64,000 nucleotides of DNA. It comes from Catenulispora sp. EB89. Lineage in GTDB: Bacteria; Actinomycetota; Actinomycetes; Streptomycetales; Catenulisporaceae. Location: assembly GCF_041261445.1 (NCBI RefSeq), contig NZ_JBGCCU010000007.1, forward strand, positions 124,001 to 188,000. Direction: 5' to 3'. A program made the translations under genes and the position numbers. Every line of letters starts with the position of its first letter. Positions within the stretch are counted from its first letter, which is position 1. A model generated the notes under the pieces. The model was not told where the DNA came from. It was given only the letters and a program-made list of their open reading frames with translations, and ran no database searches. Positions 1 through 64,000 of this stretch are shown piece after piece.

Positions 1-395
1 GCTACTGGTCCACGGAGTTCACCACCGACTGGCAGGTCGGCTCGCCGATGACCTGGGACAACCACGGCGTCGTGATCACCGACCCGGAGCAGGTCGTGCT
101 GGAGGCCGAGCCCTACAGCAAGCTCTCCTACACCTGGCACTCCGTCACCCCGGAGCTGGCCAAGCGCTTCGAGTGGGACGACGAGACGCTGGCCAAGCTC
201 TCCGCCGAGGCCCGCTCGAAGGTCACCTTCACCATCGACGAGGAAGCCGGCCAGGTGGTGAAGCTGACCGTCGTGCACGACGGCTTCGACCCGGGGTCGA
301 AGTTCGCCGAGATGGTCAGCCACGGCTGGCCGGCCGTGGTGGCGAGCCTGAAGTCGCTGCTGGAGACCGGCGAGCCGCTGTCGGAGGGGAACTGA
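1..395 (+). CDS. AHSA1/SRPBCC-domain protein, 5'-truncated
   Basis: The reading frame is open from base 3 to the stop at 393-395, so the start lies before the window. The residues before the first internal ATG (position 48) read YWSTEFTTDWQVGSPMTW, a typical AHSA1-type segment, so that ATG is not the start. The rest has the family pattern of alternating strands and a C-terminal amphipathic helix ending in SLKSLLETGE. AHSA1/SRPBCC proteins form a hydrophobic cavity. Bacterial members are often encoded beside ArsR regulators, but their ligands are mostly unknown. Confident in the fold, not in a function. Confidence 0.85.
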   Translation, partial: YWSTEFTTDWQVGSPMTWDNHGVVITDPEQVVLEAEPYSKLSYTWHSVTPELAKRFEWDDETLAKLSAEARSKVTFTIDEEAGQVVKLTVVHDGFDPGSKFAEMVSHGWPAVVASLKSLLETGEPLSEGN

Positions 396-510
396 AGCTA
401 CCGGCGGGTAACATATCAGGGGCGATCACTATGATCGCCCCTGATGCACGTCCGCGTACATATCCGCCCAGCGCCACCGCACGCTGCACACGCCCAGCAA
501 GGAGACGACC

Positions 511-927
511 ATGGTCTTCTCGGTCCCCGTCACCGTCCGAGGCTACGAACTCGACACCCAGGGCCACCTCAACCAGGCCGTCTACCTCCAGTACTCCGAG
601 CACGCACGCTGGGAACTGCTCCGCGCGGCCGGCATCCAGCAGAACGACCTGATCGCCGGCGGCATCGGCCCGGTCGTCCTCGAGCTGAACGTCAAGTTCC
701 TGCGCGAGCTGCGCGGAGGCGAGGAAGTGGACGTCACCTGCGAGCTCGCCTGGGCCGAGGGCAAAGTCTTCCAGTTCAAGCAGCAGGTCCTGAAGAAGGA
801 CGGCACAGTCTGCGCCGACATCATCGTGGTCGGCGGCATCCTGGACCTCCAGGCGCGCAAGCTGGTCCCGAGCCCGGCCGAGCGGCTGGCGGCGGTGGCG
901 AGCGATCCGGCGCTGTTGGGGATCTGA
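511..927 (+). CDS. Acyl-CoA thioesterase, hotdog fold (4HBT-like)
   Basis: A 138-residue single hotdog domain. Near the N-terminus it has the signature GYELDTQGHLNQAVYLQY, where Asp15, His19 and Asn21 sit as in 4-hydroxybenzoyl-CoA thioesterase-like proteins and the following helix carries SEHARWE. Family members hydrolyse acyl-CoA thioesters in the cytoplasm as dimers or tetramers. The substrate cannot be read from the sequence. The start at 511 has an AAGGAG-type ribosome site about 6 bases upstream. Length is normal for the family. Confidence 0.9.
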   Translation: MVFSVPVTVRGYELDTQGHLNQAVYLQYSEHARWELLRAAGIQQNDLIAGGIGPVVLELNVKFLRELRGGEEVDVTCELAWAEGKVFQFKQQVLKKDGTVCADIIVVGGILDLQARKLVPSPAERLAAVASDPALLGI

Positions 928-981
928 GGGGCGGGGCTTCGGGCGGCGAACGTTGTCGGGGGCTTCTGGTCTCATCGGAGG

Positions 982-1203
982 GTGAGTGTCACAGGGGTTT
1001 GGATCGTGACGGTGGCCGCGGACGAGGAGCGCGACGCCGGCCCGCGCCGCGAGGAGCTGATCGAGCGCGCCAGCCGGTGGCTCGCCCTCGCCGCCGACGG
1101 TTCGGCGTTCGATGGGGCGGAGATGGTGGACGGAGTCGTCCGGGTCTTTCGCCGCGCCGCCGAACAGCGCCTCGGCGTCACCGCTGTCTCGGCGTTCTTC
1201 TGA
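982..1203 (+). CDS. Small hypothetical protein
   Basis: A 73-codon frame beginning with GTG, directly behind a GGAGG-like ribosome site. Third codon positions are almost all G or C, as in real genes of this genome, and the predicted protein is mostly helical and charged (EELIERASRWLALAAD). A second possible start is the GTG at 1006. I recognise no family. It lies alone between the thioesterase and a chaplin gene. It could be spurious, since short open frames are common at this GC content. Confidence 0.5.
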   Translation: MSVTGVWIVTVAADEERDAGPRREELIERASRWLALAADGSAFDGAEMVDGVVRVFRRAAEQRLGVTAVSAFF

Positions 1204-1420
1204 CCAGCGCTCCTCTGGCCGATCCCCGTCGCCGGGCCGGCCGCGGGCCAGGCGCCGCGCCCCGCGTCGCCGCCCGGTTTGTCGTCCAACCACTCACAAG
1301 TCGGACCTTCACCAGATCGGTTGATCGGCGGTCGCTGGGCGTTTCGCCCGGTGACAGGTGGTCGTTTCTCCGGACGAGCGGCACGTGATCGGTGCCGCCG
1401 CTACACAGGAGGAAGTACCA

Positions 1421-1660
1421 GTGCTGAAGACCAAGAAGATCGCCGCGCTCGTCGCCGCCACCGGCGGTCTGGTGATGGCCGGGGCCGGCATGGCCAGCGC
1501 CGAGGCCACCGCCCACGGCTCCGCCCAGGACTCCCCGGGCATCGTCTCGGGCAACACGATCCAGGTTCCGGTGCAGGTGCCCGTGAACGCCTGCGGCCTC
1601 ACCGTGAGCGTCATCGGCATCCTGGACCAGGCGTTCGGCAACACCTGCGTCAACGGCTGA
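1421..1660 (+). CDS. Short chaplin (single chaplin domain)
   Basis: A 79-residue secreted protein. A signal peptide (about residues 1-27, basic LKTKK start, ending GMASA) is followed by one chaplin domain at about 38-79. That domain shows SPGIVSGNTIQVPVQVPVN, Cys58, the VSVIG strand and Cys76. The two cysteines form a disulfide in known chaplins. These short, very hydrophobic proteins assemble into amyloid-like fibres that coat aerial hyphae and spores. The GTG at 1421 is chosen because it follows AGGAGGAAG at good spacing. The longer in-frame start at 1358 would put a non-secretory stretch before the signal peptide. A strong hairpin terminator follows at 1688. Confidence 0.93.
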   Translation: MLKTKKIAALVAATGGLVMAGAGMASAEATAHGSAQDSPGIVSGNTIQVPVQVPVNACGLTVSVIGILDQAFGNTCVNG

Positions 1661-1687
1661 CAGGCTGCGCGGCGCGCGGTGGGCGGT

Positions 1688-1734
1688 GGGCGGCCCCGAG
1701 GATCCCTGGCGGGTTCTCGGGGCCGCCCCTTTTC
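1688..1734 (+). terminator. Intrinsic terminator of the short chaplin gene
   Basis: A 13-bp perfect stem (1688-1700 with 1716-1728, core GCGGCCCCGAG) and a 15-base loop, followed by CTTTTCG. It lies 28 bases after the chaplin stop codon, so it should end that transcript before the four-domain chaplin gene. Confidence 0.85.
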
Positions 1735-1946
1735 GCGCTCTGAGGGCGGTCGTTTCCGTCCCGGGGCGGGCCCTGCGCGCGCGCCGACGACCAGCTGCGC
1801 GCAGGGTTGCCCCCGGGGTGCCGGTATTCACTCGTACGAACGATTCCGGGTTTAGTCGGAAAAACCTCCCGCAATCCGCCTCGTTAGCTGGATAGGTCTA
1901 TCGGCTCGTCTGAAGTAACGACAGACGGAACAAGGCAGGGGCTTTC

Positions 1947-3011
1947 ATGCAATCGCAAGTGAAGCGGCGGATCGTTTTCGGGCTCACCACCGGCGGGCTG
2001 CTCGCCACCGGCGGCGCCGGGTTCGCGCACGCGGACGCCTCGAGCGCCGGCTCCGGCGACTCCGGCACCACCACCGCCGGCTCCCCCGGCATCCTCTCGG
2101 GCAACACCATCCAGATCCCGGTGGACATCCCGATCAACGTCTGCGGCGTGACGGCGAACGTGATCGGCCTGCTCAACCCGGCGGCCGGCAACCACTGCTC
2201 GAACGACGGCGGTGCCACCGCGGGCGGCGTGACCGCCGGCGGCAGCGGCGGCGCCACGGCCGCCGGCAGCTCGGTCGGCTCGCCCGGGATCCTGTCCGGG
2301 AACACCATCCAGGCGCCGGTGCACGTCCCGGTCAACGTCTGCGGCGACTCGGTGAACGTGGTCGGCGTCGGCAACGGCGCCAAGGACAACCACTGCCACA
2401 ACGGCGGCGGTGCGACGACCGGCGGCAGCGGCGGCGCGACCGCGGTCGGCAGCTCGGTGGGCTCGCCCGGGATCCTGTCCGGCAACACCGTGCAGGTCCC
2501 GGTCGACGTCCCGGTCAACCTCTGCGGCGACACCGTCAACGTGGTCGGTGTCGGCAACGGGGCCAAGGGCAACCACTGCCACAACGCCGGCGGCTCGGCC
2601 ACCGGCGGTTCGACCGGCGGCGCGACCGCGGTCGGCAGCTCGGTCGGCTCGCCCGGGATCCTGTCCGGGAACACCGTTCAGCTGCCGATCTCCGTGCCGG
2701 TCAACGCCTGCGGCGACTCGGTGAACGTGGTCGGCGTCGGCAACGACGCCAACGGCAACGCGTGTGCGAACAACACGCCGTCCACGCCCCCCACCACGAC
2801 CACCCCGCCGCCGACCACCAGCACCCCCGGCGGCTGGGTCGCCCCGCACACCACCGGCGCCGAGACCGGCAGCGCGGTCCCGGCGGCCGCGACCACCGGC
2901 ATGCTCGCGCACACCGGCGCGGACGCCCTGATGCTGGCGCCGATCGGCGCTGCGCTGATGGGCGGCGGCACGTTCATGTACCGCAAGTTCAAGCCGGCCC
3001 GCACGCGCTAG
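1947..3011 (+). CDS. Long chaplin with four chaplin domains and class-E sortase sorting signal
   Basis: A 354-residue secreted wall protein. The signal peptide covers about residues 1-29 (VKRR, hydrophobic core, AHA). Four chaplin domains begin at Ser46, Ser112, Ser173 and Ser235, each starting SPGILSGNT and each with two cysteines. They are joined by Gly/Ala/Thr-rich spacers (GGATAVGSSVG). A Thr/Pro-rich wall-spanning stretch follows. The C-terminus is a sorting signal: LAHTG at 320-324, a hydrophobic helix and the basic tail YRKFKPARTR. LAxTG is the motif used by class E sortases for long chaplins. Streptomyces long chaplins have two chaplin domains, so four is unusual. Domains 2-4 are near copies at DNA level, suggesting internal duplication. 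No sortase gene is visible here. Confidence 0.95.
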   Translation: MQSQVKRRIVFGLTTGGLLATGGAGFAHADASSAGSGDSGTTTAGSPGILSGNTIQIPVDIPINVCGVTANVIGLLNPAAGNHCSNDGGATAGGVTAGGSGGATAAGSSVGSPGILSGNTIQAPVHVPVNVCGDSVNVVGVGNGAKDNHCHNGGGATTGGSGGATAVGSSVGSPGILSGNTVQVPVDVPVNLCGDTVNVVGVGNGAKGNHCHNAGGSATGGSTGGATAVGSSVGSPGILSGNTVQLPISVPVNACGDSVNVVGVGNDANGNACANNTPSTPPTTTTPPPTTSTPGGWVAPHTTGAETGSAVPAAATTGMLAHTGADALMLAPIGAALMGGGTFMYRKFKPARTR

Positions 3012-3060
3012 GTTCCGGCCGCGCCGGGGCCTGATCGTCGATACCCGCCGACACCCATCG

Positions 3061-3108
3061 ATACCTGCCGATATCCACCGACAGGCGTCCCCGGATATCG
3101 GCAGGTAT
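3061..3108. other. Perfect 16-bp inverted repeat behind the long chaplin
   Basis: ATACCTGCCGATATCC at 3061-3076 is repeated as its exact complement at 3093-3108, with a 16-base loop. It lies 50 bases after the chaplin stop. The preceding bases contain further imperfect copies of CGATACCNGCCGA. No T-run follows, so it may be a factor-dependent terminator, an mRNA-stabilising hairpin or a protein site. Confidence 0.6.
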
Positions 3109-3283
3109 AAAGAGGTAAGTAGTGCGTCCGGGGCTCGGGTCCGTCAGGGATCCGGGCCCCGTCCGCACCACGTTCCCGCGCTTTTCATCGCCTTCTCAGC
3201 GGGAAGCTGCACAGTGCTGCTGTGTCTTGGGAATACAAGCACCAAGCGCGAGCACTGATCGGGTGACAAGGAGAAGCGAAGCG

Positions 3284-4102
3284 ATGAGGACCGGCTGGAT
3301 CGAACTCGCCGCCATTCCGGCGGTGCTGCTGGTCGTGTATCTCCTGCGCACCAACACCTGGGCCAGCCGCCACGTGCGCAGCGTCTGGAACTGGCTCAAG
3401 GCCTGGGCGAAGCTGGCGCCGTTCACCACCGTGCTCTCGCTGCTGGTCGCGGTGCACGCCTGGATGCTGATCGGGCTGTCCCCGCGGCTGCGCGACGAGG
3501 TCCTGCTGACGCACTCCACCACGCTGGCCCACCTGAAGAAAGAGCCGCTGACCGTGCTGTTCGGCTCGGCGATGTGGACCGACGTCAACGAGCTCGTCTT
3601 CATGGCCCTGACCGCCTTCATCTACCTGGCGCCGCTGGAGCGCTGGATCGGCACCTGGCGCACCGTGCTGGCGTTCCTGGCCGGCCACATCGGCGCCACG
3701 CTCCTGATAGCGCTGTGGATCGAGGAGACGGTCGTCCTGACCCCGGAGCAGGACCGGGTCTACGCCCGCACCATCGACGTCGGCATCAGCTACGGCGCCT
3801 ACGCCTGCGCCGCGCTGCTGGCCTACCGGCTGCGCTGGCCGTTCCGGCTCTCGGTGTGGTCGCTGATGTTGGCCTACCTGCTCTACCAGGCCTCGCTGAA
3901 GAACTTCGACGCGGCCATCGACTACACCCCGCTCGGGCACCTGGTCGCGTTCGGCATCGGGCTGTGCCTGTACCCGCTGACCAGGACCAACCGCGCCCGG
4001 GAGCGAAGACACGATCCCTGGATCAGAATCTCCCGCCCGACCTCGGAGTTTCCGGCAGCCGAGCCGACGTCCGATAATGAGGCCACGAGCCTGGCGCGGT
4101 GA
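3284..4102 (+). CDS. Rhomboid-like membrane protein
   Basis: A 272-residue integral membrane protein with about six hydrophobic segments. It has the rhomboid pair GISYG (Ser169, fitting GxSxG) in one segment and LGHLVAF (His219) in a later one, arranged as in the Ser-His dyad of rhomboid intramembrane proteases. The loop before the third segment carries EERWIG-like residues (LERWIGTWR) typical of actinobacterial rhomboid-like proteins. ATG at 3284 is chosen because it has GGAG upstream and is followed directly by a membrane segment. The longer frame from 3122 adds a Cys/Arg-rich tail without membrane character. The substrate is unknown. Activity is plausible but not shown. Confidence 0.8.
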   Translation: MRTGWIELAAIPAVLLVVYLLRTNTWASRHVRSVWNWLKAWAKLAPFTTVLSLLVAVHAWMLIGLSPRLRDEVLLTHSTTLAHLKKEPLTVLFGSAMWTDVNELVFMALTAFIYLAPLERWIGTWRTVLAFLAGHIGATLLIALWIEETVVLTPEQDRVYARTIDVGISYGAYACAALLAYRLRWPFRLSVWSLMLAYLLYQASLKNFDAAIDYTPLGHLVAFGIGLCLYPLTRTNRARERRHDPWIRISRPTSEFPAAEPTSDNEATSLAR

Positions 4103-4160
4103 CCCCGTGAAGCCGGGCGTGTGACAACGACGTCCGCCCCCGAACCGCGAGGGATGCGCC

Positions 4161-6518
4161 ATGCCCGCAGCCGTTCCCCTGACCGACCCGACGACCCCCG
4201 CCGACCTGGCCGCGCTGAACGAGATCCAGCAGCGCGTCCTGTGGCTGGCCACCCGGATCGTCGACGCCGCCAACCACGACCGCGCCACCGGCGACGGGGT
4301 CAAGGTCGGCGGCCACCAGGCCTCCTCGGCCTCCCTGGTCACCGCGATGACCGCGCTCTACTTCCGCTACCTGGGCCCGGACGACAAGGTCTCGGTCAAG
4401 CCGCACGCCTCCCCGGTCTTCCACGCCATCCAGTACCTGCTTGGCGAGCTCGACGCCGGCTACCTCACCAAGCTGCGCGCCTTCGGCGGCCTGCAGTCCT
4501 ACCCGAGCCGCACCAAGGACCCCGACCGCGTCGACTTCTCCACCGGCTCGGTGGGCCTGGGCCCGGCCGCGCCGCTGTTCGCCGCCGCCGCGCGCCGCTA
4601 CGTCGACGCGCACTTCGGCGCCCGGCCGCGCTCCCGCTTCGTGGCCCTGCTCGGCGACGCCGAACTGGACGAGGGCAACGTCTGGGAGGCCATCGCCGAC
4701 CCCGCGTGCGCGGGCCTGGGCGAGGTCATGTGGATCGTCGACTTCAACCGGCAGTCCCTGGACCGCGTGGTCCCCGGCATCCGCGAGGGCCAGCTGCGCC
4801 TGCAGTTCGAGGCCGCGGGCTGGCACGTCGTCGAGGTCAAGTACGGCCGCCGGCTGCAGGCGGTCTTCGACCGGCCCGGCGGCGGCGCGCTGAAGGCCTG
4901 GATCGACGCCATGCCCAACGAGCGCTACCAGTCGCTGTTCGGCCTGGACGGCGCGCGCCTGCGCTCGGCGTTCCTGGAAGGCGCCCCGCCGGAGGTCGCC
5001 CCGCTGATCGCGGTGGTCCCCGACGACGACCTCGGCGCCCTGCTCACCGACCTCGGCGGTCACGACCTGACCGCGATGCTCGACGCCTACGCCGCGTGCG
5101 ACGCCGTCACCGACCGGCCGAGCGTGGTCTTCGCCTACACGGTGAAGGGCTGGGGCCTGCCGATCGCCGGCAACCCCCGCAACCACTCCGCGCTGCTGAG
5201 CACCGAGCAGATCGCGGTCCTGCGCGCGGCCCAGGGCCTGACCGAGGCCACCGAGTGGGACCGCCTGTCCCCGGACACCGCCGCCGGCCGCCTGGCCGCG
5301 GCCCGCGCCGAGCAGTTGAAGCGGCCGCTGCCCACCGCGCACCCGGCGATCCCGGTCCCGGCCCAGGTCGAGACCCGCTCCCCGGCCAAGCCGACCTCCA
5401 CCCAGGAGGCCTTCGGCCGCCTGGTGTCCGGCCTGGCCCGCACCCCGGAGGTGGCGCGGCACCTGGTGACCACGGCGCCGGACGTGGCGACCTCGACGAA
5501 CCTGGCCGGGTTCATCAACAAGTTCGGCGTGTTCGCCCCGGCCGAGGTGCAGAACTACACCGCCGCCGACTCCCCGGTGCGCTGGACCGAATCGCCGTCG
5601 GGGCAGCACATCGAGCTGGGCATCTCCGAGATGAACCTGTTCCTGCTGCTGGGCCAGCTCGGCCTGGCCTGGGACCTGTCGGACCAGCCGCTGCTGCCGA
5701 TCGGGACGGTGTACGACCCCTTCGTCTGCCGCGGCCTGGACGCGTTCATCTACGGGACCTACTCCGGCGCGCGCTTCCTGATCGCCGGCACGCCCTCCGG
5801 CGTCACCCTGGCCCCCGAGGGCGGCGCGCACCAGTCCACGATCACCGCCTCGATCGGCCTGGAGCTGCCGAACGTGGTGTTCTCCGAGCCCGCCTACACC
5901 CGCACGCTGGACTGGGTGCTGTGCGACGCGCTGGCCCGGATGGGCCGCGGCGAGGCCGGCTCCTCGGCCTACCTGCGGCTCACCACTCGCCCGATCGACC
6001 AGGCCCCGTTCGAGGCCGCCCTGGCCCGGGTGGGGGAGGAGCGGCTGCGCGCGCAGGTGCTGGCCGGCGGCTACCGCCTGCACATCGCCGCCGAGCTGGA
6101 GTTCGCCGGCGCGCCGGTGGTGCACCTGGCGGCCTCCGGCGCGGTCCTGCCGGAGGTGCTGGAGGCCGCCGCCGAGCTGGCCTCCGAGGGTGTCGCGGCG
6201 CACGTGGTCGACGTGACCAGCCTGGACCGGCTGTACACCGGCTGGCGGCGCTCGCTACAGCAGGACTACCGCAGCGCCTCCGGCCCGCGGCGGCCGTCGG
6301 TGCTCAAGGAGCTGTTCCCGGGGCGCGCGCCGATCGTCACCGTGCACGACGCCGCCTCGCACGCGATGGCCTGGCTGGGCTCGGCGGTCGGGGTGCCGGC
6401 GGTGCCGCTGGGCGTGGACAGCTTCGGCCAGTCCGGGACCGTGGCGGACCTGTACGCGCAGCACGATCTGGTGCCCGGCGCGATCGTCAACGCGGCGCTG
6501 GCTGCGCTCGCGCTGTGA
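4161..6518 (+). CDS. AceE-like (transketolase-fold) thiamine-diphosphate enzyme
   Basis: A 785-residue single-chain enzyme with the architecture of homodimeric pyruvate dehydrogenase E1. The N-terminal TPP-binding half has KVGGHQASSAS, STGSVGLGPA and the GD(x)nN motif GDAELDEGN with DFNRQSLD (from about residue 165). The central pyrimidine-binding half has GISEMN and the AceE-like PEGGAHQS (Glu553). A transketolase C-terminal domain follows. It is shorter than E. coli AceE (886) and no E2 or E3 gene is nearby, so it may act on another 2-oxo acid or ketose. Start 4161 has GAGGGA 7 bases upstream. The 3' end overlaps the convergent YihY-like gene by 32 bases. Confidence 0.85.
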   Translation: MPAAVPLTDPTTPADLAALNEIQQRVLWLATRIVDAANHDRATGDGVKVGGHQASSASLVTAMTALYFRYLGPDDKVSVKPHASPVFHAIQYLLGELDAGYLTKLRAFGGLQSYPSRTKDPDRVDFSTGSVGLGPAAPLFAAAARRYVDAHFGARPRSRFVALLGDAELDEGNVWEAIADPACAGLGEVMWIVDFNRQSLDRVVPGIREGQLRLQFEAAGWHVVEVKYGRRLQAVFDRPGGGALKAWIDAMPNERYQSLFGLDGARLRSAFLEGAPPEVAPLIAVVPDDDLGALLTDLGGHDLTAMLDAYAACDAVTDRPSVVFAYTVKGWGLPIAGNPRNHSALLSTEQIAVLRAAQGLTEATEWDRLSPDTAAGRLAAARAEQLKRPLPTAHPAIPVPAQVETRSPAKPTSTQEAFGRLVSGLARTPEVARHLVTTAPDVATSTNLAGFINKFGVFAPAEVQNYTAADSPVRWTESPSGQHIELGISEMNLFLLLGQLGLAWDLSDQPLLPIGTVYDPFVCRGLDAFIYGTYSGARFLIAGTPSGVTLAPEGGAHQSTITASIGLELPNVVFSEPAYTRTLDWVLCDALARMGRGEAGSSAYLRLTTRPIDQAPFEAALARVGEERLRAQVLAGGYRLHIAAELEFAGAPVVHLAASGAVLPEVLEAAAELASEGVAAHVVDVTSLDRLYTGWRRSLQQDYRSASGPRRPSVLKELFPGRAPIVTVHDAASHAMAWLGSAVGVPAVPLGVDSFGQSGTVADLYAQHDLVPGAIVNAALAALAL

Positions 6519-7398
6519 TGAGCTGAATCTGCTGGTTCCTGTGGGCCGTCGAGGGATCTTCCTCGGCGGCCCACAGCGTCAGCGACAGGTGGACGCGGAT
6601 CACGATGCTGACCCACACCATCAGGCCGACGAAGTCGATGACGATGCCGTAGGGGTTGGACGCGGTGTGGCGGACGATCTCCTGCGCGGCGGCGGACATC
6701 ACGGCGGTGCACAGGCCGGTCGCGGCGGCGCTGAGCCACAGGTCCTTGGTGGCCGGGGCGCCGCCGAGGCGTCGGCACAGCTGGTGGCTGATGACGGTGA
6801 ACAGCGCCGTGCCCAGTGCGAGGAGCACGATGGAGGCGACGAGTGTCGCCAGGGTTTGCCAGCTCGCGCCGGAGTGGTGCCAGCGCACGCGCAGGCGGCC
6901 CCAGCTCATGCCGGAGACGGCGAAGCCGAGGAACATCAAGGGGATCGCGGCCAGGGCGGCGACGGTGTCGCGGACACCGCGGCGCCACGGGACCGGGTCG
7001 TCCTCGGTGCCCCAGATGGTGCGTTGGGCCCGGGCGAGGGTGTTCATCCAGGCCCAGGCGCCGTACAGGACGCCCATCGTGCCGATGATCGAGGTGGTGG
7101 CGGTGAGCAGGGCGTGGGCCTGGGCGTTGAACAGGGAGCTGACGTCCTGGACCGGGATGCCGATGGTCTTGGCCAGGTTCTGGTCGGCGTTCTTGTAGCG
7201 GTGGGGGTGGCGCTGGGCCAGCCAGGCCAGGCCGAGATAGCCGAGGACGAGGACCGGCAGCAGTGACAGGGTGCTGTAGTAGACCACGGCGCTGGCCGCA
7301 TCGCGCAGGTCGATGCGGTAGTAGCGGGAGTAGGCGGCGAGGGCTCGGCCGGTGTGGGGGGCTCTGCGCAGGGCGCTTTGGGCGTCGCGGATCTTCAC
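6487..7398 (-). CDS. YihY/virulence-factor-BrkB-type membrane protein
   Basis: A 303-residue inner-membrane protein with about six hydrophobic segments and family features: an amphipathic YSRYYRIDLRDAASAVVYYSTLSLLP start, a long polar loop after the first segment, and MGVLYGAWAWMNTLARAQRTIWG. Older annotations call this family ribonuclease BN, which is considered wrong. The function is unknown. GTG at 7398 is the likely start because upstream codons lose membrane-protein character. The gene is convergent with, and overlaps, the AceE-like gene. It is divergent from the enoyl-CoA hydratase gene. Confidence 0.8.
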   Translation of the reverse strand: MKIRDAQSALRRAPHTGRALAAYSRYYRIDLRDAASAVVYYSTLSLLPVLVLGYLGLAWLAQRHPHRYKNADQNLAKTIGIPVQDVSSLFNAQAHALLTATTSIIGTMGVLYGAWAWMNTLARAQRTIWGTEDDPVPWRRGVRDTVAALAAIPLMFLGFAVSGMSWGRLRVRWHHSGASWQTLATLVASIVLLALGTALFTVISHQLCRRLGGAPATKDLWLSAAATGLCTAVMSAAAQEIVRHTASNPYGIVIDFVGLMVWVSIVIRVHLSLTLWAAEEDPSTAHRNQQIQLITARAQPAPR

Positions 7399-7474
7399 AC
7401 GCGAGCGTTCTAATGACACGCAGGTCAGGAAACTGTATGCGGTGGCCCTTCCAGCTGCGACACGCCGTTGGGTA

Positions 7475-7493
7475 ATCTGACGTACCGTCAGAT
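7475..7493. promoter_or_regulatory. TetR-type operator palindrome before the enoyl-CoA hydratase gene
   Basis: A perfect inverted repeat, ATCTGACG-TAC-CGTCAGAT, lying 11-29 bases before the hydratase ATG at 7504 and reaching into its ribosome site. Arms of 8 bases with 3 between are typical for TetR-family repressors of lipid genes. No TetR gene is adjacent. Confidence 0.6.
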
Positions 7494-7503
7494 GGGAGCG
7501 CCG

Positions 7504-8343
7504 ATGTTCCGGACCGAACCGGCTTTGCCGGAGCAGGAGTGGCAGCTGCGGCTGGAGATCGGCGACTCGCCCGATGGGGTCGCCACTCTTGTCCTGGACC
7601 GCCCGGAGAAGCTGAACGCTTGGAGCTGGGAGGCCTCGCGCCAGTTGGCGCGGATCGCGACCCGGATCCGGTTCGACGACCGCATCAGGGTCCTGGTGGT
7701 ACGCGGATCCGGCCGGGCTTTTTGCGCCGGCGTGGACCTCGGGCTGCCCGAGGACCGCATCACCGGCCGCTCGGACGCCGAACGGGCCCGCAACTTCGCC
7801 GAGGGCCTGCGGTGGGTGCACGAGCAGTTCCGGGCTTTCGCTACACTGCCGCAGCCGATCGTGGCGGCCGTGCACGGCTACTGCCTCGGCTTCGGCTTCG
7901 AACTGGCCCTGATGTGCGACATCCGGCTGGCCGCCACCGATGCGGTGTTCGCCCTGCCCGAGGCCACGATCGGGATGGCGGTCGACGCCGGCGGCGAGAT
8001 GCGCCTGGCCCGCGACGCCGGCAGCGGCTGGGCGAAGCTGCTGGCGCTGACCGGCCGGCGTATCGATGCGGCGACGGCGGCCCGGATCGGCGTGGTGCAG
8101 GACGTGCTCGCGCCGGAGGAGCTACTGCCGGCGGCTTACGCGCTGGCGGGGGAGATCGCGACGAACGCACCGCTGGCGGTGCAGGCGATCAAGCGGTCGG
8201 TGGACGCGTTCGCCGATCGCGGGCTCGCCGAGGCGATGGCGCAGGCGGCGCTGCTGGCGGCGACGACGTTCGTGTCGCAGGACGCGCCGGTGGGGTATGC
8301 GGCGAAGGCGGCTCGGCGGGCGGCGGAGTTCGAGGGGAAATGA
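7504..8343 (+). CDS. Enoyl-CoA hydratase/isomerase family (crotonase fold)
   Basis: A 279-residue crotonase-fold protein. It has the oxyanion-hole segments RAFCAGVDL and HGYCLGFGFELALMCD, and both glutamates expected for hydratase chemistry (in GFELA and in LPEATIG). The usual PGxGGTQ segment is replaced by AVDAGGEMRLAR, so the substrate pocket differs from the classical enzyme. It would act on enoyl-CoA esters in the cytoplasm. ATG 7504 has GGGAG at 7494-7498 and is preferred over ATG 7492. A perfect palindrome overlaps the leader, suggesting repressor control. Confidence 0.88.
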   Translation: MFRTEPALPEQEWQLRLEIGDSPDGVATLVLDRPEKLNAWSWEASRQLARIATRIRFDDRIRVLVVRGSGRAFCAGVDLGLPEDRITGRSDAERARNFAEGLRWVHEQFRAFATLPQPIVAAVHGYCLGFGFELALMCDIRLAATDAVFALPEATIGMAVDAGGEMRLARDAGSGWAKLLALTGRRIDAATAARIGVVQDVLAPEELLPAAYALAGEIATNAPLAVQAIKRSVDAFADRGLAEAMAQAALLAATTFVSQDAPVGYAAKAARRAAEFEGK

Positions 8344-8429
8344 GGGGGCCGGCCGGGCAGGTCGCCGTGGGTCGGCGTCCGGGTGAATCGCTTCGCAACC
8401 GCTGTGGTTGCGCTCGGCGTCCTCCCGGC

Positions 8430-9191
8430 ATGTCTACTCCTAAGACTGTCGTCGCCTTCCATGCCCACCCCGACGACGAGGTGCTGCTTACCGGCGGGAC
8501 GCTCGCGCGCCTCGCCGCCGAGGGGCACCGCACGGTCGTCGTCGTGGCCAGCGACGGCGCCATGGGCGACGCCACCGAGCCTGGCGCGCTGGTGCGGCTC
8601 GACGAGCTGCGGGCCAGTGCGCGGGTGCTCGGCGTGGCACGCGTGCACCACCTCGGCTACGCCGACAGCGGCCACGGCGCGATTCTCTACCCCGACCCTC
8701 CGGACCGGCCGCGGTTCATGCGCGCGCCGGTTGAGGAGGCGGCGCGGCGGTTGGCCGCCGTCATCGAGGAGGAGCGTGCCGATCTGCTCCTCAGCTACGA
8801 CGCCGCCGGGGGCTACGGGCATCGCGATCACGTGCGGGTGCACGAGGTCGGGGCGCGTGCCGCCGAGCTGACCGGCGTGCGCGTGCTGGAGGCGACGGTG
8901 CCGCGCGAGCCGGTGGTGCGGCTGGGCAAGGCGCTGCAGGCGGTGCGGGTTCTGCGGCGCTACGACTTCTCCGACGCCAGCTGGTTCGGCAGCCCGCGTG
9001 CGGCCATCACACACCGGTACGACGTGCGCCGGTACGCCGGGGTGAAGCAGGCAGCGCTCGCCGAGCACCGGACGCAGCTGGGGAAGGGGCGGGGCGGACT
9101 GTTCCACCGCATGTTGGTCCGGATGCCGACGCCGCTGTTCGCCGCGCTGCTCGGGCGCCGTGAGTGGTACGTCGAACCGCGGCGCGACTGA
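8430..9191 (+). CDS. PIG-L (LmbE) family deacetylase
   Basis: A 253-residue zinc-dependent N-deacetylase fold. The N-terminal AHPDDE zinc motif is at about residues 11-16. GYGHRDHVRVHE near residue 140 provides the third zinc ligand and catalytic residues. In actinomycetes such enzymes include MshB (mycothiol synthesis), mycothiol S-conjugate amidase and antibiotic-sugar deacetylases. This one is shorter than MshB, so the substrate is open. The start at 8430 has only a weak ribosome site but begins exactly where the family homology begins. Confidence 0.88.
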   Translation: MSTPKTVVAFHAHPDDEVLLTGGTLARLAAEGHRTVVVVASDGAMGDATEPGALVRLDELRASARVLGVARVHHLGYADSGHGAILYPDPPDRPRFMRAPVEEAARRLAAVIEEERADLLLSYDAAGGYGHRDHVRVHEVGARAAELTGVRVLEATVPREPVVRLGKALQAVRVLRRYDFSDASWFGSPRAAITHRYDVRRYAGVKQAALAEHRTQLGKGRGGLFHRMLVRMPTPLFAALLGRREWYVEPRRD

Positions 9192-9226
9192 GTGTTGTGT
9201 TTGCCTCTTCCTCCTTAAGGAGCCCC

Positions 9227-10093
9227 ATGTATCCCGGCCTCCCCGAACCGCCCCCGCCCGGCACCGCGATGCTCCCGCCCGGCGCGTTCGCCGGCGTCAC
9301 GGTCTTCATCACCGGCGGCGGCACGGGCCTGGGCCGCGCGATGGCGGCGGAGTTCGCCCGCTGCGGCGCCGCCGTCGCCATAGCCAGCCGCGACGCCGGG
9401 CACCGGGAGCGGGGCGTCGCGGAGGTGCGCTCGGCGGGCGGCGCGGCCATCGGCGTGCCCTGCGACGTGCGCGACCCGGCGGCCATCCGCGCGGCCTTCG
9501 ACGCCGCCGAGGAGGCGCTCGGACCGGTGACGGTGCTGGTCAACAACGCCGCCGCCAACTTCCCCATCGCCGCCGCAGACTTGTCGCCGAACGGCTGGCG
9601 CGCCGTGACGGACATCGTCCTGGACGGCACCTTCCTGTGCTCCCAGGAACTCCACCGCCGCTGCACAACCCGCCAAAGCCCCGGCGCCATCCTCAACATC
9701 CTGGCAACCCAGGCCCTCACCGGCGGCCCCGGCATGTCCCACGCCGCCGCGGCCAAAGCCGCCGTCGGCAACCTGACGAAGTCCCTGGCCGTCGAATGGG
9801 CCCCCGACGGCATCCGCGTGAACGCCCTGGCCCCCGGCCTGTTCCCGCACGAGGACATGCGCGAGGACCTGAAGGCCCTCCGCCCCTCGCCCGACACCGA
9901 CGCCACCCGCCAACCAGCCCTCCGCACCGGCCGCCGCCACGAACTCGGCTGGGCCGCGACCTACCTGTGCTCCCCCTACGCAGCCTTCCTCACCGGGCAC
10001 ACCCTGGTCATCGACGGCGGCAACCACCTGCGGCGCGACTTCGTGATGCCGCCGCACACACCGATCCGGGAGCAGCTGCCGCCGCGTGGGTAG
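9227..10093 (+). CDS. SDR oxidoreductase, 2,4-dienoyl-CoA reductase-like
   Basis: A 288-residue Rossmann enzyme with the cofactor motif GGGTGLGRA (about residues 31-39) and the NNAAANF segment of the DECR subfamily. The usual YxxxK is replaced by SHAAAAKAAV: the Lys remains but the Tyr does not, as in 2,4-dienoyl-CoA reductases, where the tyrosine sits elsewhere. Likely an NADPH-dependent reductase of unsaturated acyl-CoA, fitting the nearby enoyl-CoA hydratase. AAGGAG lies 4 bases before ATG 9227. The C-terminus (EQLPPRG) is extended beyond the common IDGG end. Confidence 0.83.
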   Translation: MYPGLPEPPPPGTAMLPPGAFAGVTVFITGGGTGLGRAMAAEFARCGAAVAIASRDAGHRERGVAEVRSAGGAAIGVPCDVRDPAAIRAAFDAAEEALGPVTVLVNNAAANFPIAAADLSPNGWRAVTDIVLDGTFLCSQELHRRCTTRQSPGAILNILATQALTGGPGMSHAAAAKAAVGNLTKSLAVEWAPDGIRVNALAPGLFPHEDMREDLKALRPSPDTDATRQPALRTGRRHELGWAATYLCSPYAAFLTGHTLVIDGGNHLRRDFVMPPHTPIREQLPPRG

Positions 10094-10367
10094 CGGTTCG
10101 CACCGCAGACTTCGACCTTGCCGCCCGCGTGCCCCGCCGCTTGCCGGTTCACTGCGCCGAGTGCGATCGGCCCGGCCAAGGCTCTCGCGGCGGCATGCCT
10201 GCTCCGGCGCACCGCGTATCCCCGCCTACCGTGCGCGACGCCGGCCCTGCCGCACCCTTGTGTCAGCCGTGCTTCGCCGCCCTGCTCGTCGCATTCTTGG
10301 CTAGCGCCGCGCTGGCCCCCGCCTCACCCACCGCGCGCCCGGCCACCCCGGCCGGTAAGTTGCGCAT
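10094..10367. other. Intergenic stretch with no recognised feature
   Basis: 274 bases between the reductase and the uracil-DNA glycosylase. I see no supported gene, RNA or clear terminator. Open frames here are out of phase with normal codon use. Confidence 0.5.
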
Positions 10368-11099
10368 GTGCAACCGAGCGAGCAGGCACCGGCCGCCCCG
10401 AACCTCGCCGTCCTCGACCGCGAGCTGTGCGACTGCCGGGCGTGTCCGCGGCTGGTCGCGTGGCGGGAGGAAGTCGGGCGGGTCAAGCGCAAGTCCTTCG
10501 CCGACGAGACGTACTGGGCGCGTCCCATTCCCGGCTTCGGGCCGGCGGATGCGCGGCTGCTCATCGTCGGGCTCGCGCCGGCGGCGCATGGCGGTAACCG
10601 GACTGGTCGCATGTTCACCGGCGATCGGTCCGGCGACATCCTCGTCGAGGCGCTGCATGCCCTCGGCCTGGCGAGCCAGCCGACCTCGGTTGCCGCCGAC
10701 GACGGCCTGGAGCTGCGCGGCGTCCGCTTCACCGCCCCGGTGCACTGCGCGCCGCCCGACAACAAGCCCACGCCCGGCGAGCGCGACACGTGCCGGCCGT
10801 GGCTGGTGCGCGAGTTGGAGCTCATGCGGCCGAGTGTGCGGGCGATGGTGGTGCTCGGCGCGTTCGGCTGGCAGGCGCTGTTCCCGGCCATCGCCGCCGC
10901 CGGCTCCTGGACGGTCCCGAAGCCCCGCCCCGCCTTCGGGCACGCCACCCGCGTCGAGCTCGGCGCGGCCGACGGCGGCGCCGGCCTGGCGATCCACGGC
11001 TGCTACCACGTCAGCCAGCAGAACACCTTCACCGGACGCCTCACCCCGCAGATGCTGCGCGACGTGATCGGGGCCGCGGCCGCGGAGGCGGGTCTATAG
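10368..11099 (+). CDS. Uracil-DNA glycosylase, family 5 (UdgB-like)
   Basis: A 243-residue glycosylase with the family-5 signature motif GLAPAAHGGNRTGRMFTGD (about residues 68-86), which lacks the catalytic Asp/Asn of family 1, and the C-terminal DNA-intercalation motif HVSQQNTFTGRLT. CDCRACP near the N-terminus plus two later cysteines fit the [4Fe-4S] cluster of families 4 and 5. The enzyme removes uracil, and in characterised members hypoxanthine, from DNA in base-excision repair. GTG 10368 is the start that includes the first Cys pair. It is convergent with the GH76 gene, 26 bases away. Confidence 0.9.
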   Translation: MQPSEQAPAAPNLAVLDRELCDCRACPRLVAWREEVGRVKRKSFADETYWARPIPGFGPADARLLIVGLAPAAHGGNRTGRMFTGDRSGDILVEALHALGLASQPTSVAADDGLELRGVRFTAPVHCAPPDNKPTPGERDTCRPWLVRELELMRPSVRAMVVLGAFGWQALFPAIAAAGSWTVPKPRPAFGHATRVELGAADGGAGLAIHGCYHVSQQNTFTGRLTPQMLRDVIGAAAAEAGL

Positions 11100-11125
11100 C
11101 AAGGGCTACCGGGACCGCCAGCCGA

Positions 11126-12970
11126 TCAAGGCGCCGCGTCCAAAGCCTCCAACCCGCTGGCCTGCGTCCGCCAATCGCTCACATTCGGGTTCGAACCCGA
11201 CCCCTGCCCCGACCACCGCTCCCCGATCCGGTTCAGCGAGTCACGGTCCGAAGCCCACAGCGAACCCGTCTGAGCCTGAATGAACGAGCTGTAAGCACCC
11301 CCGACCGAGCCGTCCCCGTTCAGCTGCCCCAGGAACCGCATGAAGATCCCCTTGAACTGCTTCTGATTGTCATCGCACGTCGCGGTCAGCGCATCGCACG
11401 ACTCCGTGAGCAGCCCGTTCGACACCAGTGTCGGCGAGTTCACCGCCGAATCCGCCAGATACCGCGCCTCGCTCAGATCGCCGCCATCGCCGGTGGCCCG
11501 GTACATCTCCTGCGCCGCCCCGATAGCCAGCCCCTGGTTGTACGTCCAGACCGTCTGCCCGTTGTTCGTGCACGAACTCGTCAGCCCGTCGTTAACCAGT
11601 CCCGACCCGTTGATCAGCCCGCTGGACCGGAACCAGTTCCACGCCGTCGTCGCCTGCGCCAACCAGGCCGTGTCGCCCGGAATCCGGTTGTGCAGCGCGG
11701 CCGTCAGGTCCACATACAGCGCGTTCGTCACCGAGTTCTTATACGTCTTCTGCGTGTTCCACCAGACGCCGCCCCCGCAGCTGCTCGTGTCCCACAGGGA
11801 ACTGACATAGTTCATGATGGTGACGGCCTCGTTGAGATACGTCTGGTTCCCCGTCAGGTCGTAAGCGTCGATCCAGGCCAATGCCCACCATTCGGTGTCG
11901 TCCGTGGCCTGGCTGATGAAGTCGCCCTGGATGGCGTCCGAACTCCGCGCCCCGGCCGGGAACGCCACCTTGTTGACCTGGAACGTCCGATCGACGATCC
12001 ACTGGTACGACGTGTCCCCCGAAGCCCGCATGTAGTCGATCACCGACGTCAGCGCCACCGCCGAATTCCACCAGCTCGACGGCCACCACGCGGTGTACGG
12101 ATCGTACGACCACATCAGCGCGTCGGCGGCGGCTCGCGTCGGCACGGCATCGGCGCGCGCCCACGACGTACAGCTCCCGTTCTGCCCGGTCACCGCACGC
12201 CCGCAGGCCCGCACCGCGCCGCCGTACAGCTTGCCGAGCGGATCGTCGATGTTGATCTCAGCAGTCTGAGTCCCCGTCGCACCGGACGGCGTGCTCACCC
12301 GCCCCTCGCTCGACCCGTCCGGCCACGTCGCCCCGCCGTCCCACGACCGGTCCATCCAGACCTCGTCCCCGGCCGCGCCGCCGGAGATCGACGCCCACGC
12401 CATGCCGCCGGAGTCGACGTGCAGCGCGATGTCGCGGCCGGCCAGCGTGGTGTCCGGCACCGGCGAGGTGTTCCCGGTCGAGCCGCCCGAGCCGGCGCCG
12501 TCACACTGTGCCGCGCACACCTGCAGGTGAACCCAGGCGGTGCACACCACGCCGTTCGCGTCACCGCAGGCCCGCACCACCGCGCGCCGGTGGTTCGACG
12601 GGTCGGCCATGTTGTACATCAGGGTTCGAGTACCGGTCCACGTGCTCGGGATCCACGCCTTCCCCAGCAGGCCGTCCCAGCTGCTGCCGGCGTCCCAGGA
12701 CCGGTCGATCCAGACCGAGTCGTTGAGCTGGCCGTCGTCGATGCTGGCCCAGGCTATCCCGTCGACGTCGTCCACGTGCAGCTCGACCACGCGGCCGTTC
12801 ACGTACACGTTCGGAGTCGGGAACGTCTCCTGCTGGGCCAGCGACGGATCGCGGGTGTCGCAGTACAGCGCGCACACGGTGGTCGCCGCGCCGGCCCGCG
12901 TCGGTGTCCCGAGCAGCAGCGGAGCCATCGCCGTGACCAGGGCCGTGATGAGAATCAGGATCCTGCGCAT
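11126..12970 (-). CDS. Secreted GH76 alpha-1,6-mannanase-like protein with duplicated N-terminal module
   Basis: A 614-residue protein. A signal peptide (about 1-30) is followed by two related Cys-containing modules of roughly 115 residues (first around CALYCD, second around CAAQCD, each with a WMDRSW/WIDRSW segment), then a GH76 (alpha/alpha)6-barrel domain. The GH76 catalytic Asp pair is DDTEWWALAWIDAYDLTG (Asp357-Asp358). GH76 enzymes cut alpha-1,6-mannan, for example in yeast walls. The duplicated modules may bind carbohydrate, which is inference. ATG 12970 has AGGAGG 7 bases upstream. It lies 53 bases downstream of the GH64 gene on the same strand, probably in one operon. Confidence 0.88.
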   Translation of the reverse strand: MRRILILITALVTAMAPLLLGTPTRAGAATTVCALYCDTRDPSLAQQETFPTPNVYVNGRVVELHVDDVDGIAWASIDDGQLNDSVWIDRSWDAGSSWDGLLGKAWIPSTWTGTRTLMYNMADPSNHRRAVVRACGDANGVVCTAWVHLQVCAAQCDGAGSGGSTGNTSPVPDTTLAGRDIALHVDSGGMAWASISGGAAGDEVWMDRSWDGGATWPDGSSEGRVSTPSGATGTQTAEINIDDPLGKLYGGAVRACGRAVTGQNGSCTSWARADAVPTRAAADALMWSYDPYTAWWPSSWWNSAVALTSVIDYMRASGDTSYQWIVDRTFQVNKVAFPAGARSSDAIQGDFISQATDDTEWWALAWIDAYDLTGNQTYLNEAVTIMNYVSSLWDTSSCGGGVWWNTQKTYKNSVTNALYVDLTAALHNRIPGDTAWLAQATTAWNWFRSSGLINGSGLVNDGLTSSCTNNGQTVWTYNQGLAIGAAQEMYRATGDGGDLSEARYLADSAVNSPTLVSNGLLTESCDALTATCDDNQKQFKGIFMRFLGQLNGDGSVGGAYSSFIQAQTGSLWASDRDSLNRIGERWSGQGSGSNPNVSDWRTQASGLEALDAAP

Positions 12971-13023
12971 GCCGGGCACCTCCTGGGACGCCGGACTGGA
13001 ACGGGGACGTGCGGAGACGGGAA

Positions 13024-14727
13024 TCAGGACTGCGCGAAGGTGAACCAGTGCACGTTCACGAAGTCGGCCGGCTGCCCGCTGGAGAACACCAGGTAGACCG
13101 TGTGCACGCCGGTGACCCTGCCGATGTTGGCCGGCACCGTCTCCCACGACTGCCACCCACCGGTGTTCCCGAGGGCGAAGCTGCCGATCGGCGCGGCCGT
13201 CGGGCTGTCCAGCGCCACCTGAACCAGGCCACTGACACCGGACGCGGCACCGGAGGCGACCCGCGCCTTGAACTGCGTCGCGCCGGCGCTGCCGAAGTCG
13301 ACGTTCGAGTACGCGAGCCAGTCGCCGTTCGCGATCCAGCCGACGTCCTGGCCGCCGCCGGAGTCCGACGTGGCCTCGTTCTGCGTGCCGTTGTGCGAGT
13401 TGTAGCTCACGGCCTGGATCGTCGAGTACGCGCTGACGCTGCCGCCGCCCCCGCCGCTGGAGGGGCTGGAGGAGCTGGAGCTCTGGCTCGGCCCGCCGCC
13501 GCCCGGCCCGGTCGCGGTGCCGCCGCCGACTGCCACCGTCAGCAGCGTCGGGTTGCCGTCGGACACCGCGCCGGACTGGTCGGTGCCGCCGTTCGGGGCG
13601 ACGTCGTCGTACGGGAAGCCGTAGCCGCGGCCGTCCAGGCTGGCCGCGTGCGCGATCCGCGAGTAGTGGTTGGTGATCGCGTTCCGGTAGTAGTTCGCCG
13701 GGTTCTCGCCGTCGGGCTGGTTGGCGTCGATCAGCAGGGTGCTGCGATTGAACGCGGCGCTGATCCGCGCGATCAGCGTGCCGAACTCGCCGGCGGCGTT
13801 GGCGAACGGGCCGGTGCTGCAGCTGAAGATGTCGGCGGCCGAGGGCTGGGAGAAGCTGCCCACGCCGGGGAAGTTCAGCTGCCCGCCGGAGACCTGGCCG
13901 GTCACGGTGCCCCAGGAGGCCTGGGTGTCGATGGTCAGGGTCTGGTTCGAGTACTGCGACCACACCTGGTTCACGTAGGGCTGGTAGTACCCGGAGAACA
14001 GCGAGCTGTTGATGACGATCCCGTTGTTCGGGCTCAGCGCGCGCAGGTTGGCCCCGCCGGAGGTGACGACCAGCTGGTCCCAGCCGGCGCCGTCGGAGGC
14101 GTGCTGCGCTTTCAGGCCGGAGCAGACGGTGTCCAGGCCGTTGGCCGGCAGGCCGGCGGCGGTCTGCGTGCCGCCGGAGCCGTTGGTCAGGGTCAGCGAG
14201 ATCGGCAGCGAGACGAAGTCGACGAAGCTGATGTTGGCGTACATCTGCGCGTCGTTGTAGGTGAACTCGCAGAAGTCCCACATGATGTTGATGTTGGGGT
14301 CCGACTGGTTGCTCACCGACGGCTCGACCAGGCCGGGGCCCGGGTTCAGCAGGAAGGTCAGCGGGGCGCCGACGGAGAACCAGATCCGGCCGCCGGCGAT
14401 ATGCGGGATGGTGATCGTGGTGGCGCTGCCCGGCGCGCCGAGGGCGATCGCGCAGTTGGCGCCAAGCGGGCTGCCGGGGGAGCCGGGCGAGGACGGGTAG
14501 TAGACCGTGTGCCCGTCGGACTCCAACAGCATCAGGGCATTGTTGTTGTCGATCGCCTGGCCGGTGACGTAGGCGTAGACCTGGTTCGAGGTCGTGGTGT
14601 TCTGCAGGGCGATCTGCAGCGTGGGGGTGGTCGCCGAGGCCCGGAAGGCCAGTGCGCCGGTACCCAGACCGAGCGCGGCGCCGCCGATCGCGGCGGCGGA
14701 GGACAGCAGCTTTCTGCGATTCATCAT
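13024..14727 (-). CDS. Secreted GH64 endo-beta-1,3-glucanase with CBM6
   Basis: A 567-residue enzyme. A Tat-type signal peptide (MMNRRKLLSS, then a hydrophobic core ending ASA) is followed by a GH64 domain to about residue 420, a Ser/Gly linker and a C-terminal CBM6-like domain (QDVGWIANGDWLAYSNVDF). In GH64, catalysis uses one Glu and one Asp 16 residues apart. Here Glu154 (FCEFTYN) and Asp170 (VDFVSLP) match that spacing. It should release short oligosaccharides such as laminaripentaose from beta-1,3-glucan. ATG 14727 follows GAGGAG at 6 bases. It is the first gene of an operon with GH76, under the 14.8 kb regulatory region. Confidence 0.93.
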   Translation of the reverse strand: MMNRRKLLSSAAAIGGAALGLGTGALAFRASATTPTLQIALQNTTTSNQVYAYVTGQAIDNNNALMLLESDGHTVYYPSSPGSPGSPLGANCAIALGAPGSATTITIPHIAGGRIWFSVGAPLTFLLNPGPGLVEPSVSNQSDPNINIMWDFCEFTYNDAQMYANISFVDFVSLPISLTLTNGSGGTQTAAGLPANGLDTVCSGLKAQHASDGAGWDQLVVTSGGANLRALSPNNGIVINSSLFSGYYQPYVNQVWSQYSNQTLTIDTQASWGTVTGQVSGGQLNFPGVGSFSQPSAADIFSCSTGPFANAAGEFGTLIARISAAFNRSTLLIDANQPDGENPANYYRNAITNHYSRIAHAASLDGRGYGFPYDDVAPNGGTDQSGAVSDGNPTLLTVAVGGGTATGPGGGGPSQSSSSSSPSSGGGGGSVSAYSTIQAVSYNSHNGTQNEATSDSGGGQDVGWIANGDWLAYSNVDFGSAGATQFKARVASGAASGVSGLVQVALDSPTAAPIGSFALGNTGGWQSWETVPANIGRVTGVHTVYLVFSSGQPADFVNVHWFTFAQS

Positions 14728-15055
14728 GAGGCGCTCCTCGGGAGCGGTGTGCACCGATTGTGGGGGAGGTGCGTGTGTGGGGGTGTGGGGGGCGAGCCGG
14801 AAACGTTTACGAAACGCGGGTCGCCTCAGAGTATGGAAACCCGGCAGTCTTGCGTCAATGTCCCGGGACCCCATGGATTCGTAAAGATCGAACATCGATC
14901 TGCAAAACAGAGCACTTATTGACGGAAAGCAACGCCCGCCGTACCGTGCCGTTCGGACGCTTACCCACACCCTCGGGGTGTCCAGCCGCGCGTGCCGTCG
15001 ACCGGCCGCGTGGTTGTAAGGCTACGTGTATCCCCGTCCCCAGGGAGCATCGCCC
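14728..15055. promoter_or_regulatory. Divergent promoter region between GH64 and GH54 genes
   Basis: 328 bases without a gene. It contains a LacI-like site CGTTTACGAAACG (14804-14816) next to the palindrome AAACGTTT (14801-14808). It also holds TCTTGCGTCA (14848-14857), which recurs before the GH87 operon at 54.8 kb, and the 6-5-6 palindrome AGATCG-AACAT-CGATCT (14885-14901). Promoters for both directions must lie here, but I cannot place them firmly. Confidence 0.55.
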
Positions 15056-16939
15056 ATGCGTTCATCTCCACCTGCCCGCCCCGCCGACCGGGGCGCCGTG
15101 CCGCACGCGCGCCTCTGGCACCGCCTCGCGATGTCGATCGGCGCGGTCGTGCTCCTCATCCTCGGCGTCCTCACCACCGGCCCCGGCGCCGCCCGGGCCG
15201 CGGGTTCGCAAGAACCCTGCGACATCTACGCCTCCGCGGGAACCCCGTGCGTGGCCGCGCACAGCACGGTCCGGGCGCTCTACGCGTCCTACAACGGGCC
15301 GCTCTACCAGGTCCGGCGCGCCTCCGACGGCGCCACCATGGACGTCGGCCTGACCTCGGCCGGCGGCTATGCGAACGCTGATTCGCAGGACGTCTTCTGC
15401 GTGCAGACCGCCTGCACGATCAACAAGGTCTACGACCAGTCGCCGCAGCACAACGACCTCACCATCGAGGGCGGCGGCGGCGCGGCACCGAATCCGGACG
15501 TCGCGGCGAACGCCAACGCCGCGCACATCCTCGTCAACGGCTCCAAGGCCTACGGCCTGTACGTCGGGCCCGGCGTCGGCTACCGGGACGACAACACCAG
15601 GGCGGTACCCGTCGGCGGCCAACCTCAGGGCGCGTACATGGTCGCCAGCGGCACGCACGTCAACAACGGCTGTTGCTTCGACTACGGCAACGCCGAGACC
15701 AACAACCAGGACACCGGCAACGGCCACATGGAGTCGGTCTACATAGGCACCGGATGCGGGCAGAGCCCATGCGCCGGCAGCGGTCCGTGGGTTCAGGGCG
15801 ACCTGGAGAACGGGCTCTACACCGGTGCGGGCAGCAACCTCGGGAACACCGGCAACAACAGCGAGTTCGTCACCGGGATGGTGAAGAGCAACAACCAGTC
15901 GACGTTCGAGGTCGAGGGCGGGAACTCGCAATCCGGCGGGCTGAGCATCTGGTACAACGGCTCACTGCCACCGAACGGCTACACGCCGATGTCGCTGGAA
16001 GGCGCGATCGTCCTCGGCACCGGCGGGGACAACAGCAACAGCGACATGGGGACCTTCTTCGAAGGCGTGATGACCGCCGGCGTGCCCAGCGACGCCGCCG
16101 ACGCCGCCGTCCAGGCCAACATCGTCGCGCAGAACTACAGCGGCAACAGCGGCGGCAGCCCGCAGTCCTCCGGCGGCACCATCACCCTGACCGGCGGCCA
16201 GTGTGTGGACGTCCTCGGCGACGACTCCGGCCGCGACCTGACCCAGGTCAACCTCTGGAGCTGCCAGCCGAACGCCATCGACCAGCACTGGACGCACAAC
16301 TCCGACGGCTCGCTGGAGACCCTGGGGCGCTGCCTGGACATCGACGGCGACGGCACCGCGGTCGGCACCAAGGTGGAGCTGTGGGACTGTAACGGCGTCG
16401 GCGGCCAGAAATGGATCCAGCAGAGCAACGGCTCGCTGCTGAACCCGCAGTCAGGGCTCTGCCTCGACGACCCGAGCGGCAACACCTCCAACGGCACCCA
16501 GCTGCAGATCTACACCTGCAACAACACCACCGCGCAGCAGTTCTCGGTCAACGGCGGCGGCACCGTCAACGGCCCCGGCAACCAGTGCGTGGACGTGGCC
16601 GGCGACGACAACGGCGGCAACCTCACGCACGTCCAGCTGTGGGACTGCCAGCCCTACGCCGCCGACCAGCACTGGTACCACAACGCGAACGGCTCGCTGG
16701 AGACCCTGGGCCGCTGCCTGGACATCGACGGCAACGGCACTGCGGTCGGCACGAAGGTCGAGCTGTACGACTGCAACGGCGTCGGCGGCCAGGTCTGGCA
16801 GTCGCGGTCCGACGGCTCGCTGTTCAACCCGCAGTCGGGCCTGTGCCTCGACGACCCGAGCGACAACACCGCGAGCGGGACGCAGTTGCAGATCTACACC
16901 TGTAACCAGTCCGCGGCGCAGAAGTTCTCACTTGAGTAG
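15056..16939 (+). CDS. Secreted GH54 alpha-L-arabinofuranosidase with two ricin-type (CBM13) domains
   Basis: A 627-residue protein. An N-terminal hydrophobic export signal ends near ARAAG. It is followed by a GH54 catalytic domain (PCDIYASAGTPCVAAHS at its start) and two beta-trefoil ricin repeats from about residue 375, each with QCVD, CLDIDG and QxW motifs. The fungal GH54 hallmark of neighbouring cysteines is present (Cys206-Cys207 in NNGCCFDYGN). The presumed nucleophile is Glu251 in GDLENGLY, 44 residues later as in the fungal enzyme. The presumed acid/base is Asp325 in GGDNSN. Fungal GH54 enzymes carry CBM42, so the CBM13 tail is a different fusion. The start has AGGGAG 8 bases upstream. 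Confidence 0.92.
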   Translation: MRSSPPARPADRGAVPHARLWHRLAMSIGAVVLLILGVLTTGPGAARAAGSQEPCDIYASAGTPCVAAHSTVRALYASYNGPLYQVRRASDGATMDVGLTSAGGYANADSQDVFCVQTACTINKVYDQSPQHNDLTIEGGGGAAPNPDVAANANAAHILVNGSKAYGLYVGPGVGYRDDNTRAVPVGGQPQGAYMVASGTHVNNGCCFDYGNAETNNQDTGNGHMESVYIGTGCGQSPCAGSGPWVQGDLENGLYTGAGSNLGNTGNNSEFVTGMVKSNNQSTFEVEGGNSQSGGLSIWYNGSLPPNGYTPMSLEGAIVLGTGGDNSNSDMGTFFEGVMTAGVPSDAADAAVQANIVAQNYSGNSGGSPQSSGGTITLTGGQCVDVLGDDSGRDLTQVNLWSCQPNAIDQHWTHNSDGSLETLGRCLDIDGDGTAVGTKVELWDCNGVGGQKWIQQSNGSLLNPQSGLCLDDPSGNTSNGTQLQIYTCNNTTAQQFSVNGGGTVNGPGNQCVDVAGDDNGGNLTHVQLWDCQPYAADQHWYHNANGSLETLGRCLDIDGNGTAVGTKVELYDCNGVGGQVWQSRSDGSLFNPQSGLCLDDPSDNTASGTQLQIYTCNQSAAQKFSLE

Positions 16940-17001
16940 GAACTGTTTGAGGAGGAGCTAGAGGAACGCGAGCAGGCCTTTCGCGGTCGGCTCGGCACAC
17001 G

Positions 17002-17036
17002 CGGCGTGCTGTCAGGCGAGAGCTGACGGCACGCCG
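17002..17036 (+). terminator. Hairpin terminator of the GH54 gene
   Basis: A 14-bp stem (17002-17015 with 17023-17036, core GGCGTGC and GCACGCC, one G-U pair) with a 7-base loop, between the GH54 stop and the alpha/beta hydrolase start. No long T-run follows, as is common in actinomycetes. Confidence 0.65.
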
Positions 17037-17054
17037 TCGGTTATCGTCAACCAG

Positions 17055-18128
17055 GTGGACGTGACTGCGACGGATCTCCTCGACGAGGACCCGCCCGAAG
17101 ATCCGGCGTCGTCGGCGGCGGCGTCGACCGAGCCGACCGAGCCGACCGAGCCGGTCCGGCTCATTCCCTACCGCAGCCGCCGCAGACGCTGGCTGCGCCG
17201 GGCCGCGAAGACCGTCGCCGTGCTGTTCGTCGCCAGCACCTTCCTGTCCACCGCGTACAACGCCGCCACGAACGGCCGCGCCTCCGTGCCGGCCGGCCTG
17301 ACCTACGTCCAGGCCGGCGACGTCTCGACCCGCTACCGCGAATGGGGCACGAGCGGCACGCCGATCGTCCTCGTCCACGGTTTCGTCGAGTCCGCCGACA
17401 CCTGGCAGTACCTCGCGCCGCTCCTCGCCGCGCAGGGGCACCGGGTCTACGCGCTCGACATCGACGGCTGGGGCTACACGCAGCGCGTCGCGCCGTTCGA
17501 CGTCGGCCACCAGGCACGCCAGCTCGACGCGTTCATCGAGGCCCTGCACCTGGACAAGCCGCTGCTCGTCGGCCACTCCAGCGGGGCGGCCGTGGCGGCG
17601 CTCGCGACGCTGGACAAGCCCGGCGAGGTCAGCGGCGTCATGTTCCTCGACGGGGACGGTCTGGCGACCGGCGCGGGGCAGAAGACGCCGCTCACGCACC
17701 TGTTCCTCAACCCGTATCGCACGACCCTGATGCGGCTGGCGATCCGTTCCGACACAATCGTCCGCGCCATCTATGGCGCCACGTGCGGCTCGGGCTGCCC
17801 CAAGCTGGACGCCGCGGGGCTGGACCAGTGGCGCCGTCCGCTGGAGGTGCCCGGCGCCGAGGAAGCGTTGTGGAGCATGGTCAACCTCGGGGTCGCGGGG
17901 CTCCCGCCGGCCCGCCTCGCCGAACTGGCCACGCTGCCGATCCCGAAGTCGGTCGTGTTCGGCGGCGCCGACTCCTCCTACGACCCGAGCTCGCCGCAGA
18001 CCACCGCGGCCCGGATCGGCGCCCCGGCCCCGACCGTCATCCCCGGCGCTCAGCACCTGACGTCGGTCAACAGCCCCGGGGCCGTCGCCGAGGCGGTCGC
18101 GGCGCTGGAGGCGCGGGCCGCCGGCTAG
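17055..18128 (+). CDS. Membrane-anchored alpha/beta hydrolase
   Basis: A 357-residue protein. An acidic and TEP-repeat N-terminus and an Arg-rich stretch (YRSRRRRWLRR) lead to one hydrophobic segment (about residues 53-66) and an external alpha/beta-hydrolase domain. Catalytic features are the oxyanion HGFVES segment, the nucleophile elbow GHSSG (Ser175), the acid in the GGADSS region and His in AQHLTS. CGSGCPK may form a disulfide outside the membrane. The substrate is unknown. The likely partners are not in view. GTG 17055 or GTG 17061 may be the true start. Confidence 0.82.
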   Translation: MDVTATDLLDEDPPEDPASSAAASTEPTEPTEPVRLIPYRSRRRRWLRRAAKTVAVLFVASTFLSTAYNAATNGRASVPAGLTYVQAGDVSTRYREWGTSGTPIVLVHGFVESADTWQYLAPLLAAQGHRVYALDIDGWGYTQRVAPFDVGHQARQLDAFIEALHLDKPLLVGHSSGAAVAALATLDKPGEVSGVMFLDGDGLATGAGQKTPLTHLFLNPYRTTLMRLAIRSDTIVRAIYGATCGSGCPKLDAAGLDQWRRPLEVPGAEEALWSMVNLGVAGLPPARLAELATLPIPKSVVFGGADSSYDPSSPQTTAARIGAPAPTVIPGAQHLTSVNSPGAVAEAVAALEARAAG

Positions 18129-18134
18129 ACCCTC

Positions 18135-18335
18135 TCAGCTCCGGCCGGCGGTCCGACCCGCCCCGGACGACGGCCCGCCGACCCCGGCCGCACGCAGGAC
18201 CGCCAACGCGGCGGTCACCGCCACCGACAGGCCGCCGACAGCGGCGCCGACCTTGCGGTTGCGCAGCTGCCGGGCCTGGCGTGCTTCGAACTCGCGGCGG
18301 CTGGCTCGGCTGGGGTGCCTGTACTGGACGTCCAT
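18135..18335 (-). CDS. Small single-span membrane protein
   Basis: A 66-residue protein: a basic, helical N-terminus (SRREFEARQARQLRNRK) and one hydrophobic segment (VGAAVGGLSVAVTAALAVL). ATG 18335 has AGGAG 8 bases upstream. I recognise no family. It is convergent with the alpha/beta hydrolase and lies 103 bases downstream of the NTF2-like gene on the same strand. Confidence 0.6.
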   Translation of the reverse strand: MDVQYRHPSRASRREFEARQARQLRNRKVGAAVGGLSVAVTAALAVLRAAGVGGPSSGAGRTAGRS

Positions 18336-18438
18336 CGAGCCAGCTCCTGTCCTGCCGGGGTGTCGGGCTGGTGCCAACATGCCGCGCGCGGTGGCGGTCC
18401 GCCGCCGGGTGGTACGCCGTTCGGGCTACGGGACCCGC

Positions 18439-19071
18439 TCACCCCTTGGCGACCGCGCCGGCCCAGTCGAGGTTGACGCCCATCTGCGCGTACATGTCGG
18501 TGTAGCCGACGAAGCAGTCGAACTTCGTGATCTTCCCGTCGTGCAGGTACCAGAAGTCAGCGGTCGGGGCGTCGATCCGCGCGCCGTTCGGCTTCAGGAC
18601 GCCGGCCGGAGTCTGCGCCGGACCCTCGAAGGTGCCCTGGATCGACAGTTCGAGCGTGACCGTGTCGCCGTTGACCGTGATGCTCTTCAGGTCGCGGTGC
18701 ACGTCGGGGAAGATGCCGGCCATGCGGGTCAGCACATCGCCGAGGGCCTGGCCCTGGTAGCTCTGGCCGGCGACCTTGTCGTTGAAGACGCCGTCCTTGG
18801 TGAAGCTGTTGATGAACGCCTTCACATTCAGGCTCTTGCCCTCGGCATCGTGGTAGGCGCCCAGCACCACAGCGAGGTTGGCGATCTCGTGCGCGGTCAG
18901 GTGCCGATTGGTGAGCGGCAGCGCGGCAAGCTGGCCGCGGCTCAGGGCCGCGTGCGACTGCGTGACGCCGGCCGGGCTCGCGGCCTGCGCCGGCGCGGCG
19001 GCGACGGCCACGCCGGTCAGGCTGGCGACGGCGGCGGCGGTGACGATCGTCTTGCGGGTGAGCGACTTCAT
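18439..19071 (-). CDS. Secreted NTF2/SnoaL-like protein
   Basis: A 210-residue protein with a clear signal peptide (MKSLTRKTIVTAAAVAS, cleavage near AQAAS) and an NTF2-like domain. The domain has a first helix pair (NVKAFINSFTKDGVFND), then GDVLTRMAGIFPDVH and a final sheet with DFWYLHDGKITKFDCFV. SnoaL-like domains bind or act on small ligands. A secreted one lacks an obvious partner. GGGAG precedes the ATG. Two copies of a TetR-type palindrome lie upstream, suggesting tight induction. A pathway cannot be assigned. Confidence 0.85.
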   Translation of the reverse strand: MKSLTRKTIVTAAAVASLTGVAVAAAPAQAASPAGVTQSHAALSRGQLAALPLTNRHLTAHEIANLAVVLGAYHDAEGKSLNVKAFINSFTKDGVFNDKVAGQSYQGQALGDVLTRMAGIFPDVHRDLKSITVNGDTVTLELSIQGTFEGPAQTPAGVLKPNGARIDAPTADFWYLHDGKITKFDCFVGYTDMYAQMGVNLDWAGAVAKG

Positions 19072-19093
19072 GGCCTTCTCCCAAGTTATTAAA

Positions 19094-19109
19094 TCAAGCG
19101 CTCGCTTGA
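19094..19109. promoter_or_regulatory. TetR-type operator, copy 1 (perfect)
   Basis: TCAAGCG-CT-CGCTTGA, a perfect 16-base palindrome 22 bases before the NTF2-like ATG. It matches the usual AAGCG/CGCTT form of TetR-family sites. Confidence 0.7.
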
Positions 19110-19144
19110 ACAGTTAGAAGCATGGCCCGGATCGCGCAACCCTG

Positions 19145-19160
19145 TCAAGCGAATGTTTGA
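19145..19160. promoter_or_regulatory. TetR-type operator, copy 2 (imperfect)
   Basis: TCAAGCG-AA-TGTTTGA, matching copy 1 at 5 of 7 right-arm bases. Its centre is 51 bases from copy 1, close to five helical turns. Confidence 0.5.
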
Positions 19161-19250
19161 ACTCTGGATGTGACCTGGGGGAATGCTGATTTGCGCGGAG
19201 GTAGGGGAGCGGCGCGCGGCAGGATCCTGCGACGCTAGGCGAGGCTCCGC

Positions 19251-19385
19251 AGGGCGCGGCGCGGCGCGGCACGGCCCGGCACGGCCCGGCACGGCACGAC
19301 GCGGCCCGGCACGGCACGGCCCGGCACGGCGAGGCACGGCGAGGCACGGCGGGGCACAGCGCGGCACAGCACGGCGAGGCGCGGC
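19251..19385. repeat. Pentamer tandem repeat NNGGC
   Basis: About 27 successive five-base units, mostly ACGGC, CCGGC, GCGGC or GAGGC, with a few off-consensus (ACGAC, ACAGC). It lies just beyond the 3' end of the accC-like gene, in a 366-base gap that holds no credible gene. Confidence 0.85.
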
Positions 19386-19440
19386 GATGCGACGCGCAAC
19401 GGCGAGGCGAACTGCGGCGGCACGAGGTGCGGTGCGGGGA

Positions 19441-19478
19441 TGCACAGTGCGGTGCGCGGGGGTGCACAGTGCGGTGCG
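19441..19478. repeat. Two 16-bp direct repeats
   Basis: TGCACAGTGCGGTGCG occurs at 19441-19456 and 19463-19478 (22-base period), between the pentamer array and the end of the carboxylase operon. Confidence 0.8.
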
Positions 19479-19525
19479 AGGTAGGCCGTGCGGCGTGCGG
19501 CGAGAAGCGAGCGAGCGCGCCCTGC

Positions 19526-20884
19526 CTACTTGGCCCGCTCCGCCGCCATCTCCGCGACGAACCCCGTCGTATGCCGCCCGGCCCGATGCGCGGGGTGCGC
19601 GAGGATCTCGCGCAGGAACCCGATCGTCGTCCGCAGCCCCCGCCCCTCCACGCGGAACTCCCCGAGCGCGCGGTCCATCCTGGCCAGCGCCTGGTCCCGG
19701 TCGGGCGCCCAGACCACCGTCTTGGCCAGCAGCGAGTCGTAGTCCGGCCCCACCAGCCACCCCGGGTAGGCGTGCGAGTCCACGCGGACGAACGGGCCGC
19801 CCGGCGGCACGAACTCCGTCAGCAGCCCCGGTGCCGGTGCGAAGTCCTGGTCCGGGTCCTCGGCGTTCACCCGGCTCTCGATCGCCCAGCCCCTCGGCGT
19901 GACGTCCTTCTGTTCGAAGCCCAGCGGCAGCCCGGCCGCGATGAGCAGCTGCTCGCGCACCAGATCAATCCCCGTAGTCATCTCGGTGACCGGGTGCTCC
20001 ACCTGCAGCCGGCAGTTGACCTCCATCAGGTGGAACGCGCCGTCCGCCGCGAGTACGAACTCGAACGTCGCCGCGCCGACATACCCCACCGCCAGCGCCC
20101 CGCGCACCGCCGCGTCGCACATCTCCGTACGCAGCGCGTCGGGCAGGTTCGGCGCCGGCGCCTCCTCGATCAGCTTCTGATACCTGCGCTGGACCGAACA
20201 GTCCCGCTCGCCGAGATGCACCGCCGCCCCGTGCCGGTCGCACAGTACCTGCACCTCGATGTGGCGCGCGTCCTCGACGAAGCGCTCCACATACAGCCGG
20301 TCGTCGCCGAAGACGGCGCGAGCGTGCGCGCTGGTCTGGCGGAAGGCCTGCGTCAGCTGGTCGCCGGCCCGGACCACCGCGATGCCGCGTCCGCCGCCGC
20401 CGGCCACCGCCTTGAGGATCAGCGGGTATCCGATCTCGTCGGCGACCTTGCGGGCCTCGGCCAGCCCGGTCACGGCGCCCACCGAGCCCGGCAGCACCGG
20501 CAGTCCGGCCTCGGCCATCAGCGCCCGGGCCAGGGCCTTGTCGCCGAGCTTCTCGATGACGTGCGGCGGCGGACCAATGAACGTGATCCCGTGCGCCTCG
20601 CAGACCTCTGCGAAATCAGGGTCCTCCGACAGGAAGCCGTACCCGGGGTGGATCGCGTCGGCGCCGGTGCGTAGCGCCGCCTCCATGACCGAGGGCATGT
20701 GCAGGTAGCTGGCCTTCGCCGGCGGCGGTCCGATCTGCACGGACTCGTCGGCGAAGCGCACCACCGCGGACTCCCGGTCCGCGGTGGAGTGCACGGCCAC
20801 GGTGCGGATGCCCAGCTCCCGGCAGGTGCGGGCGACCCGCAGGGCGATCTCGCCCCGGTTGGCGATCAGCACGGTCCCGAACAC
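19526..20884 (-). CDS. accC: Biotin carboxylase subunit of acetyl-CoA carboxylase
   Basis: A 452-residue AccC-type ATP-grasp enzyme of normal length. Features in order: the biotin-carboxylase N-domain (TVLIANRGEIALRVART), the Gly-rich ATP loop GGGGRGI, and the catalytic segment EVNCRLQVEHPVTEM. It carboxylates the biotin on the carrier encoded just upstream. GTG 20884 lies 5 bases after the carrier stop. Longer upstream frames lie inside the carrier gene. It is the last gene of the pigment operon and supplies malonyl-CoA with AccB and AccDA. Confidence 0.93.
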   Translation of the reverse strand: MFGTVLIANRGEIALRVARTCRELGIRTVAVHSTADRESAVVRFADESVQIGPPPAKASYLHMPSVMEAALRTGADAIHPGYGFLSEDPDFAEVCEAHGITFIGPPPHVIEKLGDKALARALMAEAGLPVLPGSVGAVTGLAEARKVADEIGYPLILKAVAGGGGRGIAVVRAGDQLTQAFRQTSAHARAVFGDDRLYVERFVEDARHIEVQVLCDRHGAAVHLGERDCSVQRRYQKLIEEAPAPNLPDALRTEMCDAAVRGALAVGYVGAATFEFVLAADGAFHLMEVNCRLQVEHPVTEMTTGIDLVREQLLIAAGLPLGFEQKDVTPRGWAIESRVNAEDPDQDFAPAPGLLTEFVPPGGPFVRVDSHAYPGWLVGPDYDSLLAKTVVWAPDRDQALARMDRALGEFRVEGRGLRTTIGFLREILAHPAHRAGRHTTGFVAEMAAERAK

Positions 20885-20889
20885 GGCGC

Positions 20890-21453
20890 TCAGCGCTCGC
20901 TGGCCGGCTCGACGACGATCAGCGGCTGTTGGAACTCCACCGCGCCGCCGTCCGGCACCAGGACCTCCCGCACGATCCCGGCGACCTGGGCCTCGACCGG
21001 ACTCATCATCTTCATCACCTCGAGGATCCCGATCCGCTGCCCCGGCACGACGCTGTCGCCGACCGCCACGAACGGCGGCGCGCCCGGCTCGGGGGAGTGG
21101 TAGAACGTGCCGATCATCGGCGCGCACACGCGCTGGAGCCCGTCGTCGGCAGCATCGGCAGCGACAGAATCCGTGTGTGGTGAAGAAGGTTCCAGATCAA
21201 CTCCGGGCACTGATACAGGCGCGCCTCGCTCTACAGGCGGCGAAGGCCACTCGATCTCCAATGCCGTCCCCAGATGCTCCAACCGGATCCGGCTCGGCGG
21301 CTCGGGCCGCGTCCGAGCCAGATCCGCGACGTGGTGGCACATCGCCGCCAGATCAGCCGTCTCCGGCCCGACCGCCGCAGCCCGCATCACCCCCGTCGCG
21401 TGGCGTCGCACCACGCCGTTCTTGGCAGCCTCGTCCCTGAGGTCGGTGGTCAC
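20890..21453 (-). CDS. accB: Biotin carboxyl carrier protein
   Basis: A 187-residue AccB-type carrier. A variable N-terminal part and linker (Pro/Ser-rich, about 70-105) precede the biotinyl domain. The [19 protein letters not shown] segment contains the usual 'thumb' region, and the biotinylation motif EVMKMM has Lys148 as acceptor. GTG 21453 overlaps the accDA stop as GTGA and has AGGAG 6 bases upstream, so the two are translationally coupled. Confidence 0.93.
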
Positions 21454-23174
21454 GGCCTGCTCCTTTCCTCGGGTCCCGCCGGCAGGACCGCTTCGGTCCC
21501 GAACCGGTGGAAACGGTCTCTGCGCTCGGCGATCAGCCGCTTCGGGTCCCAGGGCATGAGCTCCTGAAGCGTCGTCTTCAACGCGCTCTCCAGCAGCACC
21601 GCCGCCCCGGCGGAGTCCCGGTGCGCGCCGTCCGGCGGCTCCGGCACGACCCCGTCGACGATCCCGAGCCGCAGCAGGTCGCCGGCCTGCACTCGCAACG
21701 CCGCGGCCGCCGCCGTCGCCGCCTCCGGCGCCTTCCACAGGATCGCGGCGCAGCCCTCCGGGCTGATCACCGAGTACATCCCGTTCGCGCTCACCAGCAC
21801 CCGGTCGGCCACCGCCAGCGCCAGCGCCCCGCCGCTGCCGCCCTCGCCGGTCAGCACGGCCACGATCGGCACCGGCAGCCGCGCCATCAGCCGCAGGTTC
21901 TCGGCGATCGCGACCGCCTGCCCGGCCCGCTCGGCATCAGGACCCGGATTCGCCCCCGGCGTGTCGATCAGCGTGACGACCGGGAGCCCGAGCTTGGCGG
22001 CCATCCGCATCAGCCGCGCCGCCTTGCGGTAGCCGGCCGGGGTCGCCATGCCGAACCGCCGCCGCCGGCGCTCGGTGAGATCCGGTCCGCCCTTGTGGTG
22101 GCCGATCAGCATCACCGGGATCCCGGCGACCAGGCCGGTCCCGCCGACGATGGCCGGGCAGTCCTCGGCCAGGCGGTCGCCGTGCAGCTCCTGGAAGTCG
22201 TCGACGACGTGCCGGATGTAGTCCGGCGTGGTCGGGCGCTCGGGATGGCGCGCCAGACGCACGGTGTCCCAGGGCGGGCGCTCGATCAGCTGGTCGGCCG
22301 TGCGGAAGATCGCCTCATCGGCGCCCCCGACGACGGTGGGAGGTGTGCCCGGGGCTGGATCGGATCGATCGCCGATGCTCAACACCCGGGCCAACGCCGG
22401 CCGAAGCCCGGCCCGAGGCACGACGTCGTCCACCATCCCGTGCCGCAGCAGGAACTCAGCAGTCTGAAACCCCTCCGGCAGCCGCTCGCCGATCGTCTGC
22501 TCGATCACCCGCGGCCCGGCGAACCCCATCCGCGCCCCGGGCTCGGCGAAGATGACGTCGGCCAGGCTCGCGAACGACGCCGCCACCCCTCCGTACGTCG
22601 GATCCGTGATCAGCGACACCGTCAGGATCCCGGCCTCGTCCAACGCCGCGAACGCCTGCGCGGTCTTCGCCATCTGCATCAGCGATAGCACGCCCTCCTG
22701 CATCCTGGCCCCGCCGGAGGCGGTCACGACCAGCAGCGGGACCCGGCGTGCCAGACTCGTCGCAGCAGCCTGAGCGATCATCGCGCCGACCGCGCACCCG
22801 AGGCTGCCGCCGAGGAACCGGAAGTCCATCACCGCGGCCACCACCGGATGCCCCTCGATCAGGCCACTGGCACAGACCGCGGCATCGGACAACCCGGTGT
22901 CGGCCCTGGCGTCCCGCAACCGGTCCGGATACGGCCGGCTGTCCACGAACTCCAGCGGATCGTGCACCGTCGGACCGCCCCGGATCGGTACGGCCGATCC
23001 GGGGTCGAGCAGCTGGTCGAGCCGTTCGGGCGCGGTCAGCCGTCCGTGCCGCGCGCACTCCGGGCAGACCTTCAGCATCCTGATGAAGCGCTTGGCGTAG
23101 AGCAGCCCTTCGCAGCCCTCGCACCGCACCCAGTGCGACGCCGAAGACTCCCGCGCGCCCTCGACGGCGGTCAT
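21450..23174 (-). CDS. accDA: Acetyl-CoA carboxyltransferase, AccD-AccA fusion
   Basis: A 574-residue fusion. The AccD half has a Cys4 zinc finger (Cys18, Cys21, Cys37, Cys40) and SGGARMQEG. From about residue 285 the AccA half follows ([45 protein letters not shown]). It moves the carboxyl group from biotin to acetyl-CoA. Most actinomycetes use a one-piece AccD/PccB-type subunit for primary metabolism, so an E. coli/plastid-type AccD-AccA inside a polyketide operon suggests a private malonyl-CoA supply. Its ATG overlaps the cyclase stop as ATGA. Confidence 0.93.
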
Positions 23175-23512
23175 GGCCCGTGGCCCGAGCCGGCCCGGTC
23201 CCAGCGGTAGAACTCGCGGGCCATGGCGTCCTTGGGCTCGCGCCAGGTCTCCGGGTCGTAGGCGTTGACGTACGCGGCCAGCCGTTCGCTGACGGACCGG
23301 AACTCCGGATGCCCCGCGTGCCGCGCGACCTGCGGCCCGGCCGGCTGCTCGGACTCGATCAGGTGCAGGTACACGTCGCCGAACTGGAACAGGCTGCGAC
23401 CCCGGACCCCGATCAGGTCCGGCAGCTCTCCCCGGTCGGAGTCGGCGAAGACCTCTGCGATACCGTCCGCGGAACCCGGCTTCATCCGGGCCACGATGAG
23501 GGTGCGATGCAC
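23171..23512 (-). CDS. TcmI-family polyketide cyclase (whiE ORFVII-like)
   Basis: A 113-residue ferredoxin-like cyclase. The start [13 protein letters not shown] and the segments [30 protein letters not shown] and ending AREFYRW are diagnostic of TcmI. It would close a later ring of the aromatic polyketide. The GTG at 23512 fits the family start and a GGAGG 10 bases away. The GTG at 23521, which overlaps the upstream stop as GTGA, is the alternative. Its stop overlaps accDA. Confidence 0.9.
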
Positions 23513-23517
23513 GGCTG

Positions 23518-24226
<709 letters not shown>

Positions 24227-24282
24227 GGGATGGCTCCATTCGTCATGTCCCTGCCGGGACGGTTGTGGGGTCGTCGGGACTG

Positions 24283-25527
24283 TCAGGACCTTGAGTCGGC
24301 TCTGAGGACCAGAGCGGAGTTGGAGCCCATCAGCCCCCTGCTGAGCACCAGCGCGGTGCGCGGCGCGGTGGTCCGGGCGAAACCCGTGACCAGGTCCAGG
24401 TCGTACGCGCAGCCGCCGGCGTTCGGCGTCGGCGGGATCAGCCCCTGTTCCAGGGCCAGCGCGGCGGCGGCCGTGTCGAGCGCCGAGGCCCCGCAGTAAG
24501 CCCGGCCGATACCCGCCTTTGGTGCGGTCACCGCGACCCGCGCGGCGTGCGCACCGAGCACGTCGGCCAGCGCCAGGGCCTCGGCACGGTCGGCCTCGGG
24601 CACCGCGAGCGCGTCGGCGAAGACGACGTCCACGTCCTCCGGCGGGCAGTCGGCCTCGGCGAGCGCACTCCGCATGGCGTGCGCGAGTCCTTCCCGCGAC
24701 TCGGCCCACCGGGACGCGCCGGTGAACGTCGCGGCGTGCCCGGCGACCACCGCCCTGATCCGTGCGCCGCGAGCCCGCGCGGTTGTCTCGTCTTCGAGCA
24801 CGAAGAAGGCACCGCCTTCGGCCGGCACGAATCCGTCGGCCTGCTTCGCGAAAGGCAGATACGCCTGCTCGGCCTCGGCGGCGGTGCTCAGCTCGGGATA
24901 CCCGAGCTGACACACCATCGAGTACGGCGCGATCGGCGCCTCGGCCGCGCCGACCACCACCGCGCTGGTGCCTCGCACGACGTCACGAGCGGCGTGGGCG
25001 AGCGCGTCCAGGCCGCCGGGCTCGTCGCTGGCGACCACCCCGCAGGGCCCCTTGAACCCGCCGCGGATGGAGATCTGCCCGGTGCTCGCCGCGTAGAACC
25101 AGGCGATCGACTGGTACGGCCCGACATGGTGCGGGCCCTGGCTCCACAGCTGCTGGAGCTCGCGCTGGCCGAACTCGCCGCCGCCCGAGCCGGCCGCCGT
25201 CACCACGCCGATGCCGAAGGGGTCGCCGTCCGGATCGATCGGCAGTCCCGAGTCGTCGAGCGCCATGCCGGCGGCGGCCAAAGCGAAGTGCGTGAAGCGG
25301 TCGGTCGCGACCAAAACCCGGTCCTCGACGAACTGCGCCGGATCGAATCCCCTGACCAGGCCTGCGATCCGCAGCGGGAACTGCTCGCAGCCCTCCCGAT
25401 CGATCGGGGCGAGTACGGAAGTGCCCTGACACGTGGCCTTCCAGAAGTCGTCGGTGCCGACGCCGTTGGGCGCCACCACCCCGATCCCGGTGATCGCCGC
25501 GCGTCGGCGGCCCGCGGAGCCGTTCAT
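24283..25527 (-). CDS. Ketosynthase beta / chain length factor (whiE ORFIV-like)
   Basis: A 414-residue thiolase-fold subunit in which the active-site Cys is replaced by Gln151 ([13 protein letters not shown]), the hallmark of KS-beta. Gln supports malonyl decarboxylation for priming, and the subunit sets chain length with KS-alpha. The ATG overlaps the KS-alpha stop as ATGA, giving coupled 1:1 synthesis. Confidence 0.95.
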
Positions 25528-26807
25528 AAGGAGGCTCCTTCGCGGCTGAGCACCACGGCCGACTGGAAGCCGCCGAAGCCGCTGCCGACCGACAGGACAT
25601 GGCGCAGCGGGAGTTCGCGTGCGCTGCCCGGGACGTAGTCCAGATCGCACTCTGGATCGGGCTTGCTGTAGTTGGCTGTCGGCGGCACGACACCGTGGCG
25701 CAGCGCCAGCGCGCAGGCGGCCAGCTCGATCGCGCCGATGGCCCCGAGCGAGTGCCCGACCATCGACTTGATCGAGCTCATCGGGGTCTGATACGCGTGC
25801 GCACCGAGTGAGCGCTTCACGGCGGCGGTCTCGTGGCGGTCGTTCTGCTTGGTGCCCGAGCCGTGGGCGTTGACGTAGTCCACGTCCGCCGGGTCGAGCC
25901 GGGCGTGGTCCAGGGCGCGGTCGATCGCCTCGGACATCTCCCGGCCCTCCTGCGTGAGCCCGGTCATGTGGTGCGCGTTGCCGAATGTCGCGAAGCCGTT
26001 GAGCACCGCGTAGATCTGAGCGCCTCGTCGGCGTGCGTGTTCCAGCTCCTCCAGGACCAGCACGGCGCCGCCCTCGCCGAGCACGAAGCCGTCCCGGCCC
26101 GCGTCGAACGGCCGGGAGGCGTGCTCGGGGTCGTCGTTGCGGGCCGAGGTGGCCTTGATCGCGTCGAAGCAGGCCACGGTGATCGGCGAGATCGGGGAGT
26201 CACAGGCCCCTGCGATGACCACGTCGGCCCGGCCGTCCTCGATCGCCTGCGCGGCGTAGCCGACGGCGTCCAGGCCGGAGGTACAGCCGGTGGAGACCGT
26301 TTGTACGGGCCCTGAGGCACCGAAACGCTCGGCCACCGCCGAGGCCAGGGTGCTCGGCGCGAAGGCGCGCGCGAGGTAGGAACCGGCCTTCTGGTGGTCG
26401 ACGTCCCAGGCCCGGCCCTCGGCGCTGACCGCGACGTAGTCGTGCTCCAGCCGGGTCGTGGCGCCGACCGCGGTCCCCAGCGACACCGCGAGCCGCCACG
26501 GATCGGCGGCGGCGAGGTCCAGGCCGCTGTCCTGGATCGCCTCGGCCGCGGCGGCCAGCGCGAACCAGACGTAGCGGTCGTTGCGGTCGATCTCCTCGGC
26601 GCTCAGGCCGCCGGCGGCGGGGTCGAAGTCGCACTCGGCGGCGATGCGGGAGCGGAAGCCCTCGGCGTCGAAGAAGGTGATGGCGCGGGTGGCGGTGCGG
26701 CCGGCCGAGAGCAGGTCCCAGAACGCCGGGACGCCCGTCGCCCCGGGCGCCACCACGCCGATCCCCGTCACCGCCGCCCGGCGGGTGGCCATCGCGGGGC
26801 TCGTCAT
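25524..26807 (-). CDS. Ketosynthase alpha (whiE ORFIII-like)
   Basis: A 427-residue type II beta-ketoacyl synthase with the full triad: Cys175 in [11 protein letters not shown], His315 in NAHGSGT and His352 in VGHSLGA. It performs iterative condensation of malonyl-ACP as a heterodimer with KS-beta. Its ATG overlaps the cupin stop (ATGA) and has GGAGG at 7 bases. Gene order and neighbours match spore-pigment loci. Confidence 0.96.
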
Positions 26808-27220
26808 CGGACAGCCTCCGCCGGTACCGGCGCGTCCTCCTGCTCGGTGTCCACGTGGCCGAGCTCCGGGCTCGGGGCCAGCGGGCCGAGGTGGAACACC
26901 AGGCGCGCCTCGGTGGTGCCGACGTTGCGGAACCGGTGGCGCATGCCGATCGGGATCATCAGGCCCTGGTCCGGGCGCAGCGGCTGGGGCGTGCCGTCCA
27001 GATCGACCACGAGGTCGCCGCTGACGACGAAGACGAACTCCTCGGAGAAGGGATGGTAGTGCTCGCCGATGCGTTCGCCGGGCTGCACGATGGCGACGCC
27101 CATGAACCCGCTCGTCGCGCCGACCGCGGACGGCGTGAGCATGGCCCGCAGATCTCCGCCGCGCCGGCGGTTCGACGGAGCGTCGCTGACATTGACGACG
27201 ACAGGCAGGTGCGTGGTCAT
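26804..27220 (-). CDS. Cupin protein of spore-pigment type (whiE ORFII-like)
   Basis: A 138-residue single cupin. Metal-ligand motif 1 is [21 protein letters not shown], with two His and a Glu. Motif 2 is [12 protein letters not shown]. Cupins of this kind sit second in whiE, curC and related clusters and are thought to help cyclise or process the pigment. The exact step is not established. ATG 27220 has an AGGGGAAG site. A 167-base repeat-rich gap separates it from the first gene of the operon. Confidence 0.9.
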
Positions 27221-27277
27221 GGCAAACTTCCCCTTGCGCTTCGGGTGGCCCGGCACCGGGTGTCGGGTGTTCGCGGT

Positions 27278-27303
27278 TTCGCAGTGTTCGCAGTGTTCGC
27301 AGA
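27278..27303. repeat. Three 9-bp tandem copies of TTCGCAGTG
   Basis: Copies at 27278-27286, 27287-27295 and 27296-27303 (last one altered) in the gap between the SchA/CurD-domain gene and the cupin gene. Confidence 0.85.
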
Positions 27304-27318
27304 TCGGGCGTCGGGCCC

Positions 27319-27395
27319 GCTTGTCAGGTCCGCTGTCAGGCCCGTTTGTCAGGCCGGCTTGTCGGGCCTGCTTGTCGGGCCTGGCCGTCAGGACT
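27319..27395. repeat. Six ~13-bp tandem repeats between pigment genes I and II
   Basis: Units of the form GCTTGTCRGGCCY start at 27319, 27332, 27344, 27357, 27370 and 27383. The second is 12 bases long and two are identical. The last unit covers the stop codon of the SchA/CurD-domain gene (27388-27390). Confidence 0.85.
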
Positions 27396-28530
27396 GCGGC
27401 GAGCGCCGGTCGGTGATCGGCGTCAGCTCCCAGCCGGCCAGCGCGGCCCGGCGGCCGGCGTCGTCGCGCAGCTCCGGCGCGGACCTGAGCAGCCGGGCCA
27501 GCACGGCGCCGGCTCGCGGAGCGGTGATGCCGAGTGCGGTTGCCGGATCGGTCTGCGGCGGCACGGTCAGGTCGACCAGCCGGACCACGCAGTCCTCGCG
27601 CTGGAACACGGTGCTGCGCACGAGCGGCGAGCCCGAGTCGTTCACGGCCGCCTTGTCTTGGCGGGACAGGAATTCGGCGGTCGCGGCGCCGCAGCCCGGC
27701 CGCGCCGGATAGGAGAACGCGTACCGGCTCGGCTCCTGCGCGGACGCGGGCTGCTTGGCGCGCGCGTGGTGACGGACGGCAGGAAGCGCGGCGCGCAGGA
27801 AGAAGCCTCTGGCTGACAGCGGGTCGCTCAGATCCCGGGCCTGTTCCAGATACGGATTGATCGCTTCCTCGACCGCCCTCACCTCGGGCTGCGCGGCGAC
27901 GTGGCGCAGGGCCGCGACCAGGTCGCCGATCACCTCGACCGAACGGACCACCTGGTTGCCGCGCATGAACAGGGAGGTGCGGACCAGCCGGGTGGTGTCG
28001 TCGACCTTGGCCGCGGGGGAGGCGTAGCCGGCGAGGATGCCGGCGACGGTCTGTTCGCTGCCGGGCTTCACGGCGAAGGTGAGTGCGTGCCGGGTGATGC
28101 CGTCCGGTCCGGGCCCGAGCGCCACGGGGTGCGCCGATCCGCTGCGCTCCCTCGGCGGCAGGGCGCTGTCGACGCCCCGCTTGCCGAAGGTCTCCCGGAA
28201 CACGGTGAAACGCAGGGATCTGGTATCCCGGACGCAGCTGCTCAGGGGTCTGACGACCTCGCGGTGCTCCGGGCTGTCCAGCCAGCTCAGGAACGGCTCG
28301 GCGGCCTCCCACTCGCTGGTGATCAGCCAGCGCGACGGGTCCTCGGTGGACTGGCAGAGCTGGTCCATCACATGTCCCGGCACGGCCGAGACCTGGTACC
28401 GCATCTGCTCGTAGGCGTCGAGGAAGCGTTGTTGCGCGCCGTCTTGCACATCCAGCAACAGGACGACCCGCAAGCGGGAGTCGGTCGTCGGGCGGGCGCG
28501 CTCGTCGAGGACGGGAGACGGCTGAGCCAT
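27388..28530 (-). CDS. SchA/CurD-domain protein (whiE ORFI-like), first gene of the pigment operon
   Basis: A 380-residue cytoplasmic protein. The N-terminal part (about 18-115) resembles an antibiotic-biosynthesis-monooxygenase-type ferredoxin fold ([33 protein letters not shown]). The central part (about 145-260) is the SchA/CurD domain ([37 protein letters not shown]). A further related C-terminal part follows. The family is found only in spore-pigment-like clusters and its chemistry is not settled. ATG 28530 faces the divergent monooxygenase across a 205-base promoter region. Confidence 0.88.
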
Positions 28531-28683
28531 GGTCGGTCTCTCTTTCGGGTTGCCTGACCACCAGATCGTTTCCGAGGTATCCGGATGGCGCGACGATTCG
28601 CATCCATCCGGGCGAAATTCGCACAATCGGGACGCTCGCGGGGGATGGAGAAGGGGAGAGGTCTGCCGGGAGCCGCCGAGAAC

Positions 28684-28713
28684 TGCCCGGCGGTCGCCGG
28701 CGACCGCCGGGCA
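28684..28713. promoter_or_regulatory. 30-bp perfect palindrome in the divergent pigment promoter region
   Basis: TGCCCGGCGGTCGCC at 28684-28698 is followed without spacer by its exact complement to 28713. It sits 22 bases before the monooxygenase GTG and just before that gene's GGAG ribosome site. It may be a repressor site, or in RNA a hairpin near the start. Confidence 0.7.
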
Positions 28714-28735
28714 ACGCCACGAATGGAGCCACGCC

Positions 28736-30361
28736 GTGAACCAGCCAAGCGCGCACCGGGTGCCGGTCCTCGTCGTCGGAGGCTCCCTCGTGGGCCTGTC
28801 GACGTCGGTGTTCCTGGGCCGCCTCGGCGTCCCCCACCTGCTGGTCGAGCGGCACGCCCGGACCTCGCACCACCCGCGGGGCCGCGGCAACAACCTGCGG
28901 ACCATGGAGCTGTTCCGGGTCGCCGGCGTGGACGCCGACATCCGGCAGGCGGCGTCAGTCCTGCGCGACAACCACGGCATCCTGCAAGCCGACACCCTCG
29001 CCGGGACCGAGCAGGAGTGGTTGTTCCGGCAGATCGATCCGGGCGGCCGGACGGCCGGGTTCAGCCCCGCCGCGTGGTGTCTGTGCAGTCAGAACGATCT
29101 CGAACCGGTGCTGCTGCGGCACGCGGAGAATCTGGGCGGCACGGTCCGCTTCGGCACCGAGCTGGTCTCGTTCGAACAGGACGGCGACGGTGATGGCGGC
29201 GGTAGCGGTGATGGCGGCGGCGGCGTCACCGCGGAACTGGTTGAGCGTTCTACCGGAAAGCGCAGCACGGTCCACGCCGACTTTCTGGTGGCCGCCGACG
29301 GACCCCGCAGCCCGATCCGGGAACGGCTCGGCATCAGCCAGAGCGGACGCGGCGACCTGTTCCACAACGTCAGCGTCACCTTCCGGTCGAGCCGGCTCGC
29401 CGAGGTGGTGGGGGACCGGTTGTTCATCGCCTGTTACGTGACCAACCCCGACGGCGCCGGCGCGCTGCTCCCGGTGGACAACCGCGAGAACTGGGTCTTC
29501 CACCTGCCGTGGCATCCCGACCGCGGCGAGACGATCGAGGACTTCACCGACGAGCGGTGCGCGGCGCACATCCGAGCGGCCGCCGGCGTCCCCGATCTAC
29601 CGGTGGAGATCACCGGCCGCGCACCCTGGCACGCGGCCGAGCGCGTGGCCGACCGGTACCACTCCGGCCGGGTCTTCCTAGTCGGTGACTCAGCACACGA
29701 AATGCCTCCCACCGGTGCGTTCGGTTCGAACACCGGCATCCAGGACGCGCACAATCTCGCGTGGAAGCTGGCCGCGGTGCTGGGCGGTTGGGCGGGACCG
29801 GAGCTGCTGGAGTCGTACGGGGCCGAGCGTCGGCCGGTGGCCGTGGAGACGGCCTCGCGCGCGGTGCTCCGCTCGGCCGAGCACCGCCACCCAGGCTTCG
29901 ACGCGCCTGGCGGTGGTCCGGGTCGGACGTCGATGCTGCCGGCCGTGCTCGGCTATCGGTATACGGCAGGCGCTCTTGTCGGGGCGAATGTGCAGGCGCC
30001 GACCGTTCCCGAGAACTTCGCGGCTACCGGCGAGCCCGGGACGAGAGCCCCGCACCTGTGGCTGGACGGGGACGACGCGAAGGTGTCGACCCTCGACCTG
30101 TTCGAGCGCGTCCCGGTGTTGCTGACAGCGCACGACAGCGCGTGGCACGCGGCTGCGGCGCCGGTGGCGGCGGAGGTCGGGGTGCCGCTGGAGTGCCACG
30201 CGCCGAATACGGACACTTATTGGCAGCAGGCCTACGGCATCGAGCCGGACGGTGCGGTGCTGGTGCGGCCGGACGGATTCGTCGCTTGGCGCTCGGGCGG
30301 CGGGGCAAGCGATGCGAAGGCCGAATTGGCGGACGTGCTGCGTGAGGTGTTCAGCCTCTGA
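28736..30361 (+). CDS. FAD-dependent aromatic hydroxylase (whiE ORFVIII-like)
   Basis: A 541-residue class A flavoprotein monooxygenase. The dinucleotide-binding start is [19 protein letters not shown], the DG motif is [15 protein letters not shown] and the second FAD motif is [24 protein letters not shown]-terminal thioredoxin-like domain follows. A Gly/Asp-rich insertion ([15 protein letters not shown]) sits near residue 155. It would hydroxylate the cyclised pigment precursor using NAD(P)H and oxygen. GTG 28736 has GGAG 7 bases upstream. It is divergent from the main operon exactly as in whiE, and ends before a strong terminator. Confidence 0.93.
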
Positions 30362-30375
30362 TGCTCACTGACATC

Positions 30376-30413
30376 CCCGGGGGCGATGGCGTGAGGGCGC
30401 CATCGCCCCCGGG
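30376..30413. terminator. Bidirectional terminator, 16-bp perfect stem
   Basis: CCCGGGGGCGATGGCG (30376-30391) pairs exactly with 30398-30413 across a 6-base loop. It lies between the convergent monooxygenase and SGNH esterase genes. Confidence 0.85.
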
Positions 30414-30432
30414 AAGAAGAGACGATCGCTGC

Positions 30433-31668
30433 CTAGTGCAGCGACATCACCGGATCGCCGTTACCGTCCAAACCCGTCCCGGCGATCGTGCAGCTTCCGC
30501 CGCGCACCGCGCCGTTGTTGTAGGCCTGGCGCACGCAGCTGCGCAGGGCGAGCTGGCCCCAGTAGTTCGGGTGCAGCGACTCCTGGATGTAGTACGGGCT
30601 GCTGCCGATCGTGGTGACCGTGCGGATCTGGTTGACCCACTCGGTCTGGTTGACCGCGCCCGGGTTGGTCCAGGAGTTCAGGCCCTCCTCTTCCAGCAGG
30701 CCGACGGTGTTCTCACAGAGCCGGCGGCCGTTGAAGGCCGAGGAGATGTCGAGCTTGCGCACGTTGCTCAGCCCGCTCTGCGCGACCGCGTTGGAGACCG
30801 CGCCGGAGATCGTCGGCAGCGCCGTGCCGTCGGCCCAGTTGGCGTCGGTGTTCCAGAATCCGCAGCCGCCGGTGGACTGGCGCGTGAAGCCGGACTGCGA
30901 GTAGCGGAAGCCCGAGCCGTTCGGGATCGGCGAGGGGTAGTTCTGCACGAGGATCGTGTAGTCGCCGTCGGCGTAGCCGTCGTTGGCCATGGCCTGGTGC
31001 ACGTTCTGCAGCGCCTGCGCGATGTGCGTGGTGACCGTGGCGACGTTGGACGCCGAGAAGTTGCCGGTCACCGAGGAGTCCTGGCTGCAGTACGAGGGCC
31101 ACCACGACGGCGTGGTCAGGAAGTCCTCGACGCAGGTGGTGACGATCGAGGAGAAGTTGAAGTCGTTCCCGCCGATCGACACCGCGACCATGGTGACCTT
31201 GTGCGTGGCGGCGAAGTTCTGCAGCATCAGGGCCTGGCCCTGGTTGCCGCCGGAGTTGTAGAAGTCCAGGCCCGGCTTGAAGTTGCCGCTGTCGGTGTAC
31301 GTCGCCGTCTCGGCGCCGCTGCACGCCAGGTTCAGGCCGTTCACGCCGCCGCCGATGTAGATCTCAGCGGACTGCGACCGGTGGCAGCGCGGGATGGTCT
31401 CGGCGGTGTGCCCCGGGTTGTCGTAGTAGGCCGTCGGGCCCAGCGCGTCGATCTCCGAGCTGCTGTCGTTGGTGTTGCCGGCCCACCGGCCGGCCTCCCC
31501 GGAGATGTAGCTGTCGCCGACGGAGACGACCCACGGCGCCCCGCCCGGCGTGGCCGCGTGCGCGGCACCGGTGCCGACGACGGCGGTGGTACCGGCGAGA
31601 ACGGGGACCAGGATCGCGCCGGTGACAAGAGCGCGCAGACGAGTACGCGCCCGATGAAGCCTGCTCAT
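30433..31668 (-). CDS. Secreted SGNH/GDSL esterase
   Basis: A 411-residue secreted hydrolase. The signal peptide covers about 1-38 (SRLHRARTRLR, hydrophobic core, AHA). Block I is VSVGDSYISGEAGRW with the nucleophile Ser, then ACSGAETATY, block III is SIGGNDFNF, and the C-terminal block is ESLHPNYWGQ with the catalytic His. Several cysteines suggest disulfides. Likely an esterase or lipase acting outside the cell. The substrate is not predictable. ATG 31668 has GAGG 7 bases upstream. It is convergent with the pigment hydroxylase and shares the 30.4 kb terminator. Confidence 0.9.
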   Translation of the reverse strand: MSRLHRARTRLRALVTGAILVPVLAGTTAVVGTGAAHAATPGGAPWVVSVGDSYISGEAGRWAGNTNDSSSEIDALGPTAYYDNPGHTAETIPRCHRSQSAEIYIGGGVNGLNLACSGAETATYTDSGNFKPGLDFYNSGGNQGQALMLQNFAATHKVTMVAVSIGGNDFNFSSIVTTCVEDFLTTPSWWPSYCSQDSSVTGNFSASNVATVTTHIAQALQNVHQAMANDGYADGDYTILVQNYPSPIPNGSGFRYSQSGFTRQSTGGCGFWNTDANWADGTALPTISGAVSNAVAQSGLSNVRKLDISSAFNGRRLCENTVGLLEEEGLNSWTNPGAVNQTEWVNQIRTVTTIGSSPYYIQESLHPNYWGQLALRSCVRQAYNNGAVRGGSCTIAGTGLDGNGDPVMSLH

Positions 31669-31847
31669 GCTGTGACCTCTCAAGAACCCGACAGGTGGTT
31701 GTTCCTTGCCGGGACCGATCGGCCGCGTCGCGTCCCTCGTTCCGTGAAACTGGCAGACCGGTCCGGCGCTGGCAAGGGCTGCGGCGAGATTGTTACCGTC
31801 GGGTATCCGGGAGGTGGGATCGCGGGGGAGGCCGGGGTGAGATCGCG

Positions 31848-32582
31848 TTAGCCGGTGATGTCGGCGGCTTGGGCCTTCTTCTCGGCCGCGGCGATCAGCG
31901 AGGCGTCGACCGGAGGCGGAGGTCCGTCCAGCGACCAGGCCGAGAACGTCAGCAGCAGGCCGCCGACCTGATCGACGACGTAGCTGTAGTGCGGCTGCTG
32001 GCCGGCCTTGTCGAAGTAGTACTCGACGCAGTTCTCTGCGACGTGGTCAGGCGTCGGCTGGACCGTGTAGGAGTCCGACGGGGAGCCGGCTTCGGGGGCT
32101 TGGAAGGGCTTCTGGCATTGGGCTTCCATCGCGTGGAACTGGCTGATCAGTGCTGCGGCCTCGGTGCTGCCGTAGCACTCGACGCTCTCTCCGAGCAGGT
32201 CCGACGAGGAGCCTCCGTCGGGCGAGGGGAGGTCGAAGCCGATCGACGCGGTGGGGGCTGGGAAGTCGGCGCCGCCGTCCTGCATCTTCTGGGCGAGTTG
32301 GTCCATGGGAGCGCAGGTGCCGTTGGTCGGGTAGAGGTTCATCCCGATGCGGTAGTCGAGGGAGTGGCTGGTTCCGAGGGCGGGGGAGTCCGTGCTGGCC
32401 AGGAGCGCTGCTTGCAGCTGCGCTGCCGAGGGCGCGTTGGAGGCCCTGTTGGTGCTCGTATTCGTGCTCGCAATTGGGCTCGTGGGCACGGCGGATGTGG
32501 ACGCGCCGATGACTCCGGAAGACGAGCATCCGGCGACCGCTAGCGCTGCCATAAGCCAGGAGTACCGGATAACCCGTCCCAT
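31848..32582 (-). CDS. Lipoprotein of unknown function
   Basis: A 244-residue protein with a lipoprotein signal (MGRVIRYSWLMAALAVAGC, lipobox AVAGC), a Ser/Thr-rich tether and a C-terminal domain. The domain has four cysteines (NGTCAPMD, VECYGS, EAQCQK, ENCVEYYF) and resembles no family I can name with confidence. AAGGAG precedes the ATG. A nested inverted repeat lies 20-51 bases upstream and may control it. Confidence 0.75.
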   Translation of the reverse strand: MGRVIRYSWLMAALAVAGCSSSGVIGASTSAVPTSPIASTNTSTNRASNAPSAAQLQAALLASTDSPALGTSHSLDYRIGMNLYPTNGTCAPMDQLAQKMQDGGADFPAPTASIGFDLPSPDGGSSSDLLGESVECYGSTEAAALISQFHAMEAQCQKPFQAPEAGSPSDSYTVQPTPDHVAENCVEYYFDKAGQQPHYSYVVDQVGGLLLTFSAWSLDGPPPPVDASLIAAAEKKAQAADITG

Positions 32583-32601
32583 GGCGACTCCTTCTGCACG
32601 T

Positions 32602-32633
32602 CATAGCCTCGTTGTACGAGTTCTGAGGCTATG
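32602..32633. promoter_or_regulatory. Nested inverted repeat upstream of the lipoprotein gene
   Basis: CATAGCCTC (32602-32610) and its exact complement (32625-32633) enclose 14 bases. A second dyad, CTCGT-TGT-ACGAG, overlaps it at 32608-32620. Position and size suit a repressor site for the minus-strand lipoprotein gene. Confidence 0.5.
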
Positions 32634-32704
32634 CGGAGCGCGAGAGGACCGGTCCTGAAAAACAGTTACGCGCACCGCCACCGCATCGAGTAACGTCTCC
32701 TCCA

Positions 32705-32839
32705 GGCCGTGACAGATCATCAAGGGAGGTGGTACCCGTGAACACTCGTTCGACGTGGGTGCTCCTCCTGCCGGTCACGGCCGGCGACTGACGCAGCTGT
32801 CGCCGGAGCGCCCCAAGGCACTCCTGGAAGGCGACAGCT
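32705..32839 (+). promoter_or_regulatory. Putative translational attenuator of the GNAT gene
   Basis: Four segments can form competing helices. GGCCGTGAC (32705-32713) pairs with GTCACGGCC (32774-32782). CCGGCGAC (32781-32788) pairs with GTCGCCGG (32799-32806). AGCTGTCGCC (32795-32804) pairs with GGCGACAGCT (32830-32839). All pairings are perfect. The last one ends at the base before the acetyltransferase ATG and takes in the end of its GGAAGG ribosome site. The first and third can coexist (closed state). The second excludes both (open state). Control by leader translation is inference. Confidence 0.55.
32738..32791 (+). CDS. 17-residue leader peptide before the GNAT-infA operon
   Basis: GTG start 7 bases after GGGAGGT, the best ribosome site in this part of the window. 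It encodes MNTRSTWVLLLPVTAGD, then TGA, 48 bases before the acetyltransferase ATG. The codons for VTAGD lie in RNA segments that can pair either with the region before the leader or with the region after it. Such a frame is typical of leader peptides that sense ribosome stalling. I do not recognise the peptide. Confidence 0.6.
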   Translation: MNTRSTWVLLLPVTAGD

Positions 32840-33511
32840 ATGAACGCCATCGCACATCTCATTCCCGACCCCGTGACGCCTGTGATCACGAGGGTCGCGG
32901 CAGATCAGTGGCACGCTATCGAAGACGACCTGACAGTCGGCCGCGGGAACACCTCGCGCCGTCCCGACGGACGGCTGTTCATCAGCATCGACGCGTGGCA
33001 CGACACGGTCTTCGACCAACTCGCCGCCGTCATGCTCGCGGAACTGCCGGCGCCGCTCTACACGGTGCTCGACGCCGAGGACTCGGCGACCGCCGAGAAC
33101 TGGCGCCGCGTCGGCTTCGTCGAACGGCGACGTGAGCGGCACTATCTGGTGCCTCTCGAAGCGCGGATCACTGTGCAGCCTCCCGCCGGCGTGACCTTCG
33201 GTGGCGGTGACGACGTGTACCGCGCCGAAGTTGATGCTTCCGAGGTCGGCCTGGTCCGTCTCATCCCCCTGATGAGCAGCGACGGGACGCCGCGCATCGC
33301 GCGGATCGCGTCCATCGAGGTCCACGCCGATCACCGGCGCCGCGGCATCGGCCGGGCACTCCTGGCCCACGCGCTGGACGCCCTGCGCGAGCGCGGGTTC
33401 CGGCTGGCATCGGCCGACGTCGCCGAGGACGACACCGCGGCGATCGTTTTGGCAGAAGGCGCCGGCGCGCGCCGTACGAGCAACAGCATGGAGTTGATGT
33501 GGCAAGACTGA
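32840..33511 (+). CDS. GNAT-family N-acetyltransferase
   Basis: A 223-residue protein. The C-terminal half is a GNAT domain with the acetyl-CoA-binding motif [20 protein letters not shown] (about residues 154-173). The N-terminal half ends in [21 protein letters not shown], which looks like the last strands of a degenerate GNAT domain, so this may be a tandem GNAT. The substrate is unknown. Context (leader peptide, overlapping IF-1 gene) suggests a link to translation or to an antibiotic that targets it. The start lies directly behind a hairpin that can hide it. Confidence 0.82.
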
Positions 33512-33723
33512 ATCGGGGCATCGAGGTTGAGGGCACTGTCATCGAGTGCTTGTACAACGCCAACTTCCGGGTGCAGCTCGACAACGGACACAAGGTGCTC
33601 GCGCACATCAGCGGGAAGATCCGCAAGAACTACATCAGGATCATGCCGGAGGACCGGGTGTTGGTGGAGCTCAGTCCTTATGACCTGACGCGCGGCCGGA
33701 TCACGTTCCGCTACCGGTCGTAG
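33499..33723 (+). CDS. infA: Translation initiation factor IF-1, second-type paralogue
   Basis: A 74-residue OB-fold protein matching IF-1 over its whole length ([47 protein letters not shown]). It differs from the usual actinobacterial IF-1 at the N-terminus (ARLNRG instead of AKKDG) and at several core positions. The housekeeping infA normally sits in a ribosomal-protein cluster (rpmJ, rpsM), which is absent here, so this is probably an extra copy. GTG 33499 overlaps the GNAT stop by 13 bases and has GGAG inside the GNAT gene. Its end overlaps the convergent ROK gene by 23 bases. Confidence 0.93.
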
Positions 33724-34906
33724 CCGGCCGGTCCGGATCCAGGTCCGCGGCCCAGTCGTCGAGGCCTGATTCGCTCAGCACCACGTCCAGTCCGGCGGCG
33801 GCGGCGCCGATCAGCGCGCCGTCGTCGCCGAGGGAGGCCGCCCGCAGCGGGATCGGGTCGGCGCGGCGGAACTCCATCAGCCCGTCGAGGTAGGCGGCGT
33901 CGAAGTCGGGCTGCGCGGCCGCTCGGATCAGCGGGGCCAGGCCGCCGAGGGTGACGACGTCCGGGTCGTGGGCGTTGACGAGCCCTGCGATGCCTGTGGC
34001 GAGTGCGTCGGCGACCTTGCGTACCGCGCCGGCTGCTTCGGCGTCGTGCTCGGCGCGCTGCAGGACGTCCAGCGCGAACGCCCGCGGATCGTCGGGCGTC
34101 CCGGCGCCGAGATGGCGAGCCAGGGCCCTGCCATCGACCTCGTTGTCCCAGCATCCGCGCGCTCCGCACGGACAGCGCCGCGACCGGTCGCCGAAGGGCA
34201 TGTGTCCGTACTCGCCGCCGGCGCCGCTGCCGCCGACGGCCGGGACGCCGTCGATGACCAGTACGCCGCCGAGGCCGACCTCGACGGTCAGGTGCAGCAC
34301 GGTACCGGCGCCGAGGCCGGCGCCGCCGCGCGCCTCGGCGAGGCCCGCGAGCGTGGCGTCGTTGCCGATCACCAGGGGAGTGGCGCCGGCGCCGTCGGGG
34401 AGGATCCCGGACAGGTCGGTCGGGTCCCAGCCGAGGATCGTGGGGCGGACGAGCCGGCGGTGGCGGACGGCTGCCGCCACGCTGACCGAGACGGCGCGCA
34501 GGCGGTGGCCGTGGCGTTGTCTCAGGTCCCGCAGCGCGTCGGCGATCTCTCGCACGACCTGCTGTTCGGCGTCGTGCGCGGGCCGTCCGGCGGCGACCGC
34601 GGCCGGCCGGCCGTCGATGCCGGCGAGCGCGCAGCGCCACCCTTCGTAGCGCACCTCGACGACGGCGACGAGCGGGCCGCGCGGGTGGGGGAGGAGCCGG
34701 GTCGTCGGGCGTCCGCGGCCGACCGCCGGCGCCGGGACCTCGTCGAGCAGATCGAGGGCGCGCAGGCGTGCGGTGATCTCCGTCGCGGAGCCGCTGCCGA
34801 GGCCGAGGCGGCGTGCGGCCTCGGCGCGGGTGACGCCCGGCGTGCGCCGGACCTCGCTCAGGACCGCGAGGGGGCCCGGCCAGCGTGCGTCACGCGGTCT
34901 TGTCAT
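33701..34906 (-). CDS. ROK-family transcriptional regulator
   Basis: A 401-residue protein. An N-terminal winged helix-turn-helix ([23 protein letters not shown]) is followed by a ROK domain with [22 protein letters not shown] and the zinc motif [16 protein letters not shown] repressors sense sugars or sugar phosphates. It is divergent from a HAD phosphatase and a GRP sugar transporter, which are its likely targets. The 57-base gap contains the small dyad CTCG-GTGAT-CGAG (34927-34939). Confidence 0.9.
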
Positions 34907-34963
34907 CCGGCTCGCCCCCTTTTAAACTCGGTGATCGAGGATAATACTCGTCAGGAGTGGCCC

Positions 34964-35614
34964 ATGCACGTCATGCACCTCATCCACGGTTCCCGCCGCT
35001 TGACCGTCGCGGCCGTGCTGTTCGACATGGACGGGACGCTCGTCGACTCCGACGCGGCGGTCGACCGCTCCTGGATCGCCTGGTCGAAGGAGTACGGCGT
35101 CGATCCGGCGCTGCCCCTGGCCATCGCCCCCGGCCACCCGGCGGCCGACACCATCGCCAAGATCCTCCTCGACGCCGACCCCGCGGCGATCGCCGAGGCC
35201 GCGGCCCGCCAGCTGGCGCTGGAGTACGAAGACCTCGCCGACGTCACCGCCACCGACGGCGCCCCCGAGCTGATCGCGGCCCTGGACTCGCGCGGCGTCC
35301 CGTGGGCCGTCGTCACCAGCGCGGATGAGCGCCTGGCGAAGCTGCGCCTGGCGGCGGCGGACATCAGCCCTCGCATTCTCATCACGACCGACGACGTACC
35401 GGTCGGTAAGCCGGACCCGGCGGGCTACCTGCGCGCGGCGGATCTGCTCGGCGTGGCACCTGGCGACTGCCTCGTCGTCGAGGACACCGAACCCGGAGTC
35501 GCGGCCGGCCGGGCCGCCGGCGCCACCGTCGCGGCACTCAAGGGCGTCATCGGCGACCTGCGGATCGACAGCCTGCGCCGCATCACGGAGTCGATGGTCG
35601 GGCGCGAGACATGA
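34964..35614 (+). CDS. HAD-superfamily sugar phosphatase
   Basis: A 216-residue HAD subfamily IA enzyme. Motif I is FDMDGTLVDSD with the nucleophile Asp, motif II VVTSA, motif III Lys in VGKPDP, and motif IV VVEDTEPGV. It resembles phosphatases for 2-deoxyglucose-6-phosphate or glycerol/sugar phosphates. The next gene (sugar transporter) starts inside its stop (ATGA), so the two are coupled. AGGAG lies 6 bases before ATG 34964. Confidence 0.9.
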   Translation: MHVMHLIHGSRRLTVAAVLFDMDGTLVDSDAAVDRSWIAWSKEYGVDPALPLAIAPGHPAADTIAKILLDADPAAIAEAAARQLALEYEDLADVTATDGAPELIAALDSRGVPWAVVTSADERLAKLRLAAADISPRILITTDDVPVGKPDPAGYLRAADLLGVAPGDCLVVEDTEPGVAAGRAAGATVAALKGVIGDLRIDSLRRITESMVGRET

Positions 35615-36552
35615 CGACGTTGCTGCTGTCGCTGACGATCGTGGCGGCGTGGGGGTCGTGGATCCCGCTGGCGCAGGCGGTGCCGGGGGCGAAGCAGGCC
35701 ACGCGAACGTTCTACGTCACGGCGGGCAACCTCGTCTTCGCGGCGATCGCCCTGGTGGTCGGCGGCAGCGCGGGCCAGCTCACCCTCGGCTGGAAGGTGT
35801 TCTGGCTGCCGCTCGTCGGCGGGATGGTGTGGTCGCTCGGCAGCTTCTGCGCGTTCCGGGCCACGGAGCGCATCGGGCTGGCGCGCGCGGCGGGGACGTG
35901 GACGCCGCTGAACATCGTGGTCGCGTTCATCTTCGGGGCACTGCTGTTCAGCGAGCTCAAGGGCTTCGGGGCGGTGCGGTACGCGCTACTCGGCGGGTGT
36001 CTGGCGCTGGTGCTGTCGGGGGTGTTCCTGATCATCGGATCGCAGGGTTCGAACGCGGCCGGGACGCCTGCCGCCGCTGCGCCCGCAAACGCGCCCGCCG
36101 ACGCCGCCGCCGGGCTGCCGCGACCCCACCGATCAGGCATGATCTACGCGCTCATCGCGGGCATCCTGTGGGGCGGCTACTTCATCCCAGCCCAGTGGGC
36201 CCACGTCCCATCCCAACTCGGCAACTTCCCCCTCGCCATCGGCATGTTCCTCGCCGCCGCCGCCCTCGCCGCCCGCGAAAACGCCCTCACGCTCCCATCG
36301 CGCCGCCACCTGCCCGCACTGCTCGCCTCCGGCCTCCTCCTCGGCGTCGGCAGCGTGGCCCTCCTCGCACTGGTGACCCGCGTAGGCACCGGCGTCGGCT
36401 TCACCATCGCCCAACTCAGCCTGCTGGTGAACGCCGGCGTCGGCATCTGGCTCTTCAAGGTCCCCGCCCCCGGCTCCCCAGCCGCGCGCACGGCGCTCGC
36501 CGGCATCCTGCTGGCCGGCGTCGGCGGGACGGTCATCGGGGCTTTGCGGTAG
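35611..36552 (+). CDS. GRP-family sugar transporter (RhaT/GlcU-like)
   Basis: A 313-residue membrane protein with about ten hydrophobic segments in two repeats split by an Ala/Pro-rich loop (about 150-170). GSWIPLAQAVPGAKQATRTFY at the N-terminus and GILWGGYFIPAQWA at the start of the second half are typical of the glucose/ribose porter branch of the DMT superfamily. Likely a proton-coupled sugar importer. It is coupled to the HAD gene and probably controlled by the ROK protein. Confidence 0.87.
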   Translation: MTTLLLSLTIVAAWGSWIPLAQAVPGAKQATRTFYVTAGNLVFAAIALVVGGSAGQLTLGWKVFWLPLVGGMVWSLGSFCAFRATERIGLARAAGTWTPLNIVVAFIFGALLFSELKGFGAVRYALLGGCLALVLSGVFLIIGSQGSNAAGTPAAAAPANAPADAAAGLPRPHRSGMIYALIAGILWGGYFIPAQWAHVPSQLGNFPLAIGMFLAAAALAARENALTLPSRRHLPALLASGLLLGVGSVALLALVTRVGTGVGFTIAQLSLLVNAGVGIWLFKVPAPGSPAARTALAGILLAGVGGTVIGALR

Positions 36553-36560
36553 CGGGGCTT

Positions 36561-39119
36561 TTAGACGTACCCCCGCCGCTGCACGATCTGCAAAGCGACC
36601 GCCCCCACCGGAATGTTCAGCCAGAAGCTGATCAGCCGGTACACCAGCACCGCCGACGTCACCGGTCCGGCGGCCGCGCCGAGCGCCGTCATGCCCGTGA
36701 TCAGCGCGGCCTCCAGGGCGCCGAGGCCGCCGGGGGTGGGGGTGGCGCTGGCGACTATGCGGGAGGCCATGTAGACGGCGCCGACTTGGCCGAGGGGGAT
36801 GTGGACGCCGAAGGCGTGCAGGCAGATCGCCAGGGCGCTGATCTGGATCAGGGGCAGGCCCAGGGCGCCGCCGGCGATCTCGGTGAGGCGGGTGGGGCTG
36901 GTCGCGACCGCGGCCACGGTTTGGCCGGCCGCTTTCAGGAAGTGCCAGACCTTGTCGTGGACGAAGCGGCGGCCGGGGCCGGTCAGGGCGAGCAGGCCGG
37001 CGGCGACCAGGAGCGCGCAGATCGCGGGCAGCAGCCAGTGGCCGGAGGGCGTGCCGAGGTGGACGCCGGAGTGGCGTTGGCCGGTCCAGGCGAAGAAGGT
37101 CACTGACACGATGCCGCTGGCCAGCGCGCCGGCCACGCTCTGCAGGCCGACGGCCGCGGTGGCCGAGCCGGTCTCGACGCCCGCTTTCTGCAGGAACCTG
37201 AGGTTCAGCGCCATGCCGCCGACGTTGTTCGGGGTGATGCGGTTCAGGAACGAGGACGCGAACTGCACCAGCACGTTCGGCGGGAACGGCAGCCGCTCCG
37301 GGATCGTGCCGGCCTGCAGGAACGCCGAGAAGACCTGCGACAGCAGCACGATCGGCACCGCCGCGAGCACCCACCACCAGTCCGCCGTCTTCAGCGCCGC
37401 GGTCGCGGTCCCGGCGTTGGCCAGCTGCGGCAGGATCAGGTGGATCACCAGCAGCGCCCCGACCAGGGCCAGCGCCTTCTTCCAGGTCAGCCGCGCGAGG
37501 TGCGCCTTCTTCGGCTCCTCGACATGGCACGCCTCGCGCACCGCCGCGGACAGGTCACGCAGCAGGCTCGGCCCGCCGCCGGCGCGCAGCGTCCGGTGCT
37601 TCGCCGCCGCGCGTGCCGCCTGGGCCGCGGCGCGGTCGTGTTCGGCGACGGCGTGCCGGGCCGGGCTCCCTATCAACGCCAGCGTCTGCAGGTAAGGCAG
37701 CACCGTCGCCAGACGGTCCGGGCCCAGGCCGGCCAGGGCGCAGGCGACCGCGCGTTCGGGCCCGATCCGGGCGCCGGACGTCGCCAGCAGGACGGCCAGA
37801 TCGGTGCCGAGCTGCGTGGGGGAGGCGTCCAGGCGGGCGCGGGCGAAGGCCTCCAGCCGGGTGCTGCCGTCGGGGGCGACGAGGATGTGGTCGGGTGTCA
37901 GGGCTCTGTGGGCGATGCGGTGCTGTTGGAGGTGCGCGACCGAGCGCCAGGCGTCGGTGAGGGCCGCGTCCTCGGAGTCGGGCGAACCGGCCGCATCCTC
38001 GGGGCCGGCCGAGGAACCGCCGGAGGAACCGCCGAACGAGCCGGACCAGGCCCCGCCCGCCGCGCCCCCGAAAAGCACCCGCTCCCGCGAATCATCATCC
38101 GTGACCAGCATCGCCCCGCCCCCGGCCACCGGGAACGCCGTCACCGGCTCCACCACCCGCGCCCCGGTGTGCCCGGCCGCGACCAGCATCACCAGCTCAT
38201 GCTCGGCAGCCGCCAACGGCTCGATCGCCAGATCCCCGGGCTCGGTCAGCAACAGGCGCCGCCACAGCCGGTGGAACAAGTCCCGGTTGTGGTCCTCCCG
38301 GCCCAGGACCCGCACCGAGTTGCGTCCCTCAGTGGTCTCGGCGAGGTAGCGGATCCCCTCGCTGTCCCGCTGATCGGAGGCGGGCACTTCGTGCAGCACC
38401 GTGATCGGCAGCCCGCAGGCCACCAGCGCGTTCGCCACAGCCCGAGGCCCCGGCCGATCCGGCGGCGCCCCGCCGAACAGCAGCACGATCGAGGCCGCGA
38501 CGCCCCCGATCGCCAACGCCGCCACCCCGTCCATCGGCAGCACCGCGGCCGCCGCCGCACTGAGCACCACGCTCCCCGCGACCGACTGCCACACCGCATG
38601 CCGCCACCGCCGCGACAGCCACGGCCCGGCCGTCACGGCGGCAGAAGCGCAGCTCGCCAGGTACACCGCCGACGGCCACCCCACCGGAAGCAGGGCCCGG
38701 TGATCGGTGAGCACCGCGGGCCACTCCGCCGGCCGGCTGTGGGTCAGGACCGTGTGCACCAGCGCCCCGGCCAGCAGCGCGCCGAGCGCCGCGGCCGGCA
38801 GCACCCGCAGCAGCGCATCGCCGCGCCGCCGCCGGACCACCACCACGACGGCCGCCACCGGCCCGAGCACCGCGGCGATCTGCACCACCGCGACCAGCAC
38901 GTCCCGCACCCCGACCGGCAGCGCCGCGACCGCCGTGATCAGCCCGTGCTGCACCTGCCGCGCGAACGACCGCGTCGCCACTGCGAGCAGCACCGTGGCC
39001 ACGAGCACCGCACCGGACACGATCAGCCGCACCGCATCGGCGGCCCTCCGCACATCCCGCTCCGGCGGAACGTCGAGTACCGGCGCCTGGGGCGCTTGCG
39101 GCAGGGGCGGAGCCGTCAT
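36561..39119 (-). CDS. Flippase-like (LPG synthase TM) protein fused to a pseudokinase domain
   Basis: An 852-residue membrane protein. The N-terminal membrane block (about 30-215) has six or so segments. A cytoplasmic domain (about 220-530) resembles aminoglycoside/protein-kinase folds but carries HRALTPDHILV where the catalytic HRD-type loop would be, and EAFARAR where DFG would be. The C-terminal LPG-synthase-TM/AglD-type domain (about 545-850) has NRITPNNVGGMALNLRFLQKAG and TPTPGGLGALEAAL. Family members move or modify lipid-linked molecules. The kinase-like part probably only binds a ligand. It is convergent with the GRP gene, 8 bases away. Confidence 0.85.
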   Translation of the reverse strand: MTAPPLPQAPQAPVLDVPPERDVRRAADAVRLIVSGAVLVATVLLAVATRSFARQVQHGLITAVAALPVGVRDVLVAVVQIAAVLGPVAAVVVVVRRRRGDALLRVLPAAALGALLAGALVHTVLTHSRPAEWPAVLTDHRALLPVGWPSAVYLASCASAAVTAGPWLSRRWRHAVWQSVAGSVVLSAAAAAVLPMDGVAALAIGGVAASIVLLFGGAPPDRPGPRAVANALVACGLPITVLHEVPASDQRDSEGIRYLAETTEGRNSVRVLGREDHNRDLFHRLWRRLLLTEPGDLAIEPLAAAEHELVMLVAAGHTGARVVEPVTAFPVAGGGAMLVTDDDSRERVLFGGAAGGAWSGSFGGSSGGSSAGPEDAAGSPDSEDAALTDAWRSVAHLQQHRIAHRALTPDHILVAPDGSTRLEAFARARLDASPTQLGTDLAVLLATSGARIGPERAVACALAGLGPDRLATVLPYLQTLALIGSPARHAVAEHDRAAAQAARAAAKHRTLRAGGGPSLLRDLSAAVREACHVEEPKKAHLARLTWKKALALVGALLVIHLILPQLANAGTATAALKTADWWWVLAAVPIVLLSQVFSAFLQAGTIPERLPFPPNVLVQFASSFLNRITPNNVGGMALNLRFLQKAGVETGSATAAVGLQSVAGALASGIVSVTFFAWTGQRHSGVHLGTPSGHWLLPAICALLVAAGLLALTGPGRRFVHDKVWHFLKAAGQTVAAVATSPTRLTEIAGGALGLPLIQISALAICLHAFGVHIPLGQVGAVYMASRIVASATPTPGGLGALEAALITGMTALGAAAGPVTSAVLVYRLISFWLNIPVGAVALQIVQRRGYV

Positions 39120-39197
39120 GGGGCTGAATTCTGCCAGGCCGGATCACGACTACGGCAGCCATCCGGTTTCCGGCGACGGCCGCCGCATCGCGCGCCC

Positions 39198-39941
39198 TCA
39201 CCCCTGAGCCGTCGGCCGGACGACGATCTCGTTCACATCCACATCAGCAGGCTGCGAAACGGCGTACCGGATCGCCTCGGCGATCGCGGTGGCCGGGATG
39301 GCGATCGCCATCATCTCGTCCACCGCGCCCTTGATCCCGTCGTCGCTGATGGACGCGGCCAGCTCGCTGCGCGTCAGCCCCGGGTGGACCACCGTGACCC
39401 GGACGTCGCGGCTCTCCTGGCGCAGCCCCTCCGACAGGGCGCGGACCGCGAACTTGGTGGCGCTGTAGACCGCGGAGGTCGGGTCGACCCGCAGGCCGGA
39501 GACCGAGCCGATGTTCACGACGTGTCCCGAGCCCTGCTCCTGCATGATCGGCAGGACGGCCGCGATACCGTGCAGCACCCCGCGCAGGTTCACGTCGATC
39601 ATCTGGTTCCACTCGTCGACCCGGAGCGCGGCCAGCGGCGACAACGGCATGACGCCCGCGTTGTTGACCAGGACGTCGACGCGCCCGAACCGCTCGCGCG
39701 CGGCCGCGACGAACCCCTGCACGCTGCCGAGGTCGGTCACGTCCAGCTCGTGCGCGAGGGCGCTGCCGCCGTCCGCCTCGATCTCCTCGGCGAGGACGGC
39801 GAGCCGGTCCGTGCGGCGCGCTCCGAGCGCCACGCGGTGGCCCGCGGCGGCGAGCCGTCGGGCGGTGGCCTCGCCGATTCCGCTGCTGGCCCCGGTGATC
39901 AGGACCGCTTTTGAGATGGTTTCGGTGGACGGCTGGGACAT
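39198..39941 (-). CDS. Classical SDR oxidoreductase
   Basis: A 247-residue SDR with all signatures: TGASSGIG (about 16-23), NNAG, the catalytic Ser in GSVSG and YSATK. Arg residues after the second strand (GARRTDR) suggest NADP(H). It is the divergent partner of an XRE/MmyB-type regulator, a pairing very common in actinomycetes, with the SDR as the controlled gene. The substrate is unknown. Confidence 0.9.
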   Translation of the reverse strand: MSQPSTETISKAVLITGASSGIGEATARRLAAAGHRVALGARRTDRLAVLAEEIEADGGSALAHELDVTDLGSVQGFVAAARERFGRVDVLVNNAGVMPLSPLAALRVDEWNQMIDVNLRGVLHGIAAVLPIMQEQGSGHVVNIGSVSGLRVDPTSAVYSATKFAVRALSEGLRQESRDVRVTVVHPGLTRSELAASISDDGIKGAVDEMMAIAIPATAIAEAIRYAVSQPADVDVNEIVVRPTAQG

Positions 39942-40032
39942 GGTCTGCCTTTCGGGGCGTCGGTGGTCGCGTCGTGCGCTGACCGCTACCGAAAGGATGA
40001 GTCTGCTCCGGCGAAAGCGGCAGGACAGGCCT

Positions 40033-40055
40033 TCCTAGGTGCCCGACTCCTAGGA
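40033..40055. promoter_or_regulatory. Operator-like repeat between SDR and XRE genes
   Basis: TCCTAGG-(9)-CCTAGGA: two perfect 7-base arms, each containing the palindrome CCTAGG, 22 bases before the regulator ATG. Likely the site through which the XRE protein controls itself and the SDR. Confidence 0.6.
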
Positions 40056-40077
40056 TCACCGGCGTACGATCAACAGC

Positions 40078-40986
40078 ATGAGCGGCAACGAGCTGGGGGA
40101 ATTCCTGCTGGCGCGCCGGTCGCGCGTCCTCCCGGCCGACGTCGGCTTTCCCACCTCGCAGGGGCGCCGCGTGCGCGGGTTGCGGCGCGAGGAAGTCGCC
40201 GTCCTGGCCGGCGTCAGCGCCGACTACTACGCCCGGCTGGAGCAGGGACGCGAGCGTCATCCTTCCGGCCAGGTCGTCGACGCGATCGCGCGGGCGCTGT
40301 GCCTGGATTCCGACGCCTGCTGGCACGTCTACCGCTTGGCCGGCCTGGTCCCGAGGACCGAAACCTTGATCGCGACCGCGACCGCGACCGCGACGTCTGA
40401 GCCCGAGCCCACGACCGAGTCCGAACCGAAGCCAGAGTTGCTCCGCCTGATGCACGCCTTCCCCGGCGCCGTCGCCTACCTCGTGAACCGCCGCCTCGAA
40501 GTCCTCGCCACGAACCCCCTCGCCGACGCCCTGCTCTCGCCGCTCACCGACCCGCGCGGCATCGTGCATGCGCTGTTCTGCGACCCCGCCGCACGCGACC
40601 TCTTCGTCGACTGGTCTTCCGTAGCCCAGGACACCGTCGCGGCCCTCCGTGCCGCCTACGGCCACGACCTCCACGACCCCCGCATGCCAGCCCTGATCAA
40701 CGGACTCGTGACCGAGAGCGCGGAGTTCGCGGAGCTGTGGAGCCGCCAGGACGTCGGCCGTCTGGCCGGCAGAACCAAGACCTTCGACCACCCGGATGCG
40801 GGCAGACTGACCCTCACCTATCAGACCTTTGAGCTCCAGGACGCCCCCGGGCAGTACCTGCTGGTCGGCAGCGCCGAGCCCGGCAGCCCGGACGCCGAAC
40901 GGCTGGCACTGCTCGGGGCCCTCGCGTCAGACCTGACTGGCGCCGCCGACAGCTATTCGTCCAGCTCGTCCAACTCGTTCTACTGA
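40078..40986 (+). CDS. XRE-family regulator with MmyB-like ligand-binding domain
   Basis: A 302-residue protein. The N-terminal helix-turn-helix (about 8-85) is of the kind [30 protein letters not shown] Thr/Ala/Glu-rich hinge ([22 protein letters not shown]) leads to the MmyB-like domain (about 118-285), a PAS-like fold ([22 protein letters not shown]). The C-terminus is a Ser-rich tail. It is divergent from the SDR gene and its stop overlaps the convergent TetR gene by 7 bases. Confidence 0.9.
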
Positions 40987-41639
40987 CCGACCGGCGGAAC
41001 GCCAACCAGCTTCACCAGGAACCGGTCCAGCTGCTCCTCAAACGGAGGCCACGGCAGCTCCGGCTGGTTGACGCGCAGCGAGACCGCACCGTGCACGGCC
41101 GTGCGCAGGTCAAAAGAGACGGTCTCCGCATCGGCCTGCGGGACCAGGCCGGCGTCCATGCAGCGACGGATCGCCGCCGTCGTGCGCAGCGCCATCTCTT
41201 CCTTGAACGACATGTCCGTACGCCGGTTGAGCGAGCTCTCGTGCAGCACCTTGTACAGGCCCTGATGCTCACGCGACCAAGTGCCGAGCAACATCGCCCG
41301 CGCGCGCAGCCCGGCCACCGCGTCGGCGGCGCCCGACTCCGCCTCGCTCGCCGCGCGCTGCAGGTCCGCGTGGCAGTGCTCGAGCGCGGCCAGCACCAGC
41401 GCGTCGCGGTCGGCGAAGTGGATGTAGACCGAGGTCGCGGCGATGCCGACCTCGCGGGCGACCGCGCGCATGGACAGCGCCTCGTCGTCGGTGAGCTCGT
41501 CCAGCAAACGCAGCGCCGCGTCGATGATCTCGGCGCGCAGCCGCTCGCCCTGGCCGCGCCGGTTGCGGCCGCGCGGCGCGGCGGGGGCAGCGGGATCGGC
41601 GTCGTCGTCGGCCGTTTCCGCCGGAGTGGTCGCATCCAT
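40980..41639 (-). CDS. TetR-family transcriptional regulator
   Basis: A 219-residue regulator. An Ala/Asp/Pro-rich N-terminal tail is followed by the TetR helix-turn-helix (about 30-80; [26 protein letters not shown]) and a TetR C-terminal domain of the WHG type ([30 protein letters not shown]). It is divergent from the CMD-domain gene. The gap between them contains three overlapping GTAGnnCTAC-type sites, the likely operators. Confidence 0.92.
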
Positions 41640-41664
41640 GGATTCCCATTGTAGGCGACGCCCT

Positions 41665-41697
41665 GTAGGGCTACTCTCGTAGAGCTACAGCTGTAGC
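41665..41697. promoter_or_regulatory. Operator array in the TetR/CMD intergenic region
   Basis: GTAGGGCTAC (41665-41674), GTAGAGCTAC (41679-41688) and the perfect palindrome GCTACAGCTGTAGC (41684-41697) share the half-sites GTAG/CTAC. The first two are spaced 14 bases apart. They lie between the two divergent starts. Confidence 0.65.
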
Positions 41698-41726
41698 CTT
41701 ACGGATATTCACCTACGGGAGTCACC

Positions 41727-42416
41727 ATGCCCCTGCCCACCCAGAGCACGCTGGAAGAACTCGACCCGGTGTTCGCCGAAATGGCCGCCGCGAGCTTCCG
41801 GCCCACCACGTCGGGAGCGCAGCTGCCGCCGCGCGAACGCACCATCGTCAGCCTAGTCGCCGACGTCTGCGAGCAGATCCTCGGGACGCCGTTCGAACTG
41901 CACGTGCACGCCGCCCTGAACGCCGGCCTCGACGCCGACGACCTCCGCGAACTGCTGCGCTTCGTCTCCTACGACAGCGGCTACCCGGCGGCGCTCGCCG
42001 CCCTGGAGCGCCTGGCCGAGGTCGAGCGCGAGCACGGCCTGCCCGGCCCGACCGGCCGGCGCCACCAGGTGAACGCCGACGGCACCGGCAGCCCCATGCC
42101 CGCGACGCTGCGCGCCGAGATGACCGCCATCGACCCGGGCTTCGCCGAATACATGGACCTGCAGTCCCGGATGCGCGCCGACATGTCCCGGATCAGCATC
42201 CGCGAGCGGGCACTTGCCTGCGTGACGGTCGACGTCATCTACCAGACCCTTGAGGAGAGCTTCCGTATCCACGTCGGCCGCGCGCTCAGCGCGGGGGTGA
42301 CACCCGACGAGGTCCGGGCCGCCGTCCGCGCCACCGCGACGTCCGGCATGACCCGGGCGTGGCGGGCCTCGGTCGTGCTCGACGGACTGCTGATCGACCT
42401 GGAGGTAGCGGCATAG
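41727..42416 (+). CDS. Tandem carboxymuconolactone decarboxylase-like (CMD) protein
   Basis: A 229-residue protein made of two CMD/AhpD-like helical domains (about 30-100 and 150-225; RERTIVSLVADVCEQILGTPFELHVHAALNAG and the matching ISIRERALACVTVDVIYQTLEESFRIHVGRAL). The CxxC redox pair of AhpD is absent in both halves, so a peroxidase-reductase role is unlikely. A lactone decarboxylase or binding role is possible. It is divergent from, and probably controlled by, the TetR protein. Confidence 0.82.
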   Translation: MPLPTQSTLEELDPVFAEMAAASFRPTTSGAQLPPRERTIVSLVADVCEQILGTPFELHVHAALNAGLDADDLRELLRFVSYDSGYPAALAALERLAEVEREHGLPGPTGRRHQVNADGTGSPMPATLRAEMTAIDPGFAEYMDLQSRMRADMSRISIRERALACVTVDVIYQTLEESFRIHVGRALSAGVTPDEVRAAVRATATSGMTRAWRASVVLDGLLIDLEVAA

Positions 42417-42438
42417 AGGTGTAGAGGTGTAGCAGGGT

Positions 42439-44153
42439 TCAGTCGGAGGTGATCCCGATCAGATCCCGCAACGCCTCCGAAGCCGTCACCGCGTCGAGCG
42501 GCCCGAAGGACAGCGCCTCATCCGGATCCTCGTAGCCGTAGGCGGATTCGCACAGACGGACGCGGACGATCCTCTGGTCGCCGGACTCGCCGATGTCCGA
42601 GATCACCAGCTCCGGCGCCAGATCGGCGACGACGGTGTGGCCGTCCGGGAGTTCGCGGAGCAGGTGGTGGATGAGGCCGCCGAAGCCGGCCGGCGCGCGG
42701 TGCCAGCCGTGGTGTTCGAGACTCAGGGCCCTGTAAGGCGGTATCGCGGCGGTGGCGAACCGGGTCGCGACACGTTCGTCGCATTCGGCGGGAGTGAAGG
42801 CGTGGGTCTGCCGGGCCAGTTGCTCGAAGCGCCTGATCTGGTCGGCGGCCAGCGTGCGCAGGTCCTTGCGCATGCCGGTGAAGCGTCGATACGCGGCCTC
42901 GGCCAGCTCCGGGTCGTCCTTGGGGCCCGGTTTCGGCAGCGTCCGCAGCTGCTTGCCGGTCTCGTCGCGCATGTACGGGGCCAGCTGTTCGTCGAAGCCG
43001 ACCACGAAGCGCCGCGGTCCGTAGTCCAGCGTCATCGAACCCTGATCATCCAGTCCCGAGTCCGGGACCAGGCGGTCGCCGAGCTGGTCGGTGGTCAGCT
43101 GGAGATCGTCGGCGATGGTCTGGACGCGCTGCTCCGCCAGAGCGCGCAGGCCCGGGTTGCGGATCTTGCGGGACGGCAGGTGCAGGTGGATCAGCGCGGT
43201 GTCACCGCCGATCTCCGTCAGCACGTCCAGGCCGGTCTCCACGCCGGGGTCGCCGCCGGTGGCCGGCCAGGCCGCGACCAGGGTCGCGAGGTCGCGGACC
43301 GCCAGGCCATCTCGTTCTCCGCGGACGTCACTAACTCCCGGAACACCACCTGCTTCGCAGGTTTCTGACCCATGACCCACGGCGGCTTGACGAGCAGCAC
43401 CGGCAGCGTGTCGGGTTCGGCGTCGGGGACGGCGGCGGTCAGCTCCAGCAGAGCTTTGATACGCGCGCGGGCGGCGTTTCCCAGCATCGGCATGGTCTCC
43501 TCGGCCAGCTCCCGCCGGGCGAGGACCTGGCGCCGCAGCGCGTACGCCACCGTCCACCGCATCGTCGCGTCTTTGGGAGCGGCCTCGGCCAGCATCCGCG
43601 TCCCGCGCCGGGGAAAGCGCTCGGCCGCCGCGATGAGCTGCGGCGTCGCGTCCGGTCCCACCGCCAGCAGCCGGGCGAACGCCGTGTCGCAGGGGATGCG
43701 CGCGAGCAGGCCGTGGATGTCCGCCGCGCTGGAGCCGTCGCCGGCGTCGAGCCAGTGTTCGAGCATCGGCACCGCGCGGGTACCCAACCCCGCCAGGACG
43801 TTCGCCATCGTCCGGTTGCCGACGACCTCCGAGCACCGCGCCGCCTGCGCGAAGGCCAGGCCCTGCTCGACGGTCGACAGCGCACCGGCCAGGAGCGCCG
43901 CGGCGCGTTCCCCGCGCGAGACGACTCCCCTGGGGCCCGGCAGGACGTCCTGGTCCACCCAGTCCTGCCGGTCCGGGAACAGGAACGATATCAGGGCATT
44001 GCGCTCCGTGCTGCCGTCGCGAAGCGGGGCCATCGCGGCCAGGACCGCGGCGTACTCGGAGTCGGACGCGTGGAGCTGCTTGTCAGGTGCCTGATTCCCA
44101 CCTGCTCCACGAACCCTCCACCGCTTGCCCGATTGCGCCGCGCCTGACTGCAC
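42439..44153 (-). pseudogene. DUF4132-domain protein, frameshifted and shortened
   Basis: Two overlapping minus-strand frames encode consecutive parts of one DUF4132 (MolR-like) protein. The upstream part runs from 44153 and is read in one frame to about 43300 (…VFRELVTSAENEMA). The family sequence then continues in the other frame (VRDLATLVAAWPATGG…) to the stop at 42439, with the hallmark GPRRFVVGFDEQLAPYMRD and YRALSLEHHGWHR. A one-base frame change near 43300-43330 is needed. The product would be about 570 residues, while intact relatives are roughly twice that. A middle stretch between FTPAEC and AAIPPYRALS also looks missing. A sequencing error could explain the shift but not the shortness. 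Confidence 0.7.
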
Positions 44154-44297
44154 CGCGCAGGACAGTAGCGAGGCGCAGTGACAGATGGCCGCAGCGTTCG
44201 GTGGAGTAACCCGCGCTCCTATTACTCAGCGAGACGAGATCGGAGCCGCGGTCGAACACACTCACGCGGCTCGACCCCTCCACGAAAGGGAACATCG

Positions 44298-45368
44298 ATG
44301 ACTCGCATACGCCTGGCCGCGGTGGCCGCCGCGGCGGCGCTCGCAGCCCCGGCGCTCGCGGCCCCCGCGTTCGCGGCTCCCGCGCACGCGGCGACGACGC
44401 CGCGGTACAAGCTGACGATCGTCGGCGGTGCCGGCACGGAATTGTTCGGGATCACCAAGAACGGAGACGTCTTCGGCATCGCCGACGAAACGGGAGCCAG
44501 GGTGCAGGAGGGCTTCCTGCTGGCGGCCGGTAGCACGAAGATGGTGTTCCTCGGGTCGCCGGGTGATCTCGCGAACGCCAACTCCGTCTCCAGCCCCGAG
44601 GCGATCAACAACAGCAAGGCCGTCGTCGGCACGGCCACGTCGTTCACCACCGGCAACCAGGCCGCGGTCGAGTGGGCCGGCAGCGCGACCCCGACCGATG
44701 TGGGGGCGAGGGTCGGGCTCCAGAACCTCGTCGCCTCGCCCGCGTTGACGTCGATCAACGACAACGGTCTGATCATCGGGTTCGGCTCCAACCGGGGCGA
44801 TGTCGGCTTCACGATCAGCGGGAACACCGTCACCAGGCTGCCGGCGCTGCCGGGCGGCGGCGTCGACGTCGAGCCGATCGCGGTCAACGACTCGGGCCTG
44901 ATCGTCGGCCAGGCCGACAGCAGCACCTCGGTCTTCCAGGCCGCCGCGTGGCAGAACGGCACCGTCAAGGCGCTCGGCATGCTGCCTGGCAGCTTCACCT
45001 CCGAGGCGCTGGCGGTCAACTCCGCCGGCCAGGCCGTCGGCGCCGATGTGGAGAACGCCGACACCGACGCGCACGCCGTCCTCTTCGCCAACGGCACCGT
45101 CACCGACCTCAACGCCCCCGGCACCGGCGCCGGGGACGCGGTGGCGCACGCGATCAACGACAGCGGCGTGATCGTCGGCGCCGGCGGCAACGGCCACGCG
45201 TTCGTCTACCAGAGCGGCCAGGCCGCCGACCTGAACGGCCTGATCGCGCCGGGATCCGGGGTCACGCTGCGCAACGCTGAGGGGATCAACAACAGCGGTG
45301 TGATCGTCGGGACGGCCTCGAACACTGCCGGCCAGACGGTCGGGTTCGAGCTCACGCCGATCGTGTAG
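44298..45368 (+). CDS. Secreted HAF-repeat protein
   Basis: A 356-residue protein. The signal peptide (MTRIRLAAVAAAAALAAPA, ending AHA near residue 33) is followed by repeats of about 45 residues of the HAF type, each with an (I/V)N(D/N)xGxIVG core: INDNGLIIGFG, VNDSGLIVGQAD, INDSGVIVGAGGNGHAFVY, INNSGVIVGT. These repeats form beta-propeller-like extracellular domains of unknown role. ATG 44298 has an AAAGGGA site. It is convergent with the DipZ-like gene, 12 bases away. Confidence 0.85.
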   Translation: MTRIRLAAVAAAAALAAPALAAPAFAAPAHAATTPRYKLTIVGGAGTELFGITKNGDVFGIADETGARVQEGFLLAAGSTKMVFLGSPGDLANANSVSSPEAINNSKAVVGTATSFTTGNQAAVEWAGSATPTDVGARVGLQNLVASPALTSINDNGLIIGFGSNRGDVGFTISGNTVTRLPALPGGGVDVEPIAVNDSGLIVGQADSSTSVFQAAAWQNGTVKALGMLPGSFTSEALAVNSAGQAVGADVENADTDAHAVLFANGTVTDLNAPGTGAGDAVAHAINDSGVIVGAGGNGHAFVYQSGQAADLNGLIAPGSGVTLRNAEGINNSGVIVGTASNTAGQTVGFELTPIV

Positions 45369-45380
45369 AGACTGCCTTCG

Positions 45381-47102
45381 CTATCCAAACGTGAACGAGT
45401 ACGCGCTCAGCCCCGGCGACAGCGTCACTGTCAGGGTGCTGCGTTCCGGGGCTGAGCGGTCGACGAGGGTGTAGATGTTCGGCGCCCCGGACACCGGATA
45501 GCTGGTGGTCTTCCCGTCCACGGTGGCGGTGATCGTGCCGGTCCCGCCGACGTCGAGGTACACCTTGCCGGCCATGAAGTTCAGCTGGATGCCGGCACCT
45601 TGTCCGGCGGTCAGCGACTGCGAGTCCACCGTCCAGGACCCGGTCAGAGCGAACTCGTCGTCGGGGACGGACGCCGGGTAGGCGAAGGACTGCGTCCCGG
45701 TGTGGAACGTGCCGGCCTGGCCCGGCGCGAAGCTGTTCGCGCGCTCGGCGCCCAGATACGTCTCAGGGGTCTGCGCCGCGTCGGTAGGCGTGGTGTCGGG
45801 GACGTCGGTGGCCGGCGGCAGGGTCAGGCCGCCGGGGTGCGCGGCGGTGAGGAGTTGGCGGATCGGTGACTCAGTGTTCGAATACGCGCCCTCGCCGACG
45901 GAGGCGAAGCGGACTTCTCCGGTGGAGTCGATGAGGTAGTCGGCGGGCCAGGAGTCGTTGCCGAAGCTGTTCCACGTCGTGTACTTGCTGTCGAGCGCGA
46001 CCGGGTACGTGATGCCCAGCCGCTTCGCGCCGGCCGCGACGTCGCCGGGGTCGGCCTCGAACGTGTACTCGGGCGTCTGCACGCCGATCACCACCAGGCC
46101 GTCGGCGGCGTAGTCGGAGTACCAGGCCTGCACGTGCTTGATGGCGCGCTGGCAGTTGATGCAGGAGTACGCCCAGAAGTCGACCAGGACGACCTTGCCG
46201 CTCAACGAAGCCGGAGTGAGCGCCGCGCCGGCCGGCGTGTTGTACCACTGCTGGATGCCGGAGATCGCCGGCGCCCTGCCGCAGTCGCCCAACGCGGTCA
46301 TCTGCGACTGCACGCAGTTCGCGAGCGCCTTGGGCGACGCCGGCGCGAGTGCGTGTGAGGCCCCTGACTTGTCCAGCGCGGCGTTCAGGTTCGAGGTGTA
46401 GTCCGGGACGGCACGCTGCAGCGCGTCGGTGACGTTGAACGTGAGCGCCACGGCCAGCGCTATGACGACGACCCCGGCCGTGATCCGAACCCCGCGCTGC
46501 CTGGTGCGGAACGCCCGCACCCGCTCGGCCACCCGCCGGCCGGCCAGCGCGAACGCCAGCAGCGGCACCGCGGTGCCGACGGCGAAGGCGACGGTGAGCG
46601 CGACCGTCCCGACCCCGATCCGCCCCGAGGCGCCGGCGACGGTGATGGCCGCGAGCACCGGGCCGGCACAGGGCACGTAGACGGTGCCGAGGGCCAGCCC
46701 CAGGACGAAGCCGCCGTGTTCGTCGGCGACCCGGCGCTGCGGGATGCGGTTGAAGGGACGCTCCAGCAGGTCTTCCACACGCGGGAACATCATGGCGATG
46801 CCGAGCAGCACCAGCACGACCAGGCCGGCCCACCGGATGATGTCCTTCGGTACCGGCAACGCGCTCACCACCAGCGTCCCGAGCAGGGTGAAGACGCTGA
46901 AGCTCAGAACCAGTCCCGCGACGATGAGGTACGGACGGCGGCTGGCTCGGCGCGGTGCGGGACGGGCTGCCGGTTCCGCCCCGACGGCTCCGCCGGTGAA
47001 GAACAGCACCGGAAGCATCGGCAGGACGCATGGCGAGATGCCGGTGATGAGTCCGCCGACGAGCCCGATCAGAACCAGAGTGATCACGTCTTCATCCTGC
47101 AT
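45381..47102 (-). CDS. DipZ-like protein: CcdA membrane domain, thioredoxin-like domain and C-terminal beta domain
   Basis: A 573-residue protein. The CcdA/DsbD membrane domain (about 5-230) has its redox cysteines in GISPCVLP (Cys25) and YVPCAGP (Cys145). An external TlpA/thioredoxin domain (about 290-420) has CxxC in YSCINCQR (Cys314, Cys317). A C-terminal beta-sandwich (about 455-573) is as in mycobacterial DipZ. It carries electrons from cytoplasmic thioredoxin across the membrane to reduce external disulfides. ATG 47102 is used. GTG 47087 behind AGGATGAAG is an alternative. It is divergent from the PoxB-like gene. Confidence 0.92.
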   Translation of the reverse strand: MQDEDVITLVLIGLVGGLITGISPCVLPMLPVLFFTGGAVGAEPAARPAPRRASRRPYLIVAGLVLSFSVFTLLGTLVVSALPVPKDIIRWAGLVVLVLLGIAMMFPRVEDLLERPFNRIPQRRVADEHGGFVLGLALGTVYVPCAGPVLAAITVAGASGRIGVGTVALTVAFAVGTAVPLLAFALAGRRVAERVRAFRTRQRGVRITAGVVVIALAVALTFNVTDALQRAVPDYTSNLNAALDKSGASHALAPASPKALANCVQSQMTALGDCGRAPAISGIQQWYNTPAGAALTPASLSGKVVLVDFWAYSCINCQRAIKHVQAWYSDYAADGLVVIGVQTPEYTFEADPGDVAAGAKRLGITYPVALDSKYTTWNSFGNDSWPADYLIDSTGEVRFASVGEGAYSNTESPIRQLLTAAHPGGLTLPPATDVPDTTPTDAAQTPETYLGAERANSFAPGQAGTFHTGTQSFAYPASVPDDEFALTGSWTVDSQSLTAGQGAGIQLNFMAGKVYLDVGGTGTITATVDGKTTSYPVSGAPNIYTLVDRSAPERSTLTVTLSPGLSAYSFTFG

Positions 47103-47259
47103 CGGAAGACTGATGGTCTGCTGACGGCGCGGGCTCCGTCACCAATCTGTAAGAAGACAGAACCGGTGCACCCACAGGACATCCCCGCGCGCTCCGACCC
47201 GTACCCTGAAACGTAGCCCGCCGCATGATCCACACCGCTTCGCAGCTCCAGGAGTGCCC

Positions 47260-49011
47260 ATGAGCCACACCGTGGCAGACGACCTTGTCGAAGTCCTCGT
47301 CCAGGCCGGGGTGCACCGCATCTACGGCCTGGTCGGCGACAGCCTCAACGCGTTCAGCGACTCCGTGCGCCGCAGCGGTGGCTCGGCCAACGGCGGCATC
47401 GACTGGATCCACGTCCACAACGAGGAGGCCGCCGCGTTCGCGGCCTCCGCCGAGGCGCAGCTGACCGGCCGCCTCGCGGTCTGCGCCGGCAGCTGCGGGC
47501 CGGGCAACACGCACCTCATCCAGGGCGTCATGGACGCGCACCGCTCCGGCGCGCCGGTCCTCGCCCTGGCCTCGCACATCCCCAGCCGGCAGATCGGCAC
47601 CGGCTACTTCCAGGAGACCAAGCCGGAGGCGTTGTTCGCGCAGGCCAGCCACTTCTGTGAGACGGTCGCGCACCCCGACCAGGTCGTCCGGCTGGCGCGC
47701 GGCGCGATCCAGGCCGCGACCGGGCGCAGCGGGGCGTCGGTCCTGGTGCTGCCGGGCGACATCCTCGCCGACGACTCCAGCGGCGCCGTGCCGCACAGCG
47801 TCACGCTGACGGCCCGGCCGCTGCCCGCTCCCGCTGCGGCCGCCGTCGACGAGCTGGCTGAGCGGATAGCGGCCGCGGAGAAGGTCACCATCTTCGCGGG
47901 CATCGGGTGCACCGACGCCCGCGAGCAGGTCCTGGCGCTGGCCGGCCGCCTGCACGCGCCGATCGGGCACACGCTGCGCGGCAAGGACGTCATGCAGTAT
48001 GAGAACCCTTACGACGTCGGCATGACTGGCCTGCTGGGATACGGAGCCTGCTACGACGCCCTGCACGAGGCGGACCTGGTGCTTCTGCTCGGCACGGACT
48101 TCCCCTACGACGACTTCCTGCCGACGAAGAACGTCATCCAGGTGGATGTCGACCCGGCCCGCCTCGGCCGCCGCGCCCCGCTGGTCCAGGGCGTCGCCGC
48201 CGACGTCGGCCAGACGATCACCGCCCTGCTGGAGCGGCTCGACCAGCGCACCGACCGGCGGTTCCTGGACAAGATGCTGCACGCGCACGCCAAGGCCGTC
48301 CAGCACAGCGTCGACACGTACAGCACCCACATCGCCAAGCACCGGCCGATCCACCCCGAGCACCTGGCCGCCGTGATCGACGAGCTCGCGGCCGAGGACG
48401 CCGTGTTCACCGCGGACACCGGCATGTGCTGCACCTGGAGCGCCCGGTACCTGACCCCCAACGGCCGCCGGCGGCTGCTCGGCTCGTTCGTCCACGGCTC
48501 GATGGCCAACGCGCTGCCGATGGCGGTCGGCGCGCAGATCGCGCACCCCGGCCGCCAGGTGGTCTCGCTGTCCGGCGACGGCGGCCTGGCGATGCTGATG
48601 GGCGAACTGCTGACGGTCAAGACGCACCGGCTGCCGGTCAAGGTCGTCGTGTTCAACAACTCCAGCCTGGGCATGGTCCGCCTGGAGATGCTGGTCGCCG
48701 GCGACCCGCCCTTCGAGACCGACCACGACTCCGTCGACTACGCGGCGATCGCCGCCGGCGCGGGCTTCTTCACCCGCCGCGTCCTGGACCCCGGCGACCT
48801 GCGCGCGGCCGCAGCCGAAGTCCTCGCCCACGACGGCCCGGCCCTGCTGGACGTCGTGACCACCCCGGACGCGCTGGAGGTGCCGTCGCACCTCACGCTC
48901 GAACAGGCGCGGGGCTTCGCCCTGGGACTGGGCAAGGTCGTGCTCGGCGGCGGAGTCGGGGAGATCGCGCGGATGGCGCGGTTGAACTTGCGGAACATTC
49001 CGCGGCCTTAG
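47260..49011 (+). CDS. poxB: Pyruvate dehydrogenase (quinone)/PoxB-like TPP enzyme
   Basis: A 583-residue enzyme with the three-domain pyruvate oxidase layout. The N-terminal PYR domain has the catalytic Glu in HVHNEEAAAFAA. The middle FAD-type domain has VIQVDVDPARLGRR. The C-terminal PP domain has the TPP motif GDGGLAMLMGELLT…FNNSSLG. It would oxidise pyruvate to acetate and CO2, passing electrons to quinone at the membrane. AGGAG lies 5 bases before ATG 47260; the GTG/ATG just upstream is less likely. Confidence 0.88.
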   Translation: MSHTVADDLVEVLVQAGVHRIYGLVGDSLNAFSDSVRRSGGSANGGIDWIHVHNEEAAAFAASAEAQLTGRLAVCAGSCGPGNTHLIQGVMDAHRSGAPVLALASHIPSRQIGTGYFQETKPEALFAQASHFCETVAHPDQVVRLARGAIQAATGRSGASVLVLPGDILADDSSGAVPHSVTLTARPLPAPAAAAVDELAERIAAAEKVTIFAGIGCTDAREQVLALAGRLHAPIGHTLRGKDVMQYENPYDVGMTGLLGYGACYDALHEADLVLLLGTDFPYDDFLPTKNVIQVDVDPARLGRRAPLVQGVAADVGQTITALLERLDQRTDRRFLDKMLHAHAKAVQHSVDTYSTHIAKHRPIHPEHLAAVIDELAAEDAVFTADTGMCCTWSARYLTPNGRRRLLGSFVHGSMANALPMAVGAQIAHPGRQVVSLSGDGGLAMLMGELLTVKTHRLPVKVVVFNNSSLGMVRLEMLVAGDPPFETDHDSVDYAAIAAGAGFFTRRVLDPGDLRAAAAEVLAHDGPALLDVVTTPDALEVPSHLTLEQARGFALGLGKVVLGGGVGEIARMARLNLRNIPRP

Positions 49012-49124
49012 CCAGGACGTGCAACTACTCGGCGGTCAGTGCCGGGTTGGTGGCGACGCCGCGGAGCCATGCCTCGGCAAGGGGAGCGGACGGCGGCATT
49101 CGGCGATCTTCTCAGAAGCCGCCG

Positions 49125-49158
49125 CCTCGGGCGTCCCGTCCGAACGGAACGCCCGAGG
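49125..49158. terminator. Terminator hairpin between poxB-like and GH87 genes
   Basis: CCTCGGGCGT (49125-49134) pairs with 49149-49158, with an inner CCGT/ACGG stem. It stands between the convergent stops at 49011 and 49193. There is no T-run. Confidence 0.65.
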
Positions 49159-49192
49159 ACGTGTCAGCGAACAGATCCAGAATCTTCAGCAC

Positions 49193-52144
49193 CTACCAGC
49201 CGGTATCTCCCGCCCCCCGCGTGATACTGAACCCGCTCCCCGGGTTGTTCAGCCCGCCGGACCCGGTCCCGGAAACCGTCACGTAGTTCGCCGTCATCCC
49301 GCCGGTCACGTTGCTGACGTTGATGCCGTACGTTCCGGCGCCGTTGATCGTCAGGTGGTCGAGGGTCAGGTTGCTGATCTGCTTGGCGTAGCTGAGCAGG
49401 ACGCCTTCGTAGCTCGCCGAGTCGATCTCGTTGCTGCTGACCGTCACCGGCTGGGTGATGTCGTCGAGGTTCGCGTAGATCCACAGCGCGCCGAGGCTGC
49501 TGCCCCAGCCGCTGTTGTAGGAGCCGGCGCGGGTCAGGACGTTGCCGGTGACGGTTGTGGGGCCGCTGAAGCCGGCGCCGAAGCGGGTGCTGATCGTGAT
49601 TCCGGCGCCGAAGGCGACGGTGTCCGAGACCTGGTTGTTCTGCACGACGTTGCCCGAGCCGCCGTACACACCGATGCCGTTGGCCTGGATCGGGCTCTGC
49701 ACGGTGTTGTTCGCCAGCACGCAGTTCGTGACGTTCCCGCCCTCGGTGTCGAGCGCCAGCTGGTCGTCGCCGGTGTTGCGGACGACCGACTGGTCGACGC
49801 GCGAGTCCGCGCTGCCGCCGTGGAAGTGGACGCCGTCGGCGAAGACGTCGCGGACGCGCAGCCCGGTCGCGTACAGGCCGTCCGCCGGGACGGCCCACAG
49901 CCCGACCTTCAGGTGCTCCATCCACACGTCGAAGATCAGCGACCCGGGCTGGAACGTCCCCTCGATGCCGGCCGCGCCGCTGTCGTTGTTGCGGTCGGTC
50001 TGGTCGCCGCTGATCGTCAGGTCGGCGATCTGGTTCACGCCGCCGGAGGTGAACAGCCCGCCGCTGCCGTTCAGCGCGGTGGACTGGATCGTCGTGTACC
50101 ACTGGCCGGCGCCGCGCACCGGGATGCCGTCGATGCTGACCCGCCCGGAGATGTCGTACGTGCCGGCCGGGAACCACAAGCCCTTGCCGGTGCCGACCAG
50201 CGAGGACAGCGCGCTGTTGAGCGCGGAGGTGTCGTCGGCGCCGCTGTTCGGCGTGACGCCGTAGTCGGTGACGGAGGCGAAGCCCGAGGGCATCGTGAAC
50301 GCCGGATCGACCTGTTCGGTGTCGATGACGTCGAAGGTGTAGGAGGAGGCGGTGTCCGCGGCGTCCTTCTGGAGCTTCAGGACGGTGCCGGCAGGCCAGT
50401 TGCCGATCAGAGCCCTGGTCTCGTCGTAGAAGTGGTGCGCCGGACCGTTGGACGGACTGTGCGTGTCGGTGTACCCGCCGCCATACAGCCAGCTGAACTC
50501 GCTCGTCAGGCTGAGGTCCTGGACCTTGGCGCCGTTGGCGTACAAAGCGATCGGCGCGGTGGCCGTCGAACCGTCGGAGTTGTCGGGGATGGAGTAGCGG
50601 ACGACGATCGAGTTCGCCGGCCGCGCCAGCGTGATCTGCACGTACTGCCCGGTCGCGGTGAGCTGCACCGCCTGACGCCCGGTCGACTCCGACTGGATGC
50701 TCGGGTAGCTCCGGCTGGCCGCCAGAACCGTGCCGTTGGTCTGCGCCGCCGAGGCGACGTACTCGGTGTACGGGACGGTCGCGCCGGTCGCCGCCGGAGC
50801 CGTCCCGTTGGCGACGGTGACGTCATCGATACCGATGTTCCCGGTGTCGCCGGAGTCGTTCTGGAAGCCGATGAGGTTCTCACCAGACCGCAGCGCCAGG
50901 TTCAGCGTCGTGGTCAGCCAGCCGGCGCCTGCAGGAAGCGAGAGCTGCTGCTTTTTCAGACCATTGATGTACAGCGAGATGGTCTGAGCCGAGCCGGTGG
51001 TGTTGGCGTACCGAACGGTGACCGCATCCGTTCCGGCAGAGGGAAGGAACGCGTCGATGACCGTACGCGCGCCCTGCGTCGTGAAGCCGGTCAGATAGCC
51101 GGATCCGTTGTAACCGGCGATGGACGTCGCGACACTCGGCCCGCCGGAGAAGAAGGCCGTCTCCGCCTCATACGGCTGGCCCGAAGGCGGCGGCGGGGAC
51201 GACGAGCTCGAGCTCGGGCTGCTCGTCGGCGTCGTGATCGGCGCGACCACGATGTTGTCGAGGTTGACGTTCCCCAGGTCGGTGCTGTCGAACTTGTACG
51301 AAATCGTGTTGCTGCCGGCGTTCAGCGAGATGGCTTCGGTCTCCGTGGTCCAGGTGTTCCAGTCGGCGGTCGCCGGCAGCAGGATCTGCTTGAGTTTCGT
51401 GCCGTTGACGTAGAGCGAGAGCGACATCTGCGCACCGGTCCCATTGGCGTACCGCAGCGCAGTAGTCGTGGAGCCGGCAGTCGATTCGGAAACGGTGAAC
51501 GTCGTGTTCGCCGTGCCCTTATCAGTGTCCGTGTATCCGCCGACGAACCCGGTCCCGGTGTAGCCGGTATGGTCGCTGGCGACGACCGCGCCGCCGGACA
51601 GCGCAGCGTTCTCAGCCTCGTACTGCCCGGGCGGTGGCGGGGTGACAGGGGCCACCGTGATGTTGTCGAGGTTGACGTTGCCCAGGTCGGTGCTGTCGAA
51701 CTTGTACGAGATCGAGTCGGTACCGGCGTTCAGCGAGACGGTCTCGGTCTCCGTGGTCCAGGTGTTCCAGTCGGAGGTCGCTGGCAGCAGGATCTGCTTG
51801 AGCTTGCTCCCGTTGACGTAGAGCGAGAGCGACATCTGCGCCCCGGTCCCGTTGGCGTACCGCAGCGCGACGGTCTCGTTCCCCGCGCTGCTCGCCGTGA
51901 CCGAGAAGGTTGTGTTCGCCGTGCCCTTGTCAGTGTCCGTGTATCCCGCCACGAATCCCGTGCCGGTGTATCCGGTGTGGTCGCTGGCGACGACCGCGCC
52001 GCCGGACAGCGCAGCGTTCTCTGCTTCATAGGTGGTGCCGGCCGCCGACGCGGGCTGGGCGATCGTCCAGACCGCGACGGTCGTGCACGCGAGGGTCGCG
52101 GCGGCCAGCAGGCCGACGGCGGATCCGCGTTTGGATCGGAGCAT
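49193..52144 (-). CDS. Secreted GH87 alpha-1,3-glucanase with three N-terminal carbohydrate-binding modules
   Basis: A 983-residue protein. After a signal peptide (about 1-34) come three CBM35/CBM6-like modules, the first two nearly identical (YEAENAALSGGAVVASDHTG). A Ser/Pro linker precedes the third, then a beta-sandwich and a right-handed beta-helix GH87 domain. The GH87 Asp triad is present with exact spacing: Asp770 in ADGVHFHG, then Asp793-Asp794 in NTGDDQ (23 and 24 residues on). It should cut alpha-1,3-glucan or mixed alpha-1,3/1,4-glucan (mycodextran). It is second in an operon, 32 bases behind the other GH87 gene. AAGGAG precedes the ATG. Confidence 0.9.
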   Translation of the reverse strand: MLRSKRGSAVGLLAAATLACTTVAVWTIAQPASAAGTTYEAENAALSGGAVVASDHTGYTGTGFVAGYTDTDKGTANTTFSVTASSAGNETVALRYANGTGAQMSLSLYVNGSKLKQILLPATSDWNTWTTETETVSLNAGTDSISYKFDSTDLGNVNLDNITVAPVTPPPPGQYEAENAALSGGAVVASDHTGYTGTGFVGGYTDTDKGTANTTFTVSESTAGSTTTALRYANGTGAQMSLSLYVNGTKLKQILLPATADWNTWTTETEAISLNAGSNTISYKFDSTDLGNVNLDNIVVAPITTPTSSPSSSSSSPPPPSGQPYEAETAFFSGGPSVATSIAGYNGSGYLTGFTTQGARTVIDAFLPSAGTDAVTVRYANTTGSAQTISLYINGLKKQQLSLPAGAGWLTTTLNLALRSGENLIGFQNDSGDTGNIGIDDVTVANGTAPAATGATVPYTEYVASAAQTNGTVLAASRSYPSIQSESTGRQAVQLTATGQYVQITLARPANSIVVRYSIPDNSDGSTATAPIALYANGAKVQDLSLTSEFSWLYGGGYTDTHSPSNGPAHHFYDETRALIGNWPAGTVLKLQKDAADTASSYTFDVIDTEQVDPAFTMPSGFASVTDYGVTPNSGADDTSALNSALSSLVGTGKGLWFPAGTYDISGRVSIDGIPVRGAGQWYTTIQSTALNGSGGLFTSGGVNQIADLTISGDQTDRNNDSGAAGIEGTFQPGSLIFDVWMEHLKVGLWAVPADGLYATGLRVRDVFADGVHFHGGSADSRVDQSVVRNTGDDQLALDTEGGNVTNCVLANNTVQSPIQANGIGVYGGSGNVVQNNQVSDTVAFGAGITISTRFGAGFSGPTTVTGNVLTRAGSYNSGWGSSLGALWIYANLDDITQPVTVSSNEIDSASYEGVLLSYAKQISNLTLDHLTINGAGTYGINVSNVTGGMTANYVTVSGTGSGGLNNPGSGFSITRGAGDTGW

Positions 52145-52176
52145 TGGTCGTACTCCTTACTCGGGGTGGGAGGGAA

Positions 52177-54621
52177 TCAGTGTGCGTAGATCTCGACCTC
52201 GGACAACTGCGCGGCGGGCCAGCCGGTGTTGCCGGTGACGGTCAGCGTCAGCGTGCGCAGGACCGTGGCCGGGACGGCGATCGTGACGGCGTTCCCGGTG
52301 GCCGGGTCGAAGGTGTAGGAGGCGGACGCGACCAGTGGCGCCCCGTCGGCCGCGACCGACAGCGTCTCCGTGCGCGCGCCCCAGTTCGGCGGCAGCTTGA
52401 GGACGACGCGGTCCACCGACGTGCTCTGCCCGAGGTCGACCGTGACCGTCTGCGGGAACGTGCCGTCCTGGCTCTCGAAGTACGTCCCCGGGTCGCCGTC
52501 GGTCAGCTTGTCCGGACCGCACCACGAGCACTGCTGCGAGCTGGAGGTCGCGGTGCGGCCGAGGGCCAGGTCGCCGTTCGGGTCGTAGCCGACGCCCTTG
52601 AGCCCCACCACGTATGGACCGGCCGGCGAGGTGCTGTCGATGGTCAGCAGCCCGGTGAAGTTGCCCGACACCGCCGGGTCGAAGCCGACGTGCACGGTGC
52701 AGGAGGCACCGACGGCGATGGTGCCGCAGGGGTCGTCGGCGGTGAACCCGGCCGGGGCGGCGATCCGTTGCACGGTGATCGGTTTCGGCCCCGGGTTGGT
52801 GATGACTACCGGCTGCGTGCTGCCGGTGTTCAGCGCCTGGAAGCCGAAGTCGACGCCGTCGGCCTTGTCGATGGCCAGCGTGCCGTTCGGCGGAAAGCCG
52901 CAGGCCGTCCGGTCCCAGCCGAAGTCCGCGCCGCTCTTCGTGATGGCGAATCCGCTGGCGCAGTCATAGGTTCCGGAGGCGCCCAGACCGAACGCCGCCA
53001 CGTCCGAGAACGCGGCCGAGCCGGGGGCCTGGAGCTGGACGGCGAACGTCCCGGCCCCGGCGATCGCGACCCGGTCGACCCGGATGCCGGTGATGCTCTT
53101 CCCGACGAACTGGATCGCGGCGTAGGAGCTGTCGACGATGGTGTCGTCGTGCACGGAGATCGCGCCGGTCATCGGCGAGTCCGCGGCGTCGAACCAGAGC
53201 GCGGCGATCTCGGTCGGGGCGTTGGCGACGAGGTCGCCGGTCCGCAGCAGCAGGTTCCCGGCGATGGTCGTGGTCCCGGCCAGGGGGACGGATCCGAAGC
53301 GGTTGCCGACGTGGACGCCGCCGCCCTGGGTCACGGTGTCGGCGGCGAGGTCGTCCTGGACCGCGTTGTCGTGCCCGCCGTAGACCGCGAATCCGTTGGC
53401 CAGCTGCGGCTCTACGACGGTGTCGTGGACGAAGGCGTCGTCGTGGTCGGCGTTCTGGTCCGACCACATCGCCATGCCGTCGTCCCCGGTGTTGCGGACG
53501 AAGGTGTTCCGCACCGTGACGTGGCTGACGCCGTCGTGCAGGTTCACGCCGTCGGCTGTGGTGTCCTGGATCCGCGAGTCGCTGATCGTCAGGCCGTCGG
53601 CCGGGCCGTCGAGCCACATGCCGGCCTTCGTGTGCTGGACCCACAGGTCGTCGACGGTCGAGCCGCCGCCGAGCGAGCCGCCGATGCCGCTGTCGGAGAC
53701 CGAGTCGTCGCGGATCGTGGTCTCGCCGAAGATCGCGAACCCGGAGAGGTGGACGGCGGTGCTCGGCGTCGGTGCCGCGTTGCCGAACACGCCGACTCCG
53801 GCTCCGTGCAGGACCGAGTACCAGGGGCCGGCGCCTTGCACGGTGACGTCGTCCACCGTCAGGTGGCGGGTGACGGTGTAGGTGCCCGGCGGGATCCAGA
53901 CCGTCTTCTGTTGGGCACTCCCGGCGTCGATGGCGTTCTGGATCGCCTGGCTGGAATCCGCCGCACCGGTGGGGTCGGCGCCGAAGTCGAGCACACTCAA
54001 CGCCCCAGCGGGGGTTCGGGTTTGTGGTGCGGCGACGTCTTCGAAGTCTGCGACGTCGACCGTCGTGGCTTGCGCGGCGGTGATGCGTACTCGCGTCCCG
54101 GCCGGGAGTTCGTGGTTCCCGGCGAATAAGGCGCGGGTGTCGTCGAAGTAGTGGTGTTCGCCGCCGTCGGCCGGGTTCTTGGTGAACGGGTAGTTCCCGT
54201 AGAAGTGCGAATACCGGGCCGTCGTGGTCAGCGGGGCCGTGGTCGCGAGGGATCTGCCGTCGGCGGTGAGTCGCAGCGCTGAATCGGCCGAGCCGTCGGG
54301 CACCGAGTACCGGATGTCGACGGCGTTCGCCGGCCGGGTCAGGACGAACTCGACGTACTGGTTCGCCGCCAACTGAACGGCGCGTCGGCCGGTCGCTTCG
54401 GCGGCGAGTTGGGTGAACGCCCGGGAAGCCGCGGTGACGACGCCGTTCGTCGAAGCGTTCGCCGCGGAGTACTCGGTGAACGGGACGGCGGCGCCGGGTG
54501 CGCCGGAGAACGCGGGCTGCGGCGTCGTCGCGTGGGCGGACGATGCGGTGAAGGCCGTCGTCGAGGCCAAGCAGATCGCAAGTAAAGCAGCCTGCGTCAA
54601 GCGGGGTGTAAGGCGGAGCAT
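52177..54621 (-). CDS. Secreted GH87 alpha-1,3-glucanase with C-terminal Ig-like and discoidin-type domains
   Basis: An 814-residue protein. The signal peptide is about 1-31. It is followed by a beta-sandwich (VPFTEYSAANASTNG) homologous to that of the neighbour, then the GH87 beta-helix with Asp357 (ADGVNLHDG) and Asp380-Asp381 (NTGDDG), the same spacing as its neighbour. Next is an ASH-type Ig-like domain (about 570-675, with two Cys) and a C-terminal F5/8-type (CBM32-like) domain (LALGRTATSSSQQCSWCG). It carries no N-terminal CBMs. ATG 54621 has AGGAG 9 bases upstream, in a leader almost identical to that of the downstream gene, which supports tandem duplication. Confidence 0.9.
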   Translation of the reverse strand: MLRLTPRLTQAALLAICLASTTAFTASSAHATTPQPAFSGAPGAAVPFTEYSAANASTNGVVTAASRAFTQLAAEATGRRAVQLAANQYVEFVLTRPANAVDIRYSVPDGSADSALRLTADGRSLATTAPLTTTARYSHFYGNYPFTKNPADGGEHHYFDDTRALFAGNHELPAGTRVRITAAQATTVDVADFEDVAAPQTRTPAGALSVLDFGADPTGAADSSQAIQNAIDAGSAQQKTVWIPPGTYTVTRHLTVDDVTVQGAGPWYSVLHGAGVGVFGNAAPTPSTAVHLSGFAIFGETTIRDDSVSDSGIGGSLGGGSTVDDLWVQHTKAGMWLDGPADGLTISDSRIQDTTADGVNLHDGVSHVTVRNTFVRNTGDDGMAMWSDQNADHDDAFVHDTVVEPQLANGFAVYGGHDNAVQDDLAADTVTQGGGVHVGNRFGSVPLAGTTTIAGNLLLRTGDLVANAPTEIAALWFDAADSPMTGAISVHDDTIVDSSYAAIQFVGKSITGIRVDRVAIAGAGTFAVQLQAPGSAAFSDVAAFGLGASGTYDCASGFAITKSGADFGWDRTACGFPPNGTLAIDKADGVDFGFQALNTGSTQPVVITNPGPKPITVQRIAAPAGFTADDPCGTIAVGASCTVHVGFDPAVSGNFTGLLTIDSTSPAGPYVVGLKGVGYDPNGDLALGRTATSSSQQCSWCGPDKLTDGDPGTYFESQDGTFPQTVTVDLGQSTSVDRVVLKLPPNWGARTETLSVAADGAPLVASASYTFDPATGNAVTIAVPATVLRTLTLTVTGNTGWPAAQLSEVEIYAH

Positions 54622-54924
54622 CGCTCGGTACTCCTTGAAATGAGGCATGGGGGTACCGTCGCGTGACCCATCGCGCTGGTGGCGGGGTTACGACGGTGTT
54701 TCGTAGGGCTGGAAGACTGGCGAAACCGTACGACCCCGGAAGGCTGAAGTCCAGAGGGCAGCGCAAAAAACCGCCAGAATCAACGGACAATCTTGCGTCA
54801 CAGCGCAGATTCTTGACTCAGGGCCGTAGCAACGGTGCGGGCACGCCTGTTTCTCAGGCCACTGCGTCTGCGGTGACCTGCGATGATCTGCGAAGAAGCT
54901 ACCTGGAGCGCGGCGCCGAGACGG
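54622..54924. promoter_or_regulatory. Promoter region of the GH87 operon
   Basis: 303 bases without a gene. It contains TCTTGCGTCA (54791-54800), identical to a site before the GH64 gene, with TTGACT 14 bases after it on the same strand. The LacI gene ends at its far side. No firm promoter call is possible. Confidence 0.5.
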
Positions 54925-55944
54925 TCAGCGGGACCGCACGACCCCCGTCGAAGCGCGCACGATAAGCTCGGGCTCATAAAGGGTCTCGTCCGGAGGCCCC
55001 GCGTGCCCGCCGATCTGCGCCTTCAACGCGTCCACGGCCGCGGCGCCCATCGCCCGCACCGGCTGGCGCACCGTGGTCAGCGGCGGATCGGTGGCGATCA
55101 TGTAGGGCGAGTCGTCGAAGCCGACCACCGACAGATCCCCGGGAACGCTCAGGCCCTGCCGGTACGCGGCGCGCACGGCGCCGAGCGCCAGCGCGTCGCT
55201 GGCGCAGATCAGGGCCGTGGCCCCGGCCTCCAGCGGCCGGGCGGTCGCGGTACGGCCGTCCTCCATCGAGAATCCGGTGTGCGCGACCAATTCCCGCCAC
55301 GCGCCCGGTTCGCCGCCGGGGGCCGCGCGCCGTTCCCAGTCCGCGACGAAGGCGCCGAGCTTGCGGGCCGAGGGGATGTGGCCGCCGGGGCCCAGCAGCA
55401 TGCCGATCCGGGTGTGGCCCAGCGCCCGCAGGTGTTCCAGCGCCTGGTCCACCGCCGAGGCGTCGTCGACGGTGATCCGGCGGACGCCGTCGTTGGCGTC
55501 GGCCGGGTTGATCAGCACGACCGGGATGCCGCGCTCCTTCAGGGCGCGGCCGTGCTCGGGCCCGGCGTCGGCGTAGGAGGAGCCGATGAACACGATCCCG
55601 GCGACCTCGTGGTCCATCAGCAGTTTGATGTAGTTGGCCTCGGACACGCCGTCGGCGGTGCGGGTGCACAGCACCGGCATCAGGCCCTGCTTCACCAGAC
55701 CCGCCGAGACGGTCTCCACGAACGCCGGGAAGATCGGGTTCTGCAGGTCCGGCACGACCAGGCCGACCAGGCCGGCCCGGTGCCCGCGCAGCTTGGAGGG
55801 GCGCTCGTGTCCGAGCACGTCCAGGGCGGTCAGGACGCGTTCCCTGGTCTCCTGGGCTATGGACGGCTGGTCGTTGAGGACGCGGCGCACCGTGGCGAGA
55901 CTCACGCCAGCGAACGCGGCTACCTCGGTAAGCTTCGTGGCCAC
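54925..55944 (-). CDS. LacI-family regulator 1 of the glucan locus
   Basis: A 339-residue LacI/GalR regulator. The helix-turn-helix is LTEVAAFAGVSLATVRRVLN and the hinge contains RPSKLRGHRAG. The periplasmic-binding-protein-like sensor ends GFDDSPYMIATDPPLTTVRQP. It starts with GTG 55944. The second recognition helix has VRRVLN where VSRVLN is usual. It is a clear paralogue of the next gene. Its targets are probably the GH87 operon and/or the ABC operon. The palindrome TGACGA-AAA-TCGTCA lies 46 bases upstream. Confidence 0.92.
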   Translation of the reverse strand: MATKLTEVAAFAGVSLATVRRVLNDQPSIAQETRERVLTALDVLGHERPSKLRGHRAGLVGLVVPDLQNPIFPAFVETVSAGLVKQGLMPVLCTRTADGVSEANYIKLLMDHEVAGIVFIGSSYADAGPEHGRALKERGIPVVLINPADANDGVRRITVDDASAVDQALEHLRALGHTRIGMLLGPGGHIPSARKLGAFVADWERRAAPGGEPGAWRELVAHTGFSMEDGRTATARPLEAGATALICASDALALGAVRAAYRQGLSVPGDLSVVGFDDSPYMIATDPPLTTVRQPVRAMGAAAVDALKAQIGGHAGPPDETLYEPELIVRASTGVVRSR

Positions 55945-55989
55945 GGGCGTCAGCGTACAACCGATCTACGCAAGAAACGACGTGATCTT

Positions 55990-56004
55990 TGACGAAAATC
56001 GTCA
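55990..56004. promoter_or_regulatory. Palindrome before LacI regulator 1
   Basis: TGACGA-AAA-TCGTCA, perfect arms, overlapping the stop codon of LacI regulator 2 and 46 bases before the GTG of regulator 1. ACGCAAGA (55968-55975) lies between it and that start. Confidence 0.55.
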
Positions 56005-57048
56005 TCCGCTCCCGACGCGGGCTCCCCGGCCGCCGTCCCGGAGCGGCCCGGTCGACCCCCGCACCACGAGCTCCGGCTCGAACAGCAGCTCCTCCTCGCT
56101 CGCCGCCGCCCCCTCGACCTGGTTCAGCAGCAGCGTGACCGCGGCCCGGCCCATCGCCTCGATCGGCTGGCGCACTGTGGTCAGCGGCGGGTCGGTGCAG
56201 TTCATGAAACCGGAGTCGTCGAACCCGATCACCGAGACGTCGGCCGGCACGTCCATCCCGGCCCGGCGCACGGCCCGGATCGCGCCGAGGGCCAGGATGT
56301 CGCTGCCGCACACCAACCCGGTGACGCCCTCGGCCAGCAGGCGCGCGGCCGCCGCGCGGCCGGCCTCCATCGAGAACTGCGCGTGCGCGACCTCGACCGT
56401 CACAGTCCCCGACGACCGCGCCGCCTGGGCGTGCAAGGACGCGACGCGGCGCTGCGAGGGCACGTGGTCCTCCGGGCCGACGACCGCACCCAGCCGGGTG
56501 TGCCCCATCGAGACCAGGTGCCCGTAGGACTGCTCGGAGGCGACCTCGTCGTCGGTCGCCACGCAGGGGAAGCCGAGATGGCCGACGGCCGCGTTGAACA
56601 GCACCACCGGCACGCCGCGCTCCCGCAGCCGTTCGTAGTGCTCGTGCGGCGCGTCCGCCTCGGCGTAGTGCCCGCCGCAGAAGACGACGCCGGACACCTG
56701 CTGGTCCAGCAGCATGTCGACGTAGTAGGCCTCGGACAAGCCGCCGGTCGTGCGCGTGCACAGCACCGGCGTGAAGCCGCGCTGCGCGAGAGCGCCGCCG
56801 ACCACCTCGGCCAGCGCCGGGAAGATCGGGTTCTGGAGCTCCGGGAGCACCAGGCCGATCAGCCGCGCGCGCTCGCCGCGCAGCTGGGTGGGGCGCTCGT
56901 AGCCGAGCACGTCGAGGGCGGTCAGCACGGCTTCGCGGGTCGCCTCGGCCACGCCGGGCCGGTTGTTGAGAACCCGGCTCACGGTCGCCTCGCTCACGCC
57001 GACCTTCTTCGCGACTTCGGCAAGGCGGCGGGCTGGTGGGGGAGTCAT
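56002..57048 (-). CDS. LacI-family regulator 2 of the glucan locus
   Basis: A 348-residue LacI/GalR regulator with helix-turn-helix RLAEVAKKVGVSEATVSRVLN, hinge RPTQLRGERAR and a sugar-sensing domain ending GFDDSGFMNCTDPPLTTVRQP. ATG 57048 is the start that gives a normal N-terminus; the frame is open further up to 57150. There is no clear ribosome site, so it may be leaderless. An 18-base LacI-type palindrome lies 23 bases upstream, pointing to self-control. It is divergent from the ABC transporter operon. Confidence 0.92.
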   Translation of the reverse strand: MTPPPARRLAEVAKKVGVSEATVSRVLNNRPGVAEATREAVLTALDVLGYERPTQLRGERARLIGLVLPELQNPIFPALAEVVGGALAQRGFTPVLCTRTTGGLSEAYYVDMLLDQQVSGVVFCGGHYAEADAPHEHYERLRERGVPVVLFNAAVGHLGFPCVATDDEVASEQSYGHLVSMGHTRLGAVVGPEDHVPSQRRVASLHAQAARSSGTVTVEVAHAQFSMEAGRAAAARLLAEGVTGLVCGSDILALGAIRAVRRAGMDVPADVSVIGFDDSGFMNCTDPPLTTVRQPIEAMGRAAVTLLLNQVEGAAASEEELLFEPELVVRGSTGPLRDGGRGARVGSG

Positions 57049-57421
57049 GGTCGCAACGATACGACAGGTGCCCGCAAGGGTTTGCGGGAAGCCGTTCATT
57101 TTGTGAGCGCGGCAGTGCGATGGCGCACGCCGTCCACGGCCGGGCCGCATGATCTTTTTCGGGATCCCGGAACCGTCGCGCGGGATCCGGCGCGTTCCGT
57201 CAACCTGGCGCAGGTCGGGACTTCCGGGCGGTATGCACCGATTCGCCCATCAAGGCCGTGATGAAGTCGTGTCCTTGCGGGCTTTCATCGACATCTTGCG
57301 TTCATCTTTGACCGTCAGTACGGTGAGCCCCACTCGGCACCACATCGCAAGCGTTCGCCATCACATTCAGGTTTCCCACCGCGCATTCCCAAGCGCAGGT
57401 CCCCCTTATGGAAGGTGTTCG
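57049..57421. promoter_or_regulatory. Divergent control region of the sugar ABC operon
   Basis: 373 bases without a gene. Besides the palindrome at 57071 it holds TCTTGCGT (57294-57301) followed closely by TTGACC (57308-57313), a possible -35 box for the transporter operon. Confidence 0.5.
57071..57088. promoter_or_regulatory. LacI-type operator between regulator 2 and the ABC operon
   Basis: CCCGCAA-GGGT-TTGCGGG, perfect 7-base arms. A lone half-site TTGCGGG recurs at 57275-57281, nearer the transporter genes. Confidence 0.65.
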
Positions 57422-58816
57422 ATGATGAGTCCCGCCCGACGGCCCGCGGCGCGCCGGATAGCCGCCGCCGTCCTCGTCGCAGGCCTCGGCGTCTCCGCCG
57501 CGGCGTGCTCCAGCAGCAAGAGCTCGCAGAACGCCGCCGCCCCGGCCGGCGGCGACGGCCCGGTCACCATCTCGGTGGCCTGCGAGCCGCCGACCAGCCA
57601 GGCCAAGCAGCGCACCGAGTGGCTCCAGGACGTGGCGACGTTCGAGAAGGCCAACCCGAACGTCACGATCAAGGGCGTCGACACCTACCCGTGTGAGAAC
57701 ACCGCGACGTTCACCGCGCAGCTGAAGGCCGGCACCGAGCCGGACGTGTTCCACATGTACTTCACCGACCTGAACCAGGTCCTGGACGCCGGGCAGGCCG
57801 CGGACATCACGTCCTACGTCAACGACACCACGGTCCCCGGCTTCAGCGACATCGCGCCGTCGGCGATGGCCGCGGTCACCGCCGGCAAGACCGTCTACGG
57901 ACTGCCGACCGGCATCTACACCCAGGGCCTGATCATCAACCGGAAGCTGTTCCAGCAGGCCGGTCTCAACCCGGACCAGCCGCCGACGACGTGGGCCGAC
58001 GTGGAGAAGGACGCCAAGGCGATCACCGCGCTCGGCAACGGGATCTACGGCTACGGCGAGTACAGCGCGGGCAACAACGGCGGCTGGCACCTCTCCTCGG
58101 AGGTCGACGCCGACGGCGGCCAGATGGTCGGCGACGACGGCAAGGCGGCGTTCAACGGCCAGCCGGCCACCGACGTCCTCCAGGCGCTGCACCAGATGCG
58201 CTTCGTCGACGACTCGATGAGCCCGACGCAGCAGCTGAAGTGGGGCGACCTGCAGAAGCAGATGGGCGCCGGCAAGCTCGGCATGTACATCGCCGCCCCC
58301 GACGACATCTACAACGTGATCGTCCCGCAGGACGGCGGCAACGTCGACGACTTCGGCGTCGGCCCGCTGCCGAGCACCAGCGGCACCCCGGCCGGCTCGC
58401 TGTCCGGCGGCGACGCGCTGGTGTTCAACAAGCACGACACCCCGGCGCAGATCCGCGCGGGCGTCAAGTGGATCGCCTTCTCCATGCTGACGCCGGGCCA
58501 GGGCCAGTTCAACTACGCGCGCACCAAGGCCGACGGCCTGCCGGTCGGCTTCCCCGAGCCGCTGGACTGGGTCGGCGCCACCTCGGCGAAGAACGAGCAG
58601 CTGAAGGCGGCGAGCCAGACCGTCGACACGGCGCACTTCAAGACGTTCGTGGACGCGCACGAGAAGGGCATGGGGGAGCCCGCCGACGCGCAGGCCGTCT
58701 ACAAGACCCTCGACGCCACGATGCTCAGTGTGCTGCAGGATCCGAACGCCAACATCGCCGCCTTGTTGAAGACCGCTGAGACACAGGTGAACACACTGCT
58801 CGCGAACGCGAGCTAG
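57422..58816 (+). CDS. ABC transporter sugar-binding lipoprotein
   Basis: A 464-residue extracellular binding protein (family 1 type). The lipoprotein signal has its lipobox at SAAAC (about residue 28). The domains carry VTISVACEPP, the TFTAQLKAGTEPDVFHMYF segment, VYGLPTGIYTQGLIINRKLF and WIAFSMLTPGQGQFNYA. It captures oligosaccharides for the two permeases encoded next. GGAAGG lies 6 bases before ATG 57422. First gene of the operon SBP-permease-permease-GH13. Confidence 0.93.
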   Translation: MMSPARRPAARRIAAAVLVAGLGVSAAACSSSKSSQNAAAPAGGDGPVTISVACEPPTSQAKQRTEWLQDVATFEKANPNVTIKGVDTYPCENTATFTAQLKAGTEPDVFHMYFTDLNQVLDAGQAADITSYVNDTTVPGFSDIAPSAMAAVTAGKTVYGLPTGIYTQGLIINRKLFQQAGLNPDQPPTTWADVEKDAKAITALGNGIYGYGEYSAGNNGGWHLSSEVDADGGQMVGDDGKAAFNGQPATDVLQALHQMRFVDDSMSPTQQLKWGDLQKQMGAGKLGMYIAAPDDIYNVIVPQDGGNVDDFGVGPLPSTSGTPAGSLSGGDALVFNKHDTPAQIRAGVKWIAFSMLTPGQGQFNYARTKADGLPVGFPEPLDWVGATSAKNEQLKAASQTVDTAHFKTFVDAHEKGMGEPADAQAVYKTLDATMLSVLQDPNANIAALLKTAETQVNTLLANAS

Positions 58817-58850
58817 CCCGACACGACAGCGAGCCGATCAGGGAGCGGTG

Positions 58851-59915
58851 ATGGCCGAGCAAGTCCTCAGCAGGCCGGGACGGCGCAGTCCGGGACGGGC
58901 CGACGGCAAACGGGGCTGGGGCCCCGGCCTGGGACGGAGCGAGGGCCCGAGCGGGGGCCCGAGCAGAGGTCCGAGCGGGAGTTCGGGCCGGGTCCCCGAC
59001 GGCGGGCCGGGCGGCAGGTTCCTCAGGGTCCTGCGCCGCCAGCTCGGCGCCCACGGCTTCCTGATCGGCGCGGTGCTGTGCTTCGCGATGTTCTCGTGGT
59101 ACCCGATGATCCGCGAGATCGTCATGAGCTTCCAGCAGACGCACCGGAACAAGATCACCCGCCAGCCCGAGACCACCTGGGCCGGCTTCCAGAACTACAC
59201 GCGGATCATCCACGACCCGACCTTCGCGCAGGCCTGGAAGAACACGATCGAGTTCAGCCTGCTGGCGTTGCTGATCGGCTTCGCGGTCCCGTTCCTCACC
59301 GCGATTATCCTCAACGAACTCCGGCACGCGCGCGGGTATCTCAGGATCCTGGTGTACCTGCCGGTGATGCTGCCGCCGGCCTCGGCGCTGCTGTTGTTCC
59401 AGTACTTCTACGACCCGAACTACGGCCTGTTCGACCACCTGCTGCGGATGCTGCACCTGCCGACGTCGCAGTTCGTCCAGTCCTCCGGCAGCGCGCTGGT
59501 CTCCGTCACCGTCGCCTCGACCTGGATGAACATGGGCGGCACGACACTCATCTACCTGGCGGCCCTGCAGAACATCCCCGGCGAGCTCTACGAGGCCGCC
59601 GAACTGGACGGCGCCGGCATCCTCGGCCGGGTCCGGCACGTCACGATCCCGCAGACCCGGCTGATCCTGTCGATGATGCTGATGCTCCAGATCGTGGGCA
59701 CCATGCAGCTGTTCATCGAACCGTTCATCCTCACCAACGGCGGGGCCGGACCGGGGAACTCGACCGTGTCCGTGGTGAACCTGATCTACCAGTACGCCTT
59801 CAACCTGTCCGGATCCAGCAACTACAACAGCGCCTCGGCACTCGGCGTCCTGCTGATGCTCGTGCTCGGCGTCTTCTCCGCCGGGTACCTGTGGCTCAGC
59901 CGGGACCGGGACTAG
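58851..59915 (+). CDS. Sugar ABC transporter permease (MalF/UgpA type)
   Basis: A 354-residue membrane protein. A Gly/Arg/Ser-rich cytoplasmic N-terminus (GPSGGPSRGPSGSSG) precedes six membrane segments, with the EAA loop EAAELDGAGILGRVRHVTIP for ATPase contact. ATG 58851 is spaced 5 bases from AGGGAG; GTG 58848 is too close. No ATPase gene is present, so a shared MsiK-type ATPase encoded elsewhere probably drives it. Confidence 0.93.
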   Translation: MAEQVLSRPGRRSPGRADGKRGWGPGLGRSEGPSGGPSRGPSGSSGRVPDGGPGGRFLRVLRRQLGAHGFLIGAVLCFAMFSWYPMIREIVMSFQQTHRNKITRQPETTWAGFQNYTRIIHDPTFAQAWKNTIEFSLLALLIGFAVPFLTAIILNELRHARGYLRILVYLPVMLPPASALLLFQYFYDPNYGLFDHLLRMLHLPTSQFVQSSGSALVSVTVASTWMNMGGTTLIYLAALQNIPGELYEAAELDGAGILGRVRHVTIPQTRLILSMMLMLQIVGTMQLFIEPFILTNGGAGPGNSTVSVVNLIYQYAFNLSGSSNYNSASALGVLLMLVLGVFSAGYLWLSRDRD

Positions 59916-59933
59916 GACCAGGGAGCGAGAACC

Positions 59934-60815
59934 ATGTCGACCAGAACCCTCGTCTCGACGACCGCCCTGAACCGCCGCCGGGGCCGCATCGCCTACCGGT
60001 GCACGGCCACGACCGTGATCGTCGCGTTCACACTGATCTTCATCGGCCCGTTGTACTTCCTGTTCACCGACGGACTGAAGTCGACGCACGAGTCCGTGCA
60101 GGTCCCGCCGACGCTCTACCCGCACTCGATCCACCCCGGCACGTACGCCGACGCCTGGACCGTCGGCGGCGTCGGCCGCCTGCTCGTCAACACCCTGTAT
60201 TACGCGTTCGGCGCGCTGGCGTTCCAGCTCGTGTTCGACGTCGCCGCCGCCTACGCGCTGTCCAAGCTGCGGCCGGTGTTCGGCAACGCGCTGTTCGGCC
60301 TGATGCTCGCGACGCTGATGGTGCCGGCGACGGTGCTGGTGGTCCCGCAGTACATCACGGTGTCGGACCTGCCGATCCTGCACGTGAACCTGGTCGGCAC
60401 GCCGGAGGCGATCTGGCTGCCGGCGGTCGCGAACGGCTTCAGCATCTTCCTGCTCAAGCGGTTCTTCGACTCCATCCCCGGCGACCTGATGGCCGCCGCC
60501 GCGATCGACGGCGCCGGGCGGATGCGCACGCTGTGGTCCGTCGTCCTGCCGATGTCGCGGCCGATCCTCGGCGTCGTGTCGATCTTCGCGGTCACGGCGG
60601 TGTGGAAGGACTATCTGTGGCCGCTGCTCGTCGAGGGCGGCTACAGCCCGACCCGGGAGACCCTGAACGTCGGCATCACGCAGGCCGCTTCGACGTCGCC
60701 GCAGAACGTCGTCATCGCGGCCGCCGCGATCGCGGCCATCCCGCCGCTGATCTTCTTCCTGATCTTCCAACGCAACATCATGTCCGGTCTGACCGCCGGG
60801 AGTCTTAAGGGCTGA
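59934..60815 (+). CDS. Sugar ABC transporter permease (MalG/UgpE type)
   Basis: A 293-residue protein with six membrane segments and the EAA loop AAAIDGAGRMRTLWSVVLP. It pairs with the permease encoded 18 bases upstream. AGGGAG precedes ATG 59934. C-terminal QRNIMSGLTAGSLKG is typical of the MalG type. Confidence 0.94.
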   Translation: MSTRTLVSTTALNRRRGRIAYRCTATTVIVAFTLIFIGPLYFLFTDGLKSTHESVQVPPTLYPHSIHPGTYADAWTVGGVGRLLVNTLYYAFGALAFQLVFDVAAAYALSKLRPVFGNALFGLMLATLMVPATVLVVPQYITVSDLPILHVNLVGTPEAIWLPAVANGFSIFLLKRFFDSIPGDLMAAAAIDGAGRMRTLWSVVLPMSRPILGVVSIFAVTAVWKDYLWPLLVEGGYSPTRETLNVGITQAASTSPQNVVIAAAAIAAIPPLIFFLIFQRNIMSGLTAGSLKG

Positions 60816-60913
60816 GCGCCCGAGTACCGCCGACGGACCGCGCGCAAGCGCCGTCCGTATGGCACCGCCATGTCTGAACCCGAACCGTACGCACCAGAAA
60901 GCGGGTCCCTTTC

Positions 60914-62620
60914 GTGACGACCGTTCAAGAGAACATGCTGCCCATGGCCGGCGCCGAGGCCGTTGTCGAGACCGCCTCCGGCTCCGAGACACCGGCCCGC
61001 ACCGACGCGTGGTGGCGGGGAGCGGCGATCTACCAGGTCTACACGCGCAGCTTCGCCGACTCGAACGGCGACGGCGTCGGCGACCTGCCAGGCGTCCGCG
61101 CGAAGCTGCCCTATCTCGCGGCGCTGGGCATCGACGCGCTGTGGTTCAACCCCTGGTATCCCTCGCCGATGGCGGACGCCGGCTACGACATCGCCGACTA
61201 CCGCGACATCGAGCCGTCGTTCGGCACCCTGGCGGACGCGGACCTGCTGATCGCCGAGGCGCACGACCACGGCATCAGGATCATCATCGACATCGTGCCG
61301 AACCACTGCTCGGACCGGCACCCCTGGTTTCTCGCGGCCCTGACGTCCGAACCGGGCTCGGCGGAGCGCTCCCGCTTCTGGTTCCGTCCCGGCCGCGGCG
61401 CGGACGGCGCGCTGCCGCCGAACGACTGGCAGTCGATCTTCGGCGGCCCGGCGTGGACGCGCGTCGCGGCCGCCGACGGGACCCCGGGGGAGTGGTACCT
61501 GCACCTGTTCGCCCCCGAGCAGCCGGACCTGAACTGGACGTCCCAGGACGTCCGGACGGAGTTCGAGGACGTCCTGCGCTTCTGGTTCGACCGCGGCGCG
61601 GACGGGATCCGGATCGACTCGGCGGCCCTGGTGACCAAGGACCCCGACCTGCCGGACCTGGCGTCGCACCCTTCTCCGCACCCGTACGAGGACCGCGACG
61701 ACGTGCACGAGATCTACCGCGCCTGGCGCGCCGTCGCCGAATCCTACGGCGGCGACCGCGCCCTGATCGGCGAGCTGTGGATCCCGGACGCCGAGCGCTT
61801 CACGCGCTACTTCCGGCCCGACGAACTGCACAGCGCGTTCAACTTCCCGTACCTGTGCAGCGCGTGGGACCCGGCGCGCCTGCGCTCGGTCATCGACGAG
61901 ACCCTCGCCATCCACGCCCCGGTCGACGCCCCGGCGACCTGGGTCCTGTCGAACCACGACGTGGACCGGCACGTCTCCCGCTACGGCCGCGCGGACACCT
62001 CGTTCGGCCTGGACCGGCGCGAACACGGCCGCCCGGTGGACCTGGAGCTCGGCACGCGCCGGGCCCGGGCCGCGGCGCTGCTGACGTTCGCGCTGCCCGG
62101 CGCGGTGTACGTCTACCAGGGCGACGAACTGGGCCTGTGGGAGGTCGAGGACATCCCGGCCGAGCTGCGCCAGGACCCGATCTGGCGCCGCACCGGCGGC
62201 GCGGACCCGGGGCGCGACGGCTGCCGCGTGCCGCTGCCCTGGTCGGGCGCGCAGCCGCCGTTCGGCTTCTCGCCGGACGACGCGCCGGCGAGTCCGTGGC
62301 TGCCGCAACCGGCGCTCTGGTCGGACCTGACGGTCGAGGCCGAGAGCGGCGACCCGGGCTCGATGCTTGAGCTGTACCGCGCCGCGCTGCGGATCCGGCG
62401 GCGCGAGCCGGGATTGGGGGACGGCGGCCTGACGTGGATGGAGAGCGGGGAATCAGTGCTCGACTTCGTGCGGGACGGCCGGTTCCGGTGCGTGGCGAAC
62501 CTGTCGTCGGATGCTGTTGTGCTGCCGGTGCATGACGAGGTGCTGTTGCAGAGCACTGATCTGGTCGATGGGCTGCTGCCGGCTGATGCGACGGTGTGGC
62601 TGCGGGTCACCCCGTCCTGA
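60914..62620 (+). CDS. GH13 alpha-glucosidase (oligo-1,6-glucosidase/AglA type)
   Basis: A 568-residue cytoplasmic enzyme without a signal peptide. The GH13 regions are IYQVYTRSFADSNGDGVGDL, DIVPNH, GIRIDSA with nucleophile Asp235, GELW with acid/base Glu287, and NHDVDR with Asp349. The QGDELGL and beta-sandwich end follow. It would split imported alpha-glucosides to glucose. It is last in the sugar importer operon, so it should process the oligosaccharides released by the GH87 enzymes. GTG 60914 has a weak ribosome site. Its end overlaps the convergent LysR gene by 14 bases. Confidence 0.93.
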   Translation: MTTVQENMLPMAGAEAVVETASGSETPARTDAWWRGAAIYQVYTRSFADSNGDGVGDLPGVRAKLPYLAALGIDALWFNPWYPSPMADAGYDIADYRDIEPSFGTLADADLLIAEAHDHGIRIIIDIVPNHCSDRHPWFLAALTSEPGSAERSRFWFRPGRGADGALPPNDWQSIFGGPAWTRVAAADGTPGEWYLHLFAPEQPDLNWTSQDVRTEFEDVLRFWFDRGADGIRIDSAALVTKDPDLPDLASHPSPHPYEDRDDVHEIYRAWRAVAESYGGDRALIGELWIPDAERFTRYFRPDELHSAFNFPYLCSAWDPARLRSVIDETLAIHAPVDAPATWVLSNHDVDRHVSRYGRADTSFGLDRREHGRPVDLELGTRRARAAALLTFALPGAVYVYQGDELGLWEVEDIPAELRQDPIWRRTGGADPGRDGCRVPLPWSGAQPPFGFSPDDAPASPWLPQPALWSDLTVEAESGDPGSMLELYRAALRIRRREPGLGDGGLTWMESGESVLDFVRDGRFRCVANLSSDAVVLPVHDEVLLQSTDLVDGLLPADATVWLRVTPS

Positions 62621-63509
62621 CCGTCGTCGCGATCAGTTCACGGAGCCAGCGCTGGGCCTGGTCGTCGTCGAGGCGGGGGTGCCAGGACATGGCGTAGGTC
62701 ATCGGGCCGATCGCTTCCGGTGCCGGGATGACGGTGGTCGTCCCGGGCACCGCGTGCTGGATCGCAAAGCTCTGAGGGAGCGTCGCGACCAGCCGGGTTC
62801 CCGGTACCGCCGCGGCGGCCGCCGTGTGGTAGGGCACTGTCACGGCGGCGCGCCGGGGGCGGCCGAGCGCTTCGAGGCTGCGGTCGACGTGGCCTTGGCG
62901 GCCGTCGGTGACGTCGACGACGATGTGGGTGCAGTCGAGGTAGTCCGCCAGCGACACGGTCTTCGAGCGGGCCAGAGGGTGGTCGGTCGCGACCAGGCAG
63001 GCGTAGCCCTCTTCGAAGAGCGGCCGGGAGCGCAGCGGGGGCGGTGCGGTTCCGCCGTGGACCAGCAGGTCGACCATGCCGTGCTCGGCGTCGGTGAACA
63101 CGGTGTGGTGCCAGCGGGAGAAGAGGACGGTCGATCCGGGAGACTGGGCAAAGACCTGCGCGAGCAGCGCGCCGCTGAGGACGGAGACGGTGTAGTCGGT
63201 GCCGGCGAGCCGGAATGCGCGCGCGGCGGCGGCCGGGTCGAACTCCTCGCCGGTGAAGACGTGTTCCAGGCGGGGGAGTGCGAGCTGGAGTTCGGCCGCG
63301 ATGCGTTCGGCACGTGGTGTGAGCTGATATCCGCCCGGGCCGCGGACCAGGAGTTCGTCGCCGAGGGTGGCGCGTAGCCGCTGGAGTGCGCGGCTCATGG
63401 TGGGCTGGCTCATGTGCAGGCGGTCGGCGGCGCGGGAGACGTGTCGCTCCTCGAGGAGCGCGTTGAGCGGCGCGAGGAGGTTCAGGTCGACGGACTCTAT
63501 GCGTGGCAC
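62607..63509 (-). CDS. LysR-family transcriptional regulator
   Basis: A 300-residue LysR regulator of the NodD/LinR-like branch. The helix-turn-helix is LLEERHVSRAADRLHMSQPTMSRALQRLR and the effector domain begins FRLAGTDYTVSVLS. GTG 63509 is used, and its first bases lie inside a palindrome, so it may be leaderless or start slightly later. It is divergent from an HSL-type hydrolase gene, its likely target. Confidence 0.9.
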   Translation of the reverse strand: MPRIESVDLNLLAPLNALLEERHVSRAADRLHMSQPTMSRALQRLRATLGDELLVRGPGGYQLTPRAERIAAELQLALPRLEHVFTGEEFDPAAAARAFRLAGTDYTVSVLSGALLAQVFAQSPGSTVLFSRWHHTVFTDAEHGMVDLLVHGGTAPPPLRSRPLFEEGYACLVATDHPLARSKTVSLADYLDCTHIVVDVTDGRQGHVDRSLEALGRPRRAAVTVPYHTAAAAAVPGTRLVATLPQSFAIQHAVPGTTTVIPAPEAIGPMTYAMSWHPRLDDDQAQRWLRELIATTVRTG

Positions 63510-63524
63510 GCATACAGGGTATGC
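63498..63524. promoter_or_regulatory. Two overlapping palindromes at the LysR start
   Basis: TATGCGTG-G-CACGCATA (63498-63514) and GCATAC-AGG-GTATGC (63510-63524), both perfect, sharing GCATA. They are likely LysR sites controlling itself and the divergent hydrolase. Confidence 0.6.
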
Positions 63525-63570
63525 AGGATATGGTATTGTCGCATAGTGGGTCCGAAATCATTCTGGACAC

Positions 63571-64000
63571 ATGACTCAGCAACAGCGCGAAGCACTCGAC
63601 ACCATCTTTCGTAACGGCGCGCTGGACATCGGCGGCGATCCGGCGGTCCAGCGTGAGGTCTTCACCGGCATGCTGACTTCCCGTCCGCTGCCCGACGACG
63701 TGATCCTCACTCCTTCCGTCATCGGCGGCGTGCCGGTGCTGGAGGTCGAGGTCGAGGTCGAGGTCGAGGTCGAGCCGGTCGGCACTCTGCTGTGGTTCCA
63801 CGGCGGGTTCTACGTTCTCGGCTCGCCGCGCACCTCGGCCGCGCTGGCCTCGGACGTCGCCCGGCGGACCGGGATGAAGGTGATCTCGGTGGACTACCGG
63901 CTGGCGCCGGAGCACCCCTATCCGGCAGCGCTCGATGACGCGGTTGCGGTCTACCGGGCCATCCTGGCGAGCGCCGAGGGCCGGAACTCCGGTCGGGATG
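63571..64000 (+). CDS. HSL-type alpha/beta hydrolase, 3'-truncated by the window end
   Basis: The frame opens at ATG 63571 (MTQQQREALDTIFRNGALD) and runs to the window end without a stop. It contains the hormone-sensitive-lipase signature WFHGGFYVLGSP (oxyanion hole HGGF) and YRLAPEHPYPAALDD. The catalytic Ser, Asp and His lie beyond the window. A GluVal repeat (EVEVEVEVEVE, from five GAGGTC copies) sits just before the HGG strand. Likely a carboxylesterase, controlled by the divergent LysR protein. Confidence 0.85.
   Translation, partial: MTQQQREALDTIFRNGALDIGGDPAVQREVFTGMLTSRPLPDDVILTPSVIGGVPVLEVEVEVEVEVEPVGTLLWFHGGFYVLGSPRTSAALASDVARRTGMKVISVDYRLAPEHPYPAALDDAVAVYRAILASAEGRNSGRD
63742..63771 (+). 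repeat. Hexamer tandem repeat GAGGTC x5
   Basis: Five exact copies in frame within the HSL-type hydrolase gene, coding alternating Glu and Val. Copy-number change would keep the frame. Confidence 0.9.

Follow-up and report, generated by a model that had tools for sequence, protein, structure and literature searches.

The window analysed here, a 64,000-nucleotide stretch of genomic DNA from Catenulispora sp. EB89, contains a short leader frame and a set of competing helices directly before a GNAT acetyltransferase gene. The question raised by this locus is whether these features form a regulatory RNA and, if so, what such an RNA would sense. In the erm/cat translational attenuators, a leader frame precedes a hidden gene start and a stalled ribosome frees that start; a preliminary description of the window had read the locus by the same logic. 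Comparison across actinomycetes points to a real and widespread leader RNA, without an entry in Rfam 15, that is best read as a peptide-independent translational attenuator. The more specific proposal, that the element belongs to a large actinomycete family of such attenuators sensing ribosomes arrested at the start codon, is put forward with a little more than even confidence.

Organization of the leader in Catenulispora sp. EB89

All features described here lie on the forward strand. The leader frame (VNTRSTWVLLLPVTAGD) has 17 codons at 32738..32791, from a GTG at 32738-32740 to a TGA stop at 32789-32791, and is preceded by a ribosome-binding site, GGGAGGT, at 32724-32730. Direct reading of the window agrees exactly with the earlier account of this frame and its site, and the three perfect helices reported with them are also where they had been placed. 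P1 joins GGCCGTGAC (32705..32713) to GTCACGGCC (32774..32782) through 9/9 pairs, and H2 joins CCGGCGAC (32781..32788) to GTCGCCGG (32799..32806) through 8/8 pairs. The third helix, H3, joins AGCTGTCGCC (32795..32804), which is overlapped by the 3' arm of H2, to GGCGACAGCT (32830..32839) through 10/10 pairs. It is the stem predicted to hide the gene start, and it ends one base before the GNAT ATG at 32840.

Two further pairings were absent from the earlier list. Segment A (32724..32740), spanning the leader's ribosome-binding site and its GTG, pairs with segment B (GGGTGCTCC, 32757..32765) to give GGGUGCUCC. Alternatively, B pairs with segment C (GGAGCGCCC, 32805..32813) to give GGGAGCGCC, a helix of 9 bp including one G-U; this B:C helix is the pairing predicted to depend on ribosome position. 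Segment C has a second partner in segment D (GGCACTCC, 32817..32824), and the GNAT ribosome-binding site, GGAAGG (32826..32831), is flanked by D and the 3' arm of H3.

The GNAT gene (32840..33511; PF00583, 1.9e-12) has its nearest named homologue in Catenulispora rubra (82%). Its end is overlapped by an IF-1 (infA) gene (33499..33723; TIGR00008, 4.7e-34). This IF-1 is regarded as a paralogue, because the genome has another IF-1 gene, 71% identical to that of the window, adjoining frames that we take to be rpmJ and rpsM. A second copy of the leader was found in the same genome by DNA search (77% identity over the leader) and is a strong covariance-model match; the gene behind it was grouped by tblastn with the esterase-like hydrolases. 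Just upstream of this second copy lies a frame (L002 1005-1457) that is presumably MarR-like. The third model match in this genome, with an E value of 5.5, looks like chance.

Distribution and downstream genes

Matches at E <= 0.001 were present in 96 of 147 related genomes. A covariance model was built from 74 aligned elements (alignment A2: 74 of 88 elements; thinning left 77, from which L004, L042 and L091 were removed, and the window took the place of L001). In an even sample of the class, the model matched 114 of 394 genomes and 43 of 138 genera at E <= 0.01. The architecture recurs, with its base pairs kept, both at the second locus of the same genome and in 114/394 genomes of the class, and so exceeds chance. 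All 13 genomes matched in a phylum sample of 296 (threshold 1e-4) are the window's own genome or belong to its order or class. A pattern scan of named genomes yielded at least 119 stretches, and the genera among the matches listed include Streptomyces, Nocardia, Micromonospora, Rhodococcus, Mycobacterium, Nonomuraea, Kribbella, Amycolatopsis, Actinomadura and Arthrobacter. Searches against Rfam 15 gave no match over the element, either in the window (E up to 5) or at eight member loci (E up to 1). Relatives of the leader type found before rifampin-monooxygenase-like (rox) genes were also present in 30 records of large actinomycete plasmids, and several of the best 15 of these 30 carry a rox or hydrolase annotation near the leader relative. 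A phage collection searched with one hydrolase-type leader gave no match.

After three weak matches and identical sequences were dropped, 178 aligned matches gave 172 distinct elements. The leader start was located by script in 168 of these. Among the exceptions, L125 and L084 have a GTG after a variant spacer; L036 and L049 are degraded copies that have no leader ribosome-binding site and no recognised gene behind them.

The 172 elements precede hydrolase genes of type A (63), type C (21) and type B (5), as well as genes for GNAT (36), rifampin-monooxygenase-like (28), patatin-like (10) and PrmC-related methyltransferase (6) proteins; infA follows directly in one case, and nothing was recognised in two. 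The rifampin monooxygenase label comes from the match of the L005 protein to PDB 5vqb (6e-161). The full-length L109 protein, the one tested, scored above the NCBIfam NF033145 cut-off (819.6 vs 800), and the incomplete L005 protein scored below it; a S. venezuelae rox annotation (PLSDB) was found in 5 of the best 15 of the 30 plasmid records. For hydrolase L031, the nearest solved structure is an esterase (1.9e-16). Methyltransferase L178 matched TIGR03704 (2.7e-125) and patatin L123 matched PF01734 (3.3e-10). In all 36 GNAT-type elements (the window at 32840-33723 and 35 others), infA lies no more than 1500 nt from the leader, so that GNAT and IF-1 form a fixed pair. At L087 (2097-2244, minus strand), infA stands directly behind the leader, without a GNAT gene.

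A predicted promoter upstream of the leader

A WhiB7/WblC-type box scoring 14/16 lies at 32657..32696 on the forward strand of the window, with GAAAAA at 32657-32662, a -35 hexamer TTACGC at 32666-32671, a 19-nt spacer and a -10 hexamer TAACGT at 32691-32696. The reference was the WblC motif GAAAWY, 3 nt, TKGMNN, 16-19 nt, TANNNT, as it appears in the accessible text of PMC7157823. Scores of at least 13/16 were obtained in 137 of 172 upstream regions vs 6 of 516 mononucleotide shuffles, and the box is at a fixed distance, starting 43-51 nt short of where the scanned stretch ends. At the window site, scanning for a plain TTGACA/TATAAT pair gave no promoter. From the position of the box, the transcript would start at about 32703-32704, at the foot of P1. 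A transcript starting downstream of 32740, which the preliminary description had named as evidence against its reading, is therefore unlikely.

The box is present in all GNAT (36/36), rox (28/28) and hydrolase C (21/21) elements and in 49 of 63 hydrolase A elements. It is rare before patatin (1/10), PrmC-like (1/6) and hydrolase B (0/5) genes. Since most elements of the last three classes lack it, leader and promoter are separable. Control of the leader genes by WhiB7/WblC is presumed from the motif.

Conservation of the pairings

The RNAalifold consensus of the 74 elements contains P1, A:B and C:D. P1 (helix 1) is paired in 89.0% of cells, A:B (helices 2 and 3) in 100% and 97.5%, and C:D (helix 6) in 94.0%. 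With H3 added, 89.1% of cells are paired, vs 40.5-44.8% when the partners are slid. Pairs with changes on both sides number 9 in the native alignment vs 5.9 in shuffles. GC-rich sequence pairs readily, and 87.0% of cells still pair after letters are shuffled among the sequences, as would be expected if the helices were chance pairing. However, chance would not account for recurrence in many of the sampled genera and before unrelated genes, nor for a closing leader frame and a promoter box at a fixed place, and its probability is considered negligible.

Native arms were compared with arms taken from other elements in a duplex test (n=168). Native arms of H3 were better in 142/168 elements, by 2.8 kcal/mol, and only H3 stood clearly above the controls, which were P1a-H3b (99/168, -1.1 kcal/mol) and A-D (83/168, -0.2 kcal/mol). 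The values for C:D (118, -1.1), A:B (113, -0.9) and H2 (104, -1.3) were near the higher control; B:C (104, -0.07 kcal/mol) and P1 (73, +0.15) gave no signal beyond invariance in this test. H2 is outside the covariance model. Because the hydrolase A elements sit in another register, it was scored in 60 of 91 rows, those with a common register, and was paired in 338 of 360 cells. At the two columns common to H2 and H3, H2 is kept in 56/60 and 58/60 rows, and H3 in 36 and 36.

The case for B:C comes from two positions. In 72 of 91 rows, the C base at alignment column 133 is opposed to an A of D, giving a C.A mismatch; the G of B at column 66 is left unpaired in the consensus A:B helix. These two bases are mutually pairable in 91/91 rows, and in the larger set the position after GGAG in segment C is complementary to B in 166/168 elements. 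The leaders fall mainly into a GGUACC type (58/168, including the window) and a GAGACC type (95/168). In folds of the GGUACC type, A:B offers the key G of B a partner as well, so that the positional argument for B:C is stronger for the GAGACC type.

A conserved frame without a conserved peptide

The start codon and GGAGGTG are kept across the elements. In 163 of 168 leaders the first stop is at codon 15-20, and none stops sooner; the +1 frame closes there in 2/168 and the +2 frame in 22/168. By script, segment B reads GGGTGC or GGGCGC in 167/168 elements; in the remaining one, L151, the script placed the anchor four bases too early, and GGGTGC is present there too. With this anchor corrected, B lies in frame 0, 1 and 2 in 25, 133 and 10 elements respectively (26/132/10 by script). 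Past their first residues, the leader peptides are unrelated, as in MNAVSTWVLPLPVMAGD, VNTVTHGCSLNPSRSGG and MNAIDVGAPPSRHGRRLM, and four peptide strings sought in print gave no match. Because the leader is closed at codon 15-20 although B is read in three frames, translation of the leader appears to matter and the peptide does not. What is preserved would be the points where the ribosome starts and leaves, not the product.

These results bear on an erm-type attenuator, in which a drug-bound ribosome is arrested on a specific nascent leader peptide. The general layout, a leader frame and a hidden gene start, fits this explanation, and the codons for STWVL are identical in both leader copies of the Catenulispora genome. 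However, across lineages the same segment is read in three frames and encodes unrelated peptides, and it is near-invariant at all codon positions. Arrest on a particular peptide is thus very improbable, and the nascent-peptide reading was dropped. Comparison supports the preliminary description well in so far as it proposed a translational attenuator built of a leader frame and alternative helices; the erm/cat part of that proposal was not supported. The description had also suggested a check in relatives for helix covariation and leader conservation. Frame closure (163/168), coevolution of H3 (142/168) and pairing of H2 (338/360 cells) agree with its reading; the lack of a conserved peptide does not.

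The start codons of the 168 leaders are GTG (97), ATG (60), ATT (6), ATC (3) and GTT (2). The AUU, AUC and GUU starts occur in L150-L154 and L176-L181, where the WblC-type box is mostly absent. These eleven elements keep an A:B-like sequence, as would be expected of a structured RNA bound by a protein or small molecule, for which leader translation is unimportant. In the same eleven, however, the frame closes at codon 15-20 in 11/11 cases, vs 2 and 0 in the other frames, and all 157 of the other scored leaders start with ATG or GTG. A ligand-bound RNA of this kind is therefore improbable. The 11/11 closure would also fit the use of ATT, ATC and GTT as leader starts, which is suggestive only, as the eleven come from two gene classes and have an in-frame upstream GTG inside the ribosome-binding site. 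In five hydrolase A elements (L037, L060, L085, L089 and L169), the frame is longer than usual and extends in the direction of the hidden gene start, with 25 codons or no stop in 30.

Ribosome position and the proposed switch

In 166 of 168 elements, B begins 16-20 nt past the start codon, just outside a ribosome placed there. The effect of ribosome position was predicted by folding RNA ending just after C, with a footprint masked from -14 to +15, in 114 elements thinned from 163. Without a ribosome, the pairing of B:C was 0.04 and that of A:B 0.81. With the ribosome on codons 1, 2 and 3, B:C was 0.66, 0.61 and 0.14 respectively; it was 0.00 on codons 4-12 and climbed back to 0.30-0.39 on codons 15-17. 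In the window, B:C reached 0.81 on codon 1 and 0.98 on codon 2, and was 0.00-0.01 otherwise. In 57 of the 114 elements, the limit changed by about one codon with the footprint edge placed at +12 or +18, and B:C fell to 0.03 when C was shuffled. On the full element, again in 57 of 114, B:C was only 0.14.

On the basis of these folds and the comparison of elements, the following switch is proposed. In the resting RNA, A:B inside P1 would close the leader start, and C:D together with H3 would close the gene start. A ribosome initiating on the leader would open A:B. If it read through, it would disrupt B and the 5' arm of H2, upon which C:D would form and the gene would remain closed. A ribosome arrested on codon 1 or 2 would instead cover A and leave B just past its leading edge; once C was transcribed, B:C could form around H2, leaving D, the 3' arm of H3 and the gene ribosome-binding site open, and the gene would be translated. 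The switch would sense ribosomes that halt at initiation or immediately after it, irrespective of the peptide. As nothing past codon 2 is decoded in the arrested state, the predicted gating by codons 1 and 2 would explain the indifference to frame. The model needs B:C to persist until the gene has been loaded with a ribosome, and an antibiotic is the putative trigger.

Equilibrium folding of the complete element with ribosome footprints did not support such an early-arrest switch. With a ribosome on the start codon, the closed fold was better by 10.4 kcal/mol on average, the open fold was lower in 5/113 elements, and replacing B by its complement altered the result little. The difference of about 10 kcal/mol means that the switch would have to be kinetic. 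Also against the start-codon-arrest model are the low B:C value on the full element, the return of B:C on codons 15-17, the lack of compensatory change in B:C beyond near-invariance, the alternative partner of the key G in GGUACC-type leaders, the very small effect of ribosomes on codons 1-5 on the cost of opening the gene, and the five of 168 leaders that have no stop at codon 15-20.

The main rival is a termination or coupling switch, in which a ribosome dwelling at the leader stop would cover the 5' arm of H3, so that the gene is on after full translation of the leader, more so with slow termination. Several observations are consistent with it. The stop ends 7-8 nt before C in 78 elements and 11-14 nt before it in 72, and in equilibrium folds the gene start becomes easier to open, by a median of 1.2 to 3.2 kcal/mol, when a ribosome occupies codons 17-20, vs about zero for codons 1-5. 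A PrmC-related methyltransferase gene lies downstream in one lineage, and the PrmC family acts on release factors. The leaders of L037, L060 and L085 pass beyond the hairpin with no stop in 30 codons. On the other hand, this switch gives no reason for the complementarity of B and C, nor for H2, the 5' arm of which such a ribosome would cover, and it predicts expression under normal translation. It is considered unlikely, while deserving more weight than the nascent-peptide and ligand explanations.

A wider form of the start-codon-arrest model is possible and is held with somewhat less than even confidence. The elements would constitute a class-wide switch that reads only the ribosome frozen at the start codon; it would be indifferent to the peptide, its frame would be free to shift, and its AUU, AUC and GUU starts would perhaps be tuned to initiation strength or fidelity. 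Placed mostly under WhiB7-type promoters, it would form a second, translational checkpoint before drug-modifying enzymes and a spare IF-1. If the start-codon-arrest model is correct, a widespread regulatory RNA not in Rfam 15 would be added to the actinomycete antibiotic response, and the GNAT-IF1 operon, the rifampin monooxygenase and several hydrolases would be tied to one signal. It would also provide a natural, peptide-independent reporter for ribosomes stopped at initiation and a testable reason for the non-AUG leader starts.

Comparison with known systems

No recognised description of this leader was found in openly licensed papers, searched without their supplements, which does not establish its absence from print. 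Structured-RNA and leader-frame candidates, some of them in Streptomyces, are presented in PMC11109978; they likewise come from comparative discovery and, in the accessible text, other genes are named. The accessible portions of PMC11109978 and PMC4833913 do not mention the element.

Two Streptomyces leaders, are5sc and tiaA, offer a precedent for the proposed switch. According to the accessible parts of PMC12421871, lincosamide-, pleuromutilin- and streptogramin A-type drugs arrest ribosomes at their start codons. The likeness lies in tiny Streptomyces leader frames, drug arrest at the start codon and resistance genes downstream. These leaders are proposed there to act by transcription attenuation, through terminators, although the tiaA reporters are inconsistent with that. 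In contrast, no terminator-like site was found at 32600-32900 of the window, and runs of T in the 30 nt preceding the gene never exceed 3, a length reached in 1 of 172 elements.

The whiB7/wblC leader is also an actinomycete leader frame. In the accessible text of PMC11550727, it controls the regulator gene itself by transcription attenuation and answers to many translation inhibitors. Here, by contrast, it is the presumed targets of the regulator that carry the leader, and no terminator was seen.

The erm/cat attenuators share with the present elements a leader frame with its own ribosome-binding site, a gene start held in a hairpin and an alternative pairing that would free this start, features that are assigned here by comparison and prediction; the elements themselves, their closed leader frames, helices and promoter boxes likewise emerge from comparison of sequences. 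They differ in that arrest on a specific peptide defines the erm/cat type, whereas here the peptide varies, the segment being read in three frames. The present elements also stand before many unrelated genes, carry a WblC-type promoter in the main classes and have a gate that is predicted to lie at codons 1 and 2.
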